NCBI GenBank assembly: GCA_951828515.1
Contig: OX639992.1
Span: 5,682,217 to 5,746,216 of the forward strand
Source of the DNA: an uncultured Poribacteria bacterium
GTDB lineage: Bacteria; Poribacteria; WGA-4E; WGA-3G
Direction of reading: 5' to 3'
Length of the DNA stretch: 64,000 nucleotides
The notes beneath the pieces were generated by a model that saw only the letters and a list, made by a program, of their open reading frames with translations, was not told where the DNA came from and searched no databases. Below are positions 1 through 64,000 of the stretch, piece by piece. Within the stretch, counting starts at the first letter, position 1; each line of letters opens with the position of its first letter. The translations under genes and the position numbers were made by a program.

Positions 1-527
1 CATACTTGACCCTGAGCACGGGTGAGAAAAAACAACACCCCCAACCTTTGAAACAGTCCTTGAAAAAACTGTGGTCTCTCAACAAAGAACTTTCTCGTAA
101 AAAGAAAGGTTCTAACGGTTGGTGGCGGTGTGTAAGAGCAATAGCACGTCTGTATCGGAAAATTAGCAACCAACGTAAAGACTTTCATTGGCAACTCGCA
201 AGTGAACTGTGTAAGAAGTTTGATACGATTTCTATTGAAACGTTGAACCTTGAGGGTATGAAACGCTTGTGGGGACGTAAAGTCTCTGACCTTGCTTTCT
301 CCCAGTTTGTTGAGATATTGAAGTATAAGTGTCAAAAACATAAGCGTGAGTTGCGTCAAGTGGGTCAATGGACGGCGACAACGAAACCGTGTAGTGATTG
401 CGGTTTTCATAACGAAACCCTAACTTTGAACGATAGACAGTGGACGTGCCCCCAATGTAGTTCTCACCACGATAGGGACATCAACGCTGCCATAAACATT
501 TTGCGGGCAGGGATAGCCGTCACTTGA
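1..527 (+). CDS. tnpB: TnpB (IS200/IS605 OrfB) nuclease, C-terminal part
   Basis: This is the C-terminal part of a TnpB RNA-guided nuclease. The frame is open to the left window edge, so the N-terminus and the first RuvC aspartate lie outside. Visible family marks are the RuvC glutamate in the segment IETLNLEGM, a Cys4 zinc ribbon (CSDCGFHN followed by CPQCSSHH) and the final RuvC box DRDINAAINI. The frame ends in TGA at 525-527 at the usual distance after that box, so the C-terminus looks intact. TnpB uses an RNA made from the element's right end to cut DNA and helps the element persist. No TnpA transposase is visible in the window; whether one lies to the left is unknown. Confidence 0.9.
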   Translation, partial: YLTLSTGEKKQHPQPLKQSLKKLWSLNKELSRKKKGSNGWWRCVRAIARLYRKISNQRKDFHWQLASELCKKFDTISIETLNLEGMKRLWGRKVSDLAFSQFVEILKYKCQKHKRELRQVGQWTATTKPCSDCGFHNETLTLNDRQWTCPQCSSHHDRDINAAINILRAGIAVT

Positions 528-648
528 CGATATGCCTGTAGGATACTACGGGGAAATGCCCGCAGGTGGAGCGACAGTCAGACGGTGGACTTTTTGAGAA
601 AACCGTAGTCGCTGTGAAACCGAAGCCTCAACCTTTAGGTTGTGGGTG
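528..648 (+). mobile_element. right end of the IS605-type element / likely omega-RNA region
   Basis: The stretch directly after the tnpB stop carries the kind of structured DNA expected at an IS200/IS605 right end. It contains a short stem (CCTCAACC at 626-633 against GGTTGTGG at 638-645, one mismatch). In this family the 3' end of tnpB and the right end are transcribed as the guide (omega) RNA, whose guide is the flanking host sequence. By that logic the guide would be read from about 646 onward. The exact element boundary cannot be fixed from one copy. Confidence 0.5.
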
Positions 649-703
649 CTATCACTGACATTTTGCTATAAATAGAAGTACAATGTTTATATCGGAGGAA
701 ATC

Positions 704-964
704 ATGCGAGAGTCTCCTTTTTACGAAGTTGTGATCCAACGCGGTATTGAGCAAGGTATTGAGCAAGGTATTGAGCAAGGCGCGCGCGAGACCACCATCC
801 GTAACATTCTCGCCGTCCTCACGGCGCGGTTCCCGCAACGCGACTCGCAGCCTGTTCAACACGCCCTTGAAGCGATTCGGGATGAAGACCAACTGATGCA
901 ATTCCTACAAACCGCAGCACTCACCCCCACTTTTGAAACGTTCTTACAAACACTTGACGCATAG
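704..964 (+). CDS. short Rpn/PD-(D/E)XK transposase-type C-terminal fragment
   Basis: An 86-residue protein. The ATG at 704 is preferred over the in-frame ATG at 683 because GGAGG sits seven bases before it. It begins RESPFYEVVIQRG, runs into three perfect GIEQ repeats, then a helical C-terminal part. This resembles the C-terminal end of Rpn-family recombination-promoting nucleases (PD-(D/E)XK transposase family), but the nuclease domain is missing. It is either a stand-alone small protein with its own ribosome binding site or a decayed fragment. It lies directly behind the TnpB element, which may have inserted next to it. Function unknown. Confidence 0.55.
   Translation: MRESPFYEVVIQRGIEQGIEQGIEQGARETTIRNILAVLTARFPQRDSQPVQHALEAIRDEDQLMQFLQTAALTPTFETFLQTLDA
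743..778 (+). repeat. 12 bp x 3 in-frame tandem repeat
   Basis: Three perfect copies of GGTATTGAGCAA encode Gly-Ile-Glu-Gln three times inside the Rpn-type fragment. The unit length is a multiple of three, so copy-number change would keep the frame. Confidence 0.9.
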
Positions 965-1188
965 GAGAGCTAAGTCGGTATAACCATGGTGCAACACCGC
1001 ATCCGTCGGCATTATCCTGCCGATGAACACGTGTTCTTCAATTCTGGATGTGTGGAATGTGGTTCACTTTCAGTTGGGGTCCCTCGCGTCCCAACAGCTA
1101 TTTGGGCACTGTGGGAGGGTTTCAATCCCGATTGGACAGCGAAATTCTATGGACACCCTGACGGAAGTTGTGATATACTATCTACACT

Positions 1189-2994
1189 ATGCCAACGAAT
1201 CTTGAAAACATACGGAATTTCTGCATTTTAGGACACATCGACCACGGAAAAAGCACGCTGAGCGATAGACTCCTTGAGCACACAAACACACTCGCTGAAC
1301 GCGATATGCGCGAACAGGTGCTCGATTTGATGGATTTAGAGCGTGAACGCGGTATTACCATCAAAGCAACGGCTGTCAAACTCCATTACCCCGCCGCTGA
1401 CGGAAATCGCTACGAACTCAATCTGATCGATACACCCGGACATGTCGATTTCACGTACGAAGTCTCGCGTAGCCTCGCGGCGTGCGAAGGCGCGATTTTA
1501 ATTGTCGATGCCGCGCAAGGGGTCGAAGCACAAACCTTAGCAAACGCGTATCTCGCTATTGACAATGACCTTGAGATTATTCCTGTCGTCAATAAAATTG
1601 ATTTACCCACCGCACAACCCGATGAAGCCAGGCGGCAGATAGAAGAAGTCATCGGTATCCCTGCTGACGATGCGCTCCTTGTTAGTGCGAAAATGGGTAT
1701 CGGTATCCCCTCCATGTTAGAAGCAATTATCAACCGGATCCCCGCCCCCGCCGGCGAACCTGAAGCCCCTTTAAAGGCACTCGTGCTCGACTCTGTCTAT
1801 AATAACTATCGCGGTGTCATCATGTACACACGTATCTTTGAGGGGAGTGTGAAGCCAGGCGAAAAGATTCAACTGATGGAAACGAAACGCTCTTATGAGG
1901 TTGAGGAGGTAGGCATCTTCACACCAGAAATGCAACCTGCCTCTGAACTCCACACGGGTGCTGTCGGTTACCTTATCGCGGGCATCCGAGAAATCGACAA
2001 AGCGAAAATTGGGGATACAATTACACACCACACGAAACCGACAACGACTGCACTTCCGGGTTATCGAGAGATGAAACCGCTCGTATTCAGCGGTCTCTAT
2101 CCAGCAGACACAAATCAGTTCCATGCCCTACGCGAGGCACTCGATAAACTACGCCTCAACGATTCTTCCTTCAATTTTGAACCTGAGACCTCCGTTGCCC
2201 TCGGCTTCGGATTTCGATGCGGATTTCTCGGCTTGCTCCACATGGAAATTATCCATGAACGCCTCGAACGGGAATTCGGACTCGCGCTTGTACGAACTGC
2301 ACCGAGTGTGATGTATCGGGTCTACCTGAAAACGGGTGGTTACGTGCCGGTCGATAATCCCGCGCATCTCCCTGACCCCAATGACATCGAACGAATTGAA
2401 GAACCGTATGTCAATATTGATATTATCGTTCCGCGTGACTATATTGGAAATGCGATGGAACTTTGTCAGAAACGTCGGGGTATATATAAGCGAATGAACC
2501 AATTGGACGCGAGTCGTGTGCAACTGCTTTATGAACTCCCGCTCAGCGAAATGCTCATGGACTTCTACCCGAAACTTAAGTCATTGACACGCGGTTACGG
2601 TTCGTTAGAATATGACATCGGAGAATATAGAACCGAAAAACTCGTAAAATTAGATGTATTGCTGAACGGTAACTCCGTAGACGCGCTCTCGACAATTTTG
2701 CCACGAGACAAGGCAGAAACACGGGGCAAGGCATTAGTGACCAAGCTGCAAGAGTTAATTCCGCGTCAAATGTTTGAAGTCCCCGTTCAAGCCGCAATCG
2801 GCAACAAGATTGTTGCCCGTGAAACAGTGCGAGCCCTCCGAAAAAACGTTACTGCGAAATGCTACGGTGGCGATGTATCGCGAAAACGGAAGTTGTTGGA
2901 GAGACAGAAAGAGGGTAAAAAGCGGCTCAAGCAGATCGGCAACGTTGATGTTCCGCAAGAAGCATTCACGGCGATGCTCGCGACTGATGAGTAA
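1189..2994 (+). CDS. lepA: elongation factor 4 (LepA)
   Basis: LepA/EF-4 is a ribosome-bound translational GTPase that back-translocates or remodels stalled ribosomes. The 601-residue length is normal for the family. Visible motifs are the P-loop GHIDHGKS (about residues 15-22), the switch region [17 protein letters not shown] and NKIDLP, followed by the EF-G-like domains and the LepA-specific basic C-terminal domain ([15 protein letters not shown], then [11 protein letters not shown]). The start at 1189 matches the usual N-terminus. No Shine-Dalgarno sequence is visible; a TATACT at 1174-1179 lies only ten bases before the ATG, so a leaderless or near-leaderless transcript is possible. A lepB remnant and intact lepB follow, a classic lepA-lepB arrangement. 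Confidence 0.97.
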
Positions 2995-3080
2995 GATAGA
3001 ATGAACAAATAATCGTGAACGGGTCAAAAACTGATTCACATTGGAGAAAGGAGGATGCCACTCTATCCGATGGCTTTCCA

Positions 3081-3447
3081 ATGAATAACAACACACAGAA
3101 CCACAGGCAACCACCTGAAACGACGTCATCCAGAATATCTTCCTACTGGTGAAAACTTTGACGACTACACCCTGACGGAAAGCCAGTTTAGGCGTAAGTT
3201 TCCTCAAGGAAATCCATTCACTGTGCCGAAAGGCATGGTGTTTGCTATGGGCGATAATCGCGACCAGAGTAGCGATAGTCGCTTCTGGGGACCCGTTGCT
3301 GTAGATAACATTAAAGGACAAGCCTTCATGGTCATGTTTTCGGTTGCCAATCGTCCGGTGAAGTTATGGGAAGTGTGGAAGATGGTAGACAATATTCGGT
3401 TCAACCGAATCGGCAAACCCATCCGTTCTGAACCGGAAAAGAAATAA
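3081..3447 (+). pseudogene. decayed signal peptidase I copy
   Basis: A partial duplicate of the lepB gene that follows. The ATG at 3081 starts with the same MNNN codons as intact lepB, then stops after 24 codons in that frame. From about 3121 another frame encodes the C-terminal third of signal peptidase I, including the box E region MGDNRDQSSDSR and the tail QAFMV...KLWEVWKMV...RFNRIGK, ending at 3447. The segment carrying the membrane anchor, catalytic Ser and catalytic Lys is deleted, so it cannot be an active peptidase. The C-terminal third is strongly similar to the intact copy but has many substitutions, so the duplication is not recent. Confidence 0.85.
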
Positions 3448-3541
3448 CACGTTACGCCCATCATTATCGTGGGGACGCTTTACACACAGGCAAATTAAGG
3501 GAAGGAAAGCACTCTTTTACGAACAGTGACTTCATAAAACC

Positions 3542-4312
3542 ATGAATAACAACGATATTCAACTATCCAAATGGCAGAAATTCAGGAAGACGATTATATG
3601 GGAATATACCCAAGTCATTGTTGTAGCACTCATTCTCGTTTTCGGGTTCATACGTCCTTTTGTTGTTGAGGCATTTAAAATCCCCTCCGGTTCAATGGAA
3701 GACACATTACTTATCGGAGATCGGATTTTGGTGTGCAAATTTATCTACGGCATTAAAATCCCCGGCACAGACATCAAGGTTTTCGATTTCCATGAGCCTA
3801 CCCGGGGAGATGTTTTCGTTTTCATTCCACCCCACGATCGGGAACGTAATTTCATCAAACGTATCGTAGCTATTGAAGGGGATAGAATCGAAACGAGCGG
3901 TGCCACACTTTATGTAAACGGTGAAGCGGTCGATGATGGTCATTACACGAAGCACATGACCTTTAGCCGTTTCAGAAGAGGCGATTTTCCACCGTTCCGT
4001 CAGCCGGAATACCTGCCAGGGAGCGACGCTTTTTCTGATTTCGGCTTAACGACAAGTCAATTCCGGCGTAAGTTCCCTGAAGGTAAACCATTCACTGTAC
4101 CGAAAGGCATGGTATTCGCAATGGGTGATAATCGCGATCAGAGCAGTGATAGCCGTTCGTGGGGACCCGTGGATGTAAACGACATCAAAGGACAAGCGTT
4201 TATGGTGTACTGGTCATTTAATGCGCGTCCAGCGAAGTTATGGGAAGTGTGGAAGATGGTCGGTAACGTCCGCTTCAATCGGATTGGCAAACTCATCCAC
4301 GCCTACCCTTAA
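3542..4312 (+). CDS. lepB: signal peptidase I
   Basis: Type I signal peptidase of 256 residues, which cleaves signal peptides at the outer face of the cytoplasmic membrane. One membrane segment (about residues 22-44) is followed by box B IPSGSM with nucleophile Ser51, by NFIKRIVA with the general-base Lys106, and by box E GDNRDQSSDSR. An insertion of about 50 residues rich in Phe, Arg and Pro lies between the Lys box and box E. The gene is paired with lepA as in many bacteria, with the decayed copy in between. The window encodes many exported proteins that would be its substrates. Confidence 0.96.
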   Translation: MNNNDIQLSKWQKFRKTIIWEYTQVIVVALILVFGFIRPFVVEAFKIPSGSMEDTLLIGDRILVCKFIYGIKIPGTDIKVFDFHEPTRGDVFVFIPPHDRERNFIKRIVAIEGDRIETSGATLYVNGEAVDDGHYTKHMTFSRFRRGDFPPFRQPEYLPGSDAFSDFGLTTSQFRRKFPEGKPFTVPKGMVFAMGDNRDQSSDSRSWGPVDVNDIKGQAFMVYWSFNARPAKLWEVWKMVGNVRFNRIGKLIHAYP

Positions 4313-4313
4313 T

Positions 4314-4347
4314 GGTTTTCAGTTATCGGTTATTAGTTGTCAGTTAA
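4314..4347. repeat. heptanucleotide repeat tract (NNTCRGY)
   Basis: Directly after the lepB stop the sequence runs in 7-base steps of the type TTTCAGT, TATCGGT, TATTAGT, TGTCAGT. The same degenerate heptad follows several other genes in this window. Confidence 0.75.
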
Positions 4348-4373
4348 GAGCCAACTTATGGTAAATCTTAGAA

Positions 4374-4492
4374 TTATAGTAAAGTCAACAATTAACTATA
4401 CACCCACCGGAAGGCGAGGTTAGAAACCTCGCCAGCGGCGGAACGGTGCTTGTGTTTCTAAAGTGTGCACTTATTTTTAGGATTTACTATAA
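4374..4492. mobile_element. family I palindromic MITE-like element
   Basis: A 119 bp non-coding element. It starts TTATAGTAAAG and ends TTTACTATAA as an inverted repeat, and carries the central hairpin GGCGAGGTT-AGA-AACCTCGCC typical of family I. It sits between lepB and selB, 58 bp before the selB start. No reading frame is supported in it. Confidence 0.85.
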
Positions 4493-4506
4493 TTAGACAT
4501 TCAGCA

Positions 4507-4535
4507 CCGGTGCGGTTAGAAACCACACCTACCGG
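4507..4535. repeat. CCGGTGCGGTT palindrome
   Basis: A short palindrome with arms CCGGTGCGGTT and AACCACACCTACCGG, 15 bp before selB. Related cores occur at 6524-6617, inside the element at 11828-11942, and at 59709-59735. Confidence 0.7.
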
Positions 4536-4549
4536 GTCGGGGTAAACCG

Positions 4550-6490
4550 ATGCATCAAGACAGACGACACCTTATCATTGGAACAGCAGGGCACGTTGAC
4601 CACGGGAAAACTGCTCTTGTCGGGGCACTTACCGGCATGGAGACAGATCGGCTCAAGGAAGAGCGAGAACGAGGTCTGTCAATTGAGTTAGGGTTTGCCT
4701 ACTTCGATCTCCCGGATAACTCGCGGGCAGGTATCGTTGACGTTCCAGGTCACGAAAAATTCATCCGAAGCATGCTCTCCGGTGCTTACGGTATGGATAT
4801 TGTCCTCTTTGTCGTCGATGCGAAAGAAGGTGTCCAGGAACAGACCCTCGAACATCTTGCGATCTTGGATTTACTCGGAATCTCGAACGGTATCCTCGTC
4901 ATGACAAAATCGGACTTGGCAACCGCTGATGAATTGGCGGAAGCGGCTGAAATGACGCAGGAGATGCTCATCGGTACAAGTCTTGAAGGCATCCCAACTG
5001 TGAGTGTATCCGCAATAACCGGTGCGGGTATTGAGACCCTAAAAGAGACTATCGTCAAGCAGGTAGCACTCGCGACGGAAACCGAGGAAAATGATGGTAT
5101 CTCGCGATTATACGTTGACAGGGTTTTCACCGTTCAAGGGTTTGGCGTTGTCGTGACAGGCACTCTCATCGGTGGCTCGATTCACCGAGAACAACGGATG
5201 GTGATTCTCCCGCAGGGTCATGATGTGCGGGTCCGAGGGATCCAGGTACACAATGAAACCGCATCCGTCGCACAAGCCGGACAAAGGACAGCATTGAACC
5301 TTTCCGGTATCTCCGCACAGGAGCTCCACCGCGGCGATGTACTCTGTCCAACCGATTTCTCACAAGTGACTGACAATATTGACGTGTCGATGCAAGTTCT
5401 GTCTTCATTTCCAAGGATGCTTGAACATTGGACACGTCTCCGGGCGTATCTCGGTACCCGCGAAATATTTTGCAGATTAATTTTACTCGTTGACGAAGCG
5501 ATTCTACCGGGAGATACCGTACAGGTTCAACTTCGCTTAGAAGAACCAATTCTAACGTTTAGAGGCGACAGGATTATTTTACGCGATTTTTCAGCGCAAT
5601 ATACAGCCGGTGGTGGTGAAGTTATCAATCCATTTGCCCCCAAGCATAAGCGGTTCACTCCAGAAACCATCGCCACTTTAGCACAATGGGAAGAAGCCGA
5701 TGATGCACAGATCGTGAACACTGTATTAGAAAACAGCGAAACCCTTTGCGTGCCAGAACCCTTCCTCAATTACTATCTCCCGCATTCCCAGACCAACGTG
5801 AATGCCATCTTGGACAGTTTGGAAGCCGATGAAAAAATAGTACGCTGGGGCAAATCCGGCAGATCCCCACTCGTTTCTGATGCAGCACGGACGGCAAACA
5901 TCAAAGAGGAAATAACAGAGAAGCTGACAGCGTTCCATTTGGCAGAACCCCTCCTTGCCGGTCAAAATGCTTCGCAACTCCGCCGAGAACTCAGATTAGA
6001 CGACATCGGTTTTGAGAAACTCGAAAATCGACTCATTACCGAGGGCCAACTCGCCAAAGAGGGGAACCTTCTGCGATTGGCATCTCATGAAATCCAGTTC
6101 TCCCAAGAGGAAGAAACCGCGAAAGAAAGACTTGAGAAACTATTCTTGGAAGCAGGTATGAATACACCGACTTTCAACGAACTCAGCACGCTATTTCCGG
6201 AATATACACCGCAACTACTGGAATCCACGTTTTTCGCGCTTCTGAACTTAGGGCAGTTTATCAAAATAGCGGATAATTTCTTTATCCACAAAACCGTTTT
6301 TGAAGAGATACGAGAATTATTAGCGACTTATCTCCGTAAAAATGATACAATAACGGTTGCCGAATTCCGAGAAACAGCACAAACCTCACGAAAATATGCG
6401 GTGCCGTTCTTGGAGTACTGCGACAGCCAGAACCTGACGATCCGAGACGGCAACATCCGCAGGTTGCATCCGCGGCACATAGAAACATAA
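4550..6490 (+). CDS. selB: selenocysteine-specific elongation factor SelB
   Basis: SelB delivers selenocysteinyl-tRNA to UGA codons marked by a SECIS hairpin. The 646-residue protein has the GTPase motifs [11 protein letters not shown] (about 11-21), the switch sequence [23 protein letters not shown] and TKSD, two beta-barrel domains, and a long C-terminal region of winged-helix repeats that binds SECIS RNA. The SelB assignment rather than EF-Tu rests on RGLSIELGF and the winged-helix tail. The tRNA-Sec gene lies 160 bp downstream on the same strand, so two of the core components are adjacent. selA and selD are not in the window. The ATG at 4550 has only a weak GGGG-type upstream site. Confidence 0.96.
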
Positions 6491-6523
6491 ACACATTACC
6501 CTTTGGTAGTTTTCGGATGCATT

Positions 6524-6617
6524 CGGTGCGGTTGGGAATGCAGATCGCATGAATCAACGGTATGAATGCCGTGTGGCATTCACCGGGGCGAGTACGCCGC
6601 AAAACCGCACCTACCGG
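6524..6617. repeat. nested palindromic repeat between selB and tRNA-Sec
   Basis: Outer arms CGGTGCGGTT (6524-6533) and AACCGCACC (6603-6611) enclose an inner perfect 7 bp hairpin, GAATGCC-GTGT-GGCATTC (6564-6581). It is a variant of the CCGGTGCGGTT palindrome with a hairpin inserted in its loop. It could also act as a transcription end point for selB, but there is no T-run. Confidence 0.65.
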
Positions 6618-6650
6618 GGAAGTGCGTAAGTCCTAAGTCTAAAATTGTGG

Positions 6651-6742
6651 GGGAGGATAGGGTCCGGTGGCCCTACCGGTCTTCAAAACCGGCTTGTCCA
6701 TGCAAGTGGATAGGTGGGTTCGACTCCCACCCTCTCCCGCCA
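6651..6742 (+). tRNA. selC: tRNA-Sec (UCA anticodon)
   Basis: A 92-nt tRNA-like sequence with the marks of selenocysteine tRNA. The anticodon stem is CCGGT/ACCGG around the loop CTTCAAA, giving a UCA anticodon. A long variable arm follows (GTCCA paired with TGGAT), then a T-arm GTGGG-TTCGACT-CCCAC, discriminator G and an encoded CCA. The D arm is AGGG-TCCGGTGG-CCCT, similar to the bacterial tRNA-Sec D loop. The acceptor stem pairs well at the outer five or six positions, with imperfect pairs at its inner end. Position behind selB supports the call. Confidence 0.95.
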
Positions 6743-6896
6743 TCAATGTAGCAAATTAGGAGAGTCATCATTTTGTTTGTTGTAGCGCATTGCGCAAGTT
6801 GCGCGTGGACTTGCGGGGCAGTGCGCGATTGTGCCTTGTGACGGGTGATGAATCACCCGACTACAAACTTAAACGCATTTGCGATATCCTGAACGC

Positions 6897-7823
6897 ATGA
6901 ATCACTCCCAGTTAGGCAAAAAAATGCTAAAGGTACTTCCATTAGTTGAGCACAGAACACCACAAAGACGGCACCCAACATGGATTAAAGCCCGGATGCC
7001 GAGTGGTGATAACTACGCTGAACTCAAAAGACTCATGCGGAATCTGCAACTTCACACGGTCTGCGAAGAGGCGCGATGTCCGAATATCGGTGAGTGCTGG
7101 AACAGCCGCACCGCTACCTTTATGATATTAGGTGATGTTTGTACGCGTCGCTGCATGTTTTGTGCTGTGAAAAAAGGCGCGCCCGGAGGTATCGTCGATG
7201 TCGATGAACCGCGTAGGCTCGGTGAAGCCGTCGGTTACTTAAAACTCGAACACGTCGTTATCACCTCAGTCAATCGAGACGACCTTGCAGACGGTGGTGC
7301 GGGCGTCTTTGCGGAATGCATCGCCGAAGCACGGAAACATCGTCCCGGATGTACCGTGGAAGTCCTCATCCCCGACCTCGAAGGGAATTGGGATGCCCTC
7401 GCTGTCATCGTGGAAGCACGTCCTGAGGTACTCAATCATAATACAGAAACAGTTCCACGACTCTATCGCCGCGTCCGCCCGTATGCGAATTACCAACAAA
7501 CGCTGAACCTTCTCCGGACCAGCAAGCATCTGGATGCACAGATGCTCACGAAATCAGGACTTATGGTCGGCTTAGGTGAAACCGTGACAGAACTCTTAGA
7601 GACAATGGAAGACCTCCGAAATACCGAATGTGATATTCTCACCGTTGGTCAATACCTCTCCCCTTCCCCACGCCATTTGCCAATCCAACGCTATTATACC
7701 CCCGAAGAATTTGAAGAACTCAAAGAAGCAGGCATCGAAATGGGATTTCGACATGTAGAGTCGGGACCATTAGTGCGAAGCTCCTACCATGCCAGTGAAC
7801 AGGCAAGATTAGAATCGAATTAA
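6897..7823 (+). CDS. lipA: lipoyl synthase (LipA)
   Basis: Radical-SAM lipoyl synthase, which inserts two sulfurs into octanoyl groups on lipoyl domains. The auxiliary cluster motif CEEARCPNIGEC and the radical-SAM CTRRCMFC motif are both present. Further family marks are NHNTETVPRLY, the SGLMVGLGE region and the C-terminal SGPLVRSSYHA. No ribosome binding site decides the start. A TTG at 6879, the ATG at 6897 and an ATG at 6924 are all in frame; 6897 is chosen provisionally. It follows the tRNA-Sec gene on the same strand, with about 150 bp of repeat-like spacer. No lipB is seen nearby. Confidence 0.95.
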   Translation: MNHSQLGKKMLKVLPLVEHRTPQRRHPTWIKARMPSGDNYAELKRLMRNLQLHTVCEEARCPNIGECWNSRTATFMILGDVCTRRCMFCAVKKGAPGGIVDVDEPRRLGEAVGYLKLEHVVITSVNRDDLADGGAGVFAECIAEARKHRPGCTVEVLIPDLEGNWDALAVIVEARPEVLNHNTETVPRLYRRVRPYANYQQTLNLLRTSKHLDAQMLTKSGLMVGLGETVTELLETMEDLRNTECDILTVGQYLSPSPRHLPIQRYYTPEEFEELKEAGIEMGFRHVESGPLVRSSYHASEQARLESN

Positions 7824-7876
7824 CAATATTCCTCTGCAATAAAGATGTGATAGCACCCACTACAAATTTTCCATGC

Positions 7877-7905
7877 TTTACATAAAATCTGATTTTTGAT
7901 AAACT
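7877..7905 (+). promoter_or_regulatory. possible sigma-70-type promoter for the PQQ operon
   Basis: TTTACA (7877-7882) and TAAACT (7900-7905) are separated by 17 bp, about 120 bp before the dehydrogenase start. The -10 match is only moderate. Confidence 0.4.
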
Positions 7906-8023
7906 AATATCTAAAGTATCTATTTTTGCAAAAATGCGAAATGTCTCGCGTTTCCTTCACGACACGGTTTCTAAAGCAGTAAGAAATTGGGATTGTTTCA
8001 CTATCAGAACAAGGAGCGGGAAT

Positions 8024-9751
8024 ATGAAAAGGCACATTTTTTCTGGAGCGGCACACTATTGTTTACAGATAAAGCACGTAAGTTTATTTATTTTTGTAGT
8101 AAGTTTAGCACTTGTTACGATGCCAAGTACCATCACAGCTGGCACTACACCGGATATCCAACCTGTCACGAACGAGATGTTACTCTCATCACAAGACGAC
8201 GCCGAGAGCTGGCTGATGTATGGACGGGACTACAGAAGCTGGCGATATAGCGAACTCACACAAGTTAACACTGAAAACGTCAAAAAACTCGTCCCGAAAT
8301 GGGCATTCCAAATTGGAACACCCTTCGATAAGTTTGAATGTACCCCACTTGTCGTCAATGGTGTGATGATCATCACGACCCCTTATAGCACCATCTACGC
8401 TGTGGATGCGAGAACCGGTAAGGAGATATGGCGGTATGATTATGAGCTCCCGGACGATTTAGCGATCTGCTGCGGTATGGTGAATCGAGGGGCTGCTATC
8501 TTAGGCGATAAAATCTTTTGGGTAACGCTTGATGCCCATCTCCTCGCCTTGGATGCGAAAACCGGCACAGTGCTATGGGACAGAGTTGTCGGTGATCTCA
8601 CTAACGCGGAATCCCTCACCGTCGCGCCGTTAGTCGTCAAAGATAAAGTGATTGTCGGTATATCAGGTGCGGAATACGGGATCCGAGGCTACATTGATGC
8701 GTATTACGCTGAGACAGGTGAACAGGCGTGGCGGTTTTACACTGTCCCTTCAAAAGACGAACCCGGTGGCGATACCTGGGAAGGCGATTCATGGATGACA
8801 GGTGGCGGATCCGCTTGGGTTACCGGTTCGTATGATCCTGAATTGAATCTCGTCTACTGGGGAACGGGTAATCCCGCGCCAGACTGGAACGGTGCTGTCC
8901 GGAGAGGCGACAACCTCTATACTGACTGTATCGTTGCGTTGGATGCCGATACAGGAAAGCTCAATTGGTACTTCCAAGCTACACCGCACGATCTGTGGGA
9001 TTGGGACGGTGTGAGTGAACCGGTCCTGATCGATATGGAAATAGATGGTGCGCCGGTTAAAGCGTTGATGCAAGCGAATCGCAACGGTTATTTTTATGTG
9101 CTTGACAGGACCAACGGAAAATTTCTATATGCAAGCACTTACTGCGAACAGAACTGGACCGGGGGACTCGATGAAAATGGTCGTCCTACTGTCCTCCCCG
9201 ACGTGTCTACCTCAGAAGAAGGCACGATCCGCGTCTGTCCGGGTGTTGAAGGCGGAAAGAACTGGCCCCCTTCAGCCTATAATCCTCTCACAAATTATCT
9301 CTATGTTCCTTCGCTGGAACTCTGCGGCTCCTATCACCAAGGGCGCGTCTTCTACATAAAAGGATTGCCCTACGTGGGAAGCGGTATGACAGCGGAGAAA
9401 GACGAAGACGGTGATATGATGATGTGGGGACATATCAGCGCGATCGAAGTTTCTACAGGTGAGATTAAATGGCGACACAAAACGAACTTCCCACAATGGG
9501 GTGGATGCCTCACAACTGCGGGAGGTCTCGTTTTTGCCGGCGATTTAGAGGGCAGATTTATGGCATTGTCAGCAGAAACCGGCGAAGTGCTTTGGGATTT
9601 CCAGACCGGCTCCGGGGTTCTCGCACCCGCAATTACCTATCAACTCGACGGCGTCCAATACGTTGCGATAGCGTCAGGCGCTGTGAAGTATGCTGAAGTT
9701 AATGCTCGTCAAGGCGGCACTCTTTTTGTGTTCGCGCTCTTTGATGAGTAG
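8024..9751 (+). CDS. PQQ-dependent alcohol dehydrogenase, lanthanide-type (XoxF/PedH-like)
   Basis: A 575-residue periplasmic quinoprotein of the methanol/ethanol dehydrogenase family, which oxidises primary alcohols with pyrroloquinoline quinone. The ATG at 8024 is chosen over the longer frame from 7934 because AAGGAG lies eight bases upstream and a signal peptide starts there (hydrophobic LFIFVVSLALV). The adjacent cysteines C149-C150 that form the family's vicinal disulfide are present, as are the W-motif propeller blades. The likely catalytic segment HDLWDWDG places Asp326 and Asp328 two residues apart. In characterised enzymes the second Asp marks lanthanide rather than calcium use, so lanthanide dependence is inferred. 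Genes for an XoxJ/MxaJ-like protein and a cytochrome c follow. PQQ synthesis genes are not in the window. Confidence 0.9.
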   Translation: MKRHIFSGAAHYCLQIKHVSLFIFVVSLALVTMPSTITAGTTPDIQPVTNEMLLSSQDDAESWLMYGRDYRSWRYSELTQVNTENVKKLVPKWAFQIGTPFDKFECTPLVVNGVMIITTPYSTIYAVDARTGKEIWRYDYELPDDLAICCGMVNRGAAILGDKIFWVTLDAHLLALDAKTGTVLWDRVVGDLTNAESLTVAPLVVKDKVIVGISGAEYGIRGYIDAYYAETGEQAWRFYTVPSKDEPGGDTWEGDSWMTGGGSAWVTGSYDPELNLVYWGTGNPAPDWNGAVRRGDNLYTDCIVALDADTGKLNWYFQATPHDLWDWDGVSEPVLIDMEIDGAPVKALMQANRNGYFYVLDRTNGKFLYASTYCEQNWTGGLDENGRPTVLPDVSTSEEGTIRVCPGVEGGKNWPPSAYNPLTNYLYVPSLELCGSYHQGRVFYIKGLPYVGSGMTAEKDEDGDMMMWGHISAIEVSTGEIKWRHKTNFPQWGGCLTTAGGLVFAGDLEGRFMALSAETGEVLWDFQTGSGVLAPAITYQLDGVQYVAIASGAVKYAEVNARQGGTLFVFALFDE

Positions 9752-9784
9752 CCATCAGCCATCGGCTATCGGCTTTCAGCCAGA
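9752..9784. repeat. heptanucleotide repeat tract
   Basis: After the dehydrogenase stop the sequence reads CATCAGC, CATCGGC, TATCGGC, TTTCAGC: four steps of the NNTCRGY heptad, here with C as last base. Confidence 0.75.
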
Positions 9785-9856
9785 GAACGTAGTGGCATTG
9801 TAACTGTCAGCAATCACCACACGAACTACTGACGGGTAAAAAAAGGAGGTTGCCAC

Positions 9857-10732
9857 GTGAAATACTTTACCACTTTGTGGATCGCGCTTCTCATATTGTC
9901 CATTTTAATGCTATCCAATGCCAACGCCAATAGTGCTTTGGAAGAGATTCGGGCAAAGGGAGTTTTAACAGTCTGTATGGATGTCCGAAATCTGCCCTAC
10001 TCCAATGCGGATCCGGAAGTTCCTGGATTATATGTTGAGATAGCACACTTACTGGCAGAGGAACTCGGTGTTAAGTTGGAACTCCACTGGCTTAACACCC
10101 TCCGTGACAGCCTGCTTGCTGATATGATCCGCGGGCATTGCGACTGTGTGATCGGAGTTCCTATTGAGGAGCGTGCGATGAGTGAAGCAATTCAATTGGG
10201 AAAAAACGTTGATTTCTCTACCCCGTTTTACGGCACCGGCTACGTATTGGTAAAACAGAAAAGTAACCAAGTGTCCCCTAAAACGCTGGAGGACATTAAG
10301 TTAGAAACGATTGGAACAGAAGCGGGTTCTATCGCAAGCGATGTCCTTCGACAGATGGGATATAATCGTCGCGTGTATCGCTCACAAATTGCTGTCTTGG
10401 ACGCTCTCAAGAAAGGGCAAATTGCTTACGCGTGTGTCTGGTCAAATATTGGATGGCTGATTGAAAAGGGTTCCCGAATTCAGCAGGCAAAACAAACAGA
10501 CACTGCTTACCCTGAATTAGAGATTGTCGAAGGATTCGTTCCTGAAGCGCGTCTCCGTTGGAATATCGCGATTGCTTTTAGCAAAGATACATCAACACGA
10601 GAAACACGCGAACTTCAAGACGTTGTTAACACAATTATCGAACAGAAGTGGAGTGAAGAAAAACTCAAAGAACTCTCTGAGAAGTATCATTTACCTTACT
10701 TCGCTCCGTTTCAGGAGGATGAAAAGAAATGA
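9857..10732 (+). CDS. XoxJ/MxaJ-like periplasmic protein (quinoprotein-associated)
   Basis: A 291-residue periplasmic solute-binding-fold protein. It starts at GTG 9857 behind a strong GGAGGT, with a signal peptide ending near NANANS. The mature part has the type II binding-protein layout, starting LRAKGVLTVCMDVRNLPYSN-like (here IRAKGVLTVCMDVRNLPYSN), as in the MxaJ/XoxJ group found beside PQQ methanol dehydrogenases. Those proteins are thought to help dehydrogenase maturation or cofactor loading rather than amino-acid transport. It sits between the dehydrogenase and the cytochrome and overlaps the cytochrome gene by the four bases ATGA, so the two are translationally coupled. No ABC permease is present, which argues against a transporter role. 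Confidence 0.85.
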   Translation: MKYFTTLWIALLILSILMLSNANANSALEEIRAKGVLTVCMDVRNLPYSNADPEVPGLYVEIAHLLAEELGVKLELHWLNTLRDSLLADMIRGHCDCVIGVPIEERAMSEAIQLGKNVDFSTPFYGTGYVLVKQKSNQVSPKTLEDIKLETIGTEAGSIASDVLRQMGYNRRVYRSQIAVLDALKKGQIAYACVWSNIGWLIEKGSRIQQAKQTDTAYPELEIVEGFVPEARLRWNIAIAFSKDTSTRETRELQDVVNTIIEQKWSEEKLKELSEKYHLPYFAPFQEDEKK

Positions 10733-11652
10733 TGTATTATTCTACCGATGTTACAACTTCTACCGTCCGAATCACGTGGCGCGTTTTCCTCCTCTCTCTG
10801 GGTGTAAGTCTCTTCTTTTTCCCGCTCGTAAATGCCCAGGACTTAGAGGTGGATATTGCCCCCGCAGCACCGAGAGACGTTAATTATGAAGAAGACGTTA
10901 TTGATGGCGCGTTCTACTTCCGTTTGATGTGTTGGGGGTGCCACGCCGCACAAACACGCGGTGGCAAAGCACCCGATCTCTTTAAACCGCAGTGGCTCTA
11001 CGGGTGGACCGATGACGGTATCTTCCAAACCGTATTCAACGGACTTCCAGGGACACAGATGCAAAAGTTTGGTGGCAAACTTTCTGATGAGGCGATCAAC
11101 ATGATTGTCGGCTACGTCCGCTCGGAACAAGCGAAAGCGGCAGGAGTCTCTTTGGAAGAGATAAAATCTACTGAGGATTGGACACCGTATATGAAAGGCG
11201 ACACCAAAGCGGGAGAAGCCATCTTCTTCTCGGAAGGGTACGCTTGTGGTAAGTGCCACACCGTTCACGGGAGAGGTGCCACCGGCACGGGCAGCGAAAT
11301 AGGTCCCGATATGACTCATGTCGCTCGCACCCGCTCGCCTCAATTCATTGTTGAGTCCATCCTCAATCCGCGCTCCTATATCGCACCTGAATATGAAATG
11401 ATAACCATTTTCACTAAAGATGGAAAGGAGATCACTGGTCGGAAGCGTCAACAGTATGATCACAGAGACAGATTAGACCCTGAAACACTCCAGATACTCG
11501 ACGATTCTGGAAAGTTGTGGACAACCTACTTCACAAAGGATATACGGAGCAGCAGCGTGCCACAAGCAGGTGTTATGCCTGAAAACTTCGCAGATATTCT
11601 TTCAGTAAAGCAGATGCACGATCTTCTGGCGTATCTGTTTACGTTGAAATAG
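10729..11652 (+). CDS. dihaem cytochrome c, probable electron acceptor of the dehydrogenase
   Basis: A 307-residue exported cytochrome c with a signal peptide (VFLLSLGVSLFFFPLVNA) and two covalent haem sites, CWGCH (residues 68-72) and CGKCH (173-177). Met residues in the regions following each site could be axial ligands. The first half has the FYFRLMCWGCH...GKAPDL layout of class I cytochromes and the second resembles haem-binding domains next to quinoproteins. Its start overlaps the stop of the XoxJ-like gene, so it belongs to the same operon and is inferred to take electrons from the PQQ enzyme, as XoxG does. It is longer than typical single-haem XoxG. Confidence 0.88.
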   Translation: MMYYSTDVTTSTVRITWRVFLLSLGVSLFFFPLVNAQDLEVDIAPAAPRDVNYEEDVIDGAFYFRLMCWGCHAAQTRGGKAPDLFKPQWLYGWTDDGIFQTVFNGLPGTQMQKFGGKLSDEAINMIVGYVRSEQAKAAGVSLEEIKSTEDWTPYMKGDTKAGEAIFFSEGYACGKCHTVHGRGATGTGSEIGPDMTHVARTRSPQFIVESILNPRSYIAPEYEMITIFTKDGKEITGRKRQQYDHRDRLDPETLQILDDSGKLWTTYFTKDIRSSSVPQAGVMPENFADILSVKQMHDLLAYLFTLK

Positions 11653-11700
11653 CCGTCGGCAGTCGGGTCGCTTCGCTATGCTCACTCTCGGCAGTCGGTC
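11653..11700. repeat. degenerate heptanucleotide tract
   Basis: After the cytochrome stop, CGTCGGC, AGTCGGG and later CTCTCGGCAGTCGG repeat the NNTCRGY pattern around a hairpin-like TCGCTTCGCTATGCTCACTC segment. Confidence 0.5.
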
Positions 11701-11827
11701 ATTCGTTTGTAGCGGTTGCAAGCGTTTGTAATACCTACAATGAGCCACTGACCGTTGATTGTTACGGGAAATTGTCCAAAGTATTAATAAACCCAAGTTG
11801 CTACTTTTCATTTACATAGCACCCCTA

Positions 11828-11942
11828 ATGAAGATTAAGAATTTAATCGGGTAGTTTTTACCGATATCCGGTGCGGTTAGGAAACCGCACCTACCGGGTC
11901 TGGGGGAACATAGAATTACCCAAATATTTTATTAAACTTCAT
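11828..11942. mobile_element. family II MITE-like element
   Basis: A 115 bp element. ATGAAGATTAAG at its left end and a right end reading CTTTAATAA-type sequence into CTTCAT form an imperfect inverted repeat of about 31 bp (ATGAAG...TTTAATCGGGTAGTT against its counterpart). The centre holds the CCGGTGCGGTTAGGAAACCGCACC palindrome type. No gene is supported here. Confidence 0.8.
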
Positions 11943-12020
11943 ACGGGGTGAAAAAGAGGTTTTTGCTTGAAAAATCCGTGTTTAAACGTCCATGACTTAT
12001 CAGGTAGCAACTTGGGTTAA

Positions 12021-12157
12021 TATAGTAAAACCCATAATTAAGTTTACACTCTGTAATGCGGCGAGGTTAGGGGGAAACGCCCTATCAAAAACACCTCGCC
12101 AGCAATGTGGGGTTTTGTGTTTTCGAGAGTGTGCAAGTATTTTCGGGCTTTACTATA
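12021..12157. mobile_element. family I element with an interrupted stem
   Basis: Terminal repeats TATAGTAAAACCC and GGGCTTTACTATA bound a 137 bp family I copy. Its central hairpin GGCGAGGTT/CCTCGCC is interrupted by a module reading GGGGGAAACGCCCTATC followed by AAAAACAC. It lies 95 bp before the first dapB gene. An open frame runs through it into dapB but is not a credible N-terminus. Confidence 0.85.
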
Positions 12158-12252
12158 ATACCAAAAACTTAGCTTGTAATGGAAGGCGGATCCATATCAT
12201 AAACCGTCAAAATTCAAACCGATGTCATTTAACCGCGAGGAAGAATAAAAAT

Positions 12253-13056
12253 ATGATTGGTGTAATTATTAATGGGGCATGTGGCCGTATGGGACGACTC
12301 ATTATTCGAGGCGTTACTGAACAAGCCGATATGGAAATCGTTGGAGCGATTGAGTTCCCTGAACACCCACAGATCGGGAGTGATGCGGGGGTTGTTGCCG
12401 GTATCGGAGAAATAGGGGTCGCCGTTACAGGGAATCTTGAAGCGGTACTTGAAAACGCGGATGTTGTCATCGAATTCTCGAAACCTGAGGCAACCCTGCA
12501 GCACCTCCGACAGGTCGCCAATGCCGACAAAGCGATGATAATCGCAACAACTGGATATGACCCCGATGAACTTGAGACTATCAGAGAACTCGCATCACAG
12601 ATCCGTTGTGTCATGGCACCGAATATGAGTCTCGGTGTCAATGTGATGATCCAAGCACTGGAATTAATCGCCAAAGCCCTCGGGGACGATTACGACATTG
12701 AGGTGATAGAGGCACATCACAATCACAAAGCAGATTCACCGAGCGGCACTGCACTCCGTTTAGCGGAGACGGTTGCGACAGCATTGGCGCGTGATTTAGA
12801 TGAGGTGGGTGTCTACGGCAGACACGGCCTCGTTGGCGCGAGACCGAAAAAGCAGATCGGTATCCATGCAGTCCGAGGTGGTGATATTGCGGGTGATCAT
12901 ACGGTGATGTTCGCGACAGAGGGTGAACAATTAAGTGTCGTCCATCGAGCACACAGTCCAGAGGCTTTCGCAAAAGGCGCGATTCGCGCAGCAAGATGGG
13001 TCATCGATGCTCCCAAAGGGTTACACGATGTCAGCGAAGTCCTGTTTCAGGAGTAA
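12253..13056 (+). CDS. dapB: 4-hydroxy-tetrahydrodipicolinate reductase (copy 1)
   Basis: DapB reduces hydroxy-tetrahydrodipicolinate with NAD(P)H in the lysine/diaminopimelate pathway. The 267-residue length is normal. It has the N-terminal nucleotide-binding motif GACGRMG (about residues 8-14), ATTGYDPDEL, APNMSLGVNVM, the catalytic and substrate region EAHHNHKADSPSGTA, and GIHAVRGGDIAGDHTVMF. The ATG at 12253 is chosen because GAGGAAG precedes it and the homologous start of copy 2 aligns there; the frame extends upstream only through a repeat element. A second, closely related dapB starts 95 bp after this one ends. Confidence 0.95.
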   Translation: MIGVIINGACGRMGRLIIRGVTEQADMEIVGAIEFPEHPQIGSDAGVVAGIGEIGVAVTGNLEAVLENADVVIEFSKPEATLQHLRQVANADKAMIIATTGYDPDELETIRELASQIRCVMAPNMSLGVNVMIQALELIAKALGDDYDIEVIEAHHNHKADSPSGTALRLAETVATALARDLDEVGVYGRHGLVGARPKKQIGIHAVRGGDIAGDHTVMFATEGEQLSVVHRAHSPEAFAKGAIRAARWVIDAPKGLHDVSEVLFQE

Positions 13057-13151
13057 TAGATTCGAGCTTTAGCCCCAAGGACACCTCTTAGTATTATCAA
13101 AAACGTCAAAGTTCAAACCCACGTCATTCAACGGCAAGGAACATTAAGAAG

Positions 13152-13949
13152 ATGATTCGCGTAGTTATCACCGGTGTTTGTGGTCGTATGGGACGTTGTA
13201 TCACGCGAGGTATTGCCCAACACGCCGATATGCAACTCATCGGGGCTGTCCAATACCCTTCGCATCCACAGATCGGGAATGATGCGGGTATTGTTGCTGG
13301 TACTGGTGAGATTGGAGTCGCCATTACAGGCAAACTTGACGATGTGCTTCATTGTTCAGATGTTGTCATCGATTTTTCAAAACCGAAAGCAACCTTGGAG
13401 CACCTCCAACAAATCGTCAATGCCGACAAAGCCCTGGTCCTTGGAACAACCGGTTTCAGCCCCGACGAATTAGCGACCATCAAAACTCTCGCATCACAGA
13501 TTCGGTGTGTTATGGCACCAAACATGAGCCTCGGGGTCAATGTGATGCTTCAAGCATTGGAATTAATTGCCAAAACCCTCGGAAATGATTATAATATTGA
13601 AGTGATAGAGGCACATCACAATCACAAAGCAGATTCACCGAGCGGCACTGCACTCCGTGTAGCGGAGACTATTACCACAGCATTTGAACAAGATTTAGAT
13701 GAGGTAGGTGTTTACGGTCGCCACGGCATCGTTGGTGCGAGACCGAAGAAGCAGATCGGTATTCATGCAGTTCGAGGTGGTGATATTGCGGGTGATCATA
13801 CGGTGATGTTCGCAACAGAGGGTGAGCAATTAAGCGTCGTCCACCGAGCACACAGTCCAGAGGCTTTCGCAAAAGGCGCGATTCGCGCAGCGAAATGGGT
13901 CATCGATGCTCCGAAAGGGTTACACGATGTCAGCGAAGTCCTTTTTTAA
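13152..13949 (+). CDS. dapB: 4-hydroxy-tetrahydrodipicolinate reductase (copy 2)
   Basis: A second complete DapB of 265 residues with the same motifs as copy 1: GVCGRMG, GTTGFSPDEL, APNMSLGVNVM, EAHHNHKADSPSGTA and GGDIAGDHTVMF. The leader before it (GTCAAAGTTCAAACC...) also resembles the leader of copy 1, so the duplicated unit included the upstream region. The downstream half is nearly identical between the copies at DNA level, while the first 250 bases differ much more. All catalytic residues seem kept in both, so neither is an obvious pseudogene. Confidence 0.95.
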   Translation: MIRVVITGVCGRMGRCITRGIAQHADMQLIGAVQYPSHPQIGNDAGIVAGTGEIGVAITGKLDDVLHCSDVVIDFSKPKATLEHLQQIVNADKALVLGTTGFSPDELATIKTLASQIRCVMAPNMSLGVNVMLQALELIAKTLGNDYNIEVIEAHHNHKADSPSGTALRVAETITTAFEQDLDEVGVYGRHGIVGARPKKQIGIHAVRGGDIAGDHTVMFATEGEQLSVVHRAHSPEAFAKGAIRAAKWVIDAPKGLHDVSEVLF

Positions 13950-13982
13950 TGGTTTTCAGTTTTCAGTTTTCAGTTTTCAGTT
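13949..13982. repeat. heptanucleotide repeat (TTTTCAG x 4)
   Basis: Four near-perfect copies of TTTTCAG follow the dapB2 stop directly. This is the least degenerate heptad tract in the window. Confidence 0.8.
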
Positions 13983-14034
13983 AAAGAGATGTTTGTGGCA
14001 TGCGCACAATACGCAACTGCTACAGAAATTAACT

Positions 14035-16098
14035 GTGCCCCTTAACTCGTGCTTTAACACTTATGAACAGAGGCGAGTTGATGGTCAAAACCGATTACTG
14101 ATAACTCACAACTATTTTATTTTACTGCTTATCAGCATTCTATTCATCGCTGGCTGTGAACAAACAACATCCCAGAGACAGGTCCGGTACGAGTGGAAAA
14201 CTGTCATGGAAGGCGACTGGAGTTCACACCTATACGATGTCCATTTCATCTCTGAAAAGCAGGGCTGGGCAGTCGGGAATGCTGTAGACATAACGCCTGG
14301 AGCCGATTTTGACGAGGGTGCGGAGAGTCTCATCATCCACACAAACGACGGTGGACAGACATGGCGGAGGCAACACAGCGGCGTTTTCAACAAACCGCTG
14401 CGACGTGTGTATTTTCGTTCGGCATCAGAAGGTTGGTGTGTAGGTGAAGGCGGCATTCTGATCCATACAACGGACGGCGGGCAGACATGGGCGCACAGTG
14501 AAACCGGCACGGAAAATAATCTGCATGACCTTTTTATAGGCGAGAGAACAGGCTGGATTGTTGGCGACTGGGGCACAGTGCTGAAAACGACCGACAGTGG
14601 ACAGACGTTCACACAGATCGATGGAAAGGTGTTCGACGAAAAGTCATTGAAGGGGGTCCACTTTGTAGACGAAAACCAAGGATGGATTGTTACCTACAAT
14701 ACACCGACATCAACAAATTCGGGAGACGCTGGCTACATCTATCAGACAACCGATGGCGGAGAAACTTGGGAAGTACAGTTCGCGACAGAAGCCGCCCTGT
14801 TCAACCTCCATTTCATCGACAAACAGACAGGCTGGGTTGTTGGTGACCGGCGGAGCGTTTTCGTAACAACCGATGGTGGGAACACATGGGCATTCGTCAC
14901 ACGCGGCACCAACGAACGCCATAAAAGTAGTTACGGTCAACCGGACTACCTCGGCAATGAACCGTTGCATACCTTTACACTTTACGATATCGACTTTGTA
15001 GATGCCCAAAACGGTTGGATTGTCGGCGACTTAGGCGTGATTCTCCACACCTCGTCTGGCGGCAAAGAAAAATGGAAACATCAACGCGGCGGTCCCCGCT
15101 TCCACAACAGCGCGGATGCCGTCCTTCTGGGTGTTGACTTCATCTCAAAACACATCGGTTGGGCGGTCGGTGAAAACGGCACAATTCTGCACACCCGCAA
15201 CGGTGGTGTAACATGGGAATCACAATCCAGTCCGAGTCATCTTCTCGTGGGTGTATGTGCCATCTCACCGGATGAAGGATACGTTGTCGGTGACCGGGGT
15301 GCGATTCTCCGAACCGAGGATGGAGGGGTTGTATGGCGCGCGCAAGATAGCCGCACGACTGAGTGTTTTGGGGCAACCCATTTTGTGTCCTCAGAAATAG
15401 GATGGGCGGTTGCGGAGGCGGGTGTCGTTCTACAGACCACAAACGGTGGAAGCGTATGGCAACGTCAAGTTTCAGGGACACAGCAGGACTTACTCAGTGT
15501 TTTCTTTACAGATAAAAAAAATGGATGGTGTGTCGGAAGTGGTGGTGAAATCATCCACACAAATGATGGCGGGAAAACATGGCAACAGCAAAAGAGTGGA
15601 ACGAGTTGGAACCTCTTTGATGTCCATTTCACCTCCACACAGCGGGGTTGGGCAGTCGGTCTGAACGGAACAATGCTCTCTACAGTTGATGGCGGTGCCA
15701 ATTGGAAGTTGTCATCTGTCAGTGGACGTTATCCAGCTTTTTTCTTGGACGCTGTCACCTTCGTCACACCAGAGATAGGATGGGTCGTGGGATTAGATTT
15801 ACGTAGTTTAGGCATGGATGGGTTGATTTTACATACCGAGAATGGCGGGAAAACATGGCAACGTCAAGAGAGTTATACCGGCAATTTCCTTGACGACGTA
15901 TTTTTTATTTCAGAAACAGAAGGCTGGATTGTTGGGAAAGAGGGGCTCGTACTCCACACAAAGGACGGCGGGCAAAATTGGAGACCTCAGCACACAGACA
16001 CCAAAACGGATTTGAAGGCTATCTACATAAGCAGCAGAGATAGCGGATGGGTGGTTGGTCAAAACGGAACGATTCTTAGATATGAAGCCACCCCGTGA
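14035..16098 (+). CDS. secreted lipoprotein with BNR/Ycf48-like propeller repeats
   Basis: A large lipoprotein with about a dozen repeats of the form GWAVG..G.ILHT.DGG.TW, the bacterial BNR repeat related to the Ycf48 photosystem-assembly propeller. The lipobox LFIAGC follows the hydrophobic stretch YFILLLISIL, with the lipidated Cys encoded at 14155-14157. The frame is open back to 13906, but that part is repeat DNA inside and after dapB2. No in-frame ATG lies close to the signal peptide, so GTG 14035 is a provisional start. Two repeat-arrays would make two propellers. The role is likely binding of glycans or proteins at the cell surface; no enzymatic residues are evident. Confidence 0.82.
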   Translation: MPLNSCFNTYEQRRVDGQNRLLITHNYFILLLISILFIAGCEQTTSQRQVRYEWKTVMEGDWSSHLYDVHFISEKQGWAVGNAVDITPGADFDEGAESLIIHTNDGGQTWRRQHSGVFNKPLRRVYFRSASEGWCVGEGGILIHTTDGGQTWAHSETGTENNLHDLFIGERTGWIVGDWGTVLKTTDSGQTFTQIDGKVFDEKSLKGVHFVDENQGWIVTYNTPTSTNSGDAGYIYQTTDGGETWEVQFATEAALFNLHFIDKQTGWVVGDRRSVFVTTDGGNTWAFVTRGTNERHKSSYGQPDYLGNEPLHTFTLYDIDFVDAQNGWIVGDLGVILHTSSGGKEKWKHQRGGPRFHNSADAVLLGVDFISKHIGWAVGENGTILHTRNGGVTWESQSSPSHLLVGVCAISPDEGYVVGDRGAILRTEDGGVVWRAQDSRTTECFGATHFVSSEIGWAVAEAGVVLQTTNGGSVWQRQVSGTQQDLLSVFFTDKKNGWCVGSGGEIIHTNDGGKTWQQQKSGTSWNLFDVHFTSTQRGWAVGLNGTMLSTVDGGANWKLSSVSGRYPAFFLDAVTFVTPEIGWVVGLDLRSLGMDGLILHTENGGKTWQRQESYTGNFLDDVFFISETEGWIVGKEGLVLHTKDGGQNWRPQHTDTKTDLKAIYISSRDSGWVVGQNGTILRYEATP

Positions 16099-16135
16099 AT
16101 AGTTATCGGTCATCAGTTTTCAGTCTTCAGTTAGA
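16099..16135. repeat. heptanucleotide repeat tract
   Basis: TTATCGG, TCATCAG, TTTTCAG, TCTTCAG: the NNTCRGY heptad again, directly after the stop codon of the BNR gene. It is followed by a small GGAAGGCT repeat. Confidence 0.7.
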
Positions 16136-16245
16136 AGATTGGAAGGCTGGAAGGCTGGAAGATTGGATTCCCATCTTTCTCTCCTTCTTGCCGTTCCGGC
16201 TGATAACCGATAGCTGACACTAACGCCCAAAAGAGGAAAAGTAAC

Positions 16246-16989
16246 ATGATAGACGAACAAAAATATCTATTTGATCTGCAGGGCTTCATCGTATTGAAGG
16301 GTGTCATCCCAGACACAGTGATTGACGCCTGTAACGCTGTGTTAGATGAATACGAGAATATGCCACCGGACGACTATCCACCACCGCTATGTCTCGGTAC
16401 ACAGCGAACGGAGAAAGAACTTTACATCTCCAATATTTTGGAGGCGGACAGTACTTTTAATACGCTGATCGATATTCCGGAGGTCCTGGACGTAATTCAA
16501 GGTGTAACGGGTGGTCCGTATCGGCTCAATCACACCTACACAATTTACCGGTGGGGTGGTGGCTATACGGGGTTGCACATGCACGGAACCCCGATTATCC
16601 CGAAATGCCAGTATCATTGTAAAAATGGAGAGATGGTATCAACTTTAACGAAAGCGGTCTTTCCGATGCTGGATTGTGATGTGGAGGACGGATGTTTCGC
16701 TGTTATACCGGGTGCCCATAAGAGCAATTTCCCGAAACCTTGGGGAGGCCACCCCGATGAAAACCCCGTGTTGACTCCGATTCCAGCACAAGCAGGGGAT
16801 GCCATCATTTTCACGGAGGCACTCACACACGGATCTGTCATCAATGTTTCAGGCAAACCACGTCGGACGCTCTATTACTGCTACAGCATCGGCTATATGC
16901 CAGATTGGGGTGGTCAAGGGTTGCACTTCAGTCCAAACGTTATGGAAAACCTTAGCGACACCCAGCAGTCAATCCTTCATCTGAAATAG
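16246..16989 (+). CDS. phytanoyl-CoA dioxygenase (PhyH) family protein
   Basis: A 247-residue Fe(II)/2-oxoglutarate-type oxygenase of the PhyH family. It opens with the typical FDLQGFIVLKGVI segment, has a central barrel and the conserved DGCFAVIPGAHKSNFP stretch, then the distal ALTHGSVINVSGKPRRTLYY with a candidate iron His and 2-oxoglutarate Arg. The usual proximal HxD motif is not clear: the aligned place reads GLHMHGTP. Family members of this subgroup are abundant in sponge-associated and marine uncultured bacteria. The substrate cannot be inferred. The ATG at 16246 follows AGAGGAAAAGTAAC. It stands between the BNR lipoprotein and dapL without an operon link. Confidence 0.85.
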   Translation: MIDEQKYLFDLQGFIVLKGVIPDTVIDACNAVLDEYENMPPDDYPPPLCLGTQRTEKELYISNILEADSTFNTLIDIPEVLDVIQGVTGGPYRLNHTYTIYRWGGGYTGLHMHGTPIIPKCQYHCKNGEMVSTLTKAVFPMLDCDVEDGCFAVIPGAHKSNFPKPWGGHPDENPVLTPIPAQAGDAIIFTEALTHGSVINVSGKPRRTLYYCYSIGYMPDWGGQGLHFSPNVMENLSDTQQSILHLK

Positions 16990-17143
16990 GGTTATCAGTT
17001 ATCGGTTTTAACCATCAACTTGAAGAAACACCCAAGCAACCCCCCCGTTATAAGTGTTAAAGCACGAGTTGATGGTTAAGGTTATCGGACAAGAGGTTTT
17101 CTTAAACGAATACCGCTTAACTGAAAACCGAAAGGATTTTTGA

Positions 17144-17256
17144 ATGAAGTTTCAGAAAATAAATCGGTAATTTGGCGAGGTTAGGAAACCTCGCCAGCAG
17201 TGGGGATGCCCGTCTCGTGCAGATAGGCAATTACCGAATTAAAAAATTAATCTTCA
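17144..17256. mobile_element. family II MITE-like element
   Basis: A 113 bp element starting ATGAAGTTTCAG and ending in AATCTTCAT. Its inner parts TCGGTAATT and AATTACCGA form a further inverted pair. The central hairpin GGCGAGGTTAGGAAACCTCGCC is the core otherwise seen in family I, so cores are exchanged between families. Confidence 0.8.
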
Positions 17257-17308
17257 TAAAAAAATCCGAACCGAAAACTGACAACCATTAAAAAGGTAAA
17301 TTAAAAAT

Positions 17309-18478
17309 ATGATCACAATCGCAGAACGGTTAGAGAAACTTCCACCCTATCTTTTTGTAGATTTGCGCCAAAAAATGCAGGCGGCACAAGCACGAGGTGT
17401 CGACGTGATTAGCCTCGGCATCGGGGACCCGGACATTCCGACCCCAGATCCTATCGTCGAAACTTTATGTAGCACCCTTCAAAATCCGGATGACCCGGAC
17501 CGGCACCGTTATGGATGCGACAACCCTGTTGACGATTTTCCACAAGCAGTCCTCGACTTTTACCAGCATCGTTACGGGGTCACATTATCTGATGATCAGG
17601 TCGTGACAACACTTGGTAGTAAAGACGCGATTGTCAAAATGGCTCTCGGTATACTCAATCCGGGCGATATGGGCATAGCGGCAAGTCCAGGCTACCCTAC
17701 CTACAACATCGGACACGTGTTCGCCAGTGCAACGACCTACTACGCCCCGCTTCTGCGAGAAAACGATTTCTATATCGACTTTGACGCTATCCCAGATGAA
17801 GTGAAACGACTTGCTAAAGTCCTCTGGATCAACTATCCAAACAATCCGACAACAGCGACTGCTGACCTCGACTTTTTCGAGCGTGCTGTGGCGTTTGGTA
17901 GACAAAATAATATCCTCATCGCACACGACAACGCCTATAGCGAAAACACCTACGACGGTTATCGTTCACCGAGCATATTGCAGGTCGAAGGTGCCGCTGA
18001 AGTAGCCGTCGAGTTTTTCTCATTAAGCAAAGCGTTCAATATGACAGGGTGGCGATTGGGGTTTGTCGTTGGCAACCCAACGGTTGTCGGTGCGGTCAAA
18101 GCGGTGAAAGATAATATCGATAACGGTTCGCTCCGCTCACTTCAATTTGCCGGGGCACAGGCTCTCTCAGTAGCAGATGAGATTACACCTGCCATAAACG
18201 CAGTTTATCAAAAACGCCGCGACATGGTGGTGGATGCGCTCACAGACAGCGGATGGGCAATAGAGAAACCGAAAGCGACAATGTACGTTTGGGCACCGGT
18301 ACCTGAGCGTTTCAAAGGTTCAAGTCGGGCTTTTGCGACGGCACTGCTTGAGGAAGCAGGCGTTGTGGTAACACCAGGTCTCGGATATGGTCAATGGAGC
18401 GAAGGTTATTTCAGAATCTCGCTGACGTATCCAGATGCAGTGATTGCGGAAGCAATTTCGCGAATTCGCGGTTTTTAA
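17309..18478 (+). CDS. dapL: LL-diaminopimelate aminotransferase-type enzyme
   Basis: A class I/II PLP aminotransferase of 389 residues. The PLP-lysine motif is SLSKAFNMTGWRLGF, with INYPNNPTTA, the SPGYPTY loop and the C-terminal YFRISLTYPD arginine region. The opening, RLEKLPPYLFVDLRQKMQAAQARGVDVISLGIGDPDIPTP in layout, matches DapL, which makes LL-diaminopimelate directly from tetrahydrodipicolinate. The two dapB genes 3.4 kb upstream supply its substrate, which supports a lysine/peptidoglycan role. Another N-acyl-independent aminotransferase is the alternative. The ATG at 17309 has an AAGG site upstream. Its stop codon lies inside the start of a family III repeat. Confidence 0.85.
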   Translation: MITIAERLEKLPPYLFVDLRQKMQAAQARGVDVISLGIGDPDIPTPDPIVETLCSTLQNPDDPDRHRYGCDNPVDDFPQAVLDFYQHRYGVTLSDDQVVTTLGSKDAIVKMALGILNPGDMGIAASPGYPTYNIGHVFASATTYYAPLLRENDFYIDFDAIPDEVKRLAKVLWINYPNNPTTATADLDFFERAVAFGRQNNILIAHDNAYSENTYDGYRSPSILQVEGAAEVAVEFFSLSKAFNMTGWRLGFVVGNPTVVGAVKAVKDNIDNGSLRSLQFAGAQALSVADEITPAINAVYQKRRDMVVDALTDSGWAIEKPKATMYVWAPVPERFKGSSRAFATALLEEAGVVVTPGLGYGQWSEGYFRISLTYPDAVIAEAISRIRGF

Positions 18479-18703
18479 TTTTACCTTGCGGTTCGGTCAG
18501 GTAGGTTAATGATTTCACGTGCCTTTTCGTATATCTAGGGGAAACGCCCAAGCAAAAACCCTGTGCTGTTGTTGCAGGCTGTTGCCTTCGGACGCAAAAT
18601 TATAGATAAAACCAAACCGTAAGGCCATAACGTAGTGGAGGGCGGATTTGAGGAATACGCGTCAAAGTTCCACATTCACTTCATTACTTCGCAAGATAAA
18701 TTA
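18476..18703. mobile_element. family III palindromic element
   Basis: Left end TTTTAATTTTACCTTGCGG (overlapping the dapL stop) pairs with the right end CTTCGCAAGATAAATTA. The interior holds the GGGGAAACGCCCAAGC module and a GCCTGTGCTGTTGTTGCAGGC-like core. It is about 228 bp and abuts the next element. No gene is supported. Confidence 0.7.
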
Positions 18704-18818
18704 TAGTAGAACCCGTAATTACTTATACACCGACAGAGAGGCGAGGTTAGAAACCTCGCCAGCGAAACGGTGGGACCTGTTTATCAAAATGTAAACTTAT
18801 TTTCAGAAACTACTATAA
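18701..18818. mobile_element. family I MITE-like element abutting a start codon
   Basis: Ends TTATAGTAGAACCC and ACTACTATAA with the central hairpin GGCGAGGTTAGAAACCTCGCC. The element ends three bases before the ATG of the SpoIIE sensor gene and so forms its entire immediate upstream region. Confidence 0.85.
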
Positions 18819-18821
18819 AAT

Positions 18822-21800
18822 ATGAAAAACGCCATTTTAATTTTTAGCATAATCTTTTTTTCTCTCCTTGTTTGCGTTGAGACGGAGTCTGAGGAAATCC
18901 ATACCTATACCGTCGCTGATGGACTGGTAGGTCCCGTTGTTCCTGTCATCTTTCAGGACAGTGGAGGCGACCTGTGGTTCGGTTCCGATCGGGGTGGCGT
19001 GAGTCGATTTGATGGGAGCAGGTTTGAGTCCTACATCGGATCTTTGGATCCTGAGAACGCGCCATCATCCAACGTAGGATCAGGCGCGCTACTTGGAGAG
19101 ACACAACAAATCGTTGAAGATAAATGGGGACACATCTGGTTCCTCACGCAGTTTCGCTCAGAAAGTTCAGGGAGGATAAGTTGGTTTGATGGCTTTTCGA
19201 TTAATTTTATCGGTACAGGCAATTCACTGCTCGTTGACGATCATGGCGATATATGGGTTGGTGAAAATCAGCAACTAACGAAGTACATCACTCCGGGCGT
19301 CCAAAGCCTGCCACAAGCACACCCAAACGAAATCATAGGTGAAGATATGCTTCGCTCAACGGACCTGAAAATAAACGTTATCTTTGAAAGCGAAGATGGA
19401 ACTATCTGGATCGGTGGAAGCGACGGAGCAGAACAGCAGGACGGTGTGATACTCAGTTTCCGAGAAAATCGTTGGGTACAGGCCCCCTTCAAAATCGAGG
19501 AGGGTGATGCCACAAGTGATAAGACGGACGATGGAGCACAGCGGATTCATCCAAACACAGGCTTCACACGCTACGACATATCGAACCTTAACGCTGTGGG
19601 TACAATTGAAACAATAGGTGAAGATCCTTCTGGGAATCTTTGGTTTGGTGGCTACAATCTCCTCTTACGTTTTGATGGAAAAACATTTGAGCAAATCCTC
19701 CCGTTAGTTTGGGGACACAGTGGAGCTACAGGAAGTAGACCGGCATCAGTTAAGAGGCTGGCATCAATTCAGAACGATACGGAAGATCGAATCTGGTTCA
19801 GCGATGGACGCACGACAAGATGGTGGGCTGGCACTCAGCACGGAAACCTATCTGGGTTTCTTGAACTCGAGGATGCCTGGGGAAATCTATGGTTCACTGA
19901 CGAAAGCGGAGCGCATCAGTACGACTCCGACCTCACGCCACTGCCCGATAGGATCAACAGCGGACTCGGAGTTGAGGGGATTCATACGATTTTTGAAGCC
20001 ATAGACGGTAAATTGTGGTTTGGACACAACAATGGCGTAACAGCATTCGATCCAACACCTGCCATTAGCACACACGCTGGGCTTGGCACGAATAGGGTGC
20101 GGATGATATTTGAGGATAGCCGAGGTTACCTTTGGTTTAGCGTGCCCGGAGGTGTCGCCCGTCATGATGCAGAATCGGAAGAACTTACGACCCATATTTT
20201 CCGAGTCAGCTCAGTTCAAAATGATCCATCGTCCGCCCCCCAAACCGACTCCAGAAGCAGGGAGCGCGCCCGGTTACTTCGGACTGAAATCGAAAAAATA
20301 TTTGAAGTTGGTAAGCACGTCTGGTTTATTGACGAACCAGAATCGAGTGGCACTGCCACGCGATTACGATATACGTTCTTTCGGTACGCAAACGGCAAAT
20401 TCGGACAAGTTTCTATTCCCATCCAGACAATAATTGGTCCTGGTGGGGAACGCTCAGATAGCAATACCAATGTTCTCGTTCACGAAGGCGAACATACTTG
20501 GATAGCTTTCGGTGGTCACATCTTCAAAGCCGACGCAACAGGGTTATTACGGCTTACAGCGACTGGCTTCCAGAGGATCCCCTTTCAAGAAATCCGTCCG
20601 AACATTACTCCCACTCCAATAGATCCAATAGAGTTCAGCACAGCCGCTATCACCGACTTGTACAACGACTCCAACAACAGATTATGGGTGCACTTCGATA
20701 ATGGAACGGTGCTGCGCTATCCGAAAGAAATTAACACCAGAACAACTCGCTTTGGTAAACCTGAAACTCTTCCGCTGAAAGCGACAACCTTGTTAAAAAC
20801 AGCCTCGGGCAGTAAATGGTTTTTCAATGCGGCAACAGGAAAATTGGCACTTTGGAGTGATACGGAACTCGGTAAACCGCTTCCGCTTGACGAAGCGTCC
20901 CGCTCTGTCCCGATTGCGGCTTGGAAGGATCCAAGACAGCAAAATAACCGAATAACTTTTCTTTTCCCCAATGCTCTCAAGACATATCACGGCACATCAC
21001 TTATTTCTCTTGAGGACATTGAACTTGCTGAACTACAAGACTCTTTAACCACCGAAGAAGGTGTCCTTTGGTTAGCAACGTCTCGCGGGGCAGTCCGCTA
21101 TGATGGAAAAACAGCCAGAATCTATACAACAAAAGAGGATGGATTTCTCGTTGACAACGTGAAAGATGTGATGGAGGACAGTCGCGGCAATATATGGTTC
21201 GCGACATGGGGCGGTGGCACAGTCCGATATGACGGTGAAACCTTTTATAACCTTACAACGAAAGACGGTCTCGCCCACAACAATATCTCGAAGATTCATG
21301 AATCTTCCAACAAAGATATTTGGTTTACAACCGAAGGAGGGGTCACACAATATACGCCAACGCGTGGCGGACTCCCAGAATGTCGACTAATCTCCCTTGA
21401 AGCTGATCAAACCTACACCGACCTTTCATCCAGTTTCACGCTACCCTCACGCGGAGCCAAGACTCTAAATATCCAAGGTATCAGTCCACTCCGAGAAGGT
21501 CTCTCTTATAGATTTAAATTAATCGGGCTGGATAGCCCTACATGGACGAACGTCTCGACAGAGGAATTCTCTCTTCTGGCAACAGTCTCTGGTGTTCCAT
21601 CCGACGAGTGGACACCTCCGGCTGCATCCGGATCGACAATGCAACACCCCATGCGCGACAGTAACGTTGTTCAAGAACTCCAAAATCAAAATGGGATTCT
21701 GCGTATCCGATATACAGGGCTCAAAGCCGGCAATTACAGTTTCCTTGTCACGGCATTTCGCAAAGACTGGCCCTATACGCATACCCCGGCAGTCGTGGAT

Positions 21801-22691
21801 TTCAGTATATCACCACCGCTCTGGACGCGTTGGCGAACCTATCTCCCGACAGTCATCTTTATGACTGTCGTCCTCACTTTAATAGGTCGTCTGGTTGCAA
21901 ATCGACGCCATACCCTACAACTACGTAACGAGGTGCGTCAACGGGAAGAAGCGGAGATACAGCGTATCCGTGCCGAACTGAGCGAAGCACAGAACATCCA
22001 GATGGGACTTCTACCAACGGAAGCCCCTGATACGAAAGGATTTGATGTCGCAGGGATGTCCGTCCCGGCAACGCAGGTGGGCGGTGATTTCTACGATTAT
22101 CTCACTGTGGCGAATGGACAGACCGCCATTGCGGTGGCAGATGCCGCTGGAAAAGGGTTACGCGGCGCGATGAACGCCGTGCTAACGAATGGGATGCTAT
22201 ATGAAGTCGCGCGTTTCAAATCCGAATCGGACATCATTCTTACGGACCTCAATTCAGGGTTAGCACCACGCATGTACGGACCGAGTTTCATCGCTCTCAA
22301 CCTTGCTATCCTTGATGAAGATAAGAAACGGATTGACTACGCGAATGGTGGACAACCCTATCCTGTCCTTAAGCGGGGAGAAGAGATCATTGAAATTGAA
22401 AACAGCGACCTCCCACTTGGCAGTATGAGGAAAGTAGAATATGAATCCGTAACCTTCGATTTAAATGAGGGTGATATCCTAATTTTCCATACGGACGGTC
22501 TTATTGAGGCGCTCAACACAGAAGAAGAGATGTATGGAACGGAACGTTTGAATCACTCAGTTTCAAGAATTCCTGATAATTTCACAGCGACGGAAGTAAT
22601 TCAAAGAATCGTTGAGGATGTCCATCGTTTTGTCGGCGAAGCGGAACAATACGACGATATGACAATCGTTGTCATCAAAATCCCCTTTTAA
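18822..22691 (+). CDS. two-component-type propeller sensor with SpoIIE (PP2C) phosphatase output
   Basis: A 1289-residue membrane sensor. A signal peptide (to about residue 20) leads to many ligand-binding propeller repeats of the type GNLWFGTDGGVSRFDG, as in Bacteroidetes hybrid two-component sensors. A Y_Y_Y-like beta-sandwich follows (about 860-1000), then one membrane segment (TYLPTVIFMTVVLTLIGRLV), a coiled coil with RQREEAEIQRIRAELSEAQ, and a RsbU/SpoIIE phosphatase with GGDFYDY, AGKGLRGAMNA, HTDGLIEALN and QYDDMTIVVI. The output should dephosphorylate an anti-sigma-factor antagonist; the STAS protein at 59278 is a candidate. No anti-sigma kinase or sigma factor is in the window. No Shine-Dalgarno site is seen; the leader is a family I repeat. 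Confidence 0.93.
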   Translation: MKNAILIFSIIFFSLLVCVETESEEIHTYTVADGLVGPVVPVIFQDSGGDLWFGSDRGGVSRFDGSRFESYIGSLDPENAPSSNVGSGALLGETQQIVEDKWGHIWFLTQFRSESSGRISWFDGFSINFIGTGNSLLVDDHGDIWVGENQQLTKYITPGVQSLPQAHPNEIIGEDMLRSTDLKINVIFESEDGTIWIGGSDGAEQQDGVILSFRENRWVQAPFKIEEGDATSDKTDDGAQRIHPNTGFTRYDISNLNAVGTIETIGEDPSGNLWFGGYNLLLRFDGKTFEQILPLVWGHSGATGSRPASVKRLASIQNDTEDRIWFSDGRTTRWWAGTQHGNLSGFLELEDAWGNLWFTDESGAHQYDSDLTPLPDRINSGLGVEGIHTIFEAIDGKLWFGHNNGVTAFDPTPAISTHAGLGTNRVRMIFEDSRGYLWFSVPGGVARHDAESEELTTHIFRVSSVQNDPSSAPQTDSRSRERARLLRTEIEKIFEVGKHVWFIDEPESSGTATRLRYTFFRYANGKFGQVSIPIQTIIGPGGERSDSNTNVLVHEGEHTWIAFGGHIFKADATGLLRLTATGFQRIPFQEIRPNITPTPIDPIEFSTAAITDLYNDSNNRLWVHFDNGTVLRYPKEINTRTTRFGKPETLPLKATTLLKTASGSKWFFNAATGKLALWSDTELGKPLPLDEASRSVPIAAWKDPRQQNNRITFLFPNALKTYHGTSLISLEDIELAELQDSLTTEEGVLWLATSRGAVRYDGKTARIYTTKEDGFLVDNVKDVMEDSRGNIWFATWGGGTVRYDGETFYNLTTKDGLAHNNISKIHESSNKDIWFTTEGGVTQYTPTRGGLPECRLISLEADQTYTDLSSSFTLPSRGAKTLNIQGISPLREGLSYRFKLIGLDSPTWTNVSTEEFSLLATVSGVPSDEWTPPAASGSTMQHPMRDSNVVQELQNQNGILRIRYTGLKAGNYSFLVTAFRKDWPYTHTPAVVDFSISPPLWTRWRTYLPTVIFMTVVLTLIGRLVANRRHTLQLRNEVRQREEAEIQRIRAELSEAQNIQMGLLPTEAPDTKGFDVAGMSVPATQVGGDFYDYLTVANGQTAIAVADAAGKGLRGAMNAVLTNGMLYEVARFKSESDIILTDLNSGLAPRMYGPSFIALNLAILDEDKKRIDYANGGQPYPVLKRGEEIIEIENSDLPLGSMRKVEYESVTFDLNEGDILIFHTDGLIEALNTEEEMYGTERLNHSVSRIPDNFTATEVIQRIVEDVHRFVGEAEQYDDMTIVVIKIPF

Positions 22692-22797
22692 TTTTACCTT
22701 GCGGAGAAGCAACGGTCGTTATGTTAATCACGCGGGTTTCTCAAATCTTGAAGAAACACCCAAGCAAAAACCCTGCGCCGTTGTTGCAGGCTACCTC
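22688..22797. mobile_element. family III half-element
   Basis: TTTAATTTTACCTTGCGGAG directly at the sensor stop, followed by the GAAACACCCAAGC module and CCTGCGCCGTTGTTGCAGGC. The right terminal repeat is not recognisable, so this is a truncated copy. Confidence 0.6.
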
Positions 22798-22803
22798 TTT
22801 GGT

Positions 22804-22987
22804 TTATAGTAAAACCCATAATTAAGTTTACACTCTGTAATGCGGCGAGGTTAGGAAACCTCGCCAGCAATGTGGGGTTTTGTAATGCGGCGAGGTTAGG
22901 GGGAAACGCCCTATCAAAAACACCTCGCCAGCAATGTGGGGTTTTGTGTTTTCGAGAGTGTGCAAGTATTTTCGGGCTTTACTATAA
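22804..22987. mobile_element. family I element with internally duplicated core
   Basis: A 184 bp family I copy between TTATAGTAAAACCC and GGGCTTTACTATAA. Its core (TAATGCGGCGAGGTTAGG...CCAGCAATGTGGGGTTTTG) is present twice: first intact, then interrupted by the GGGGGAAACGCCCTATC module exactly as in the 12021 copy. It ends 16 bp before the 3' end of the kinase-transferase gene. Confidence 0.85.
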
Positions 22988-23003
22988 AAGGGTATCAGTT
23001 CGC

Positions 23004-24923
23004 CTATGCCCTCATGAAATCAATAACGGTTTGCCGATACTCCTCAGGGAGTCCGATGTCAAACCGTCGCCCTTTAACGATATATCCTGAAAATCCATCC
23101 GCTTTCCGTAATTCGTCTAAACAGGACGTAAGTTGGAATTCGCCGCGCTCCCGCAGATTATGGGCGATATTCTGTTCCAAAAACTCGAAAATTTGAGGTT
23201 GAAGCACATAGATACCAAACACCGTCAAGAACTGGTCCATATCCATCCCATCTACGTGCAAATGTTCCATTGCATACTCAGGATCCGGCTTTTCATAAAT
23301 CTCCGTTAGCGAAAGTAGGGAGTTCTCCTCTCTCCATGTACCAGTGACACAACCGAAGTTCGACAACTGCTCAATCGGTGTTACTTTCAGTCCGACGACA
23401 CTATGACCTACCTGCTCATAAGCCTCCACGACCTGCCGGGCGCAACATCTCTCTTCATCCGACCCGTAGAGATGGTCACCGAGCATGAGCAGAAAAGGTT
23501 CGTTCCCAACCCATTCTCTTGCACAATAGACGGCATGCCCGAAACCCTCTTGAACGTCTTGTGTGACGAATGTCACTCGACTCCCTAATTCCAGCAGAGC
23601 ATCGCAATATGCCTGGTTCTCCTTGCTGAGTTTATTATAGTGTTCAATCCGCGGGGGTGTCTTGAAAAATGATTCAAAAAGCTCGGTATCTCCGGACTGA
23701 ACAATAAGGCAGACCTCCTCAATGCCAGCATTGATGGCTTCCTCAACGATTGCCATGATCGCTGGTTTGGCGCGCCCAGACTTGTCAACCACAGGAAAGA
23801 GTTCCTTCTTCATCGCCTTTGATGCCGGAAAGAGTCGCGTTCCGAAGCCAGCGGCAGGAATAACGGCTTTGCGGACATTCCGCCCCGCCTCAATAACAAG
23901 TTTCAGACATGACATCTGCAAATCCTGTTCGATAATCTCGATGACGCGTTGTTGGCTCTCCTCATCTTTTACAATGAATTGGGCGGAACCGTCGCCTTGT
24001 GAACCGACACCTTTACCGCCCCAGATATACGGTTGAATCGGTTCGTAATTCAGGACTTCGTGGAGAACAGGTGCTGTCAATTGTGATGGACATGCGGGTA
24101 TTAAATGATCATCGAACTCTGTTTGCGCGCGCGTCATAAGTTCACCGACTGCCTCTGCATCGCCATCGCGGAGTGCCTGATACGCCTGTTGCGTAATCTC
24201 TGCACTCAACGGACCAAGATAGTGTTGTACGTTCGTCTCTAATTCGTTATCTGCAAAGGGATAACAGTGATTTAATTGGCTCAATATAAGACGTGTATCT
24301 TTACTTGCACCGAGATCGACAATTACAAGGTACATGTCGTGAGGCACACTGAACTCTTTTACATCAATATGGTCACCGTCAAACGTCATGAGAATAGGGC
24401 GTTGGTATGCACACCCTTGGTCCATCCGTCCACAGCGTGAAGGCGTCGTCGTTTCACCTCGGTAAGCGTACTCCATCTCCCCGCGCGTTGTTAATTTAAG
24501 ATCATAGGTTCGGTTGAAGGCGCGCGCGACCAGAACACTGATAGCGGCACTCGAAGATAACCCTTTTTTGACGGGTAAATCCGTGAGATAGTTGTCTATT
24601 TCCAATCCTTGCACCCGGTAGTTTGTTAAAATCTCATAGGCGACCCCAGCGGCATAACTAAAAAACCCACCTTTTTCAGCTTCAGCGAGAAGTTCGCTTC
24701 GCTTCATAGGCAGACTATAGGGACCGTGGCGTGTGCCATCACTGAGGGTTGTTTTTAAAATCAGACGGTTCGGATGCGGTTTAACCTCGGCGTATACACC
24801 TTGATTTGTGCTGGTTATTAACGTATAGCCCCTTTCGAGCTCTGCGTTACTTCGCCGGTGACCTCCTGCCCAATCGCTGTGTTCACCGAACAGACAAATT
24901 CTTCCCGGCACAAAAAGTTTCAT
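23004..24923 (-). CDS. GHMP sugar kinase fused to a sugar-1-phosphate nucleotidyltransferase
   Basis: A 639-residue fusion. The N-terminal half is a GHMP kinase of the galactokinase type: FVPGRICLFGEHSDWAGG, the ATP loop PVKKGLSSSAAISV and the third motif GGKGVGSQGDGSAQF. The C-terminal half is a GalU-like nucleotidyltransferase with AVIPAAGFGTRLFPASKAMKKELFPVVDK and MLGDHLYGS. Together they would phosphorylate a free sugar at C1 and convert it to an NDP-sugar. Sugar and nucleotide are unknown. The start is set at 24923 because GGAGT lies just upstream and the kinase fold begins there; 27 more codons are open beyond it. The gene directly upstream ends 24 bp away, so the two are probably cotranscribed. 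Confidence 0.88.
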   Translation of the reverse strand: MKLFVPGRICLFGEHSDWAGGHRRSNAELERGYTLITSTNQGVYAEVKPHPNRLILKTTLSDGTRHGPYSLPMKRSELLAEAEKGGFFSYAAGVAYEILTNYRVQGLEIDNYLTDLPVKKGLSSSAAISVLVARAFNRTYDLKLTTRGEMEYAYRGETTTPSRCGRMDQGCAYQRPILMTFDGDHIDVKEFSVPHDMYLVIVDLGASKDTRLILSQLNHCYPFADNELETNVQHYLGPLSAEITQQAYQALRDGDAEAVGELMTRAQTEFDDHLIPACPSQLTAPVLHEVLNYEPIQPYIWGGKGVGSQGDGSAQFIVKDEESQQRVIEIIEQDLQMSCLKLVIEAGRNVRKAVIPAAGFGTRLFPASKAMKKELFPVVDKSGRAKPAIMAIVEEAINAGIEEVCLIVQSGDTELFESFFKTPPRIEHYNKLSKENQAYCDALLELGSRVTFVTQDVQEGFGHAVYCAREWVGNEPFLLMLGDHLYGSDEERCCARQVVEAYEQVGHSVVGLKVTPIEQLSNFGCVTGTWREENSLLSLTEIYEKPDPEYAMEHLHVDGMDMDQFLTVFGIYVLQPQIFEFLEQNIAHNLRERGEFQLTSCLDELRKADGFSGYIVKGRRFDIGLPEEYRQTVIDFMRA

Positions 24924-24946
24924 AACGACTCCTTTGGTTTTAAAAA

Positions 24947-27361
24947 CTATAACTTTATCAAATCCTGCCGATGCAATTGTGCCCACTGACATCTCTGTTT
25001 CCACTCTTCCGCTTTGAGTGTGGTCCCGAGAGGTAACGTCTTATCTTTCGCTATCATCTCAAAAACCACTATCGCGGTCTCATAATCCTTTTGATGATAG
25101 GCATTAATACCTATTGTTCTCCGTACATCTAATATGAGACTTTGATACTGTTGTGGTGCCATTTGTGCTAACGATGGTGCCTCATCTGAGATTCGTGATT
25201 CTTCAAGGAGTGCTACCGCCCGGTGCAGATACTGATTACTACTTTGCCACGCGCTTTCTCTGTGTAGTAATTCCCCCGCCAAGAGATATGCCAACCACAT
25301 ATCAGGTTCCATTTGCATACACATCGATAGATATGCCATCTTCTCCCCAGACTCTTTTGGCTCGGCTAACACCACACGGAGTAATTCTCGTAGAAACTTA
25401 TTCTCGTACGCTGTCCCGCCCAACTGGGTTTCCCATCCTGCTGGAACTACATCGGGATAAGACAACGCGGCAATCCGCTTAATTCGCCTTCGCTCAATTG
25501 TTTCATGCTCCGTTTCGACCGCTGCGTATGTATCTATCGCTTGTTCATAGTCACCCTTCAGCCAATAAATGTCGCCTTTTAGCAGCATCGCTTCTGGGCT
25601 GAACCGCGTGTCTTCCTTACTCGCGATACGGGTTGCTAACGATAATGCTTTATCATAATCCTGCATCCGATACGCGGTGTACATCAAACCCCACGACGTG
25701 CCCACGTTGTCAGGCTCATCTGACAGCATCACCTCAAAGGTTTCCATAGCAGTGGTAAAGTCTTTACGGTAATATGCCTGCCAAGCGGTATCTCGCAGTG
25801 CCGCCATTTCATGAGCACAGACCTGCTGAAAAACACTTTGTCGCTTTAAACGGTATGTGGCGTAGGCGACATTATCATCTCGCAATGGGATCGTTTCCAA
25901 AAATTCAATCCACTCTACTTCCAAGGCGGGCAAGTCTTTTGCGTAGTGCTTCACAAAATTACCGGTCGGAAAAACGCCCTTAAATTTTTCTATGCCGTAG
26001 GTATCAACAAGAAACCGGACGAAGGAGCCTGCCAACAAGTAACTCTGCGAACCGGCATGTCCCCAAAACCCAATCCCCATGACACCCGACAAGGGAGGCG
26101 CGACCTCCAGTTCACGCATCGCTTTCGCCCATTGATGTCCTGTCAGTCTACCTTCATCCCAATCTGCGGCAACGGCAATCCCTTCGTGAAGCCCTATTTT
26201 TAGACTCACCTTCAACGGGGACCACGGCACAGTAAAAACGTGTGCCAACTCATGCTTCAGAACGGGATGTGGAAAGCCCTGTGCGTGAATGTGGAATCCG
26301 TGTCCGAACGGGTCTTCGACAGATGTACTGCGAGCACCAATCAATCGCTTTTTCTGATCAGGGGACGCATAGATATACGCGCGCACCTTTTGAGATTGCA
26401 TCGTGCCTTCAGGATCGAGATACTCAGACAACTGTGCGTACTGAAATTCGCAATCTTCAGCGATCCGCTCAATGTCCGCTTCCAATTCACGTGCATAGAA
26501 GATTTCAAAATGCGCCGTTTCCCGCAAGCCGCCGAGTTCGCTGGCAATATCGCCGCGCGTGGGTCGTATTCCCAATGCGCCAACATAGAACTGGAAACCG
26601 AGTAAGCCGATGACTAACAGGTATAACCATACACGTCTTGTTAGCGGACTGAAAAGTTTACGCCACCTTAACCGCGGCATCAACCCGGTTCCTCTGCTCA
26701 CTTCGCATAAACTGACAGTAAGTCCCAAAAACAGCGATGCCCATAATAGCGTTTCTGCCCGTGCGATCAGCAGTGTATTTGTTATCGGAATGACGAAATC
26801 GTAAATCGGTCCTGGGAAATATCCGAACGTCGCGTGATAGGCGAATACCGGCGGATGAAATATTAGATTGATAACTACCGGAATACAAGAAACCAAAAGA
26901 TGACCGAGATAGGCAAGATACGCCAACCACCGTTTTTCAATCCAGAACCCAAAAAACACGCCTGATGCCGTTGCGTACAGACAACTAATTACAGACAAAA
27001 TAATAAAAAAGAGGAACCCCTCGCCGAAGTTACAGTTTTCAACGCGAGACGCATTCAGCAGAATAATACCGAGCGGTAACCCTAATAAACCTACGTTAAA
27101 TATCAGTGCCTCAGAGAAACACCGCATGACAACCTGTCCCGGTGTTCCGTTAATCGCATTGGGGTGCCGTCTCATCTGCCGCAACACTGTCAGCGTTACG
27201 TGTGCGCCCGCGAAAGAGATACTGAGTGCTATTACGGCGCAAAACTCAAAGGCAAGAATGTTAAACAACGGAACATTGGCAAGCACCAGTGCCAATACAC
27301 CGAATGCAACGAACCACAACCAATATGAAAATGTCCTGTGAACCGTAAGTTGTATAGGCAT
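24947..27361 (-). CDS. polytopic membrane protein with gluzincin-like peptidase and TPR domains
   Basis: An 804-residue protein. About six hydrophobic segments occupy residues 10-265. A peptidase-MA-like metalloprotease region follows with HPVLKHELAHVF (zinc ligands His370, His374) and GLHEGIAVAADW, whose Glu393 is a plausible third ligand. The remainder (about 500-800) is tetratricopeptide repeat. The HExxH-plus-Glu layout suggests an active zinc protease acting at the outer side of the membrane, but no substrate is implied by neighbours. It lies upstream of the kinase-transferase fusion on the same strand with a 23 bp gap. Confidence 0.75.
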   Translation of the reverse strand: MPIQLTVHRTFSYWLWFVAFGVLALVLANVPLFNILAFEFCAVIALSISFAGAHVTLTVLRQMRRHPNAINGTPGQVVMRCFSEALIFNVGLLGLPLGIILLNASRVENCNFGEGFLFFIILSVISCLYATASGVFFGFWIEKRWLAYLAYLGHLLVSCIPVVINLIFHPPVFAYHATFGYFPGPIYDFVIPITNTLLIARAETLLWASLFLGLTVSLCEVSRGTGLMPRLRWRKLFSPLTRRVWLYLLVIGLLGFQFYVGALGIRPTRGDIASELGGLRETAHFEIFYARELEADIERIAEDCEFQYAQLSEYLDPEGTMQSQKVRAYIYASPDQKKRLIGARSTSVEDPFGHGFHIHAQGFPHPVLKHELAHVFTVPWSPLKVSLKIGLHEGIAVAADWDEGRLTGHQWAKAMRELEVAPPLSGVMGIGFWGHAGSQSYLLAGSFVRFLVDTYGIEKFKGVFPTGNFVKHYAKDLPALEVEWIEFLETIPLRDDNVAYATYRLKRQSVFQQVCAHEMAALRDTAWQAYYRKDFTTAMETFEVMLSDEPDNVGTSWGLMYTAYRMQDYDKALSLATRIASKEDTRFSPEAMLLKGDIYWLKGDYEQAIDTYAAVETEHETIERRRIKRIAALSYPDVVPAGWETQLGGTAYENKFLRELLRVVLAEPKESGEKMAYLSMCMQMEPDMWLAYLLAGELLHRESAWQSSNQYLHRAVALLEESRISDEAPSLAQMAPQQYQSLILDVRRTIGINAYHQKDYETAIVVFEMIAKDKTLPLGTTLKAEEWKQRCQWAQLHRQDLIKL

Positions 27362-27770
27362 CTCGTAAAAATTGACAGTCGGGTTTAGTGTCTATTTTAC
27401 TGAGATATTCCGTCTATGTCAAGCAGAATTCCACGCGCATTCCTCTTGTAGGTGGGATCTCCGAGTCCTAGGGAAACATCCAATCAAAAACACACCTCTT
27501 CTGTCGGAGCAACCTCTCGGTCGCGACATTCGGTTTCTCGATACAGGAAACCGAAAACTGAGTGCCTTATCTTCCTATTGACGACTTTTCTTCAGGTTTA
27601 GTTGACAATGCCCGCTACTCTCTTCAAAAAATGGGCACACGGAACCTCCGAGTCAAACCGAGACGTAGTTAAAAGCATAAGGGCGGGAGGTTAAAGGCTT
27701 TGACTGCTCACCTGTACGTTCTATTCATTCTAAAATCACTCTAAACATCTTATACCCTACAATAATTTTC
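27362..27770. other. intergenic region with repeat debris
   Basis: No gene is supported here. The region holds a copy of the stem-interrupting module (AGGGAAACATCCAATC then AAAAACAC, about 27471-27492) and a hairpin CGGTTTC (27531-27537)/GAAACCG (27547-27553). The rest is unremarkable. It separates two divergent transcription units. Confidence 0.5.
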
Positions 27771-27799
27771 TTGCAGTTTTAGATAAAATGTGTTAAAAT
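27771..27799 (+). promoter_or_regulatory. sigma-70-type promoter for pspA
   Basis: TTGCAG (27771-27776), 17 bp spacer, TAAAAT (27794-27799), about 117 bp before the pspA start. Both boxes are close to consensus. Confidence 0.6.
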
Positions 27800-27915
27800 A
27801 CCGTAATATGGGTGTTTGGTGCCGATGTAAAGCCGTCAGAGGACACCTGCATAACTCGCAAATCCAATACAGGAAGCCCGCGCTGCGAATGCGCACGCTC
27901 AACAGGAGAAATAAC

Positions 27916-28752
27916 ATGGCAAATGGATTCACACGATTCTTTAATGCGATCTGGTATACATTGACAGGAAAGGCACACGAATCCGCGGATAAAATGATGG
28001 AAAACCCGGAAGCCGTCAGAGGGGCTTATGAGGACATCATCAAGGATAAAAAGGGGAATATTCAACGCTATAAGCAAGCGATCGGGCAACTTATGGCACT
28101 CGTTGAACAGAAAAGATCTGCGGTTAAAAGCCTTACCGACGAAGTCGAGCGACTCGAAGAACTTAAATCAGGGGCGATCGCCAAGGCACAGCAGACTGCT
28201 GCGCAATTACAGGGTGACGGACTCTCACAGGAAGAAATCAAGGTGCACGGTGAATACACGCGATGCGTCACTGCTTATCAAGACTTCAATTCCAACTTGA
28301 CGGAGAAAAGCGGTCGCATTACGGAACTCGAAAACGAGATTGAAGGTGCGCAAACTGATATTGAGTCCCATAAACTCCAGATTACCAGTCTTCACCGCGA
28401 TTTAGATAAGATTAAGTCCGAACAGTCTGAAGCAGTAGCGGACCTGATTACCGCACGAGAGCAAGAGGAAATTGCCGATATGCTTTCGGGTATCAGCATG
28501 GATGGCACTTCTGCCGAATTGACTCGGATGCGCGAAATACGTGAGAAGGCGAAAGCACGTTCTACCGTCGCGCAGGAATTGGCTGGCACCGATTCAAAAA
28601 GCGAAGAGGAAGAATTCCTCACCGCAGCGCGTTCGTCTGCCACCAATAACGAATTTGATGCCTTAATTTTTGGTGCACAGGAGACCGACGCAAAGACAGA
28701 GAAGGAGACTCCGAAAAAGACGACAGATTCCGATTCTGAGCTGCCGGTATAA
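27916..28752 (+). CDS. pspA: PspA/IM30 (ESCRT-III-like) membrane-stress protein
   Basis: A 278-residue PspA/Vipp1 family protein. It begins with the amphipathic membrane-binding helix MANGFTRFFNAIWYTLTG, followed by MMENPEAVRGAYEDIIKDKKGN and long coiled-coil helices (about 30-200), then an acidic, probably disordered tail. The family polymerises on stressed inner membranes and shares the ESCRT-III fold. The ATG at 27916 has AGGAGA seven bases upstream; the longer frame from 27790 has no site. An AAA+ ATPase gene follows after 111 bp in the same reading register, with no terminator seen, so the two are likely an operon. Confidence 0.9.
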   Translation: MANGFTRFFNAIWYTLTGKAHESADKMMENPEAVRGAYEDIIKDKKGNIQRYKQAIGQLMALVEQKRSAVKSLTDEVERLEELKSGAIAKAQQTAAQLQGDGLSQEEIKVHGEYTRCVTAYQDFNSNLTEKSGRITELENEIEGAQTDIESHKLQITSLHRDLDKIKSEQSEAVADLITAREQEEIADMLSGISMDGTSAELTRMREIREKAKARSTVAQELAGTDSKSEEEEFLTAARSSATNNEFDALIFGAQETDAKTEKETPKKTTDSDSELPV

Positions 28753-28863
28753 CGCGCCACACAAAAGCGGCATCTTACTCTCAGATGTGTCATCTCAAGC
28801 AGAAGGGGGCGACGAGCCATAGCCGTTAAAAGTCCAACCTATACATTCCGGAAAGAAGCCGGA

Positions 28864-30678
28864 ATGCTCATCAATTCGGGAACCTCTCGTAGCCTCGTCC
28901 TATCTGGAAATATCCACGATCTCTTCTTCGTCCGCGACGGAGATGACACGGGTTATATTCCACTCGTCCCCTTCTTGATTCACGGCTGGGACATTCCAGG
29001 TTTCACCCTAATCGTCTACGAACTCAATGGACCCATCCGATTTGCGAAAGCGGCTGAACGCGAAAAAGTTAAGCGAGCGTTCAATATATGGCGAGGCTCA
29101 ACGGAGACGAATCTTGATAGAAACGCCAGCGTCAGCGTTCCGCCTCTCATACAGCAAACCGTTGGACGCACTACCTCCCCCGAAGTCGATGAACCCACAG
29201 AGACCTCTTTTACGCAGTACATGAACGATGCGATCGGCAGTCCGACGTTGGCACTCGAACTCCTACGGCAGTTTTGCCTGCTCTCCCGCACCACGAATGC
29301 GCAAGGTGAAAAACTGCTATCGGAAAAATTGATAATCCTGATTGAAGCAACGGACATGTTGCTACCGGAAGGCGAAATCCGGAGTTTGTCGCTACAGGAT
29401 AGGCATCGGGTCAGCATCGTTCAAGACTGGATCTCGGACTCCAGTTTCATGGAAGGTAACGATACCGTTATCTTCATCGCGGAATCAGCGAGCCTCGTCA
29501 ACTCTCGGATTACAAGGCTGCCACAAGTCATTACTGTCGAAATACCGGCACCGGAGATGGAGGAACGCCAACATTTCATCTCATGGTTCAACAACACACC
29601 GAAACTGGTTGAAAAACCGCTAAATCTTTGGGGCACACAAACCCAACTGGCGATGCTTACAGCAGGCTTATCCATCCAAGCACTGCGCCAGATGCTCCTT
29701 TCTGTGTGTTACTCCGGTGAGAAATTGCGACCCGAGGCTGTTATCAATAAAGTGTCCGAATTCATTCAAGGGCAGTTAGGGGAAGACGTTGTAGAGTTCA
29801 AAAAGCCTGCGCACAGCCTCAAGGACATCGTTGGCAACCAGAAATTAGTGGATTTTCTGAAGACGCAATTGATTCCGCGCATCACCTCAACGGGTCCCGA
29901 TGCGATTCCCGGTATGAGCGTCTGCGGTCCTATTGGTAGCGGAAAAACGTTCATTTTCGAGGGACTCGCCGGTGAACTCGATATCCCTGTGCTCGTCCTC
30001 AAGAACATTCGGAGTATGTGGTTCGGACAGACAGACGTTATTTTTGAACGACTTCGGCGATTGCTGATGGCTCTTGTGAAGGTGCTCATCTTCGTTGATG
30101 AAGCGGACACCCAATTCGGAAGTGTTGGTAGCGACGCCCATAGCACAGAACGGCGTTTGACAGGAAAGATACAGGCGATGATGTCGGACCCGCAACTCCG
30201 TGGCAATATCACATGGCTTCTCATGACCGCTCGGATCTACCACCTCTCACCCGATCTGCGACGAGAGGGTAGAGTTGGGGATATGGTGATCCCGGTGCTC
30301 GACCCAAAAGGTGAGGATCGCGAGGCGTTCCTCCGCTGGACTCTTGCAAAAGTCGTTCCGGGGCCCCTCCCCGAAGACGCAGTCGAACGCCTTGTAAAAT
30401 TGACTGAGGACTATTCTGCGGCGAGTTTCGCGTCGCTACGCTCCGACTTAGAAGCCACCAGTCTCATGAAAAAAGATAAACTGACGCTCGATGAAATCAT
30501 CGCTGTCGCTGAAGACCGAATCCTACCGAACATCGGTCCGATTCGACACTACCAAACCTTGCAAGCCCTCGTCAACTGCACCCGAAAATCCCTACTTCCC
30601 GGGGATTATTCCCCTGAGATTCGAGAATCATGGATGAAAGAGATCACCCATCTCGAAGCGATGGGTGTTACGAGATAG
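28864..30678 (+). CDS. AAA+ ATPase with degenerate N-terminal AAA module
   Basis: A 604-residue cytoplasmic ATPase. The C-terminal half holds an intact AAA+ core: Walker A GPIGSGKT (355-362), Walker B VLIFVDEAD (Asp412, Glu413), then WLLMTARIYHLSPDLRREGR as sensor-1/arginine-finger region. The N-terminal 300 residues look like a second AAA module without a recognisable Walker A. The order resembles type II AAA unfoldases with one dead ring. In-frame codons upstream of 28864 stay open to the pspA stop and look coding (KSPTYTFRKEAG), so the true start may be a rare codon upstream. Neighbour pspA suggests it remodels PspA polymers, by analogy with Vps4. Confidence 0.8.
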   Translation: MLINSGTSRSLVLSGNIHDLFFVRDGDDTGYIPLVPFLIHGWDIPGFTLIVYELNGPIRFAKAAEREKVKRAFNIWRGSTETNLDRNASVSVPPLIQQTVGRTTSPEVDEPTETSFTQYMNDAIGSPTLALELLRQFCLLSRTTNAQGEKLLSEKLIILIEATDMLLPEGEIRSLSLQDRHRVSIVQDWISDSSFMEGNDTVIFIAESASLVNSRITRLPQVITVEIPAPEMEERQHFISWFNNTPKLVEKPLNLWGTQTQLAMLTAGLSIQALRQMLLSVCYSGEKLRPEAVINKVSEFIQGQLGEDVVEFKKPAHSLKDIVGNQKLVDFLKTQLIPRITSTGPDAIPGMSVCGPIGSGKTFIFEGLAGELDIPVLVLKNIRSMWFGQTDVIFERLRRLLMALVKVLIFVDEADTQFGSVGSDAHSTERRLTGKIQAMMSDPQLRGNITWLLMTARIYHLSPDLRREGRVGDMVIPVLDPKGEDREAFLRWTLAKVVPGPLPEDAVERLVKLTEDYSAASFASLRSDLEATSLMKKDKLTLDEIIAVAEDRILPNIGPIRHYQTLQALVNCTRKSLLPGDYSPEIRESWMKEITHLEAMGVTR

Positions 30679-30694
30679 CAAGAAAAATTACGCG

Positions 30695-30724
30695 TTGCCA
30701 CGCAACCCAATTTTGTGTTACAAT
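30695..30724 (+). promoter_or_regulatory. sigma-70-type promoter
   Basis: TTGCCA (30695-30700), 18 bp spacer, TACAAT (30719-30724), 50 bp before the small-protein gene at 30775. Confidence 0.55.
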
Positions 30725-30774
30725 GCATAGTGCCCCACAAAGAATTCCACATAATATTTAGAAGGAGCATTATC

Positions 30775-31041
30775 ATGCCATATTCTGATGACGCTTCCGA
30801 TGCCATTGTCACTCGCGGCGAGGAAATCTATCAGCAGTACCGTGAAGAACTTGAATCTCAGTACAAAGGTCAGTTTTTCGTGGTCGACATTGAAACGGGA
30901 AACTATGAAATCGCCGATGAGGATATGGTCGCTACCGAACGCCTTCTTGCTAAGAATCCAGAGGCTATGACTTACGGTCTGCGAATCGGCTTTGGAGCCG
31001 CTTATCGCCTTGGCTTTAGAATTTCGGATCCAGCACAATGA
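30775..31041 (+). CDS. small acidic protein paired with an aspartic protease
   Basis: An 88-residue protein with no motif I can assign. The ATG at 30775 has AGGAGC nine bases upstream; the frame opens earlier at 30715 without a site. It is acidic at the N-terminus (DDASDAIVTRGEEIYQQYREELE) and has a conserved-looking centre KGQFFVVDIETGNYEIADEDMVATERLL. Its last four bases, ATGA, overlap the start of the protease gene, so translation is coupled. Small proteins of this layout are often found before retropepsin-like genes in cyanobacteria and other repeat-rich genomes. Whether the pair is an antitoxin-like module is not shown. Confidence 0.7.
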   Translation: MPYSDDASDAIVTRGEEIYQQYREELESQYKGQFFVVDIETGNYEIADEDMVATERLLAKNPEAMTYGLRIGFGAAYRLGFRISDPAQ

Positions 31042-31406
31042 TTATAGGAAAAATTAGGGCAGATCGAGAAGCTGTGATTGAATTGGAAGTTGTTGGCTTA
31101 GCACACCGGGTAAAAATTGAGGCAGTTATTGATACAGGTTTCACTGGCTATTTGATGTTACCCAGCGATTTAATTGACCGTCTCAATCTGCCCCTGATTG
31201 GTCAGCGAGATGTGATTCTCGCTGATGGAACCAACGTTCCCCTCAATTTATATCGTGCGAAAGTGATATGGCATGGCGTAGAACGTTTGGTGTACGTTCT
31301 ACGAGCAGACGCTGAATCGTTAGTAGGTATGTCATTACTTCACGGAAGCCGTGTAACACTGGACGTGGTAACAAATGGGGATGTAACAATTGCCCCTTTG
31401 TCTTAG
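31038..31406 (+). CDS. retropepsin-like aspartic protease family protein
   Basis: A 122-residue single-domain clan AA aspartic protease. The active-site motif is VIDTGFTGYLMLP (about residues 30-42), followed by the beta-rich core and the hydrophobic GMSLLHGSRVTLDVV near the C-terminus. As in retropepsins a homodimer would be needed for two catalytic aspartates. No signal peptide is visible, so it is cytoplasmic. It overlaps the preceding small gene by four bases, which points to a functional pair. The partner's protein could be its substrate or regulator; this is inference only. Confidence 0.8.
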   Translation: MIIGKIRADREAVIELEVVGLAHRVKIEAVIDTGFTGYLMLPSDLIDRLNLPLIGQRDVILADGTNVPLNLYRAKVIWHGVERLVYVLRADAESLVGMSLLHGSRVTLDVVTNGDVTIAPLS

Positions 31407-31724
31407 AAAAATCACTTAACTTGTAATGGTTAGGTGCAAAAGGCATTCACCGTCCGAATCACGGATTAATGAGGATGATACAAAGTCTCGCATTTGCAGC
31501 GAACTCGACCGTATATAGCCAGAGAACATGACCCAAGGTTTGAACAGCGTTAAGAAGAATTGGAGGCTCTATCTTATAAATTGAGTCCAATTTACTTTCG
31601 CGCTTTTTCATGTGATGCACTACATAGTGCACAGTTTCGGATAGTATCGCGAAGCATGCCGAACAGCATGTCTACCATCTTTCTACCTTCATAGAGAGAT
31701 AAAAATGAAAGGATAATTTTAAAT
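31407..31724. other. intergenic region before the GmrSD-like gene
   Basis: A 318 bp spacer without a supported gene. It contains a perfect short inverted repeat (listed separately) and a GCATGCCGAACAGCATG near-repeat around 31653-31670. No palindromic element of families I-III is present, in contrast to most spacers of this size here. Confidence 0.5.
31616..31631. promoter_or_regulatory. operator-like inverted repeat
   Basis: TGCACTA-CA-TAGTGCA is a perfect 7 bp dyad about 95 bp before the GmrSD-like gene. Its size fits a dimeric repressor site, but no regulator gene is adjacent. Confidence 0.35.
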
Positions 31725-33410
31725 TTGTTGCCTCAACCTCAATACTTTACGCTAGGTGAACTGTTTTCACAGCGTTTATTTCGCATTCCGCGTTATCAGC
31801 GTGCGTACTCATGGCATCGCAAACAGCGGAACGATATGTTTAATGATATTGAAAACCTTAAGGAGAATCCAGAAGGTTTCCATTTTATGGCAACGGTAGT
31901 GGGCTTGCGAAGTGATAAGAGGATAATCGGTGCTGACCTGCATAACGTCATAGACATTGTAGATGGACAACAACGCCTCACAACACTTGTACTCCTTCTG
32001 AAAGCCATTGAGCAAAAATTGGAATGTTCACAACCCGACGATGCTCGAGATCTTCAGAGGCTTCTTGTCAAAGGAGACGATTTAAGTCTAATCCTACTAC
32101 AAACGAATCATGATAGTAGTAACTACTGCGCTAACTATCTCAGATTGGGAGACGCTCCGTGTGCTGAAGAAGCCCAGACGCTTGCCGATCGCGAATTGTT
32201 GAATGCGATAAGCGACTGCAAATCCTTTGTTGATGACAAATGGGACAACCCGATGGAACTGTTGACAATCGTAAAGAATCAACTACATTTCATCTTTCAC
32301 GAAATTGAGGATGAGGCAGCTGTCTATACGGTTTTTGAGGTTCTCAACAACAGAGGACTTTATGTCTCTTGGGTAGATAGGCTTAAGAGCAGACTTATGT
32401 CAGTTGCTTTTGAGGACAATCAGGGGAATAGTGATGAACATATCAATGAACTTCATCAGATTTGGGGCGATATTTATCAGACTGTTGGTCTCCAACAAGG
32501 GTTGAGTACCGAAGCACTTAGGTTTGGTGCAACACTCACATCATCTACTCCACTCAGCAAGCCCCTTGGTGAAGAAGGAGCTGTCAGAAATTTCACTGAG
32601 CAAGTTGGCACAAGTACGTCCGAAACGCTTAGGGTTTCACGGTGGCTGCTAAACGTTACAAAGGCAGTCGATAAATTTTGGGGAGATATGCAGGGTTCCA
32701 GAAAAGCTGTCACTGAAATTTCTCAGGCGCGGTTGTTAGCGATAGCGATCATCTTATCAGATTTTTCTGAAAGTGAAAAGACAAATCTCCTCAATGAATG
32801 GGAGAAAATGACGTTCCGCATCTTCGGACTCCTTAATAAGGATGCCCGTACAGGGGTTGGAAATTATGTGAGATTGGCGCGCGACATACAGAGCAATTCT
32901 GAGTTAAGTGGCGATGACATTTTAGAGAAGATAAAGGAGCTCGGCGTGTCGTATAGCATTGCCGCGTTACTCAATCAACCGGAGGACATCAATTGGTACG
33001 AAGGCTGGGAGACTGAACTTCGATATTTGTTGTTCCGTTACGAGGAGCATCTGGCTGAACAGCAAGGACAAATGTTTGATAATGAGCAATGGCGACGTAT
33101 TTGGGAAGATTCCCCCTCACGCTCTATTGAACACATCTTTCCACAGTCAAAAGGTAGCCAGGTTCCCTTAAAAGCCGGCCAAGAAGGTATTTTCGTTCAT
33201 AGACTTGGAAACCTGTTGCTTTTAGAGCCCGGTCTTAATTCAACACTGGGAGATAAGGATCCAGAAGTGAAGGCACCCTGCTACAGACAGACGGGACTTT
33301 TCAGTGCTCGCGATGTTGCACAAATGATCGAGAAGCGGGGATGGGGAGCAGACCAGATTAAAGAACGGGAGCAGCGGATGATAGAATGGATTCGCGAGAA
33401 GTGGGGATAG
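31725..33410 (+). CDS. DUF262/DUF1524 protein, GmrSD-like type IV restriction
   Basis: A 561-residue single-chain protein of the GmrSD type. The N-terminal DUF262 part has IPRYQRAYSW (21-30) and DGQQRLTT (80-87), which belong to the ParB-like NTPase of GmrS. The C-terminal DUF1524 part has SIEHIFPQSKG with His470, then HRLGNLLLLEPGLN with the Asn of an HNH-type nuclease, as in GmrD. Characterised members cleave DNA with modified, often glucosylated, cytosines and defend against phages. The start codon is TTG 31725 with AAAGGA 12 bases upstream. It stands alone; no methylase or other defence gene is next to it. Confidence 0.85.
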   Translation: MLPQPQYFTLGELFSQRLFRIPRYQRAYSWHRKQRNDMFNDIENLKENPEGFHFMATVVGLRSDKRIIGADLHNVIDIVDGQQRLTTLVLLLKAIEQKLECSQPDDARDLQRLLVKGDDLSLILLQTNHDSSNYCANYLRLGDAPCAEEAQTLADRELLNAISDCKSFVDDKWDNPMELLTIVKNQLHFIFHEIEDEAAVYTVFEVLNNRGLYVSWVDRLKSRLMSVAFEDNQGNSDEHINELHQIWGDIYQTVGLQQGLSTEALRFGATLTSSTPLSKPLGEEGAVRNFTEQVGTSTSETLRVSRWLLNVTKAVDKFWGDMQGSRKAVTEISQARLLAIAIILSDFSESEKTNLLNEWEKMTFRIFGLLNKDARTGVGNYVRLARDIQSNSELSGDDILEKIKELGVSYSIAALLNQPEDINWYEGWETELRYLLFRYEEHLAEQQGQMFDNEQWRRIWEDSPSRSIEHIFPQSKGSQVPLKAGQEGIFVHRLGNLLLLEPGLNSTLGDKDPEVKAPCYRQTGLFSARDVAQMIEKRGWGADQIKEREQRMIEWIREKWG

Positions 33411-33543
33411 GGACGAATTACATCTCACTCATGAACCTTGTAGAAATTTTCGTGGATACGGTAATCTGGTTCTGAGCGAGAGGGCGCGTTCGGCATCTGC
33501 CTCGCTCTCCACGCTGATAAACCTACCCTGCAATACAGACGAA

Positions 33544-33595
33544 TAGGGCGATTCATCGTGTGTTTGTGCCTCGCAATGGACGATGAATCGCCCTA
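33544..33595. repeat. 16 bp perfect hairpin between convergent genes
   Basis: TAGGGCGATTCATCGT (33544-33559) and its exact complement (33580-33595) surround a 20-base loop. There is no T-run. It lies between the GmrSD-like gene and the oppositely oriented oxidoreductase, so it may limit read-through, but it also resembles a dispersed REP-like sequence. Confidence 0.7.
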
Positions 33596-33665
33596 CTAGA
33601 AACTGTCTAACCGCGCTTACAAGTAATGGACATTTAGCCAAGCGCGTAACCCACTGGTTTCCTTA

Positions 33666-34814
33666 TCAGTTGAGCTCGATAACTTCTCCAGTCGCTGCGG
33701 AACGATACCCGGCACAGATAATTTCCACGGAATGTGCCGCAAATTCGGCGTTCATTTCACTCTCTACACCGTTCTCAATACAATCGACAAATGCTCCGAA
33801 TTCACGAGCACTATCGTCAGTACTCCCAACGTCTATCCATTGCTGTTTGGGTTGCATCCCAATTCCTGCTTGCGTGCTGCTCCACATCCCCATCGGATCG
33901 AGCGGATGCGGTGAAGGGGGTTCAAACCCCGGTTCATCCGCAAAAACTTCCAAGCGGTTCGCCGCGGCATCAAAGGTCAGACTCCCTTCGGTGCCAACGA
34001 GATGCACCTTCCGAACACCCCCTTGGGCATGGCTCTGCCACCCGTAACGTCCACCGACAATCGTCGCCGTGATTCCATCTTCTAATGTTAGGACTAAAGC
34101 CCCGAAGTCTTCAACACCGCAGCCGAGGTGTTCCTTAAAGAAGTAGTTCGCCGTTCCACCGAAAACACGCTGCACCCGTTTCTGTGTTAACCAATTTACC
34201 ATAGACACGGCGTAGACTCCGACATCAAACATTTCAGGTTTGGCTTCAACGAAACTGTAGCGTTCCAGCGTGGGACTTTGGATTCTTTTTTCTCCGACAG
34301 GTGCAGTGCCGGGATGCCCTTTAGAGAAAAGCACATCGCAATGAACTGCCTGAAGTTCACCGATGTTTCCATCTGCCAATGCTTGCTGGACGGTGCGCGC
34401 CCAAGCACTGTGAATATTGCTAAACATTTGGCTCCGCACGCCACTCTTCGCAACTGCGGCAACAATATTGTCAGCACCTTCAGGATTGAGTGCCATCGGC
34501 TTATCGAGATAAACGTGCTTTCCTGCTTCCGCGCATTTCGCGCCTATACGTCCGCGACGCTCGACATCTGTACAGAGGCTCACAATATGTACATCTTCGC
34601 GTGCCAACGCTGCGTCGAGGTCGGGAATAAACGGCAAATCCATAGATTCAGCAAGCGAACGTGCCAATGTAATTCGCTCCGGTGGCGCATCGGGTTCATC
34701 AGCGAAGGCGACCAACCGACAACGTGCATCCTGCGCAAAACTCAAGGCGTAATTCTCTTGATGCGTGCGATTCCCACCGAGCAGGAGAACTCCATATTTT
34801 CCATCCTGTTGCAT
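33666..34814 (-). CDS. Gfo/Idh/MocA family oxidoreductase
   Basis: A 382-residue NAD(P)-dependent sugar or inositol dehydrogenase-type protein. The N-terminal Rossmann fold begins VLLLGGNRTHQENYALSF, a variant of the usual GxGxxG. The family's EKP motif is here YLDKPMALN, with the catalytic-lysine position kept. The C-terminal sheet domain includes VGVYAVSMVNWL and the GTEGSLTFD turn typical of the family. The gene starts two bases after the stop of the 147-residue gene upstream, so the pair is one operon. The substrate is unknown; catabolism of a sugar acid or polyol would fit the neighbourhood. Confidence 0.88.
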   Translation of the reverse strand: MQQDGKYGVLLLGGNRTHQENYALSFAQDARCRLVAFADEPDAPPERITLARSLAESMDLPFIPDLDAALAREDVHIVSLCTDVERRGRIGAKCAEAGKHVYLDKPMALNPEGADNIVAAVAKSGVRSQMFSNIHSAWARTVQQALADGNIGELQAVHCDVLFSKGHPGTAPVGEKRIQSPTLERYSFVEAKPEMFDVGVYAVSMVNWLTQKRVQRVFGGTANYFFKEHLGCGVEDFGALVLTLEDGITATIVGGRYGWQSHAQGGVRKVHLVGTEGSLTFDAAANRLEVFADEPGFEPPSPHPLDPMGMWSSTQAGIGMQPKQQWIDVGSTDDSAREFGAFVDCIENGVESEMNAEFAAHSVEIICAGYRSAATGEVIELN

Positions 34815-34816
34815 GT

Positions 34817-35260
34817 TTAACCCTCCAAGGTAATAGGTTGACCGCTTTCAAGCGATTGCGCGATCGCCTCCGTCAATTCACCCGTATCCGCCAATTGTGG
34901 TAATGTAGCATTCAGGTAGTGCCGACCCACAGGTGTTTCATGATAGATAACACCTTTATTACCGACCAACATGATGTCGATCGCTGTCTCTACATCGACC
35001 CGATTGACACTCAACAGTGCCATCTGCCCTCCAACATAATGGAGCATTACGGTAACTTGTGCTCCGTCTGCATCTCCTTGTGCGTAGACGCTGGTGGGCG
35101 ATGAAGGTATCCATCCATTCGCGAGCGCTGTCATCTCTGCTACGGGTGATAGCAGATTCGACGCATCACCCGTCACGTGAAGGACACACCGTAAGAACAC
35201 TGGACTCCCAATCCGTTCTTTCTCAAGTACAGATTGAACAGACTTTTTAAGTAATTCCAT
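34817..35260 (-). CDS. small companion of the Gfo/Idh/MocA protein
   Basis: A 147-residue protein. ATG 35260 is preferred to GTG 35263 because AGGGGAAG precedes it. I recognise no named family. It reads like a fragment of the C-terminal substrate domain of a Gfo/Idh/MocA enzyme: central QVTVMLHYVGGQMALLSVNRVDVETAIDIMLVGNKGVIYHE resembles the sheet and the G-x-x-G-x-I/L turn, and the end ELTEAIAQSLESGQPI resembles the family's closing helix. It has no Rossmann domain. It is the first gene of a two-gene operon with the oxidoreductase, so a heteromeric partner is possible. Confidence 0.65.
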   Translation of the reverse strand: MELLKKSVQSVLEKERIGSPVFLRCVLHVTGDASNLLSPVAEMTALANGWIPSSPTSVYAQGDADGAQVTVMLHYVGGQMALLSVNRVDVETAIDIMLVGNKGVIYHETPVGRHYLNATLPQLADTGELTEAIAQSLESGQPITLEG

Positions 35261-35297
35261 CACTTCCCCTTTCTAAATTTTGTAGGTTTACCATAAT

Positions 35298-35415
35298 TTA
35301 TAGTAAAGCCCACAATTAAGTTTACACGCTCTAATGTGGCGAGGTTCGGAAACCTCGCCAGCGAACGGGTTTTGTGTTTTCTAAAGTGTCCAAGTATTTT
35401 CAGGCTTTACTATAA
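35298..35415. mobile_element. family I MITE-like element
   Basis: A 118 bp copy with ends TTATAGTAAAGCCC and GGCTTTACTATAA and the hairpin GGCGAGGTTCGGAAACCTCGCC. It lies 37 bp upstream of the minus-strand operon start. Confidence 0.9.
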
Positions 35416-35521
35416 AACTACAAGCCTACAACATTGGCGCAGGCGACTCCAGAGCAAGACACTTTACTCACCAAACCGCACTTATGACTCCGCGAGATAA
35501 GTTAAAAACACCAAAAAATCA

Positions 35522-35551
35522 TTGACGAATCTGCGGATATTATGCTATAGT
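35522..35551 (+). promoter_or_regulatory. sigma-70-type promoter for the rhodanese gene
   Basis: TTGACG (35522-35527), 18 bp spacer, TATAGT (35546-35551). The predicted leader of about 100 bases contains heptad-repeat arms that can fold on each other. Confidence 0.6.
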
Positions 35552-35558
35552 GTGTCTG

Positions 35559-35639
35559 GTTATCGGTCATCGGTTTTCAGTTATCAGTTACAAGAAGGTT
35601 CTGTTAGACGAAAACCTCTCAACCGACAACTGACAACTA
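35559..35639. repeat. heptad repeats in inverted orientation within a leader
   Basis: TATCGGT, CATCGGT, TTTCAGT, TATCAGT (35561-35588) are followed about 30 bases later by complementary AACCGACAACTGACAAC (35621-35637). The arms can pair to form a hairpin in the 5' leader of the rhodanese mRNA. Confidence 0.7.
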
Positions 35640-35655
35640 TAAATGGAGGAAAACA

Positions 35656-36021
35656 ATGCCACTGAAAACCCTTGAACAACTCGTTGCCGAAGCGAAAGCA
35701 AACGTTGGACATATTTCACCCGCCGAACTCACGGAAACTACAGAGTCAGTCATCCTCTTAGATGTTCGAGATGAACCAGACTACGATAAAGAACATCTAC
35801 CGGAGGCGGTATCTCTACCACGCGGTTACCTTGAACTCGATATTGATGAGATCGCCCCTGACGCAGACACACATATCGTTACGTATTGCGGTGGCGGTAC
35901 CCGTGCGACACTTTCCGCACAGACCTTAAAAAACATGGGCTATGAAAACGTCTCAGTACTAACGGGCGGTTTCCGCGGTTGGAAAGCCGAAGGGCTCCCA
36001 ACCGAAGAATCGGATGAATAA
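35656..36021 (+). CDS. single-domain rhodanese
   Basis: A 121-residue rhodanese/sulfurtransferase domain. It has LLDVRDEPDYDKEHLPEAVSLPRG and the active-site loop TYCGGGTR with catalytic Cys78, followed by SAQTLKNMGYENVSVLTGGFRGW, all canonical. No signal peptide is present, so it is cytoplasmic. The ATG at 35656 has GGAGG eight bases upstream, and a near-consensus promoter lies about 105 bp before it. Single-domain rhodaneses carry sulfane sulfur in thiolation or detoxification; nothing in the neighbours narrows this. Confidence 0.93.
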   Translation: MPLKTLEQLVAEAKANVGHISPAELTETTESVILLDVRDEPDYDKEHLPEAVSLPRGYLELDIDEIAPDADTHIVTYCGGGTRATLSAQTLKNMGYENVSVLTGGFRGWKAEGLPTEESDE

Positions 36022-36213
36022 GTCCGCCTATGCCCATAGATTAGCATAGATAACAGACCTTGTCAACATCTTGGTATCGCGCAAATTTTAATTATACCTT
36101 GCGGGGGAACAACACTGTTTCAGAGTTTGAGGTGCCTTTTTAAGAGTCGCTTTCCACTTCGTTCCAAGCTTGGTTTTTGATGTTACACTGCATAGACACC
36201 AAGGGAGAAAATA

Positions 36214-37242
36214 ATGCGTAACAGATACATCCTCTTAGTACTGATACTCCTCATGCTTTTTATCGGTGATAGCGATGGGCAGAAGAAACAATTAAACGTC
36301 TTTACATGGGCGGGTTACGTCAGCGACGACATCCGCGAGGGATTTGAAAAGGAATACGGGGTGAATGTCCTCATTGATACATACGCCAGCAATGAGGATC
36401 TCCTTGCGAAGTTATTAGCAGGTGCGACAGGTTACGACATCATTATGCCGTCCGACTATATGGTGTCAATCTTAATCAAACAAAACCTGTTGGCTGAATT
36501 GAATCGCGACAATATCCCTAACTTCCGAAATATCAGTCCCCTATTTCTCGGCAAATACTTCGATGCCGAAAACCGATACTCCATCCCTTATACATTCGGC
36601 ACTGCGGGCATCGCCTACGATTCGTCAGTCGTTACGCCCGCACCCGACAGTTGGTCAGTTCTTTGGGACGCGCAATACAAAAACCAATTCAGCATGTTAG
36701 ACGACCAACGCGAAACCATTGGTACTGCGCTTAAACTGCTCGGATACAGCCTTAACTCAACCGATCCAAACGAGATTAAAGCGGCGAAAGAAAAACTGAT
36801 CACGCAGAAACCGCTTGTTAAACAGTATAAAAGTGAGGCGGAAGAACTCCTCATCGCTGGAGATGTCGTCATGGCACACTGCTGGAGTGGTGATGCGTTC
36901 CGAGCAACTGAAACACGTCCGACAATTCGGTACGTGATCCCGAAAGAAGGGTCGAGTCAGTTCATCGACGCTGTCTGTATTCCGAAATCCGCACCGCATA
37001 AGGCACTTGCTGAGCAGTTTATCAACTACTTGCTTCGCCCCGAAGTCAACGCCAAAATTACGGCTTTCACGAAATACGGCACCTGTGTACCGACAGCGAA
37101 AGAATACTTACCGGAACACCTACGGGAACACAAATTCATCTATCCGCCAGCAGCGGTATTGGAATCCCTTGAATGGCTGAAAGATCCGGGGGATTTCACG
37201 AGGCACTATAACCGGGCATGGGAAGAAATTAAGGCAAAATAA
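36214..37242 (+). CDS. PotD-like polyamine-type periplasmic binding protein
   Basis: A 342-residue extracellular solute-binding protein of the spermidine/putrescine (PotD/PotF) group. A signal peptide (ILLVLILLMLFIGDSDG) is followed by LNVFTWAGYVSDDIREGFEKEYGV, the usual start of the mature protein, then GYDIIMPSDYMV and PYTFGTAGIAYD. The ligand could be a polyamine or another cationic compound. The gene has a clear AAGGGAGA site. It is an orphan: no ATPase or permease gene is adjacent, so it must use a transporter encoded elsewhere or act as a sensor. Confidence 0.88.
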   Translation: MRNRYILLVLILLMLFIGDSDGQKKQLNVFTWAGYVSDDIREGFEKEYGVNVLIDTYASNEDLLAKLLAGATGYDIIMPSDYMVSILIKQNLLAELNRDNIPNFRNISPLFLGKYFDAENRYSIPYTFGTAGIAYDSSVVTPAPDSWSVLWDAQYKNQFSMLDDQRETIGTALKLLGYSLNSTDPNEIKAAKEKLITQKPLVKQYKSEAEELLIAGDVVMAHCWSGDAFRATETRPTIRYVIPKEGSSQFIDAVCIPKSAPHKALAEQFINYLLRPEVNAKITAFTKYGTCVPTAKEYLPEHLREHKFIYPPAAVLESLEWLKDPGDFTRHYNRAWEEIKAK

Positions 37243-37378
37243 CTGTTACTACCCAGCCTATCGGACCGGCTTACCGACTTTTTTGAAGAAAACTGAAGGG
37301 GTTACAACTAAAGATGATAATCTTTCCATAATGCTCCAAAGTTTGAAATAGAAAGTCCGCGTAGGAGAAGGTGATGCC

Positions 37379-38179
37379 GTGAAAATGCCAAAAACGCTGT
37401 TCTTCATGGTTCTGAATCCGATACCGTTCATCGTTCATTTGACGTGGTGGTTTTTGTTTGCTGCTTTAGGCGTTGTGTTCGACGATCCATTTATAGAAGG
37501 GAAATGGTCCCATATTGCCCAAATCGTATCACCGCCTTCGTCCTTCGGGAATTATGTCACAGCCGCTTCAATTATTATCAACGAAATCACTGACGATATA
37601 TGGAGAAATGGATTTTGGATTTACGTTGTCATGCCACCTTTTCTTATCTGTTACCGAGAGGCAAGAGGTAATCTAAAAGGGATCGCCAGAGAACAACAGG
37701 TGTGGATGGGATGGTATCATCGGCAACAAGAAACGATAGCACAGGGAAACACTTTCGAGGAATCTCCACCCGCATCGAAGGACAGACAGATCAACTCCTA
37801 TTTCAGAAAAGCACTAAAAACACTAATATCTATGGCTCGTAATCCGGTGCCTCTTATCGCCCATTTTGCCTACTGGTTTTCTGCTTTTACGCTGCTATTC
37901 TTTACGCTGCTATTCATTGTGCCACAGCTCCTATTCGTTGCGACAGACGAGCCAGGTATTGTTGATACAGGGCGCGAATTCGTGCAGGTACTATCTCATT
38001 TTGCCATTCTTTCTCTCGTACTTGCCCTGCTTTCGAGTTACCAAGAGACGAGAGGCAGCGTAAAAGGGATCGTCAAAGTGCGGCAGGCGTGGACAGAATG
38101 GCACCACCGACAACAGGAAGCAAAAACGCAGGAAACACGTTTTGACGCGCCACCGCCACTGTTCGATACTGCCGGATAG
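37379..38179 (+). CDS. four-helix membrane protein with internal duplication
   Basis: A 266-residue membrane protein I cannot assign to a family. It consists of two similar halves. Each starts NPIPFIVH or NPVPLIAH, has two hydrophobic segments, and ends in a cytoplasm-like motif: YREARGNLKGIAREQQVWMGW in the first half and YQETRGSVKGIVKVRQAWTEW in the second, each followed by HRQQE. The GTG at 37379 follows GGAGAAGG; ATG 37385 is an alternative. No catalytic residues are apparent. It precedes the sulfatase gene by 52 bp on the same strand. Confidence 0.7.
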   Translation: MKMPKTLFFMVLNPIPFIVHLTWWFLFAALGVVFDDPFIEGKWSHIAQIVSPPSSFGNYVTAASIIINEITDDIWRNGFWIYVVMPPFLICYREARGNLKGIAREQQVWMGWYHRQQETIAQGNTFEESPPASKDRQINSYFRKALKTLISMARNPVPLIAHFAYWFSAFTLLFFTLLFIVPQLLFVATDEPGIVDTGREFVQVLSHFAILSLVLALLSSYQETRGSVKGIVKVRQAWTEWHHRQQEAKTQETRFDAPPPLFDTAG

Positions 38180-38231
38180 GCGACATACCAAAACTCGCAT
38201 TCATTTCTAAATTTAAAGGAGGAAAAATTAA

Positions 38232-39629
38232 TTGAGTAGACCGAATATCTTATTCATTATGTCCGACGACCACGCTTCACACGCTATCAGCAGTTATGGG
38301 AGTCGGATTAACCAAACACCAAACTTGGACCGTATCGCAGACGGCGGTATGATTCTCCAGAATTGTTTCTGCGTCAACTCTATATGCACACCGAGTCGTG
38401 CGAACATTTTGACCGGCAAACATAGCCACCTCAACGGTGTCAAGACGCTATCGGACCCCCTTGACGGCAGGATACCGAATGTGGCGAAGATGCTCCAAGC
38501 GGACGGCTATCAGACGGCAATGGTAGGCAAATGGCACCTCGGGCACGGTGGTAACGCAGATCCGACAGGTTTCGACTATTGGAACGTCTTGCCGGGACAA
38601 GGACTCTATCACAATCCAGTGATGCTCGACCCCGATGGCGAGAAAACCCATAAGGGTTATGCCACGGACATCATCACCGATTTCTCGTTAGAATGGTTAC
38701 AGAATCGGGACAAAGAGAGACCTTTCTTCCTGATGTGCCACCACAAGGCACCACATCGTCCGTGGGATTCCGATGAGAAGCATGCACAGATGTTCGAGGA
38801 CGAAGATGTTCCGATGCCGGACAACTTTTTCGACGATTATGCGAACCGCTCAAATGCCGCAAGGGATGCGAAAATGCGGGTCTTCGGGCACATGAGTGAA
38901 AGAGACCTTAAGATTGATACACTCGGTCCGCCGCCTGAAGGATTGTCAGAAACGGAGTTGGCAAACTGGCAGTATCAACGGTATATCAAGGAATATCTGC
39001 GCTGCGTCGCCTCAATCGACGATAACGTTGGACGGATGCTTGATTATCTCGATGAGGAAGGCATTGCAGACGATACGCTCGTCATCTATACCTCTGATCA
39101 AGGCTTCTTCTTAGGCGACCACGGCTGGTATGACAAGCGATTCATGTATGAGGAATCCTTGCGGATGCCCTTCCTTGTCCGCTACCCGCGCGAGATCCAA
39201 CCCGGTAGTTCATCCGACGCAATGGCACTGAATATAGATTTCGCAGAGACTTGGCTTGATTATGCCGGACTCCCCATCCCAGATGACATGCAGGGAACGA
39301 GTATGCGGTCGGTTCTCAACGGCGAAACACCGGACGATTGGCGAACGTCAATGTACTACCGCTATTGGATGCACCTTACACACCACTATGTTCCCGCGCA
39401 CTACGGGATCCGAACGCATCGCTATAAACTCATCTATTACTACGGCGAGGCACTCGGCACAACGGGTTCGGTTGATGAACCGAAAGCACCGGAATGGGAA
39501 CTCTTCGATCTTGAGAAGGATCCGAATGAAATGTGCAGCGTCTACGACGATCCGGCATACGCCGACATCGTCACCGAACTGACAGCGGAATTGTATCAAC
39601 TCAAAGCTGAGGCAGGAGACGAAGAGTAG
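38232..39629 (+). CDS. type I sulfatase
   Basis: A 465-residue sulfatase of the alkaline-phosphatase superfamily. Metal-binding SDDH (11-14) follows the N-terminal PNILFIM. The formylglycine signature is ICTPSRANILTGKH with Cys52, and later YTSDQGFFLGDHGWYDKRFMYEESLRMPFLVRYP is typical. A Cys-type site needs the formylglycine-generating enzyme; the protein at 44792 is a possible but doubtful candidate. The start is TTG 38232 after GGAGGAAAAA. No signal peptide is visible, unlike many marine sulfatases, so it may be cytoplasmic. Likely substrates are sulfated sugars; mannonate dehydratase downstream fits glycan breakdown. Confidence 0.93.
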   Translation: MSRPNILFIMSDDHASHAISSYGSRINQTPNLDRIADGGMILQNCFCVNSICTPSRANILTGKHSHLNGVKTLSDPLDGRIPNVAKMLQADGYQTAMVGKWHLGHGGNADPTGFDYWNVLPGQGLYHNPVMLDPDGEKTHKGYATDIITDFSLEWLQNRDKERPFFLMCHHKAPHRPWDSDEKHAQMFEDEDVPMPDNFFDDYANRSNAARDAKMRVFGHMSERDLKIDTLGPPPEGLSETELANWQYQRYIKEYLRCVASIDDNVGRMLDYLDEEGIADDTLVIYTSDQGFFLGDHGWYDKRFMYEESLRMPFLVRYPREIQPGSSSDAMALNIDFAETWLDYAGLPIPDDMQGTSMRSVLNGETPDDWRTSMYYRYWMHLTHHYVPAHYGIRTHRYKLIYYYGEALGTTGSVDEPKAPEWELFDLEKDPNEMCSVYDDPAYADIVTELTAELYQLKAEAGDEE

Positions 39630-39870
39630 TTGTCGGCTCTCGGGGCGTTCGCTACGCTCACTCTCAGCGGTCAGTTAAAGAGGTATTTGGTTAATGGTAG
39701 CCCGGTAGGTGCGGAATGTAATACATTGTCCCGCAAGTCCACACGCGACTTGCGCTATGGATTTCGTCTATTCCCAGACGAAATCCCCTAACCGCATCGA
39801 GCATCGTTAGGAAACTACTGATTAAATTGCTAATTTTCATTCAACCTCATCACCAACATGGAGGCAAAAA
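39629..39870. repeat. spacer of heptads and nested hairpins
   Basis: After the sulfatase stop come degenerate heptads (TGTCGGC, TCTCGGG, CTCTCAGC, GGTCAGT), then hairpins GCAAGTC-CACACGC-GACTTGC and GGATTTCGTCT-ATTCCC-AGACGAAATCC around 39730-39792. No gene is supported. Confidence 0.6.
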
Positions 39871-40890
39871 ATGGCAACGCAAACCCCTTTAAGCAAGATT
39901 GAACCCGGTATGAAAGTTACGGCACAGATGTCGCCAGAACCGAGCGAGGCAGATTTGCAGCTTGCCAAACAGATGGACGTCGAATATGTCGTCCTCTGGA
40001 CAAACGGCGAAAATGCGAATTACGACTATTTCATGAGTCGCCGCGAGATTTTCGAGAACGCAGGACTCAAAATCTACGGGTTCGGCAACAGCGATGTCCA
40101 CAATCAGGACGGGATTGTGCTGAACTTAGAGAACCGCGATGCGAAGATCGAACAGTATAAACGGTACATTCGCGATCTCGGTAGGGCAGGGATTCCGTAT
40201 ACAACGTATGCGCACATGGGCAACGGTATCTGGAGCACCGAACGTGAGACGACCCGTGGTGGCGCGAGTGCGAGAGGATTCAACCTTGACGCAGCACAGG
40301 AAGGGCATTGGGGCGGCAAACTGTATCCGATGCCACTCTCTCACGGACGTGAATTCAGTGAAGATGAACTTTGGGATAACTACACCTACTTCATCAAGCA
40401 AGCCGCACCTGTCGCTGAGGAAGCAGGCGTGATGATCGGTATCCACCCCGACGATCCACCGGCGGTGCATCTCGCAGGAATTCCGAGATGTATTTTCAGC
40501 AGTTTTGAGGGTTATAAACGCGCCCTTGAAATCGCCGATAGTCCGAATGTCGGTATGTGTTTCTGTGTTGGTTGTTGGTTGGAAGGCGGTGAATTAATGG
40601 GCAAAGATGTCATTGAATCTATCCGCTACTTCGGCGAACGGAACAAAATCTTCAAAGTCCATTTCCGTAACGTTGATCAGCCGCTCCCGCATTTCGTTGA
40701 GACCTTCGTCGACAACGGTTATCAGGATATGTATCAAGTCGCGAAAGCACTTCGTGAAGTCGACTTCAACGGCGTGCTAATCCCCGACCATATTCCGAGT
40801 ATGGGGGGTGACGGTCGCGTTGGTACAGCGTATACAATCGCCTATATGAATGCCTTGGTGAAACGTGCGAACGAGGAGGTCGCGGCGTGA
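39871..40890 (+). CDS. uxuA: mannonate dehydratase (UxuA family)
   Basis: A 339-residue TIM-barrel enzyme of the UxuA family, which dehydrates D-mannonate to 2-keto-3-deoxygluconate in hexuronate breakdown. The metal-ligand segments MIGIHPDDPP, GMCFCVGCW, KVHFRNVDQP and LIPDHIPSM match the family. The ATG at 39871 follows GGAGGCAAAAA. The quinoprotein-like gene downstream starts within its stop codon. With the sulfatase upstream this points to use of uronate-containing sulfated polysaccharides, although the rest of the pathway is not in the window. Confidence 0.9.
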   Translation: MATQTPLSKIEPGMKVTAQMSPEPSEADLQLAKQMDVEYVVLWTNGENANYDYFMSRREIFENAGLKIYGFGNSDVHNQDGIVLNLENRDAKIEQYKRYIRDLGRAGIPYTTYAHMGNGIWSTERETTRGGASARGFNLDAAQEGHWGGKLYPMPLSHGREFSEDELWDNYTYFIKQAAPVAEEAGVMIGIHPDDPPAVHLAGIPRCIFSSFEGYKRALEIADSPNVGMCFCVGCWLEGGELMGKDVIESIRYFGERNKIFKVHFRNVDQPLPHFVETFVDNGYQDMYQVAKALREVDFNGVLIPDHIPSMGGDGRVGTAYTIAYMNALVKRANEEVAA

Positions 40891-42209
40891 CGACATCGGC
40901 GCGAGTCTTTTTATTATTACTAACCCTCCCACTAACCGTGTCGGCGGATTGGAACGATTTTCTTGGTCCCTCGCGAAACGGCAAATCGCAAGAAAAGATA
41001 GAGATCGCGCCATGGAGAAACACGGGGCCCCCAGTCGTTTGGCACACGAGGATCGGCACCAGCTACGGGGCACCTACCATCGCAGATGGACGCTTGTTTA
41101 TCTTCGCGCGTCATGGCGACGTGGCGCGCCTCACCTGTATGGAAAGCGACACCGGCACGGAGCTTTGGCGGTTTGAATATCCAACAGACTACGAAGATAT
41201 GTACGGATATAACAATGGTCCGCGGTCTTGCCCTGTCGTTGATAGAGACCGTGTTTATATCTTCGGTGTTCAGGGAAAGTTGCACTGTCTGAATGTTTCG
41301 GATGGAAACCTGTTATGGAAGGTGGATACGGCAGCCCGTTACAATGTCGTTCAAAACTTTTTCGGGACGGCTTCAACACCAATCGTTGAAGGGGATCTAC
41401 TCATCGCGCAAATCGGTGGTTCCCCACCGGGAACCCCGAAAAATATCTGGGCATCAAACGGCAACCCACCATCAAACGGTACCGGTATCGTCGCGTTCAA
41501 CAAACAGACTGGGGAAGTTGTCTATGAAATAAGTGACCAATTAGCGAGTTATGCCAGTCCTATCACGGCAACAATTGATGGACGCCGTTGGGGGTTCATG
41601 TTTGCTCGCGGCGGGCTGGTCGGCTTTGAACCCACGACTGGAAAAATAGACTTCCACTATCCGTGGCGCTGCCCGAAGATTGAATCTGTCAATGCCTCGA
41701 ATCCAGTTGTTGCAGACGATCTCGTATTCATCAGTGAATCATACGAGGTCGGCAGTTCCGTCCTCCAAGTGCATCCCGGTGGCTACAAGGTCGTTTGGAA
41801 GGATCCACGGCGCCGCCGAGACCAATCCCTGCGGCTGCACTGGAACACCGCTGTCCATCACGAAGGGTATCTCTACGCCTGTAGTAGCAGGCACTCCAGC
41901 GGCGCGGAACTCCGGTGTGTAGAACTCAAGACCGGCAAAGTCGTGTGGGGACAACGCGTTGACGAACGTGCATCTTTACTTTGGGTGAATGACCATTTCA
42001 TCTTCCTCGGTGAATATGGACGGTTGATGCTGCTCAAATGCACCCCTGAAAAGATGGAGATCCTTTCTGAAGCAGTTCCAAGAGACGCAAATGGAAGACA
42101 ATTTATAGAATATCCTGCATGGTCGACACCTGCCTTGTCAAATGGGCTGTTATACATGCGAGGCAAAGACAGGTTAGTCTGCTTTGCGCTCACCCCGCAA
42201 AAAGACTAA
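40887..42209 (+). CDS. exported PQQ-like beta-propeller protein
   Basis: A 440-residue exported propeller of the PQQ-binding-like repeat type. A short signal peptide (VFLLLLTLPLTVSA) is followed by DWNDFLGPSRNG, a start common in planctomycete and Poribacteria-like quinoprotein-like propellers. Repeats of the type LYAVDADTGELLW appear as LTCMESDTGTELWRF, LHCLNVSDGNLLWKV, VAFNKQTGEVVYEI and LRCVELKTGKVVWG. It lacks the vicinal Cys pair and catalytic Asp of true PQQ dehydrogenases, so it is probably not an alcohol dehydrogenase. The GTG start at 40887 overlaps the uxuA stop and uses the GAGGAGGT inside uxuA, so it is coupled to it. Confidence 0.85.
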   Translation: MTTSARVFLLLLTLPLTVSADWNDFLGPSRNGKSQEKIEIAPWRNTGPPVVWHTRIGTSYGAPTIADGRLFIFARHGDVARLTCMESDTGTELWRFEYPTDYEDMYGYNNGPRSCPVVDRDRVYIFGVQGKLHCLNVSDGNLLWKVDTAARYNVVQNFFGTASTPIVEGDLLIAQIGGSPPGTPKNIWASNGNPPSNGTGIVAFNKQTGEVVYEISDQLASYASPITATIDGRRWGFMFARGGLVGFEPTTGKIDFHYPWRCPKIESVNASNPVVADDLVFISESYEVGSSVLQVHPGGYKVVWKDPRRRRDQSLRLHWNTAVHHEGYLYACSSRHSSGAELRCVELKTGKVVWGQRVDERASLLWVNDHFIFLGEYGRLMLLKCTPEKMEILSEAVPRDANGRQFIEYPAWSTPALSNGLLYMRGKDRLVCFALTPQKD

Positions 42210-42225
42210 AATCCATGTCCTTTTA

Positions 42226-43314
42226 CTATGGCTTCCACAGTGTCGCTTCAATGAATCTTTCACCGTCAGGTTCCTCATCGAAATAGTAGGCGGTCACTAT
42301 AGTTCCATCAGGACGTTGAACCGTGCGTGGATACCCGATATCAGGATCTCCGCCATTATCTCGCAAAACGATCTCTTCACCCCACGTTTCACCAGCATCA
42401 CTGCTCAATTTGGCACATATCCGATGCGGGGCATCCCGGTACCCGTAAATGAGGCAGAGTCGTCCATCGTGAAGATGCGTTAGCGTTGGTGGGTTTCCTC
42501 CGCGTCCTGTGTTTTCCACGGGTCGATTCATGTAATTCCACGTCTGTCCGTTATCATCTGAAGCGTAGAGATCAATCCAATTTTGCCGTTCTTCCCAGTC
42601 AGCATTCGTATGACCACTGCCCCCTCGGCACCGAACTGCTACCAGAATCTTTGAATCAGATAACCGAACACTCGCTGGCATAATCGCGAACCCCTCAGGC
42701 TCCGGTCCGATCTGAGACAGCAATGAAAAGGATTCACTTCCATCGGTGGTTTTCGCGCAGAATATCAAACCCTCCTCACCGTCTGCTTTCGATGCCGTGA
42801 GGAACAACAAACATTCGTCTGAACTCGAGACGAGATAATCTGTTCGTGCCGCGATACCGGTGTAATCAAACATCGGAAGCCGATATGGACCCTTCCAACT
42901 CTGGCACCGATCGAGAGAAGTGTAAAACCATGAGTATGATCCCGCTCTCAGTCCGGCTCGGCTGCACATCATCGCAAAATCCGGGTGCGTAAAATCGATG
43001 CGCGGCGGTGTGTCAAACGAAACCTCCGCTGTTGACCTATGCTGCTCTTCTACATGTTCGTCTGCGGAGAGTGTCCCCCTTGCTGGCAAACGACACGGCG
43101 TTTCTGAAACACTCCATGTCTCACCGCCATCAAAACTTCGCGCCTGCATCCCGACAAACGGTTTATCGCGGTCACGGCGATGGAATCCGGCATCCGATTT
43201 ATGATACCCAACCGTAAAACCGACAACGATCTCGTTGTCCCATGCCCAAATACCGTAATTCGCTGGCCAGCCTGCGTAGCGACCCGGTTCTCGATAGATT
43301 GTAACTTGTTGCAT
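42226..43314 (-). CDS. sialidase-like BNR-repeat protein
   Basis: A 362-residue six-bladed propeller of the exo-alpha-sialidase superfamily. Asp-box-type repeats appear as SFDGGETWS, TSLDRCQSWKG, KTTDGSESFS, ASDDNGQTWN and SSDAGETWGE. Start at 43314 is chosen because MQQVTIYREPGRYAGWPANYG aligns with the first blade; the frame runs 39 codons further without support. No signal peptide is visible. An RIP-type arginine triad could not be confirmed by eye, so the enzymatic role is uncertain. It converges with the propeller gene upstream, leaving only 16 bp between stops. Confidence 0.78.
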   Translation of the reverse strand: MQQVTIYREPGRYAGWPANYGIWAWDNEIVVGFTVGYHKSDAGFHRRDRDKPFVGMQARSFDGGETWSVSETPCRLPARGTLSADEHVEEQHRSTAEVSFDTPPRIDFTHPDFAMMCSRAGLRAGSYSWFYTSLDRCQSWKGPYRLPMFDYTGIAARTDYLVSSSDECLLFLTASKADGEEGLIFCAKTTDGSESFSLLSQIGPEPEGFAIMPASVRLSDSKILVAVRCRGGSGHTNADWEERQNWIDLYASDDNGQTWNYMNRPVENTGRGGNPPTLTHLHDGRLCLIYGYRDAPHRICAKLSSDAGETWGEEIVLRDNGGDPDIGYPRTVQRPDGTIVTAYYFDEEPDGERFIEATLWKP

Positions 43315-43593
43315 CTTTGTCTCTACTCCCCCATTTCCTAAATATAGATGAAAACTTTCCATAGACAATTCCTGCACAGTATAGCACCGACGCTCCTTTT
43401 TCTCTATCGAAAACTTGACTTTTTTCGGCACTACGGTTAAAATTTAACTCAAGAGAAGTTTTTAATTTATTGCTCATGGGGAACTCTCCACTCCATTACG
43501 AGCGGGTTTCTGGATAAGAACGAACCCCAAACCCAAATTGTAGTCTGCATTCTCACTGCGAAGCAGGCACAGGCGGATATACGGAATAGAAAC

Positions 43594-44820
43594 ATGAAAT
43601 CACTGAAGAAACGCCCAAGCAAAAACACCGACCTCAACGAACTGCGGCAAGGTATAATTAAAAAATTGACAATTGTCATTATCCTCTGGCTCTGTTCACC
43701 ACTATCTGGAATCGCTGTCGAGAAATCCAGCGACCACAGCAGATACGTTCAACACATAGAGCAAGCCTTTATTTTCATGTTTCAAGGCGATAATCTCAGA
43801 GCCATCTCCGAGTTTGAAGCCGCGCTCGCGATCGAACCCGATCATTACGAAGCACTGCACTATCTCGGCATGGCAAACGCTCAAGAAGAATTCTGGAACA
43901 AAGCCGCTAAAAACTACCAACGCTCCTTAGCACTGATGCCTGACAACATCGAAGCACTTTATTCACTCGGTGTTGCCCATTTCAGAATCGATCAGTGGGC
44001 AGATGCGGTGTCAACACTCCAACGCGTCATAGAACTTTCACCGCAACACGCACGCGGGTATGAAATGCTGGGTAAATCACTCGTAAAACTGCGCCGGTAC
44101 GCAGAAGCCGTTCCGATCTTAACCAAGGCACTCACACTAACGCCACACGCCGCAGGTCTCTACCACGAACTCGGTATAGCACACCTGAATTTAAAAGCAT
44201 ATTCGGAGGCGATAGAGAACTTCAAAAAGGCAATAGCGTATGGTCCGACAGGTTATGCTGAGCCACACCACGGGCTCGGTACTGCGTATTTTCGATTAGG
44301 GGACAGGGAGAAAAGCAGAGCGGAAATGCAAATCTATCAGCGACTTCAAAGGGAATTCGCTGAATACGAACGCCTCACCCGTCTCACGCGAGCGGAACCG
44401 AATAACCTTGAGGCATGGACAGAGTTAGCCACACTCCTCATGAACCAAAGAAACTTTGCCAAAGCAATTTCAGTCTTTCAGAAATGCATTGACCTCGCAC
44501 CGAACAACGCCACCTTTTACCATGGATTGAGTCGAGCCTTCATGAATCTCAACTATCCTAAACATGCCGCAGAAGCCGCCAGAAAAGCCATTCAACTGAT
44601 GCCGAACCAAGCGATCCTCCATAACACTCTGGGGAGTATTTATGCGATGCAAGGCGAATCACAAAAGGCACTGCGTGCGTTCCGAAAAGCGGTCGAACTC
44701 GACAGTGAGGAGCCTTACTACCACCTTAACCTCTCAAGACTCTATGAGGGCATCGGCAACCAAAAACTTGCGCAGGAGCACCATCGCATCTATGAATACC
44801 TTTCATCGAAAAAGAAGTAG
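43594..44820 (+). CDS. exported tetratricopeptide-repeat protein
   Basis: A 408-residue protein with an N-terminal hydrophobic segment (LTIVIILWLCSPLSGIAV) and about ten TPR units (for example NLRAISEFEAALAIEPDHYEALHYLGMA). It probably acts as a periplasmic scaffold. The first codons are unusual: residues 4-13 (LKKRPSKNTD) are encoded by a copy of the GAAACGCCCAAGC-AAAAACAC module otherwise found in spacers. A later start would cut into the hydrophobic segment, so the module seems part of the gene. The next gene overlaps its 3' end by 29 bp. Confidence 0.82.
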   Translation: MKSLKKRPSKNTDLNELRQGIIKKLTIVIILWLCSPLSGIAVEKSSDHSRYVQHIEQAFIFMFQGDNLRAISEFEAALAIEPDHYEALHYLGMANAQEEFWNKAAKNYQRSLALMPDNIEALYSLGVAHFRIDQWADAVSTLQRVIELSPQHARGYEMLGKSLVKLRRYAEAVPILTKALTLTPHAAGLYHELGIAHLNLKAYSEAIENFKKAIAYGPTGYAEPHHGLGTAYFRLGDREKSRAEMQIYQRLQREFAEYERLTRLTRAEPNNLEAWTELATLLMNQRNFAKAISVFQKCIDLAPNNATFYHGLSRAFMNLNYPKHAAEAARKAIQLMPNQAILHNTLGSIYAMQGESQKALRAFRKAVELDSEEPYYHLNLSRLYEGIGNQKLAQEHHRIYEYLSSKKK

Positions 44821-45652
44821 CCACTCCCATATAACAGCACGAGGTCTGTTGCTTCTACTCCTCAGCGTTGGGATTAGTTTTGGGGCATCCGCGCAGGACA
44901 CAGAGGATCTTATACTCATCTCTGCGGGTACTTTTACAATGGGAAGCGAGACCCGCGCCGCCGATGAAAAACCGATGCACAAAGTCTACCTTAATGCCTA
45001 TTACATCAGTAAATATGAAGTCACGAATGCCGAGTACTATGAATTTTGGAAACAGCAATTAGAGACAACGTCTCCAGGACAAACACCTCAACACACGCCA
45101 GAAAATTTCACGCACCTCCCACAGATCGGCGATTGGCCCGCACGCGCAAAACAGTTTCCGAATTATCCCGTCGTCGGTGTGTCATGGCACGATGCAAATG
45201 CTTACGCAGCGTGGAAAGGCATGCGACTCCCGACAGAAGCAGAATGGGAGAAGGCGGCGCGCGGTTACACGAATAGAACATGGCCCTGGGGCAATGCGCT
45301 CGAACCCTACGCGAACACAGCGGCAAAAGACGATGGTTATGAGAACCGCCTCGCGCCTGTCGGCAGTTTCCCGAAAGGTAAAAGCTACTACGGCGTAATG
45401 GATATGGCGGGCAATGTCTGGGAATGGACAGCCGACTGGTACGGCGATGTCTACTATTGGCACAGTTCACAAGCCGCCACGAAACGTCCGAAGCAGAATC
45501 CGAAGGGACCGGCGGTCGGCAGTTGGCGTGTCATCCGCGGAGGCTCCTGGATCGATACCATCGCCCGATGCAGCACTACATTTCGGTTTTATCTCTATCC
45601 TACTCTAAAAACCTCTTTTGTCGGTTTCCGACTGGCAAAAACCACTTTTTAA
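44792..45652 (+). CDS. exported sulfatase-modifying-factor (FGE-sulfatase domain) protein
   Basis: A 286-residue protein with a signal peptide (GLLLLLLSVGISFGASA) and one FGE-sulfatase/SUMF1-like domain: ISAGTFTMGSE, KVYLNAYYISKYEVTNAEYYEF, VGVSWHDANAYAAWKGMRLPTEAEWEKAARG, DMAGNVWEWTADWYG and RVIRGGSWIDTIARCSTTFRFYL...GFRLA. Human-type FGE has a Cys pair in the last region; only one Cys is seen here (ARCSTTFR). It is therefore either an atypical maturase or a non-catalytic C-type-lectin-fold protein. The sulfatase at 38232 would need formylglycine. ATG 44792 lies inside the TPR gene, so the two are coupled. Confidence 0.85.
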   Translation: MNTFHRKRSSHSHITARGLLLLLLSVGISFGASAQDTEDLILISAGTFTMGSETRAADEKPMHKVYLNAYYISKYEVTNAEYYEFWKQQLETTSPGQTPQHTPENFTHLPQIGDWPARAKQFPNYPVVGVSWHDANAYAAWKGMRLPTEAEWEKAARGYTNRTWPWGNALEPYANTAAKDDGYENRLAPVGSFPKGKSYYGVMDMAGNVWEWTADWYGDVYYWHSSQAATKRPKQNPKGPAVGSWRVIRGGSWIDTIARCSTTFRFYLYPTLKTSFVGFRLAKTTF

Positions 45653-46125
45653 TTTTACCTTGCGGAGGAACGGCCCGGGTTGGAACTTTGACAGGCTTTT
45701 CTCTTGAGTCGCCTGCGCCGTTGTTGCAGGCTGCTAATTACACTAAGGCAATACCAAAACTTATTATAATGTCCCGCTCACAGCCCTATCCCCATTTAAA
45801 ATCGCTTTTTAATTTTACCTTGCGGAGAAACGACCCGGGTTGGAACTTTGACAGGCTTTTCTCTTGAGTCGCCTGCGCCGTTGTTGCAGGCTGCTAATTA
45901 CACTAAGGCAATACCAAAACTTATTATAATGTCCCGCTCACAGCCCTATCCCCATTTAAAATCGCTTTTTAATTTTACCTTGCGGAGAAACGACCCGGGT
46001 TGGAACTTTGACAGGCTTTTCTCTTGAGTCGCCTGCGCCGTTGTTGCAGGCTGCTAACTGGAATTACTGATTACACTAAGGTAATGCCCAAATTTACTAT
46101 AATGTCCCGCTCACAGCCCTATCCC
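45646..46125. repeat. 3 x 160 bp tandem repeat copying a gene's 5' end
   Basis: Three consecutive units start at 45646, 45806 and 45966. Each begins TTTTTAATTTTACCTTGCGG (family III left end), contains GCCTGCGCCGTTGTTGCAGGC, and ends with the first twelve codons of the FG-GAP gene (ATGTCCCGCTCACAGCC...). Units 1 and 2 are almost identical; unit 3 diverges before the ATG and continues into the real gene. Confidence 0.93.
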
Positions 46126-47760
46126 CATTTAAAATCGTTATTACAGGCACTCCTATTCCTCCTGCTAATCGTAGGCAACGCCGCCTCGCAATCCCCTATC
46201 TTCGTGGATGTCACCGAAGAAGCAGGAATCCATTTCAAACACAACAACGGTGCAACCGACCACAAGCATATCATTGAGACAATGGGATCGGGTGCGGTCT
46301 TCTTCGATTACGACACCGATGGTGATCCCGACCTCTATGTCGTTAACAGTGGGAGTGTTCCTCAAGAGAACCAGCACACCCCTGGTAACGTCCTCTATCG
46401 AAACGAAGGCAATGGACGTTTCACGGATGTTACCGAAATCTCAAGGACAGGAGATACTGGATACGGGATGGCGGCATCTGCGGCGGATATCGACAACGAC
46501 GGTGATCTCGACCTCTATGTTGCCAACTTTGGACAGGATAAACTCTACCGAAACAACGGCGATGGCACCTTTACCGACATCACCGAAGCCGCTGGTATTG
46601 ATAACACGCTCTGGAGTATCGCCGCCGTCTACCTCGATTTCGATGTCGATGGCGACTTGGACATCTTCGTCGTCAACTATCTGGTATATGAGTTGTCGAT
46701 GCCGGTATCGACCTATAAGGGCATCGTCGGTTACGGGCATCCGCGTAGCTACAAGGGAACCCCTGATGTACTTTACCGAAACAACGGCGACGGTACCTTT
46801 ACGAATATTGCAGAGACAGTAGGCGTGACAAACCCAGTCGAAGGAAGGGGTATGGCAGCTGTCGCTTGGGACTACGATCAAGATGGGTTGCCCGATGTTT
46901 ACGTCGCTAACGATACCAATAGAAATTTCCTGTATCATAACAACGGCGACGGCACCTTCACGGATGAAAGCATCTTCATCGGTGTCGGTTACGACGATAG
47001 AGGCACTGCTGAAGGGTCTATGGGGATAGATTGTGCGGACTACAACGGCGATGGATGGTTTGACCTGATCGTTGCGAATTCGGAGAAGGCGACCCTCTAT
47101 AAGAACGAGGAAGGACTCTTTTTTGCAGATGCGACTGCGGACAGTGGATTGGAGCAACCGACACTCCCGTTTGTTGGCTTTAGTCCGCTCTTTCTGGATT
47201 ACGATAACGACGGGCATCTCGATATGTTCTGTGCAAACGGGCACCCACAAGATGTCGTTGAAATCTTGATGGACCATGAAACCTACGCCCAACGCGACCA
47301 GATCTTTCAAAATAACGGTGACGGCACTTATACCGATGTCTCAGCAACCGCCGGGTCTTATTTCTCAGAACCACTTGTTGGGAGAGCTGCCGCTACTGCC
47401 GATTACGACAACGACGGTGATCCTGATATTGTTATCATGAATTCCAATCAACGTGCAGTGCTACTTCGGAATGATGGTGGGAACCTGAAAAACTATCTGA
47501 GCATTAAACTGGTCGGAACGCAAAGCAACCGCGATGGGATCGGTGCGAAGGTCACGGTCACGACAGGAGATATGACGCAAATAAGGGAAGTGAAGAGTGG
47601 TTCAAGTTACGCCTCAGGCAGCGATACGCGCCTGCTGTTCGGTTTAGGAGAAAATCAGGGTGTTGAGAAAGTGAGTATCGTCTGGCAAAGCGGGACCACG
47701 CAGGAATTGGGAGACGTCTCTATCAACCAGACCTTGACGATTGTGGAATCAGAAGAGTAG
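46102..47760 (+). CDS. exported FG-GAP/VCBS repeat protein with ASPIC-UnbV domain
   Basis: A 552-residue secreted propeller, CRTAC1-like. A signal peptide (LLQALLFLLLIVGNAASQ) is followed by SPIFVDVTEEAGIHFKHNNGATDHKHIIETMGSG-type opening, then repeated calcium-binding blades (FDYDTDGDPDLYVVN, ADIDNDGDLDLYVAN, DYDNDGDPDIVIMN) and a C-terminal ASPIC/UnbV domain (GIGAKVTVTTGDMTQIREVKSGSSYASGSDTRLLFGLG). ATG 46102 is the start because the signal peptide begins there and because this codon is copied in the upstream repeats; the frame opens earlier at 46024. No Shine-Dalgarno site is seen. A strong terminator follows the stop. Confidence 0.93.
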   Translation: MSRSQPYPHLKSLLQALLFLLLIVGNAASQSPIFVDVTEEAGIHFKHNNGATDHKHIIETMGSGAVFFDYDTDGDPDLYVVNSGSVPQENQHTPGNVLYRNEGNGRFTDVTEISRTGDTGYGMAASAADIDNDGDLDLYVANFGQDKLYRNNGDGTFTDITEAAGIDNTLWSIAAVYLDFDVDGDLDIFVVNYLVYELSMPVSTYKGIVGYGHPRSYKGTPDVLYRNNGDGTFTNIAETVGVTNPVEGRGMAAVAWDYDQDGLPDVYVANDTNRNFLYHNNGDGTFTDESIFIGVGYDDRGTAEGSMGIDCADYNGDGWFDLIVANSEKATLYKNEEGLFFADATADSGLEQPTLPFVGFSPLFLDYDNDGHLDMFCANGHPQDVVEILMDHETYAQRDQIFQNNGDGTYTDVSATAGSYFSEPLVGRAAATADYDNDGDPDIVIMNSNQRAVLLRNDGGNLKNYLSIKLVGTQSNRDGIGAKVTVTTGDMTQIREVKSGSSYASGSDTRLLFGLGENQGVEKVSIVWQSGTTQELGDVSINQTLTIVESEE

Positions 47761-47765
47761 GCAAG

Positions 47766-47800
47766 AAAAAACCCGCATCCTGACTCGGACACGGGTTTTT
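47766..47800. terminator. bidirectional rho-independent terminator
   Basis: AAAAAACCCG and CGGGTTTTT form a stem with A and T runs on both sides, between convergent genes. It can serve both the FG-GAP gene and the minus-strand gene that ends at 47824. Confidence 0.85.
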
Positions 47801-47823
47801 GGTTACCTAACAATCAATAGAAA

Positions 47824-48546
47824 TTACTTCCGTTTGAGATCTGCCCATCGAACCGCGAGTTTGCCTTGAGGTTCAACCGGCGTGAGGACATCCAAGAAGA
47901 GGTTATCCTTCGTGGGTGCGATGAGAAGATCTGTATCGGTCGGCTCAAAGCGGAGGTTGACGTAATCCGCGCCACCCGATTCACCACATTTGTAGTGTAA
48001 GAAGTTCTCGCCTTTCTTGAACTGAATCTCTGTTGGCGTTGTGACTTCACGGACCCCACCTGTCCAAGCACTGTTGTCATAGACCTGTTCACCGTTGATC
48101 CAGATTTGGGCGTAATCATCATGTGCGGGGTGCATTACCGTCGTCCGTTCATCGGGTGAAATAACGACGATGAGACCGTGCCATGTGATGTCTCGTCCAT
48201 CAGCAAGTCCGTGGCTTGTGGACATGTTCAGCTGATCTTCAGTATTGATATCAACAATCGACCAAGCGAGTGAACCGCCATTATCTGGGAGGCTCACGAT
48301 GGCGTTCGCTGTTTTCCCGGCACCGTCGCGCGTAGAGACAGATGCGTTTGAAATCAAACCGCTGGTACCTTCAGCGAGGTAGTCAATCGTCGCGGATGTG
48401 TTAAAACCGCCCGTATCAGTGACGAGGTCGAGTCCCCACCATTTTCCAATCCAGTTATCACCTGCTGGCTGCCAATTTTGCGCGAATGCCATCGGCGAAA
48501 TCATGACAACGCAAACAAGTGTGATAAAGATTGTGAATTTCTTCAT
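47824..48546 (-). CDS. exported carbohydrate-binding-like protein with TTW-K-type tail
   Basis: A 240-residue secreted protein of unknown family. The signal peptide is KKFTIFITLVCVVMISPMAFA, and the mature part is beta-rich with DDYAQIWINGEQVYDN and KKGENFLHYKCGESGGADYVNLRFEP, the style of PA14/lectin-like domains found in Poribacteria-type surface proteins. It ends in PVEPQGKLAVRWADLKRK, a variant of the tail shared with five other proteins here. ATG 48546 is chosen for the signal peptide and an AAGGAG site 13 bases upstream. A near-consensus promoter lies 240 bp upstream, divergent from the TolB-like cluster. Confidence 0.82.
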   Translation of the reverse strand: MKKFTIFITLVCVVMISPMAFAQNWQPAGDNWIGKWWGLDLVTDTGGFNTSATIDYLAEGTSGLISNASVSTRDGAGKTANAIVSLPDNGGSLAWSIVDINTEDQLNMSTSHGLADGRDITWHGLIVVISPDERTTVMHPAHDDYAQIWINGEQVYDNSAWTGGVREVTTPTEIQFKKGENFLHYKCGESGGADYVNLRFEPTDTDLLIAPTKDNLFLDVLTPVEPQGKLAVRWADLKRK

Positions 48547-48785
48547 AGCTATGAAATCTCCTTCTTCAATATACACAAGGCTCAGAGTTCTTGAGCAAGA
48601 AGCGCGCTTCCCAAAACCTCATCACCTCATCGATTTTACTTTTGGTGATAGCAGTACTGCGTGCAAATCACGCTTTTTTCATGCTGACGTTCCACCAGTC
48701 ATCTGTCAGCGGTGCGATTCTTCCTTTGATATTCTGCGAGGTAGTATACGTCACCCCGAGAAGTTGGAAAGAATACACAAAGTAA

Positions 48786-48815
48786 ATTATAGCACTTTTT
48801 GCATACGAATGGCAA
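48786..48815 (-). promoter_or_regulatory. minus-strand sigma-70-type promoter
   Basis: On the minus strand TTGCCA (48815-48810), 18 bp spacer, perfect TATAAT (48791-48786). It points to the gene at 47824-48546 and would give a leader of about 230 bases. Confidence 0.65.
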
Positions 48816-48882
48816 GAAAAAAGTGCAAAATAACCGAATTTTTATAATTTTAGCAGAATGCGTCAATTTTGTCAACTTTAAT

Positions 48883-48911
48883 TTGATCAACTCCGTTTTA
48901 CATGATATAAT
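48883..48911 (+). promoter_or_regulatory. plus-strand sigma-70-type promoter
   Basis: TTGATC (48883-48888), 17 bp spacer, perfect TATAAT (48906-48911). It points to the TolB-like cluster starting at 49155; the predicted leader is about 235 bases, with no gene in it. Confidence 0.7.
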
Positions 48912-49154
48912 AACCTGAATTTCGGAAAACACCGATTCTCCCACTTTTTACATAACGTGATTAAAAGTAGTAGGCACACGCCACGCTGTGGGTTCACCGT
49001 AGCAGGCAAGTTCCCTGCAATGTAAACTGCTAACTTGCAACCATATCACACGAACTAAGTATTTGTGCGACAACAGATAGCACACGAAATATTTAAGCCG
49101 AACTCACGTTACATATACTATGAAAACGCATTTTGATTTCTTGAGTTACATTTC

Positions 49155-50150
49155 ATGAAAACGACACGATTGTTAGTTTTTACTATATCCATCCTGTTAG
49201 TGCTGAACGGAAGCGTTCCTCCGCTTTTCGCAAAAGCACCGACGACCCCTAAAATCCTCTTTACCTCCACACGTGATGGCGGTCAGCGCGAAGTTTACAC
49301 CATGAACCCAGATGGCTCTGAACAGGTGAGACTCACACAGCATCGCGCAGAAGACCTTGAAGCAGTTTGGTCCCCAACAGGTGAAAAGATTGCTTTCGCC
49401 TCCGATCGTGGCGGTGCGCGAGACCTGTACTCGATGGACCCAGATGGCTCTAATGTCAGGCGTGTCTTCAAGTTCAAGATAGAAGCTTGGCGAGAAGATC
49501 CGACGTGGTCACCCGATGGCAAACGGATTGCTTACGGGTACGTGAACTGGAACGCGTTAACGTTCGCCATCTATATAGCGACCCTTGGAGAACAAGATGC
49601 GGACTTCCTTGTGGATGGCTCTTTTCCGGCATGGTCGCCGGATGGAATGGAAATCGCCTGCACTGTAGGCTCTCGACTTACATTAATCAACATCCGCACA
49701 GGAGCGCAAAAACAACTCTTACCCAAGAATGTGGAGTCTTTTCAACGCTTTCCGTCCTGGTCTGCGGCGGGGGACAAACTCGCCTTCGCTTGGAATAGAC
49801 ATCCGTTGCCACCTCCCGATGTGGAAAGGCGTGTGCACGCGGAATGGAAGGACAAAATAACAGTCTACATTGTGAATCGCGACGGCACAGACCTCCAGCA
49901 GCTGATTGAGGAAGCTGGTCCCTATGCCCAGTATCCTGTGTTATCGCCAAATGGAGAAGAGTTACTCTATACACAGAGAATTAATGGAGATTTTCAAATC
50001 TTCAAACTTGATGTAAACAGCGGTATTCGGACGCAGTTGACGCACATCGGGTGGAATACTGGCGGGGATTGGTTTGATCCGGCGTATGCGTTACCGGTTT
50101 CACCACAACCAAATTTGCTTACAACGACATGGGGAAAAATGAAGAAATGA
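49155..50150 (+). CDS. exported TolB/WD40-like propeller, tandem copy 1
   Basis: A 331-residue secreted PD40/TolB-type propeller. After the signal peptide (TRLLVFTISILLVLNGSVPPLFA) comes APTTPKILFTSTRDGGQREVYTMNPDGSEQVRLT, then blades such as AVWSPTGEKIAFASDRGGARDLYSMDPDGSNVRRV. The C-terminus ends ALPVSPQPNLLTTTWGKMKK. It is the first of four adjacent paralogues that share signal peptide, fold and tail. The role is unknown; TolB-like propellers bind peptides or glycans. The copies lie 10-50 bp apart with their own start sites, so they are one transcription unit driven from about 48911. Confidence 0.9.
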   Translation: MKTTRLLVFTISILLVLNGSVPPLFAKAPTTPKILFTSTRDGGQREVYTMNPDGSEQVRLTQHRAEDLEAVWSPTGEKIAFASDRGGARDLYSMDPDGSNVRRVFKFKIEAWREDPTWSPDGKRIAYGYVNWNALTFAIYIATLGEQDADFLVDGSFPAWSPDGMEIACTVGSRLTLINIRTGAQKQLLPKNVESFQRFPSWSAAGDKLAFAWNRHPLPPPDVERRVHAEWKDKITVYIVNRDGTDLQQLIEEAGPYAQYPVLSPNGEELLYTQRINGDFQIFKLDVNSGIRTQLTHIGWNTGGDWFDPAYALPVSPQPNLLTTTWGKMKK

Positions 50151-50160
50151 GGGGCGTTAT

Positions 50161-51189
50161 ATGAAAATGACACGAGTGTCAGTTTTTGCCATATCTACGC
50201 TTTTCGTGCTAACGGTAGGCGTTTGTCCGCTTTTCGCACAGGCACCAACAACACCAAAAATCCTGTTCACTTCCGCACGCGATGGCAATCGCGAAGTCTA
50301 CATCATGAACCCAGATGGTTCTGAACAAGTCAGGTTAACAAAGCATCCCGGAAATGACCTTCAAGCCGTTTGGTCCCGTACAGGCGAGAAGATTCTTTTC
50401 GTCTCCGATCGCGGTGGGGAGCGCGACCTGTATATGATGAACTCAGATGGATCGAATGTCCGACGCGTTTTCAAGAGAAAAATAGAAGCTTGGAGAACAA
50501 CGCCGACCTGGTCCCCTGATGGTAAACAGATCATCTATGATCAATGGGATCGCAGCGGAGGCGGCACAAGCGGCATGTACATTTTGACCTTAGGCGAACA
50601 AGATCCCGAATTCATCGGGATGTACTCTCGACCAGCATGGTCACCGGATGGAAGAGAAATTGCCTGCAGTGCAGCAAACCCAGCCAGACGTTGGATTATA
50701 TTAATGAACGCCCGGACACAAAAGCATGAACGACTCTTACCCAAGAAGACCCTCCCTTGGCAAACCCAGCCGTCTTGGGCGGCTACTGGCGATAAAATCG
50801 CCTTTGTTGGGAACAAGGATCCTATACCTGTCATCTTGGATAAGGATCTACACAACGCATGGGCGGCTAAAGATACCATCTTCATCGTCAATCGCGACGG
50901 CACAGGTCTCAAACAACTGGTGCCTGAAGACGGTCAGGCGGCACTGTATCCAGCGGTATCGCCAAATGGAGAGGAAGTCCTTTATACACAGCAAATTAAT
51001 GGACGCAGAGGACGGTTTCAAGTCTTCAAAGTCAACGTGAATAGTAAGATTCGGACACAATTGACGCATATTGGCAACATCCTTCAAGCGAATACTGGAG
51101 GAGATTGGTTTGACCCAGCGTATGCGTTACCGGTTTCACCAGAACCCCAATTGCTAACCACGACTTGGGGCAAGGTCAAAAAGCAATAG
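50161..51189 (+). CDS. exported TolB/WD40-like propeller, tandem copy 2
   Basis: Second paralogue, 342 residues. The signal peptide ends CPLFAQ, then APTTPKILFTSARDGNREVYIMNPDGSEQVRLTKH and further blades. Relative to copy 1 it has short insertions near the middle (DRSGGGTSGMYILTLGEQDPEF) and near the C-terminus (GNILQANTGGDW). It ends ALPVSPEPQLLTTTWGKVKKQ. The start codon follows the copy 1 stop by ten bases, behind GAGGGGCG. Confidence 0.9.
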   Translation: MKMTRVSVFAISTLFVLTVGVCPLFAQAPTTPKILFTSARDGNREVYIMNPDGSEQVRLTKHPGNDLQAVWSRTGEKILFVSDRGGERDLYMMNSDGSNVRRVFKRKIEAWRTTPTWSPDGKQIIYDQWDRSGGGTSGMYILTLGEQDPEFIGMYSRPAWSPDGREIACSAANPARRWIILMNARTQKHERLLPKKTLPWQTQPSWAATGDKIAFVGNKDPIPVILDKDLHNAWAAKDTIFIVNRDGTGLKQLVPEDGQAALYPAVSPNGEEVLYTQQINGRRGRFQVFKVNVNSKIRTQLTHIGNILQANTGGDWFDPAYALPVSPEPQLLTTTWGKVKKQ

Positions 51190-51250
51190 TCGTCCAGCCT
51201 GAAGGGGTAGATCCTGGGTTTTCCTATCTTGTATGAATGGAGAATATTGT

Positions 51251-52267
51251 ATGAAAATGAAACGATTGTTAGTTCTTGCTATATCAGTTCTTTTAGTGCT
51301 GAATGCCAGCGTTTCCGCGCTTTTCGCAAAAGCCCCAACGACACCGAAAATCCTGTTCACCTCCTCACGGGATGGCAACCGCGAGGTATACATCATGAAC
51401 CCGGATGGCAGCGAAAAGATGAATCTCACAAAACACCGTTCAAACGATCTGAATGCCGTCTGGTCACCAACAGGTGATCAGATTCTTTTCGTTTCCGATC
51501 GCGATGGCATTCGAGATCTGTATCTAATGGACCCAGATAGAGGCAAGGTCCGACGCGTCTTCAAGAAAGACTCTTATAGAGGAGATCCGACGTGGTCCCC
51601 CGATGGTAAACAGATTGCTTACACGTACGCGGATGGAATCGGTGCCGGGTTCTTTATCCACATTGCGACTTTAGGTGAACAGGAAGAGGAACTCCTTGTA
51701 CGGGGCTTCTATCCGGCGTGGTCACCCGATGGGACAGAAATTGCTTATGTTACTTATACCCCAATTGGTCATACCCGGCGAGTTACACTTATCGACACCC
51801 GTACACGAAAGCAAAAACGTCTTCTACCCAAAGAAGCGATGGATTGGCAAAACGGTCCATCTTGGTTGCCCACTGCGGATAAACTCATTTTTTCTTGGAA
51901 TAAGCATCCGTTACCGCCGGATCACGATCCGTTAATTGATCGTTTTCCGCCCGAGTGGAGAAATAAGGAGACAATCTACACTGTGAATCGTGACGGCACC
52001 GACCTTCAGCAACTTGTCGATGAAGCCGGCTCCCATGCCCAGTATCCTACATTATCGCCAGATGGAGAACAAATCCTCTATACACAGGAAATTAATGGAA
52101 CATTCCAGATTTTCAAACTTGATGCAAACAGCGGTGTTCGGACGCAGTTGACACATATCGTTGGGCGGAATTTTGGCGGAGACTGGTTTGATCCGGCGTA
52201 CACGTTGCCTGTTTCTCCACAACCCCAACTGCTAACTACGACGTGGGGAGACGTTAAAAAGCAATAG
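51251..52267 (+). CDS. exported TolB/WD40-like propeller, tandem copy 3
   Basis: Third paralogue, 338 residues from ATG 51251, which has TGGAG upstream; an in-frame ATG at 51233 would add six residues before the signal peptide. It shares SVSALFAKAPTTPKILFTSSRDGNREVYIMNPDGSEKMNLT with the others. The middle blades have diverged most (GIGAGFFIHIATLGEQEEELLVRGF). It ends TLPVSPQPQLLTTTWGDVKKQ. Confidence 0.9.
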   Translation: MKMKRLLVLAISVLLVLNASVSALFAKAPTTPKILFTSSRDGNREVYIMNPDGSEKMNLTKHRSNDLNAVWSPTGDQILFVSDRDGIRDLYLMDPDRGKVRRVFKKDSYRGDPTWSPDGKQIAYTYADGIGAGFFIHIATLGEQEEELLVRGFYPAWSPDGTEIAYVTYTPIGHTRRVTLIDTRTRKQKRLLPKEAMDWQNGPSWLPTADKLIFSWNKHPLPPDHDPLIDRFPPEWRNKETIYTVNRDGTDLQQLVDEAGSHAQYPTLSPDGEQILYTQEINGTFQIFKLDANSGVRTQLTHIVGRNFGGDWFDPAYTLPVSPQPQLLTTTWGDVKKQ

Positions 52268-52305
52268 CGTTTGAGACGGACGCGGTTGTTTACAAGGAAC
52301 AGAAT

Positions 52306-53337
52306 ATGAAAATGACACGAGTGTTAGTTGTTGCCATATCTATCCTGTTAGCACACAATCTAAGTATTTCTCGGCTCTTCGCAGAGGCACCGACAACCCC
52401 TAAAATCCTTTTTACCTCCACACGCGATGGCAATCGTGAAATTTATACCATGAACCCGGATGGTTCCGAACAGGTGCGACTCACACACCACCCCGCAAAC
52501 GATCTGCGTGCGGTCTGGTCACCCACAGGTGAGCAAATCCTTTTTATCTCCGATCGCGATGGGGTGCGAGATTTGTTCTTGATGGATTCTGATGGATCCA
52601 ATATCCGACGCGTTTTTAAGAAGGAAGTTTATAGAGGACGACCGGCGTGGTCGCCCGATGGCACACAGATCGCTTACATGCACTTACGCTGGGATATTGA
52701 CGAGTACCCTACCTACATTGCTACACTTGGAGAAGAAAACGAGGAGGAACTCATCATGAACGCCCATAATCCAGTGTGGTCGCCCGATGGGACGGAAATT
52801 GCCTGCTCTATATCTGCCCAAATTAAAATTGTCAACGTTCGCACAGAAACACAAAAACGCCCCTTATCAAGGAAAATAGTAGATCGGCAATGGCAGATGT
52901 CTTGGTCGACTGTGGGAAACAAAATCGCTTTTATTGGGAACAAGCACCCATTACCTGACCTCAATGGTTTGGATCTGAAGGAAGCCAGGGCACTGCACAA
53001 GGCATGGGAGGATAAGCATACCGTTTTCATTATGAACAGCGATGGGAGTGGTTTCAAACAACTCGTTGCGGAAGCCGGTCCGGAGGCATCAGGACCTGCA
53101 ATATCGCCAAATGGCGAAGAAGTCCTTTATACTCAAGAAATTAAGGGTCTCTTACACATCTTCAAAGTTGATGTCAATAGTGGCGTGACTACCCAATTGA
53201 CACACATCGGTCACATTTTTCAAGCGAATTCTGGTGGAGATTGGTTCGATCCAGAATATGCGTTATCGGTTTCACCGCGACCCGAACTGCTAACAACAAT
53301 GTGGGGAAAACTGAAAATTAAACAGAATAGCCAATAG
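52306..53337 (+). CDS. exported TolB/WD40-like propeller, tandem copy 4
   Basis: Fourth paralogue, 343 residues, starting behind AAGGAACAGAAT. Signal peptide ISILLAHNLSISRLFAE, then APTTPKILFTSTRDGNREIYTMNPDGSEQVRLTHH. It shares the extended GHIFQANSGGDWFDPEYAL region with copy 2. The tail is the most altered: LLTTMWGKLKIKQNSQ, with one Thr changed to Met and an extra QNSQ. The VWA protein gene follows after 52 bp on the same strand. Confidence 0.9.
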   Translation: MKMTRVLVVAISILLAHNLSISRLFAEAPTTPKILFTSTRDGNREIYTMNPDGSEQVRLTHHPANDLRAVWSPTGEQILFISDRDGVRDLFLMDSDGSNIRRVFKKEVYRGRPAWSPDGTQIAYMHLRWDIDEYPTYIATLGEENEEELIMNAHNPVWSPDGTEIACSISAQIKIVNVRTETQKRPLSRKIVDRQWQMSWSTVGNKIAFIGNKHPLPDLNGLDLKEARALHKAWEDKHTVFIMNSDGSGFKQLVAEAGPEASGPAISPNGEEVLYTQEIKGLLHIFKVDVNSGVTTQLTHIGHIFQANSGGDWFDPEYALSVSPRPELLTTMWGKLKIKQNSQ

Positions 53338-53389
53338 AACTAATCGGATTGACGGATAAACAGATTTATATCGAAATGGAGAAAACACC

Positions 53390-55600
53390 ATGAACCGTTC
53401 CTATAGGCGACACCGTTCCATGCGGGCACTGCTCTTTGCAGGGGTCATCCATCTTTGTCTCGCCATCACCTTTATGTTCTCCTTTTATACGCCGAGTCAG
53501 AACAGGGGTGAAGACGCGCTGGCGGTGGAACTCATCAATCCAGAAGCCTTTCGGGAACAACGGCGCACCCTCAAACCGCCTCCCCCAAAAAAACTCCGAA
53601 CGCCGCAGCACACAGATCCGTCTACCGATACAAACCAACGACATCTCGACCTCATGGCTTCCGCAAATTTAATCGACGAAACCACGCGCCAATCGGAAGA
53701 GGCACTCCTACACAGCGCGACGCGATCCGTGTCTGACACGGAAACGACACTCCCCGATGTGACCACGGACGCAAAACGGATCAATAGCAGGGAAACCCCG
53801 ATATCAGAAGAGGTCGCGAGTCCCTTTCAGACCACCGCAGGTGCGGGTGTAGACAGTCTGCGACAACGCGTCAAAGGCGATGGCGGTGGCGGATTCCACA
53901 GGCTACAATCGACTGGTGCCTCCGAAATTGGGACTATCGGGGACGGTGACGGAGATAGTGAGGGTGAAGGCACTGGCAAAGGGGGCAGCAACCCGTTTGC
54001 GAAAGCACTCAAACGTATCGCCGATCACATCATCGGAACACGAGAGTTAGACAAGGTGAACGTCGTCTTCGTCATCGACACGAGTGGGAGCATGCGTGAT
54101 AACATACAAGAAATCGCTGCAAACCTGTTTGCCATGGTTGATGAATTCGATCTTGTCAATTTAGAGTACCATCTCGGCATGTCGGAATTCAGTGTCAGGC
54201 ACGAAGGTCAAAAATTAGAGATCCGCACCCTGTTACCCGATGTCGGCATGCTGCGCAGACGGATGCAAAAAGTCGCACTCGGCGGCGAGGAACATGCAAT
54301 CGATGCACTCATAGATACACCCTACCGTATTGACTTTCACGCGGATGCGGACCAATACATTATCCTCGTAACCGACGAACCCGCAACGACCGCTTTTACA
54401 AAGGAGGGTGCCTCCACGATGATGCGGGAAAAGGTTATCAAAGAATATCAACTTCAGGGTATCCGTGTCAACGTCCTCGGAGTGCCGGAACCGTTTCAAC
54501 AGGAGTTAGCGGAAATGACAGGTGGACTCTGGCAGCCCATTCCGGGCGGTTTTGGTAAGGCAAGCACACTTCCGAGCGAGCGTGTCGCCAATGAAGCATT
54601 TCTGAAAGTGTTTCGGGACATTGTCAAAGACATTCGCCGAGGTGGGGGGCGATTGCTATTCAGTATGGAGTCTCAATTCGAGGTGCTGCTCGAAGATGGC
54701 GATGTTCCAATGAAAAAGTTGCAACGCGAATTCAAGAAAAATGGGGTCTCCATAGCAGGTGTCGATAATCTGTTTGGGAGTTCCATGGTCTGGGAAAAAC
54801 AGAAGGGAGATTTGTGGATAATCACCGATTATACAAACGGTCGTGTCTATACCGTCCGCAAACAGGGCGATAAATTGAATGTTTTTGCTGGAATCTATCC
54901 CGAAAGTTGGAATATGTCTAACAGTCTCACTGCAATGCCGCAAAAGCGTGGCAACAGGTGGCTCATAAACGACCCAACCCGTCGTCGCATGTATACCGTC
55001 CGCAGCGAAAAGAATCGACTGAACATCTACGACGGAGCGGCACTCAGCGCATCCCCTGACAGCGCAGTGAGAGGCTTTGAACCCGTCGTGGACATTGTGG
55101 TGATGCTCGATTACAGTCGGAGTATGGGGGGCAAATCCCAAGTGATTATGCTCGGATTGAGCACGCTCATCGGTAGGTTAGACATTCTACCAATTAATTA
55201 TCGAATCGGACTCATCCGTTTCGCGGAGGCAAAGGATGCCATCAAAGTCATCAACGGTGCTGTCGTGACGCAGATGCCGCTCAACGAATCCACACTCGAA
55301 ACCTACATGGAAGCCCCATTCGGCGGAGATGAGCACCTCATCGACGCGATTGTGGAGGGGGTTCCAAAAGTTAAATTCAGTCCGTATGCGAGCCGATTCC
55401 TGCTTATTCTGACAGATGAACCGACAACAGGAAAATATCCGCCTGAACGCGCACTTCGTCTGTGTCAGTCGTTAGGTATCCGTGCTTATGTTATCGGGCA
55501 TCCGGGTCCCACAGATTTTCAGAAAACCCTCGCAGAACAGACGGGTGGACGCTTCTTTACAATGCCGAAACATCTCAATAGAACCTATCCGAATCAGTGA
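53390..55600 (+). CDS. TonB-like N-terminus fused to two von Willebrand A domains
   Basis: A 736-residue protein. The N-terminus (MRALLFAGVIHLCLAITFMFSF, then AVELINPEAFRE and the Pro/Lys run LKPPPPKKLR) looks like the membrane anchor and Pro-rich start of TonB/energy-transducer proteins. After a disordered Gly/Asp/Ser linker come two VWA domains. The first has an intact MIDAS DTSGSM (Asp230, Ser232, Ser234), the second DYSRSM (Asp574, Ser576, Ser578). Between them (about 415-560) lies a propeller-like stretch with GDLWIITDYTNGRVYTVR repeats. No C-terminal TonB domain exists. It could tether ligands to the cell envelope in a metal-dependent way. It follows the TolB-like cluster closely. Confidence 0.85.
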   Translation: MNRSYRRHRSMRALLFAGVIHLCLAITFMFSFYTPSQNRGEDALAVELINPEAFREQRRTLKPPPPKKLRTPQHTDPSTDTNQRHLDLMASANLIDETTRQSEEALLHSATRSVSDTETTLPDVTTDAKRINSRETPISEEVASPFQTTAGAGVDSLRQRVKGDGGGGFHRLQSTGASEIGTIGDGDGDSEGEGTGKGGSNPFAKALKRIADHIIGTRELDKVNVVFVIDTSGSMRDNIQEIAANLFAMVDEFDLVNLEYHLGMSEFSVRHEGQKLEIRTLLPDVGMLRRRMQKVALGGEEHAIDALIDTPYRIDFHADADQYIILVTDEPATTAFTKEGASTMMREKVIKEYQLQGIRVNVLGVPEPFQQELAEMTGGLWQPIPGGFGKASTLPSERVANEAFLKVFRDIVKDIRRGGGRLLFSMESQFEVLLEDGDVPMKKLQREFKKNGVSIAGVDNLFGSSMVWEKQKGDLWIITDYTNGRVYTVRKQGDKLNVFAGIYPESWNMSNSLTAMPQKRGNRWLINDPTRRRMYTVRSEKNRLNIYDGAALSASPDSAVRGFEPVVDIVVMLDYSRSMGGKSQVIMLGLSTLIGRLDILPINYRIGLIRFAEAKDAIKVINGAVVTQMPLNESTLETYMEAPFGGDEHLIDAIVEGVPKVKFSPYASRFLLILTDEPTTGKYPPERALRLCQSLGIRAYVIGHPGPTDFQKTLAEQTGGRFFTMPKHLNRTYPNQ

Positions 55601-55641
55601 TCGGTTGTCAGCGGATTAGCCATCGGCAGTCAGCTGTCGGG
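55599..55641. repeat. heptanucleotide repeat tract
   Basis: GATCGGT, TGTCAGC, later CATCGGC, AGTCAGC, TGTCGGG: the NNTCRGY heptad begins within the VWA gene's stop codon. Confidence 0.65.
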
Positions 55642-55689
55642 GTTTGGATTCGCGGTGTAAGTTAATTGTCTGAATCAGGATTCACAGGA

Positions 55690-55807
55690 TTATAGTAAAG
55701 TCCACAATTAAGTTTACACTCTCTAATGTAGCGAGGTTAGGAAACCTCGCCAGCGAGTGGGTCTTGTGTTTTCTAAAGTGTCCAAGTATTTTCAGGTTTT
55801 ACTATAA
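55690..55807. mobile_element. family I MITE-like element
   Basis: A 118 bp copy, ends TTATAGTAAAGTCC and GGTTTTACTATAA, hairpin GCGAGGTTAGGAAACCTCGC. It is closely similar to the copy at 35298. A single family II-like right end (CCAAATATTTATTAAACTTCAT) follows at about 55863-55886. Confidence 0.9.
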
Positions 55808-55903
55808 AGGATTAGCAGGATCAGAGAACCGTCTTGACTGAAGATTGTCTTTTATAGAACGCCCCAAATATTTATTAAACTTCATTGAAATATTGGAATT
55901 AAC

Positions 55904-57088
55904 ATGGACCCAACAATCCACGCTCATATAGAACGCATGCACGAAAACTTGGCGAAGATGAGCCGTCTTGATCTCAACGCCGATTGGCTGAAACAGGCTC
56001 TCTTTAATGTACCGCGCCACCTCTTCATCGAACAATATTACGATGGTGCGGGACCGGACGGGATTGTTCACGTCGAATCACCCATACCAACAGCAGAACA
56101 ATTGGAAGTCATCTACTCCAACAGAGGTATGATGATCCGAGAAGACCCACACAGCGCCGCATCTCAACCCTCACTTATCTTTGGCATGTTGGACGATCTC
56201 AAACTGACCCACGGATGCAAGGTCTTAGAGATTGGAACGGGGAGCGGATGGAACGCTGGATTGATCGCTTTTAGTGTGGGGGACGAAAGTCTCGTCTACT
56301 CCATTGACCTCCAGACCGACTTGGTAGAGAAAGCCCAAAAACATCTGAGTTCCGCTGGATTCAATGGTGTTAATCTGAGAGCAGGAGATGGTGGACTCGG
56401 CTGGGATGGCGAAACCTTCGATCGGATAATCGTTACAGTCGGTTCACCTGATATTCCACCCGCGTGGATTGAATCGTTGGCGGAGGGCGGGATTTTGGTG
56501 ATACCGTTGAAGACAAAAGGTGCCGGTGATCCGATTCTTCGGTTGCACAAACGGGATGACACATTGACAGGAACATTCACGCAATGGGCGGGTTTCATGG
56601 ACCTGCGGGGAAACTTCAAATCTTCTACGGAGGACCCGCTGACACCCTCTTCGGATCCAGTGGTAGAAGCGTTATTGCAAGAGGCGCCGACATTCGCGCC
56701 ACTTCCTGCATACGTGGGATCCGATTGTGCTTTCTATCTTCGCCTAAACGGCGAACCGATGGAAACGCTTTGGGAATATCAAGGACACAGGGGAATGAAC
56801 TCCGTCCTGCTGGATAGGGACTTACCTGGCTTATGTGTTCCTCGGTCCATCCTCGAACCGAAGCCTGAAAATCGCGTGGAGGCTTACGGCAATCCGAAAC
56901 TCGTCGACCGTTTTATATCAGGAATAGAGGAATGGATTAACCTCGGCAGTCCCAAGATCACAGACTATCACATTGAACTCATCAATTCCACTGCGGCAGA
57001 CGATGCCGTACCTCACAGTTATATTGATAGGAGACCTAACGCAACGCTACGGTTTTCCTTACTGGATGTCCCATTATCACGGGACTAA
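55904..57088 (+). CDS. protein-L-isoaspartate methyltransferase-like protein
   Basis: A 394-residue protein. The N-terminal 220 residues match the PCMT fold: VPRHLFIEQYY, the QPSLIFGMLDDL segment, the SAM-binding LEIGTGSGWNAGLIAF and DRIIVTVGSPDIPPAWIESLAEGG. PCMT repairs isoaspartyl residues. The C-terminal 170 residues are an extension that ordinary PCMT lacks and that I cannot assign; such extensions occur in methyltransferases modifying peptides, so another substrate is possible. The ATG at 55904 has no clear Shine-Dalgarno site. A family I element lies about 100 bp upstream. Confidence 0.85.
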   Translation: MDPTIHAHIERMHENLAKMSRLDLNADWLKQALFNVPRHLFIEQYYDGAGPDGIVHVESPIPTAEQLEVIYSNRGMMIREDPHSAASQPSLIFGMLDDLKLTHGCKVLEIGTGSGWNAGLIAFSVGDESLVYSIDLQTDLVEKAQKHLSSAGFNGVNLRAGDGGLGWDGETFDRIIVTVGSPDIPPAWIESLAEGGILVIPLKTKGAGDPILRLHKRDDTLTGTFTQWAGFMDLRGNFKSSTEDPLTPSSDPVVEALLQEAPTFAPLPAYVGSDCAFYLRLNGEPMETLWEYQGHRGMNSVLLDRDLPGLCVPRSILEPKPENRVEAYGNPKLVDRFISGIEEWINLGSPKITDYHIELINSTAADDAVPHSYIDRRPNATLRFSLLDVPLSRD

Positions 57089-57130
57089 AACTGACCGAAA
57101 AGTTAATCATCAAAAGGAGATGACCCTATC

Positions 57131-57652
57131 ATGTCAACAACTTCTACAAGTACACAACAACATCGAGAAATGGCAACCGAAGAGGGCCCCGTCGTTGTCG
57201 CTATTGTCACCGTGAGCGACACACGGACCCCTGAAACAGATAAAAACGCTGTATTTCTACGCGAACAACTCGCCGCAGAAGGGAACAGTGTCACCGCTTA
57301 TCAAATCATAAAAGATGAACCCGACCAAGTCGCGGCAGTATTAGATAAAATGGCGGAAAGCGACGCACAGGTTATTCTCTTTAACGGTGGCACGGGTATC
57401 GCCCCGCGCGACACTACGTTTGACATTCTCGATCGCAAACTGGAAAAGATTTTACCCGGATTCGGTGAACTTTTTCGGATGTTTAGCTACGATCAGGTCG
57501 GTGCAGCAGCGATGCTCTCACGAGCGACTGCTGGGGTCTATCGCGGAAAAGTGGTGATCTCTACACCCGGTTCGACTGCGGCTGTGCAATTGGCATGGGA
57601 AAAGTTGATTGGACCGGAATTGCAACATCTGGCGTGGGAAGTCGGACGCTAA
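57131..57652 (+). CDS. moaB: molybdenum cofactor biosynthesis protein MoaB/MogA family
   Basis: A 173-residue MoaB-type molybdopterin adenylyltransferase-like protein. The MPT-binding motif [13 protein letters not shown] (about 84-96) and [21 protein letters not shown] are both canonical. An N-terminal extension of about 18 residues (Ser/Thr/Gln-rich) precedes the core [25 protein letters not shown] lies 12 bases before ATG 57131. No other molybdopterin gene is nearby. The minus-strand EcfT gene downstream might belong to a cobalt, nickel or vitamin transporter and need not be related. Confidence 0.9.
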
Positions 57653-57763
57653 TTTTAATCTTACCTTTTGGAACCGAAAACTAAATAGTCCTGCTGCAAC
57701 AACGGCGCAGGCGGATAGATGGAAGATGAAACCTACTCTATTACTCCGCAAGGTAAATTAAAA
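57652..57763. mobile_element. family III palindromic element, complete
   Basis: A 112 bp element. AATTTTAATCTTACCTTTTGG at its left pairs with CTCCGCAAGGTAAATTAAAA at its right, and the interior contains CCTGCTGCAACAACGGCGCAGGC, the inverse of the core seen in the other family III copies. It begins within the moaB stop codon and overlaps the last codons of the EcfT gene. Confidence 0.75.
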
Positions 57764-58615
57764 GACCTCGCGGGTGAAGGTATATACATGCCGCAACCAC
57801 GAGGCGTAATAGATGCCGTTCGCATAGCAGAAATAGAGTAACTTCAAGCCAACGACACCGATCAAACAGACAGATAACACCGCAAGTAGGCTGAAATCCC
57901 AAGCCCGCATCTTCAAAGCACGTAGCGAAGTGCGTTGTGCCGCCATCTCTGGCGAGAACCCGCGACTCTCAACGGATTCACCAAGATGTGTCGCATGCCG
58001 GATGTTACCCGCCAAGATAGGACGGAAACTGTTGAGAACTCCTCGGCAGGTTGCCAAAAGATTCAGACGGAGATACCGGAACCCTCTCAATCTTTGTGAG
58101 CGAAACACAGTCGCCGCCTCATTCGCAATCACAGGGATAAAATGTAACGCCGTCGTCACCATAAAAGCGAGGGTCGCAGGCACACGCAATTGTGCCAACG
58201 CGAGGAGTAGATCACGCGGTTGCGTCGTCCAGATGATGAAAAATCCCATGACGAGTGTCGTGTTGAAACGGAGGGATTGGACGATTCCGTGGAACAGTCC
58301 TTCCCGATAGACCCGGATGCCGCCGGTCATCTTTCCAATGATCGGTAGATCCGCAGGCACAAGCGTGAACAGCACGGTGCGTGGAAATTCGTTATAGAAG
58401 ATCGCTTGACTGTAAATCAGACCCCACGTTGTAAAGAAGAGGAAAGCACAGAGCAACCCGATCTGCCGCCACGTCGGGACGGACAGTGCGACCAAAGCGA
58501 GACTCCCAACGAAACAGACGAGCAGTGCCGTCGGGCTGTCGAGCAGAATGACGAGACATCCGCTGATGAGCATCATCAGGATTTTTGTGCGGGGTTCGAG
58601 TATAGTATCGCGCAT
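57758..58615 (-). CDS. ecfT: ECF transporter transmembrane protein EcfT (CbiQ family)
   Basis: A 285-residue membrane protein of the EcfT/CbiQ family, the scaffold subunit of energy-coupling-factor uptake systems. It has about five hydrophobic segments and the two family coupling motifs ESVESRGFSP (the Ala-Arg-Gly-type box) and a preceding SQRLRGFR box. ATG 58615 is chosen; the frame extends 56 codons further without a ribosome site or hydrophobic start. An ECF system also needs two ATPases and a substrate-binding component, none of which is in the window. Vitamin or metal specificity cannot be told. Its 3' end coincides with a family III element. Confidence 0.85.
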   Translation of the reverse strand: MRDTILEPRTKILMMLISGCLVILLDSPTALLVCFVGSLALVALSVPTWRQIGLLCAFLFFTTWGLIYSQAIFYNEFPRTVLFTLVPADLPIIGKMTGGIRVYREGLFHGIVQSLRFNTTLVMGFFIIWTTQPRDLLLALAQLRVPATLAFMVTTALHFIPVIANEAATVFRSQRLRGFRYLRLNLLATCRGVLNSFRPILAGNIRHATHLGESVESRGFSPEMAAQRTSLRALKMRAWDFSLLAVLSVCLIGVVGLKLLYFCYANGIYYASWLRHVYTFTREVF

Positions 58616-59015
58616 TGTGTGGTTTTTTCGTGTGCACCTCCGAGAAAAGTATAACAGGTTTGTATTGCTGTTGCTAACTAAAAGACATCGCGATTGATCG
58701 GGATTGGCGGATGAACCCCAGTATATTGTAGACCTGATTGGGCGCGTCATCACCGTCAGTCTGAAGACTGTAGAGATTGTCAAAAACTTACCAGCATTAT
58801 AACCTCAGAATGGTTGAACACCAATTTTGTTGGGTTTCGCTACGCTCTACCCAACCTACGAATTGAAAAGGCGAGGTTCGGGGGAAATTGAGGAAAGGGA
58901 AGTTTGAGGAAATGCCCTATCAAAAACACCTATCAAAAACACCTATCAAAAACACCTCGCCAGCGAAAAGGGAGTATCTTTTCTGTAGAAAGCATTTCCG
59001 ATTTCCGACCCTGTG
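58616..59015. other. repeat-filled intergenic region
   Basis: No gene is supported. It contains the hairpin GTTGGGT (58829-58835)/ACCCAAC (58849-58855) around TTCGCTACGCTCT, a dispersed repeat type known from many genomes, and a modified GGCGAGGTT hairpin from 58870 to 58961. Confidence 0.6.
58870..58961. repeat. GGCGAGGTT hairpin with expanded module, 13 bp x 3
   Basis: The arms GGCGAGGTT and CCTCGCC are separated by 76 bases that end in three perfect copies of CCTATCAAAAACA (58916-58928, 58929-58941, 58942-58954). This is the stem-interrupting module, expanded in tandem. Confidence 0.85.
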
Positions 59016-59146
59016 TTATAGTAGAGCCCGTAATTACTTATACACCCGTAGGAGAAGAGTCGGGAATCGGAGTTCCCTCCTACAGGGTTCATGAAGCAGG
59101 ACGCGGGTTTTCCAAAATGTAAACTTATTTTCGGATTTTACTATAA
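59016..59146. mobile_element. family I element with a foreign core
   Basis: Ends TTATAGTAGAGCCC and GGATTTTACTATAA define a family I copy. The usual GGCGAGGTT core is replaced by CCGTAGGAG...CTCCTACAGG, a different palindrome. It lies 130 bp before the STAS gene. Confidence 0.8.
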
Positions 59147-59277
59147 AAAGCGAACTTTTTGCCACAAAATCTGACTAAAGTAACGAATACAGCAATTGAA
59201 CGTTAAAAAAAGTATAAGAAGTTGGAGAAGTGAATTAAGATCTACAGTATTCCAAGGAATGAAGAAGGAGAAAAATC

Positions 59278-59619
59278 ATGGCAACGCAAATTCGTCAGCA
59301 AGATGGCATCACGATTTTGGAACCGAGTGGGAAGATAGTGGGATCCTCAGCATCAGAATTACGGAACGCAATTTCACCGCAAATAGAGGCTTACGATGAG
59401 CCGCGTGTGCTCATCAATTTCGAGCACGTCAATCGGATCGATAGCTCAGGGCTGAGTGCTCTCATGGAGGCACGTGTCGCCGCAACCCGCAAGAAAGGGC
59501 GTATCGGGGTTATCAACGTCGGCAAACACATCAAAAACCTGGTCGCTCTGAATCGACTGGTGAGTCTCTTCGAGTGTTTCGACAGCGAGGATGCCGCAGT
59601 CTCAGCGCTATCGGCATAG
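59278..59619 (+). CDS. STAS-domain anti-sigma-factor antagonist
   Basis: A 113-residue single STAS domain of the SpoIIAA/RsbV type. It has LEPSGKIVG at the first strand and helix and the phosphorylation loop NRIDSSGLSALMEA, with Ser57 as the expected phosphorylated residue, then GRIGVINVGKHIKNLVALNRLVSLFECF. In this pathway a kinase phosphorylates the Ser and a SpoIIE-type phosphatase reverses it. The membrane phosphatase at 18822 is a candidate partner, though 37 kb away. The gene has a strong AGAAGGAGAAAA site and its own terminator, so it is monocistronic. Confidence 0.93.
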   Translation: MATQIRQQDGITILEPSGKIVGSSASELRNAISPQIEAYDEPRVLINFEHVNRIDSSGLSALMEARVAATRKKGRIGVINVGKHIKNLVALNRLVSLFECFDSEDAAVSALSA

Positions 59620-59648
59620 CATCTAATGTTCAGTAGTAGAAAATATGA

Positions 59649-59681
59649 AAAGGGGACCGGTTTTATCGGTCTCCTTTTTTT
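59649..59681 (+). terminator. rho-independent terminator of the STAS gene
   Basis: AAAGGGGACCG and CGGTCTCCTTTTTTT form a stem with a 6-7 base loop and a T-run, 30 bp after the stop. Confidence 0.88.
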
Positions 59682-59708
59682 GTACGACGCACGAGATTTA
59701 GTGGGATA

Positions 59709-59735
59709 CCGGTGCGGTTGGGAAACCGCACCTAC
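59709..59735. repeat. CCGGTGCGGTT palindrome
   Basis: CCGGTGCGGTT (59709-59719) pairs with AACCGCACC (59724-59732), the same core as at 4507 and inside the element at 11828. Confidence 0.75.
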
Positions 59736-59756
59736 CAGATATGAGACGCAAACCGT

Positions 59757-62441
59757 TTAGCGAACTAACGTCACGACTACAGAATCCTGTCCCGCAGCAT
59801 AAGGGATCTCCCATTCAATCTGCTCACAGATTTCAATGCTCCCTGTGCTGCACCGATATGCACCCGATGGCATCCCATGCACCGAGATATACGCACATTC
59901 CGCATGCGTGGACGGCTTCGACAGAATGACTTCCAATCGTCGCAAGTCCTTTGTGAGTGTTGCTTTCTCAATGCGAGCCTTCACCGTCTCCAACATCACA
60001 CCGAGCGGTACAAAGGCTACCCTGACTCCTAATCCATCTTGCGGGACGAGGGTATAGTCGTCCGCTGTCTCGGAAACAGCACAGCCATAACCGATAAGCC
60101 CGAAATCTGGATCTTGGACGAGATAGGATTTCAGCATGCTCAAGTTGCCGTAAAGTCCCATGCCGACCTCGCCAGAGAAACAACCGTTCCGATAATAGTT
60201 GTACTCCGGCGATCCCTTCTCCGGTGGATTGAACCGCCATTCCCTACCGTTGTACCCCTTCCCAGATGGATCGACACAACTCCAGACCGCCAGGGTTGCG
60301 CCGTAAGCCTTCTGCAGGAAGTGTAGATCGCCTGTCTGCTCATATCTATCGAAAAGCGGACGCGCCAGCAACGGTGTTGGATAGCATCCAATGTATCGCA
60401 TGTTCGTGCAGTAGGAGAACCACATCGGGGTTGCGTCGCGGCTGGCGAGGATAGTCTGCACAGTGCGCTGCTTTAGCGATTCATCGTCGGCGACCTGTGC
60501 TAAGTAGTACAACGCAGCTTTTGAAGCGTGATCGAAACAGTACTCTGAGGCGAATGGGTACTCCTCCTCAAGGAAAAACGGGAGACATCCTTCAATAGCC
60601 TCTCGCAGCGTCCTGTATTCTGTCGTCATGCCTTCCGTCTTCAGCGACTTCAGAAGATGTGCCAGAATCGGTGAGCCCATCGGTGCATGCGTCTTAGACA
60701 TGTTGCCGCGGTGGTAATCGATGTAATTCTTCGTCTCATAGACGCTCTCGTAGGTAGAATCAAGGTAAGAGGCGAGTGCGGTATTATAAGCGAGGTTGAG
60801 ATACCATAACGGCTCTCGACTCGTTTTTATCCCGTGCAATGAGGTGATCCGATACATCTGATAGTAAATATTGTAGACATGCGGATAGTTATAGATACGC
60901 CAGACGTAATCCCATCGCCGCCAGGAATCCGGTCGGAGTCCGATAAGCGAGTTCAGGACTTGATAGTTGTCTTTGTTCTGTAGTTTCCCGTAGAGAAACT
61001 TCTCAATGAATTCGTCGAGTGCGTGGATCTCCTTTTCGTCGGGATAATAGACGTTTTTTCCGGCGAGGAACACGGGTGGTGCAAAACATCGGTCATCGCT
61101 GCCGCCCATATCAATCGAACCGCAAGGTGCCTCCTCCTCGACGATGAGCCTTTCATCCTCGTTATTCCAGATGCGAAAACTGTAATGGCAGAGGTCGTCC
61201 GGATCTTCGACACGCTGGTTCTCCACGATGAATTTGGCACGCGCCTTCATCAAAGTTTCTATCTCCGCAATCCCGTTGAACACAAGGTGTGTCCATTCAC
61301 CATCACCGTAGCGGATCGTAACCTTCTGTTCTCCCATGGAAGTCAGACGGACGGTATAGGTGTAGCGGTCCCCCATTGCCGCTATAGGTTCGACCTCAAT
61401 ACCGTCAGCAGTCTCAATCGCCGTAATTGCTTTCTTGCACCGAAGCAGAAGATGCGCCGTCGTGCCGACAGGTAGCACCATCCCCGGCACGATCTTCACA
61501 GCGATATTCCCGTTCTGATACAATTTCTCACTGATCTCGGCGTAGTCCTTGACGCGACACAGTGTGAAACTGAAAGTCCGTTTTTCATCGGGTGCCAAAG
61601 TGAGCGAACGGTGTCCATTGTACCAAGCTTCCTCTGCTGTAGCTTCAGAAAACAGGTAAAACATGGAGCCAGTCCCCGTCATCATCTCAGTATTGGGGAA
61701 AAGCCCATATCCAGAAATCGCCTCCAGAGCGGTATCGCCTTGCGGGACAATTAGCAAATGGTCGCCTTTGCCACTCGCACGGGTTACGAGAATATAGGAC
61801 GCATGTCCAGAAACAAACGAGCTTTCAATCACGCGTTGCTCAAAGACATATTTCGTAGACTCAATCGACCGATGGTTGAACCCCTGTTTCTCATCACCGA
61901 TGCTGTAGTTCGTATTGAGTGTGATCGGGAGTCCGAGTTCCCCGATTTCGACCTGTGCCTGCGAAGTGTTGTGAAGCGTAATCGTCCACAGAATGGCATC
62001 ACCGCTCTGTGGGTTTCCCTGAAATTCATAACGTTGTTCGATGTTGATATGCTGGAGTCCACCTCGGTTGGCAGAATTGCCTTCATAGCGGGTGGTTACG
62101 GAATCGTCATCGTACGTCACTGTACGGACATCATCGCTGAGGAAAGTGTGCATCGCGCGCCATTCCGTTTCACCCGTAAGACGCGCTTTCAGCACAACGT
62201 CGCCAGTCCAGCAGTGCATCGGAATGCGTTTCGCCTTTTCAGGGACGTGTTGTTGCTTCCACCAGATATTGAGACGCATGTTCTGTTCATTTCCGACGAA
62301 GTTCGTGCCTTGTGCGTCCTCTGTCAGGTACAGACCTTTGATAACCCCGCTGCGTCTGTCCACATCGAGGATGTAATGTTCATTCGTCAAACGGAGGTAG
62401 GCATCGTGTGGGGTATAGCGTGCGTATCTGACCTGTAGCAT
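59757..62441 (-). CDS. large DUF5695-like protein, probably carbohydrate-active
   Basis: An 894-residue protein without a signal peptide. The N-terminal third is beta-rich (YARYTPHDAYLRLTNEHYILDVDRRSGVIKGLYL), the style of the sandwich domain preceding alpha-toroid glycosidases. The C-terminal half has helix-rich segments with many aromatic and acidic residues (PDSWRRWDYVWRIYNYPHVYNIYYQMYRI, FASEYCFDHASKAALYYLAQVADDESLK, NGCFSGEVGMGLYGNLSML), as in (alpha/alpha)6 barrels. It resembles DUF5695 proteins; this is from layout, not a search. A role in processing plant or algal glycans is a guess consistent with neighbours. It is monocistronic on the minus strand, converging with the STAS gene. Confidence 0.7.
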   Translation of the reverse strand: MLQVRYARYTPHDAYLRLTNEHYILDVDRRSGVIKGLYLTEDAQGTNFVGNEQNMRLNIWWKQQHVPEKAKRIPMHCWTGDVVLKARLTGETEWRAMHTFLSDDVRTVTYDDDSVTTRYEGNSANRGGLQHINIEQRYEFQGNPQSGDAILWTITLHNTSQAQVEIGELGLPITLNTNYSIGDEKQGFNHRSIESTKYVFEQRVIESSFVSGHASYILVTRASGKGDHLLIVPQGDTALEAISGYGLFPNTEMMTGTGSMFYLFSEATAEEAWYNGHRSLTLAPDEKRTFSFTLCRVKDYAEISEKLYQNGNIAVKIVPGMVLPVGTTAHLLLRCKKAITAIETADGIEVEPIAAMGDRYTYTVRLTSMGEQKVTIRYGDGEWTHLVFNGIAEIETLMKARAKFIVENQRVEDPDDLCHYSFRIWNNEDERLIVEEEAPCGSIDMGGSDDRCFAPPVFLAGKNVYYPDEKEIHALDEFIEKFLYGKLQNKDNYQVLNSLIGLRPDSWRRWDYVWRIYNYPHVYNIYYQMYRITSLHGIKTSREPLWYLNLAYNTALASYLDSTYESVYETKNYIDYHRGNMSKTHAPMGSPILAHLLKSLKTEGMTTEYRTLREAIEGCLPFFLEEEYPFASEYCFDHASKAALYYLAQVADDESLKQRTVQTILASRDATPMWFSYCTNMRYIGCYPTPLLARPLFDRYEQTGDLHFLQKAYGATLAVWSCVDPSGKGYNGREWRFNPPEKGSPEYNYYRNGCFSGEVGMGLYGNLSMLKSYLVQDPDFGLIGYGCAVSETADDYTLVPQDGLGVRVAFVPLGVMLETVKARIEKATLTKDLRRLEVILSKPSTHAECAYISVHGMPSGAYRCSTGSIEICEQIEWEIPYAAGQDSVVVTLVR

Positions 62442-62688
62442 GGTATGTTACTCGCTTTCACGGGGTAGAGAGACGTCGGTTTTTCTTGAGAATACCCGTT
62501 CTGGCAGAATCTGTCAAGCATAAACAGTTACAGGGGTGTGTAAATATTTTGTCAAAGATTAGGATTGAGATGCGTTACCTCAAAGATTTTCCTGTGTGAA
62601 TCTCGGAGTACAGGGATTGCACGGATTTTAAAGAGATTTGCTGTGAAATCAATGCCTCATACGCGTAGGGAATTCGAGATAGATGGGA

Positions 62689-63033
62689 TTATAGTAAAGC
62701 CCACAATCATCTATACATTGGCGAGGTTAGGAAACCTCGCCAGCGAAAAAGGGTCCCTCGTTTTCCAAATAGTAAAGCCCACAATCATCTATACATTGGC
62801 GAGGTTAGGAAACCTCGCCAGCGAAAAAGGGTCCCTCGTTTTCCAAATAGTAAAGCCCACAATCATCTATACATTGGCGAGGTTAGGAAACCTCGCCAGC
62901 GAAAAAGGGTCCCTCGTTTTCCAAATAGTAAAGCCCACAATCATCTATACATTGGCGAGGTTAGGAAACCTCGCCAGCGAAAAAGGGTCCCTCGTTTTCC
63001 AAAATGTCAATATATTTTCAGGCTTTACTATAA
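62689..63033. mobile_element. family I element with 4 x 78 bp internal array
   Basis: A family I copy, ends TTATAGTAAAGCCC and GGCTTTACTATAA, in which the left terminal repeat plus hairpin core is repeated four times with an exact 78 bp period (62691, 62769, 62847, 62925). Only one right end is present. Because 78 is a multiple of three, the array stays open in one frame as four 26-residue repeats, but no gene is supported. Confidence 0.93.
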
Positions 63034-63073
63034 TGCGTAAAGGTTTGTCCACCACAGGTTTTTGGAAAAAGAA

Positions 63074-63101
63074 AAGCCGCGTCAATTGTTCGACGCGGCT
63101 T
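63074..63101 (-). terminator. hairpin, terminator-like on the minus strand
   Basis: A perfect 10 bp stem AAGCCGCGTC (63074-63083)/GACGCGGCTT (63092-63101). Read on the minus strand it is followed by TTTTCTTTTT. It lies 350 bp past the stop of the partial gene at 63457, so it could end that transcript. Confidence 0.6.
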
Positions 63102-63135
63102 ATAGATAGTTATGTGATGTTCTTCATCAGGATTC

Positions 63136-63339
63136 CTACAACTGAGCCCCCTGAAGCAACCCGAGCAGCGCCTCGAATCGCTTCAGCTTTATGTATAACT
63201 CCACCCACGGCTGGCTGGCGCGAAACGGATCTGCCAAAAACTGGATATGGAATATCTGCTCTCTCAGAATCAGAACGTGAAGGTGTCGAAGTCCAATCCC
63301 TGAGCCAGTTTGATACAAAGACCATAGCGTACCTAGCAC
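63136..63339 (-). pseudogene. possible decayed gene fragment
   Basis: A 67-codon minus-strand frame whose composition looks coding (HVLILREQIFHIQFLADPFRASQPWVELYIKLKRFEALLGLLQG). It has no start site, no recognisable family, and the flanking in-frame sequence is broken. It may be a remnant of a lost gene or chance; I cannot decide. Confidence 0.2.
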
Positions 63340-63456
63340 CAGGCCACTCCTGCTGGAACCGCCAAATTGCGTTGACTTGTGTTAAGTTGTGTCAAGTCAT
63401 CTGGTCTCCACCCGTTAGGACTAACAGCTTTGATGTCACAGTGCTTGAGTCCAGCC

Positions 63457-64000
63457 CTACCGTTTTTTTAGCTCCGCCCAAGTTGTCGTTAAGCGATTCC
63501 TGGGATGCACAGCAAAACCCTCAATTTCATTCGGTAGTTTGGGGACAGCGTTGGGGTCTATTGCCATGTAAACGGCATCCAAACGGGTATCGCCTTCCCT
63601 AGACCAAAATGTAACGGTATGTTTCCCCGGTTTCAGATCAAAGGTCAACGGATTCTTTTCGCGCCATTTTACTTTTGCCCACGTCCACTCCTGATGCTGA
63701 CCTGTATCCCAGATCATGTTGGCATCACCCGGTTGTGGACTTTTCTTCTGATCGACTGTGACATGGAAAGAGTCCTTCGCCGTATCTTGGGCAATCACCC
63801 GCCCCCACATCGTGTACTGACCGGGTGTTCTAACGTTAATCACGAAATCGGCTTTACCGGGGTGGCGACCACCCCCGCCCTTTCCCGCCGATATATACAT
63901 ACCGCCTGAAGCTTTCTTATCTTCATAAATTTCCATGATTTCTACAATTTCATCTGCATCTTCGGCTTCAAAGCCAATCTCAGTCGCAATGCAATAACCG
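63457..64000 (-). CDS. CBM-like secreted protein, C-terminal part, with TTW-K-type tail
   Basis: The C-terminal 181 residues of a gene that continues past the right window edge; the frame is open to 64000. It has EIYEDKKASGGMYISAGKGGGGRHPGKADFVINVRTPGQYTMWGRV, then WTWAKVKW and LKPGKHTVTFWSREGDTRLDAVYMA, the pattern of CBM6/CBM35-type beta-sandwich domains that bind glycans. It ends AVHPRNRLTTTWAELKKR, the same tail as the TolB-like proteins and the 47824 gene. Whether it has a signal peptide cannot be seen. Confidence 0.8.
   Translation of the reverse strand, partial: GYCIATEIGFEAEDADEIVEIMEIYEDKKASGGMYISAGKGGGGRHPGKADFVINVRTPGQYTMWGRVIAQDTAKDSFHVTVDQKKSPQPGDANMIWDTGQHQEWTWAKVKWREKNPLTFDLKPGKHTVTFWSREGDTRLDAVYMAIDPNAVPKLPNEIEGFAVHPRNRLTTTWAELKKR

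Follow-up and report, generated by a model that had tools for sequence, protein, structure and literature searches.

We propose, with a probability of roughly 0.6, that three adjacent genes of a poribacterial genome, that of a bacterium common in marine sponges, encode a PQQ-dependent and probably lanthanide-dependent module for periplasmic alcohol or aldehyde oxidation, which works with scavenged PQQ. The window, a stretch of 64,000 nucleotides, covers positions 5682217-5746216 of the source genome, a single contig of 5.85 Mb. The three genes, for a dehydrogenase, a J-type binding protein (J) and a dihaem cytochrome, lie on the + strand between lipA and a pair of dapB genes. Features are given in window coordinates.

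6879..7823, + strand: lipA (lipoyl synthase; Pfam LIAS_N and Radical_SAM), the upstream border, outside the system and the same neighbour in congeners
8024..9751, + strand: putative PQQ-dependent (lanthanide-type) alcohol dehydrogenase, 575 aa with an N-terminal signal-like segment; assigned by TIGR03075, residue mapping and superposition on PedH
8999..9007, + strand: codons of Asp326-Trp327-Asp328, counted from the ORF start at 8024 and aligned with XoxF Asp299/Asp301
9857..10732, + strand: J, a divergent XoxJ/MxaJ-like periplasmic binding protein, GTG start, 291 aa; TIGR03871 is its best NCBIfam model
10729..11652, + strand: dihaem cytochrome c, 307 aa; PF13442, PF00034 and TIGR02603 above their cut-offs
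11992..13056, + strand: dapB (Pfam DapB_N and DapB_C), the downstream border, outside the system; it directly follows lipA where the cassette is missing

The J and cytochrome genes share an ATGA overlap at 10729-10732, as the earlier note had read it. An in-frame ATG upstream, at 7934, is a possible alternative start of the dehydrogenase; numbering here is from the ATG at 8024. Promoter and terminator scans gave no signals above chance.

The dehydrogenase is the sole full-length match within its own genome. It scores 650.5 bits against TIGR03075 (PQQ methanol/ethanol dehydrogenase), above the curated cut-off of 480, while its second-best model, TIGR04528, gives 510.8 bits and falls short of a cut-off of 650. 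The solved structures closest by sequence are those of the lanthanide enzymes PedH (447 bits, the best) and XoxF. Active-site positions were mapped on the solved SolV XoxF (4MAE) and on MxaF. In the alignment, E105, C149, C150, R155, T199 and S214 of the dehydrogenase correspond to E55, C104, C105, R110, T154 and S169 of 4MAE, and E217, W265, N283, D326, D328 and R353 correspond to E172, W238, N256, D299, D301 and R326. In MxaF the columns of C149-C150, D326 and D328 hold Cys103-Cys104, Asp303 and Ala305, and two quinohaemoprotein-type enzymes have Thr in the column of Asp328. The earlier note had pointed out Cys149-Cys150 and Asp326-Trp-Asp328 and had taken the two Asp residues for the catalytic and metal positions; both observations were borne out. 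Since these columns align with those of 4MAE and MxaF, Cys149-Cys150 is the disulfide, Asp326 the catalytic base and Asp328 the extra lanthanide Asp. All four metal ligands of the lanthanide enzymes (Glu217, Asn283, Asp326 and Asp328) are present, and every PQQ contact that was checked is kept. What is more, all 19 positions checked are identical across 24 poribacterial copies, one of which comes from another family of the order.

The second Asp of the DxD motif is reported to be essential for lanthanide coordination (PMC11996626, PMC10875860), and its presence is read as a sign that lanthanides are used, at least facultatively (PMC11996626). Together with the full and invariant set of lanthanide ligands, this argues against the alternative that a PQQ dehydrogenase built in this way naturally uses calcium, or either metal, and inherited its second Asp without any link to lanthanides. 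We regard that alternative as unlikely, although several observations are compatible with it. Sequence cannot give the metal with certainty, and the search identified no uptake gene specific to lanthanides. The AlphaFold2 model of the dehydrogenase (pLDDT 85) superposes best on PedH (Z 53.5, 1.6 Å over 521 residues); XoxF, MxaF and calcium enzymes follow at a short distance. The Z values span only 53.5 to 49, a near-equal match to calcium and lanthanide enzymes, and the predicted fold alone does not decide the identity of the metal. Several relatives have lost the Cys pair and the metal Glu, yet keep DxD in the alignment. The DxD motif alone is therefore weak evidence and has to be read jointly with the other metal ligands.

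The second gene had been called XoxJ/MxaJ-like, and this description holds: J resembles XoxJ/MxaJ more than it does the amino-acid binding proteins. On an XoxJ/MxaJ profile built here the J of the window scores 91 bits, against 37 on an amino-acid SBP profile; the poribacterial J proteins score 84-124 and 28-49 bits, respectively, and the amino-acid SBPs of E. coli reach 37-44 bits on the XoxJ/MxaJ profile. Cys40 and Cys95 of J are common to XoxJ/MxaJ, and both are missing from the E. coli amino-acid binding proteins. Because J stays under the curated cut-offs (70.9 bits for TIGR03871, cut-off 212; 40 bits for TIGR03870, cut-off 258), we call it XoxJ-like but divergent. Its AlphaFold2 model is poor (pLDDT 56). 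Among plasmid records, nothing closer turned up for J (best 29%) or for the dehydrogenase (592 records, all below 60% identity). XoxJ/MxaJ proteins are thought to bind the apo-dehydrogenase and to assist the insertion of PQQ and metal (PMC12997753), and in Methylorubrum the loss of xoxJ or xoxG mimics the loss of XoxF (PMC7391723).

The third gene encodes, as had been noted, a dihaem cytochrome c. It has two CXXCH motifs, CWGCH and CGKCH, and its cbb3-III-like domain precedes a haem domain of the TIGR02603 type. Against the MoxG model TIGR03872 it scores 26 bits, where the cut-off is 147.8; this score and the two haem motifs rule out XoxG/MxaG, the single-haem cytochrome cL.

In trees of 69 and 32 sequences, XoxF, MxaF, PedH and the quinohaemoprotein dehydrogenases stand apart from a second group, which unites the enzymes of Poribacteria and planctomycetes with a large family from acidobacteria. 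The nearest NCBIfam family of this group, TIGR04528, bears the name 'acido-empty-quinoproteins' (group A). The earlier note had proposed a phylogeny with XoxF, PedH and MxaF as a check of its reading, and the outcome went against it: a tree constrained to place the poribacterial enzymes with XoxF and MxaF was rejected (p-AU 0.012, with a limited reference set), which speaks against membership of that clade. Its 'XoxF-J-G-like operon' is thus apt for the gene order, the type of J and the presence of a cytochrome partner, but not for the dehydrogenase, which lies outside XoxF/MxaF, nor for the cytochrome, which is not XoxG. A true XoxF-XoxJ-XoxG methanol oxidation operon would account for the order dehydrogenase, J, cytochrome, for the lanthanide signature and for the resemblance of J to its counterparts next to XoxF5 and to cox-linked dehydrogenases; with the tree placement rejected and a dihaem cytochrome that fails the MoxG model, we consider it very improbable. 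We found no characterised member of the dehydrogenase's branch. None of the papers searched deals with XoxF in Poribacteria, the only one to mention both doing so in separate contexts.

A search based on J recovered one further complete cassette of dehydrogenase, J and dihaem cytochrome, in a planctomycete (G108:C174, L218/L219; isolate casp150-mb.46). No other match was found at E 1e-15 with the J profile in 392 Planctomycetota genomes. The G108 cassette has the same gene order, and its DYD dehydrogenase, best J domain and dihaem cytochrome are 52%, 38% and 35% identical to the poribacterial proteins. It differs in that its J is one protein of 795 aa with three J-like domains, and in that pqqB, pqqC, pqqD and pqqE lie downstream: pqqB at most 0.3 kb after the cassette and pqqC, pqqD and pqqE 2.3 kb beyond, all above curated cut-offs. 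In terms of gene neighbourhood, this arrangement links the cassette with PQQ. Whether the poribacterial and G108 dehydrogenases are sisters was neither shown nor rejected (p-AU 0.225).

The poribacterial genomes themselves present a different picture of PQQ supply. No PqqC above the curated cut-off (240 bits) was found in any of the 38 genomes of the genus, although the same model gave 313-358 bits in two control genomes containing relatives; the other 22 of 24 such genomes have none. Among 24 genus genomes searched for PqqB and PqqE, only distant paralogues appeared. In the rest of the phylum the sole PqqC-like match is a half-length stub at a contig end in G037, a genome with 7% contamination. 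With 83 bits against the required 240, and 41 on the CADD model, this stub is insufficient as evidence that the order synthesises PQQ. On a different G037 contig, a PqqE-like radical SAM gene has no recognisable pqq neighbours across the 9 kb examined. No importer of the PqqU type was recognised in the genus: with E. coli PqqU as the query, only partial similarities of 20-44 bits came up, where such an importer would be a TonB-dependent transporter of full length that resembles the E. coli protein and carries Tyr99, Arg304 and Arg365. The source genome has 17 matches to TonB-dependent receptors.

The earlier note had made its reading depend on a PQQ source in the genome, and that doubt proved half justified. 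The missing synthesis genes shift the picture from a self-sufficient cell to a scavenging one, in which PQQ would have to be supplied by sponge neighbours. They do not refute PQQ use, since only 23% of the bacteria that bear PqqU have PQQ synthesis genes (PMC12124388). The same absence, in the genus and in most genomes with relatives, would also be expected of a quinoprotein fold that holds no PQQ, or another quinone, like the 'acido-empty-quinoproteins'. The rank of TIGR04528 as second-best model and the loss of PQQ and metal residues in some relatives point the same way. On the other hand, the score stays under the TIGR04528 cut-off, the PQQ contacts are intact and invariant in Poribacteria, and the planctomycete cassette adjoins pqqBCDE; such an enzyme is in our judgement a rather improbable explanation.

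The cassette has been both lost and conserved within the genus. The dehydrogenase is present in 26 of 38 genomes, at the same lipA-dapB site wherever the flanks can be read, and in 10 of the 12 genomes without it lipA stands directly next to dapB. Two of these 10, G015 and G010, still carry the final 41-45 codons of the cytochrome gene, remnants which show that the cassette was deleted. In G022, one of the 26, a deletion on a short contig fuses the dehydrogenase near residue 331 to residue 92 of the cytochrome, a structure that could result from decay or from faulty assembly. In comparisons with congeners, dN/dS is 0.052 for the dehydrogenase, 0.058 for lipA and 0.11 for J or the cytochrome; the dehydrogenase is thus under strong purifying selection, on a par with the housekeeping gene lipA and beyond its two partners. 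The cassette is old in the genus, strongly constrained where it is retained, and dispensable, since at least 10 congeners lack it.

In the module that we favour, the dehydrogenase would be exported and fold as an eight-bladed propeller in which PQQ sits above the bound metal, most likely a lanthanide ion. J would bind the apo-enzyme and, in the role proposed for XoxJ/MxaJ, assist the loading of PQQ and metal. The holoenzyme would oxidise a small alcohol or aldehyde; methanol is a possible substrate, though no finding favours it. The dihaem cytochrome would accept electrons from reduced PQQ and hand them on to the respiratory chain. PQQ itself would not be made by the cell but imported from its sponge surroundings by some route. 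A bolder version, which we hold only tentatively, is that this is a lanthanide quinoprotein working as an obligate cross-feeding enzyme, on a branch distinct from XoxF, MxaF and PedH and with its own J and dihaem cytochrome, fed with community PQQ through a transporter other than PqqU.

Lanthanide enzymology is known chiefly from a few Proteobacteria and Verrucomicrobia. The present results add a major lineage of sponge symbionts, in which a complete lanthanide-type site is under strong selection, and the presence of an intact enzyme in organisms apparently unable to make their own cofactor predicts cofactor exchange inside sponges. Sponge papers class PQQ-repeat proteins as 'eukaryote-like proteins'. 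The poribacterial protein is a genuine quinoprotein dehydrogenase.

Among known systems, the XoxF-XoxJ-XoxG operons (XoxF1-5) share with the poribacterial cassette the fold, the PQQ site, the four metal ligands with the extra Asp, and partners of the J and cytochrome types. They differ in that the dehydrogenases are only about 40% identical, the poribacterial one lying outside the XoxF/MxaF clade, and in that the poribacterial cassette has a dihaem cytochrome in place of cytochrome cL. The likeness lies in the layout and in the working parts. PedH/ExaF, the lanthanide ethanol dehydrogenase, is the best solved match by both sequence and structure and has the DxD signature, but at 42-44% identity it occupies a separate branch of the tree and works with a different cytochrome. 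The acidobacterial quinoproteins near TIGR04528, from sponge Bryobacterales and others, fall on the same side of the tree with 46-54% identity and a DWD motif; the nearest of them are from Bryobacterales, at about 49-54%. A dihaem cytochrome homologue adjoins most of them, but it lies upstream of the dehydrogenase gene, directly so in the nearest relatives, and several of these enzymes are without the Cys pair and the metal Glu. The acidobacterial genomes searched gave no strong match to J. With the cytochrome beside most acidobacterial relatives and J without a strong counterpart there, the dehydrogenase-cytochrome pair is the common core of these systems.

Downstream of the dehydrogenase-J-cytochrome cassette the window carries two dapB genes, and short repeats follow two of the cassette genes:

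11992-13056, dapB, first of the tandem
13152-13949, dapB, second of the tandem
9751-9774, 11652-11698 and 55619-55640, short GCC(A/G)TCGGC(T/A)(A/G)TCGG-like repeats

Several congeners (e.g., G020, G018, G002, G019, and G010) have a single dapB at the corresponding place. The repeats, which lie directly 3' of the dehydrogenase gene and of the cytochrome gene, exceed chance (8 versus 1.6 expected).

In the congener G022 (L076/L109), on a 4.15 kb contig, a deletion that takes out J fuses the dehydrogenase, at about its residue 331, with the cytochrome at residue 92; the junction reflects either an assembly fault or gene decay. A related dehydrogenase in G030, from a different family of the same order (L065, contig C155, 9613-10860), is interrupted by many stops and frame changes, its pieces showing 34-74% identity piece by piece, and looks like a decayed copy.

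Among the L138-L167 dehydrogenases (Acidobacteriota and others), relatives without the Cys-Cys pair retain Asp-Trp-Asp and have Asp or Gly at the metal Glu position. The lanthanide motif here persists after loss of other site residues.

In planctomycete G108 (contig C174), a 795-aa protein (L218, 5619-8003) comprises three consecutive J-like (XoxJ/MxaJ-type) domains, a triple-J arrangement not known from elsewhere. It is flanked by a quinoprotein dehydrogenase on one side and a dihaem cytochrome on the other, and pqqB adjoins.
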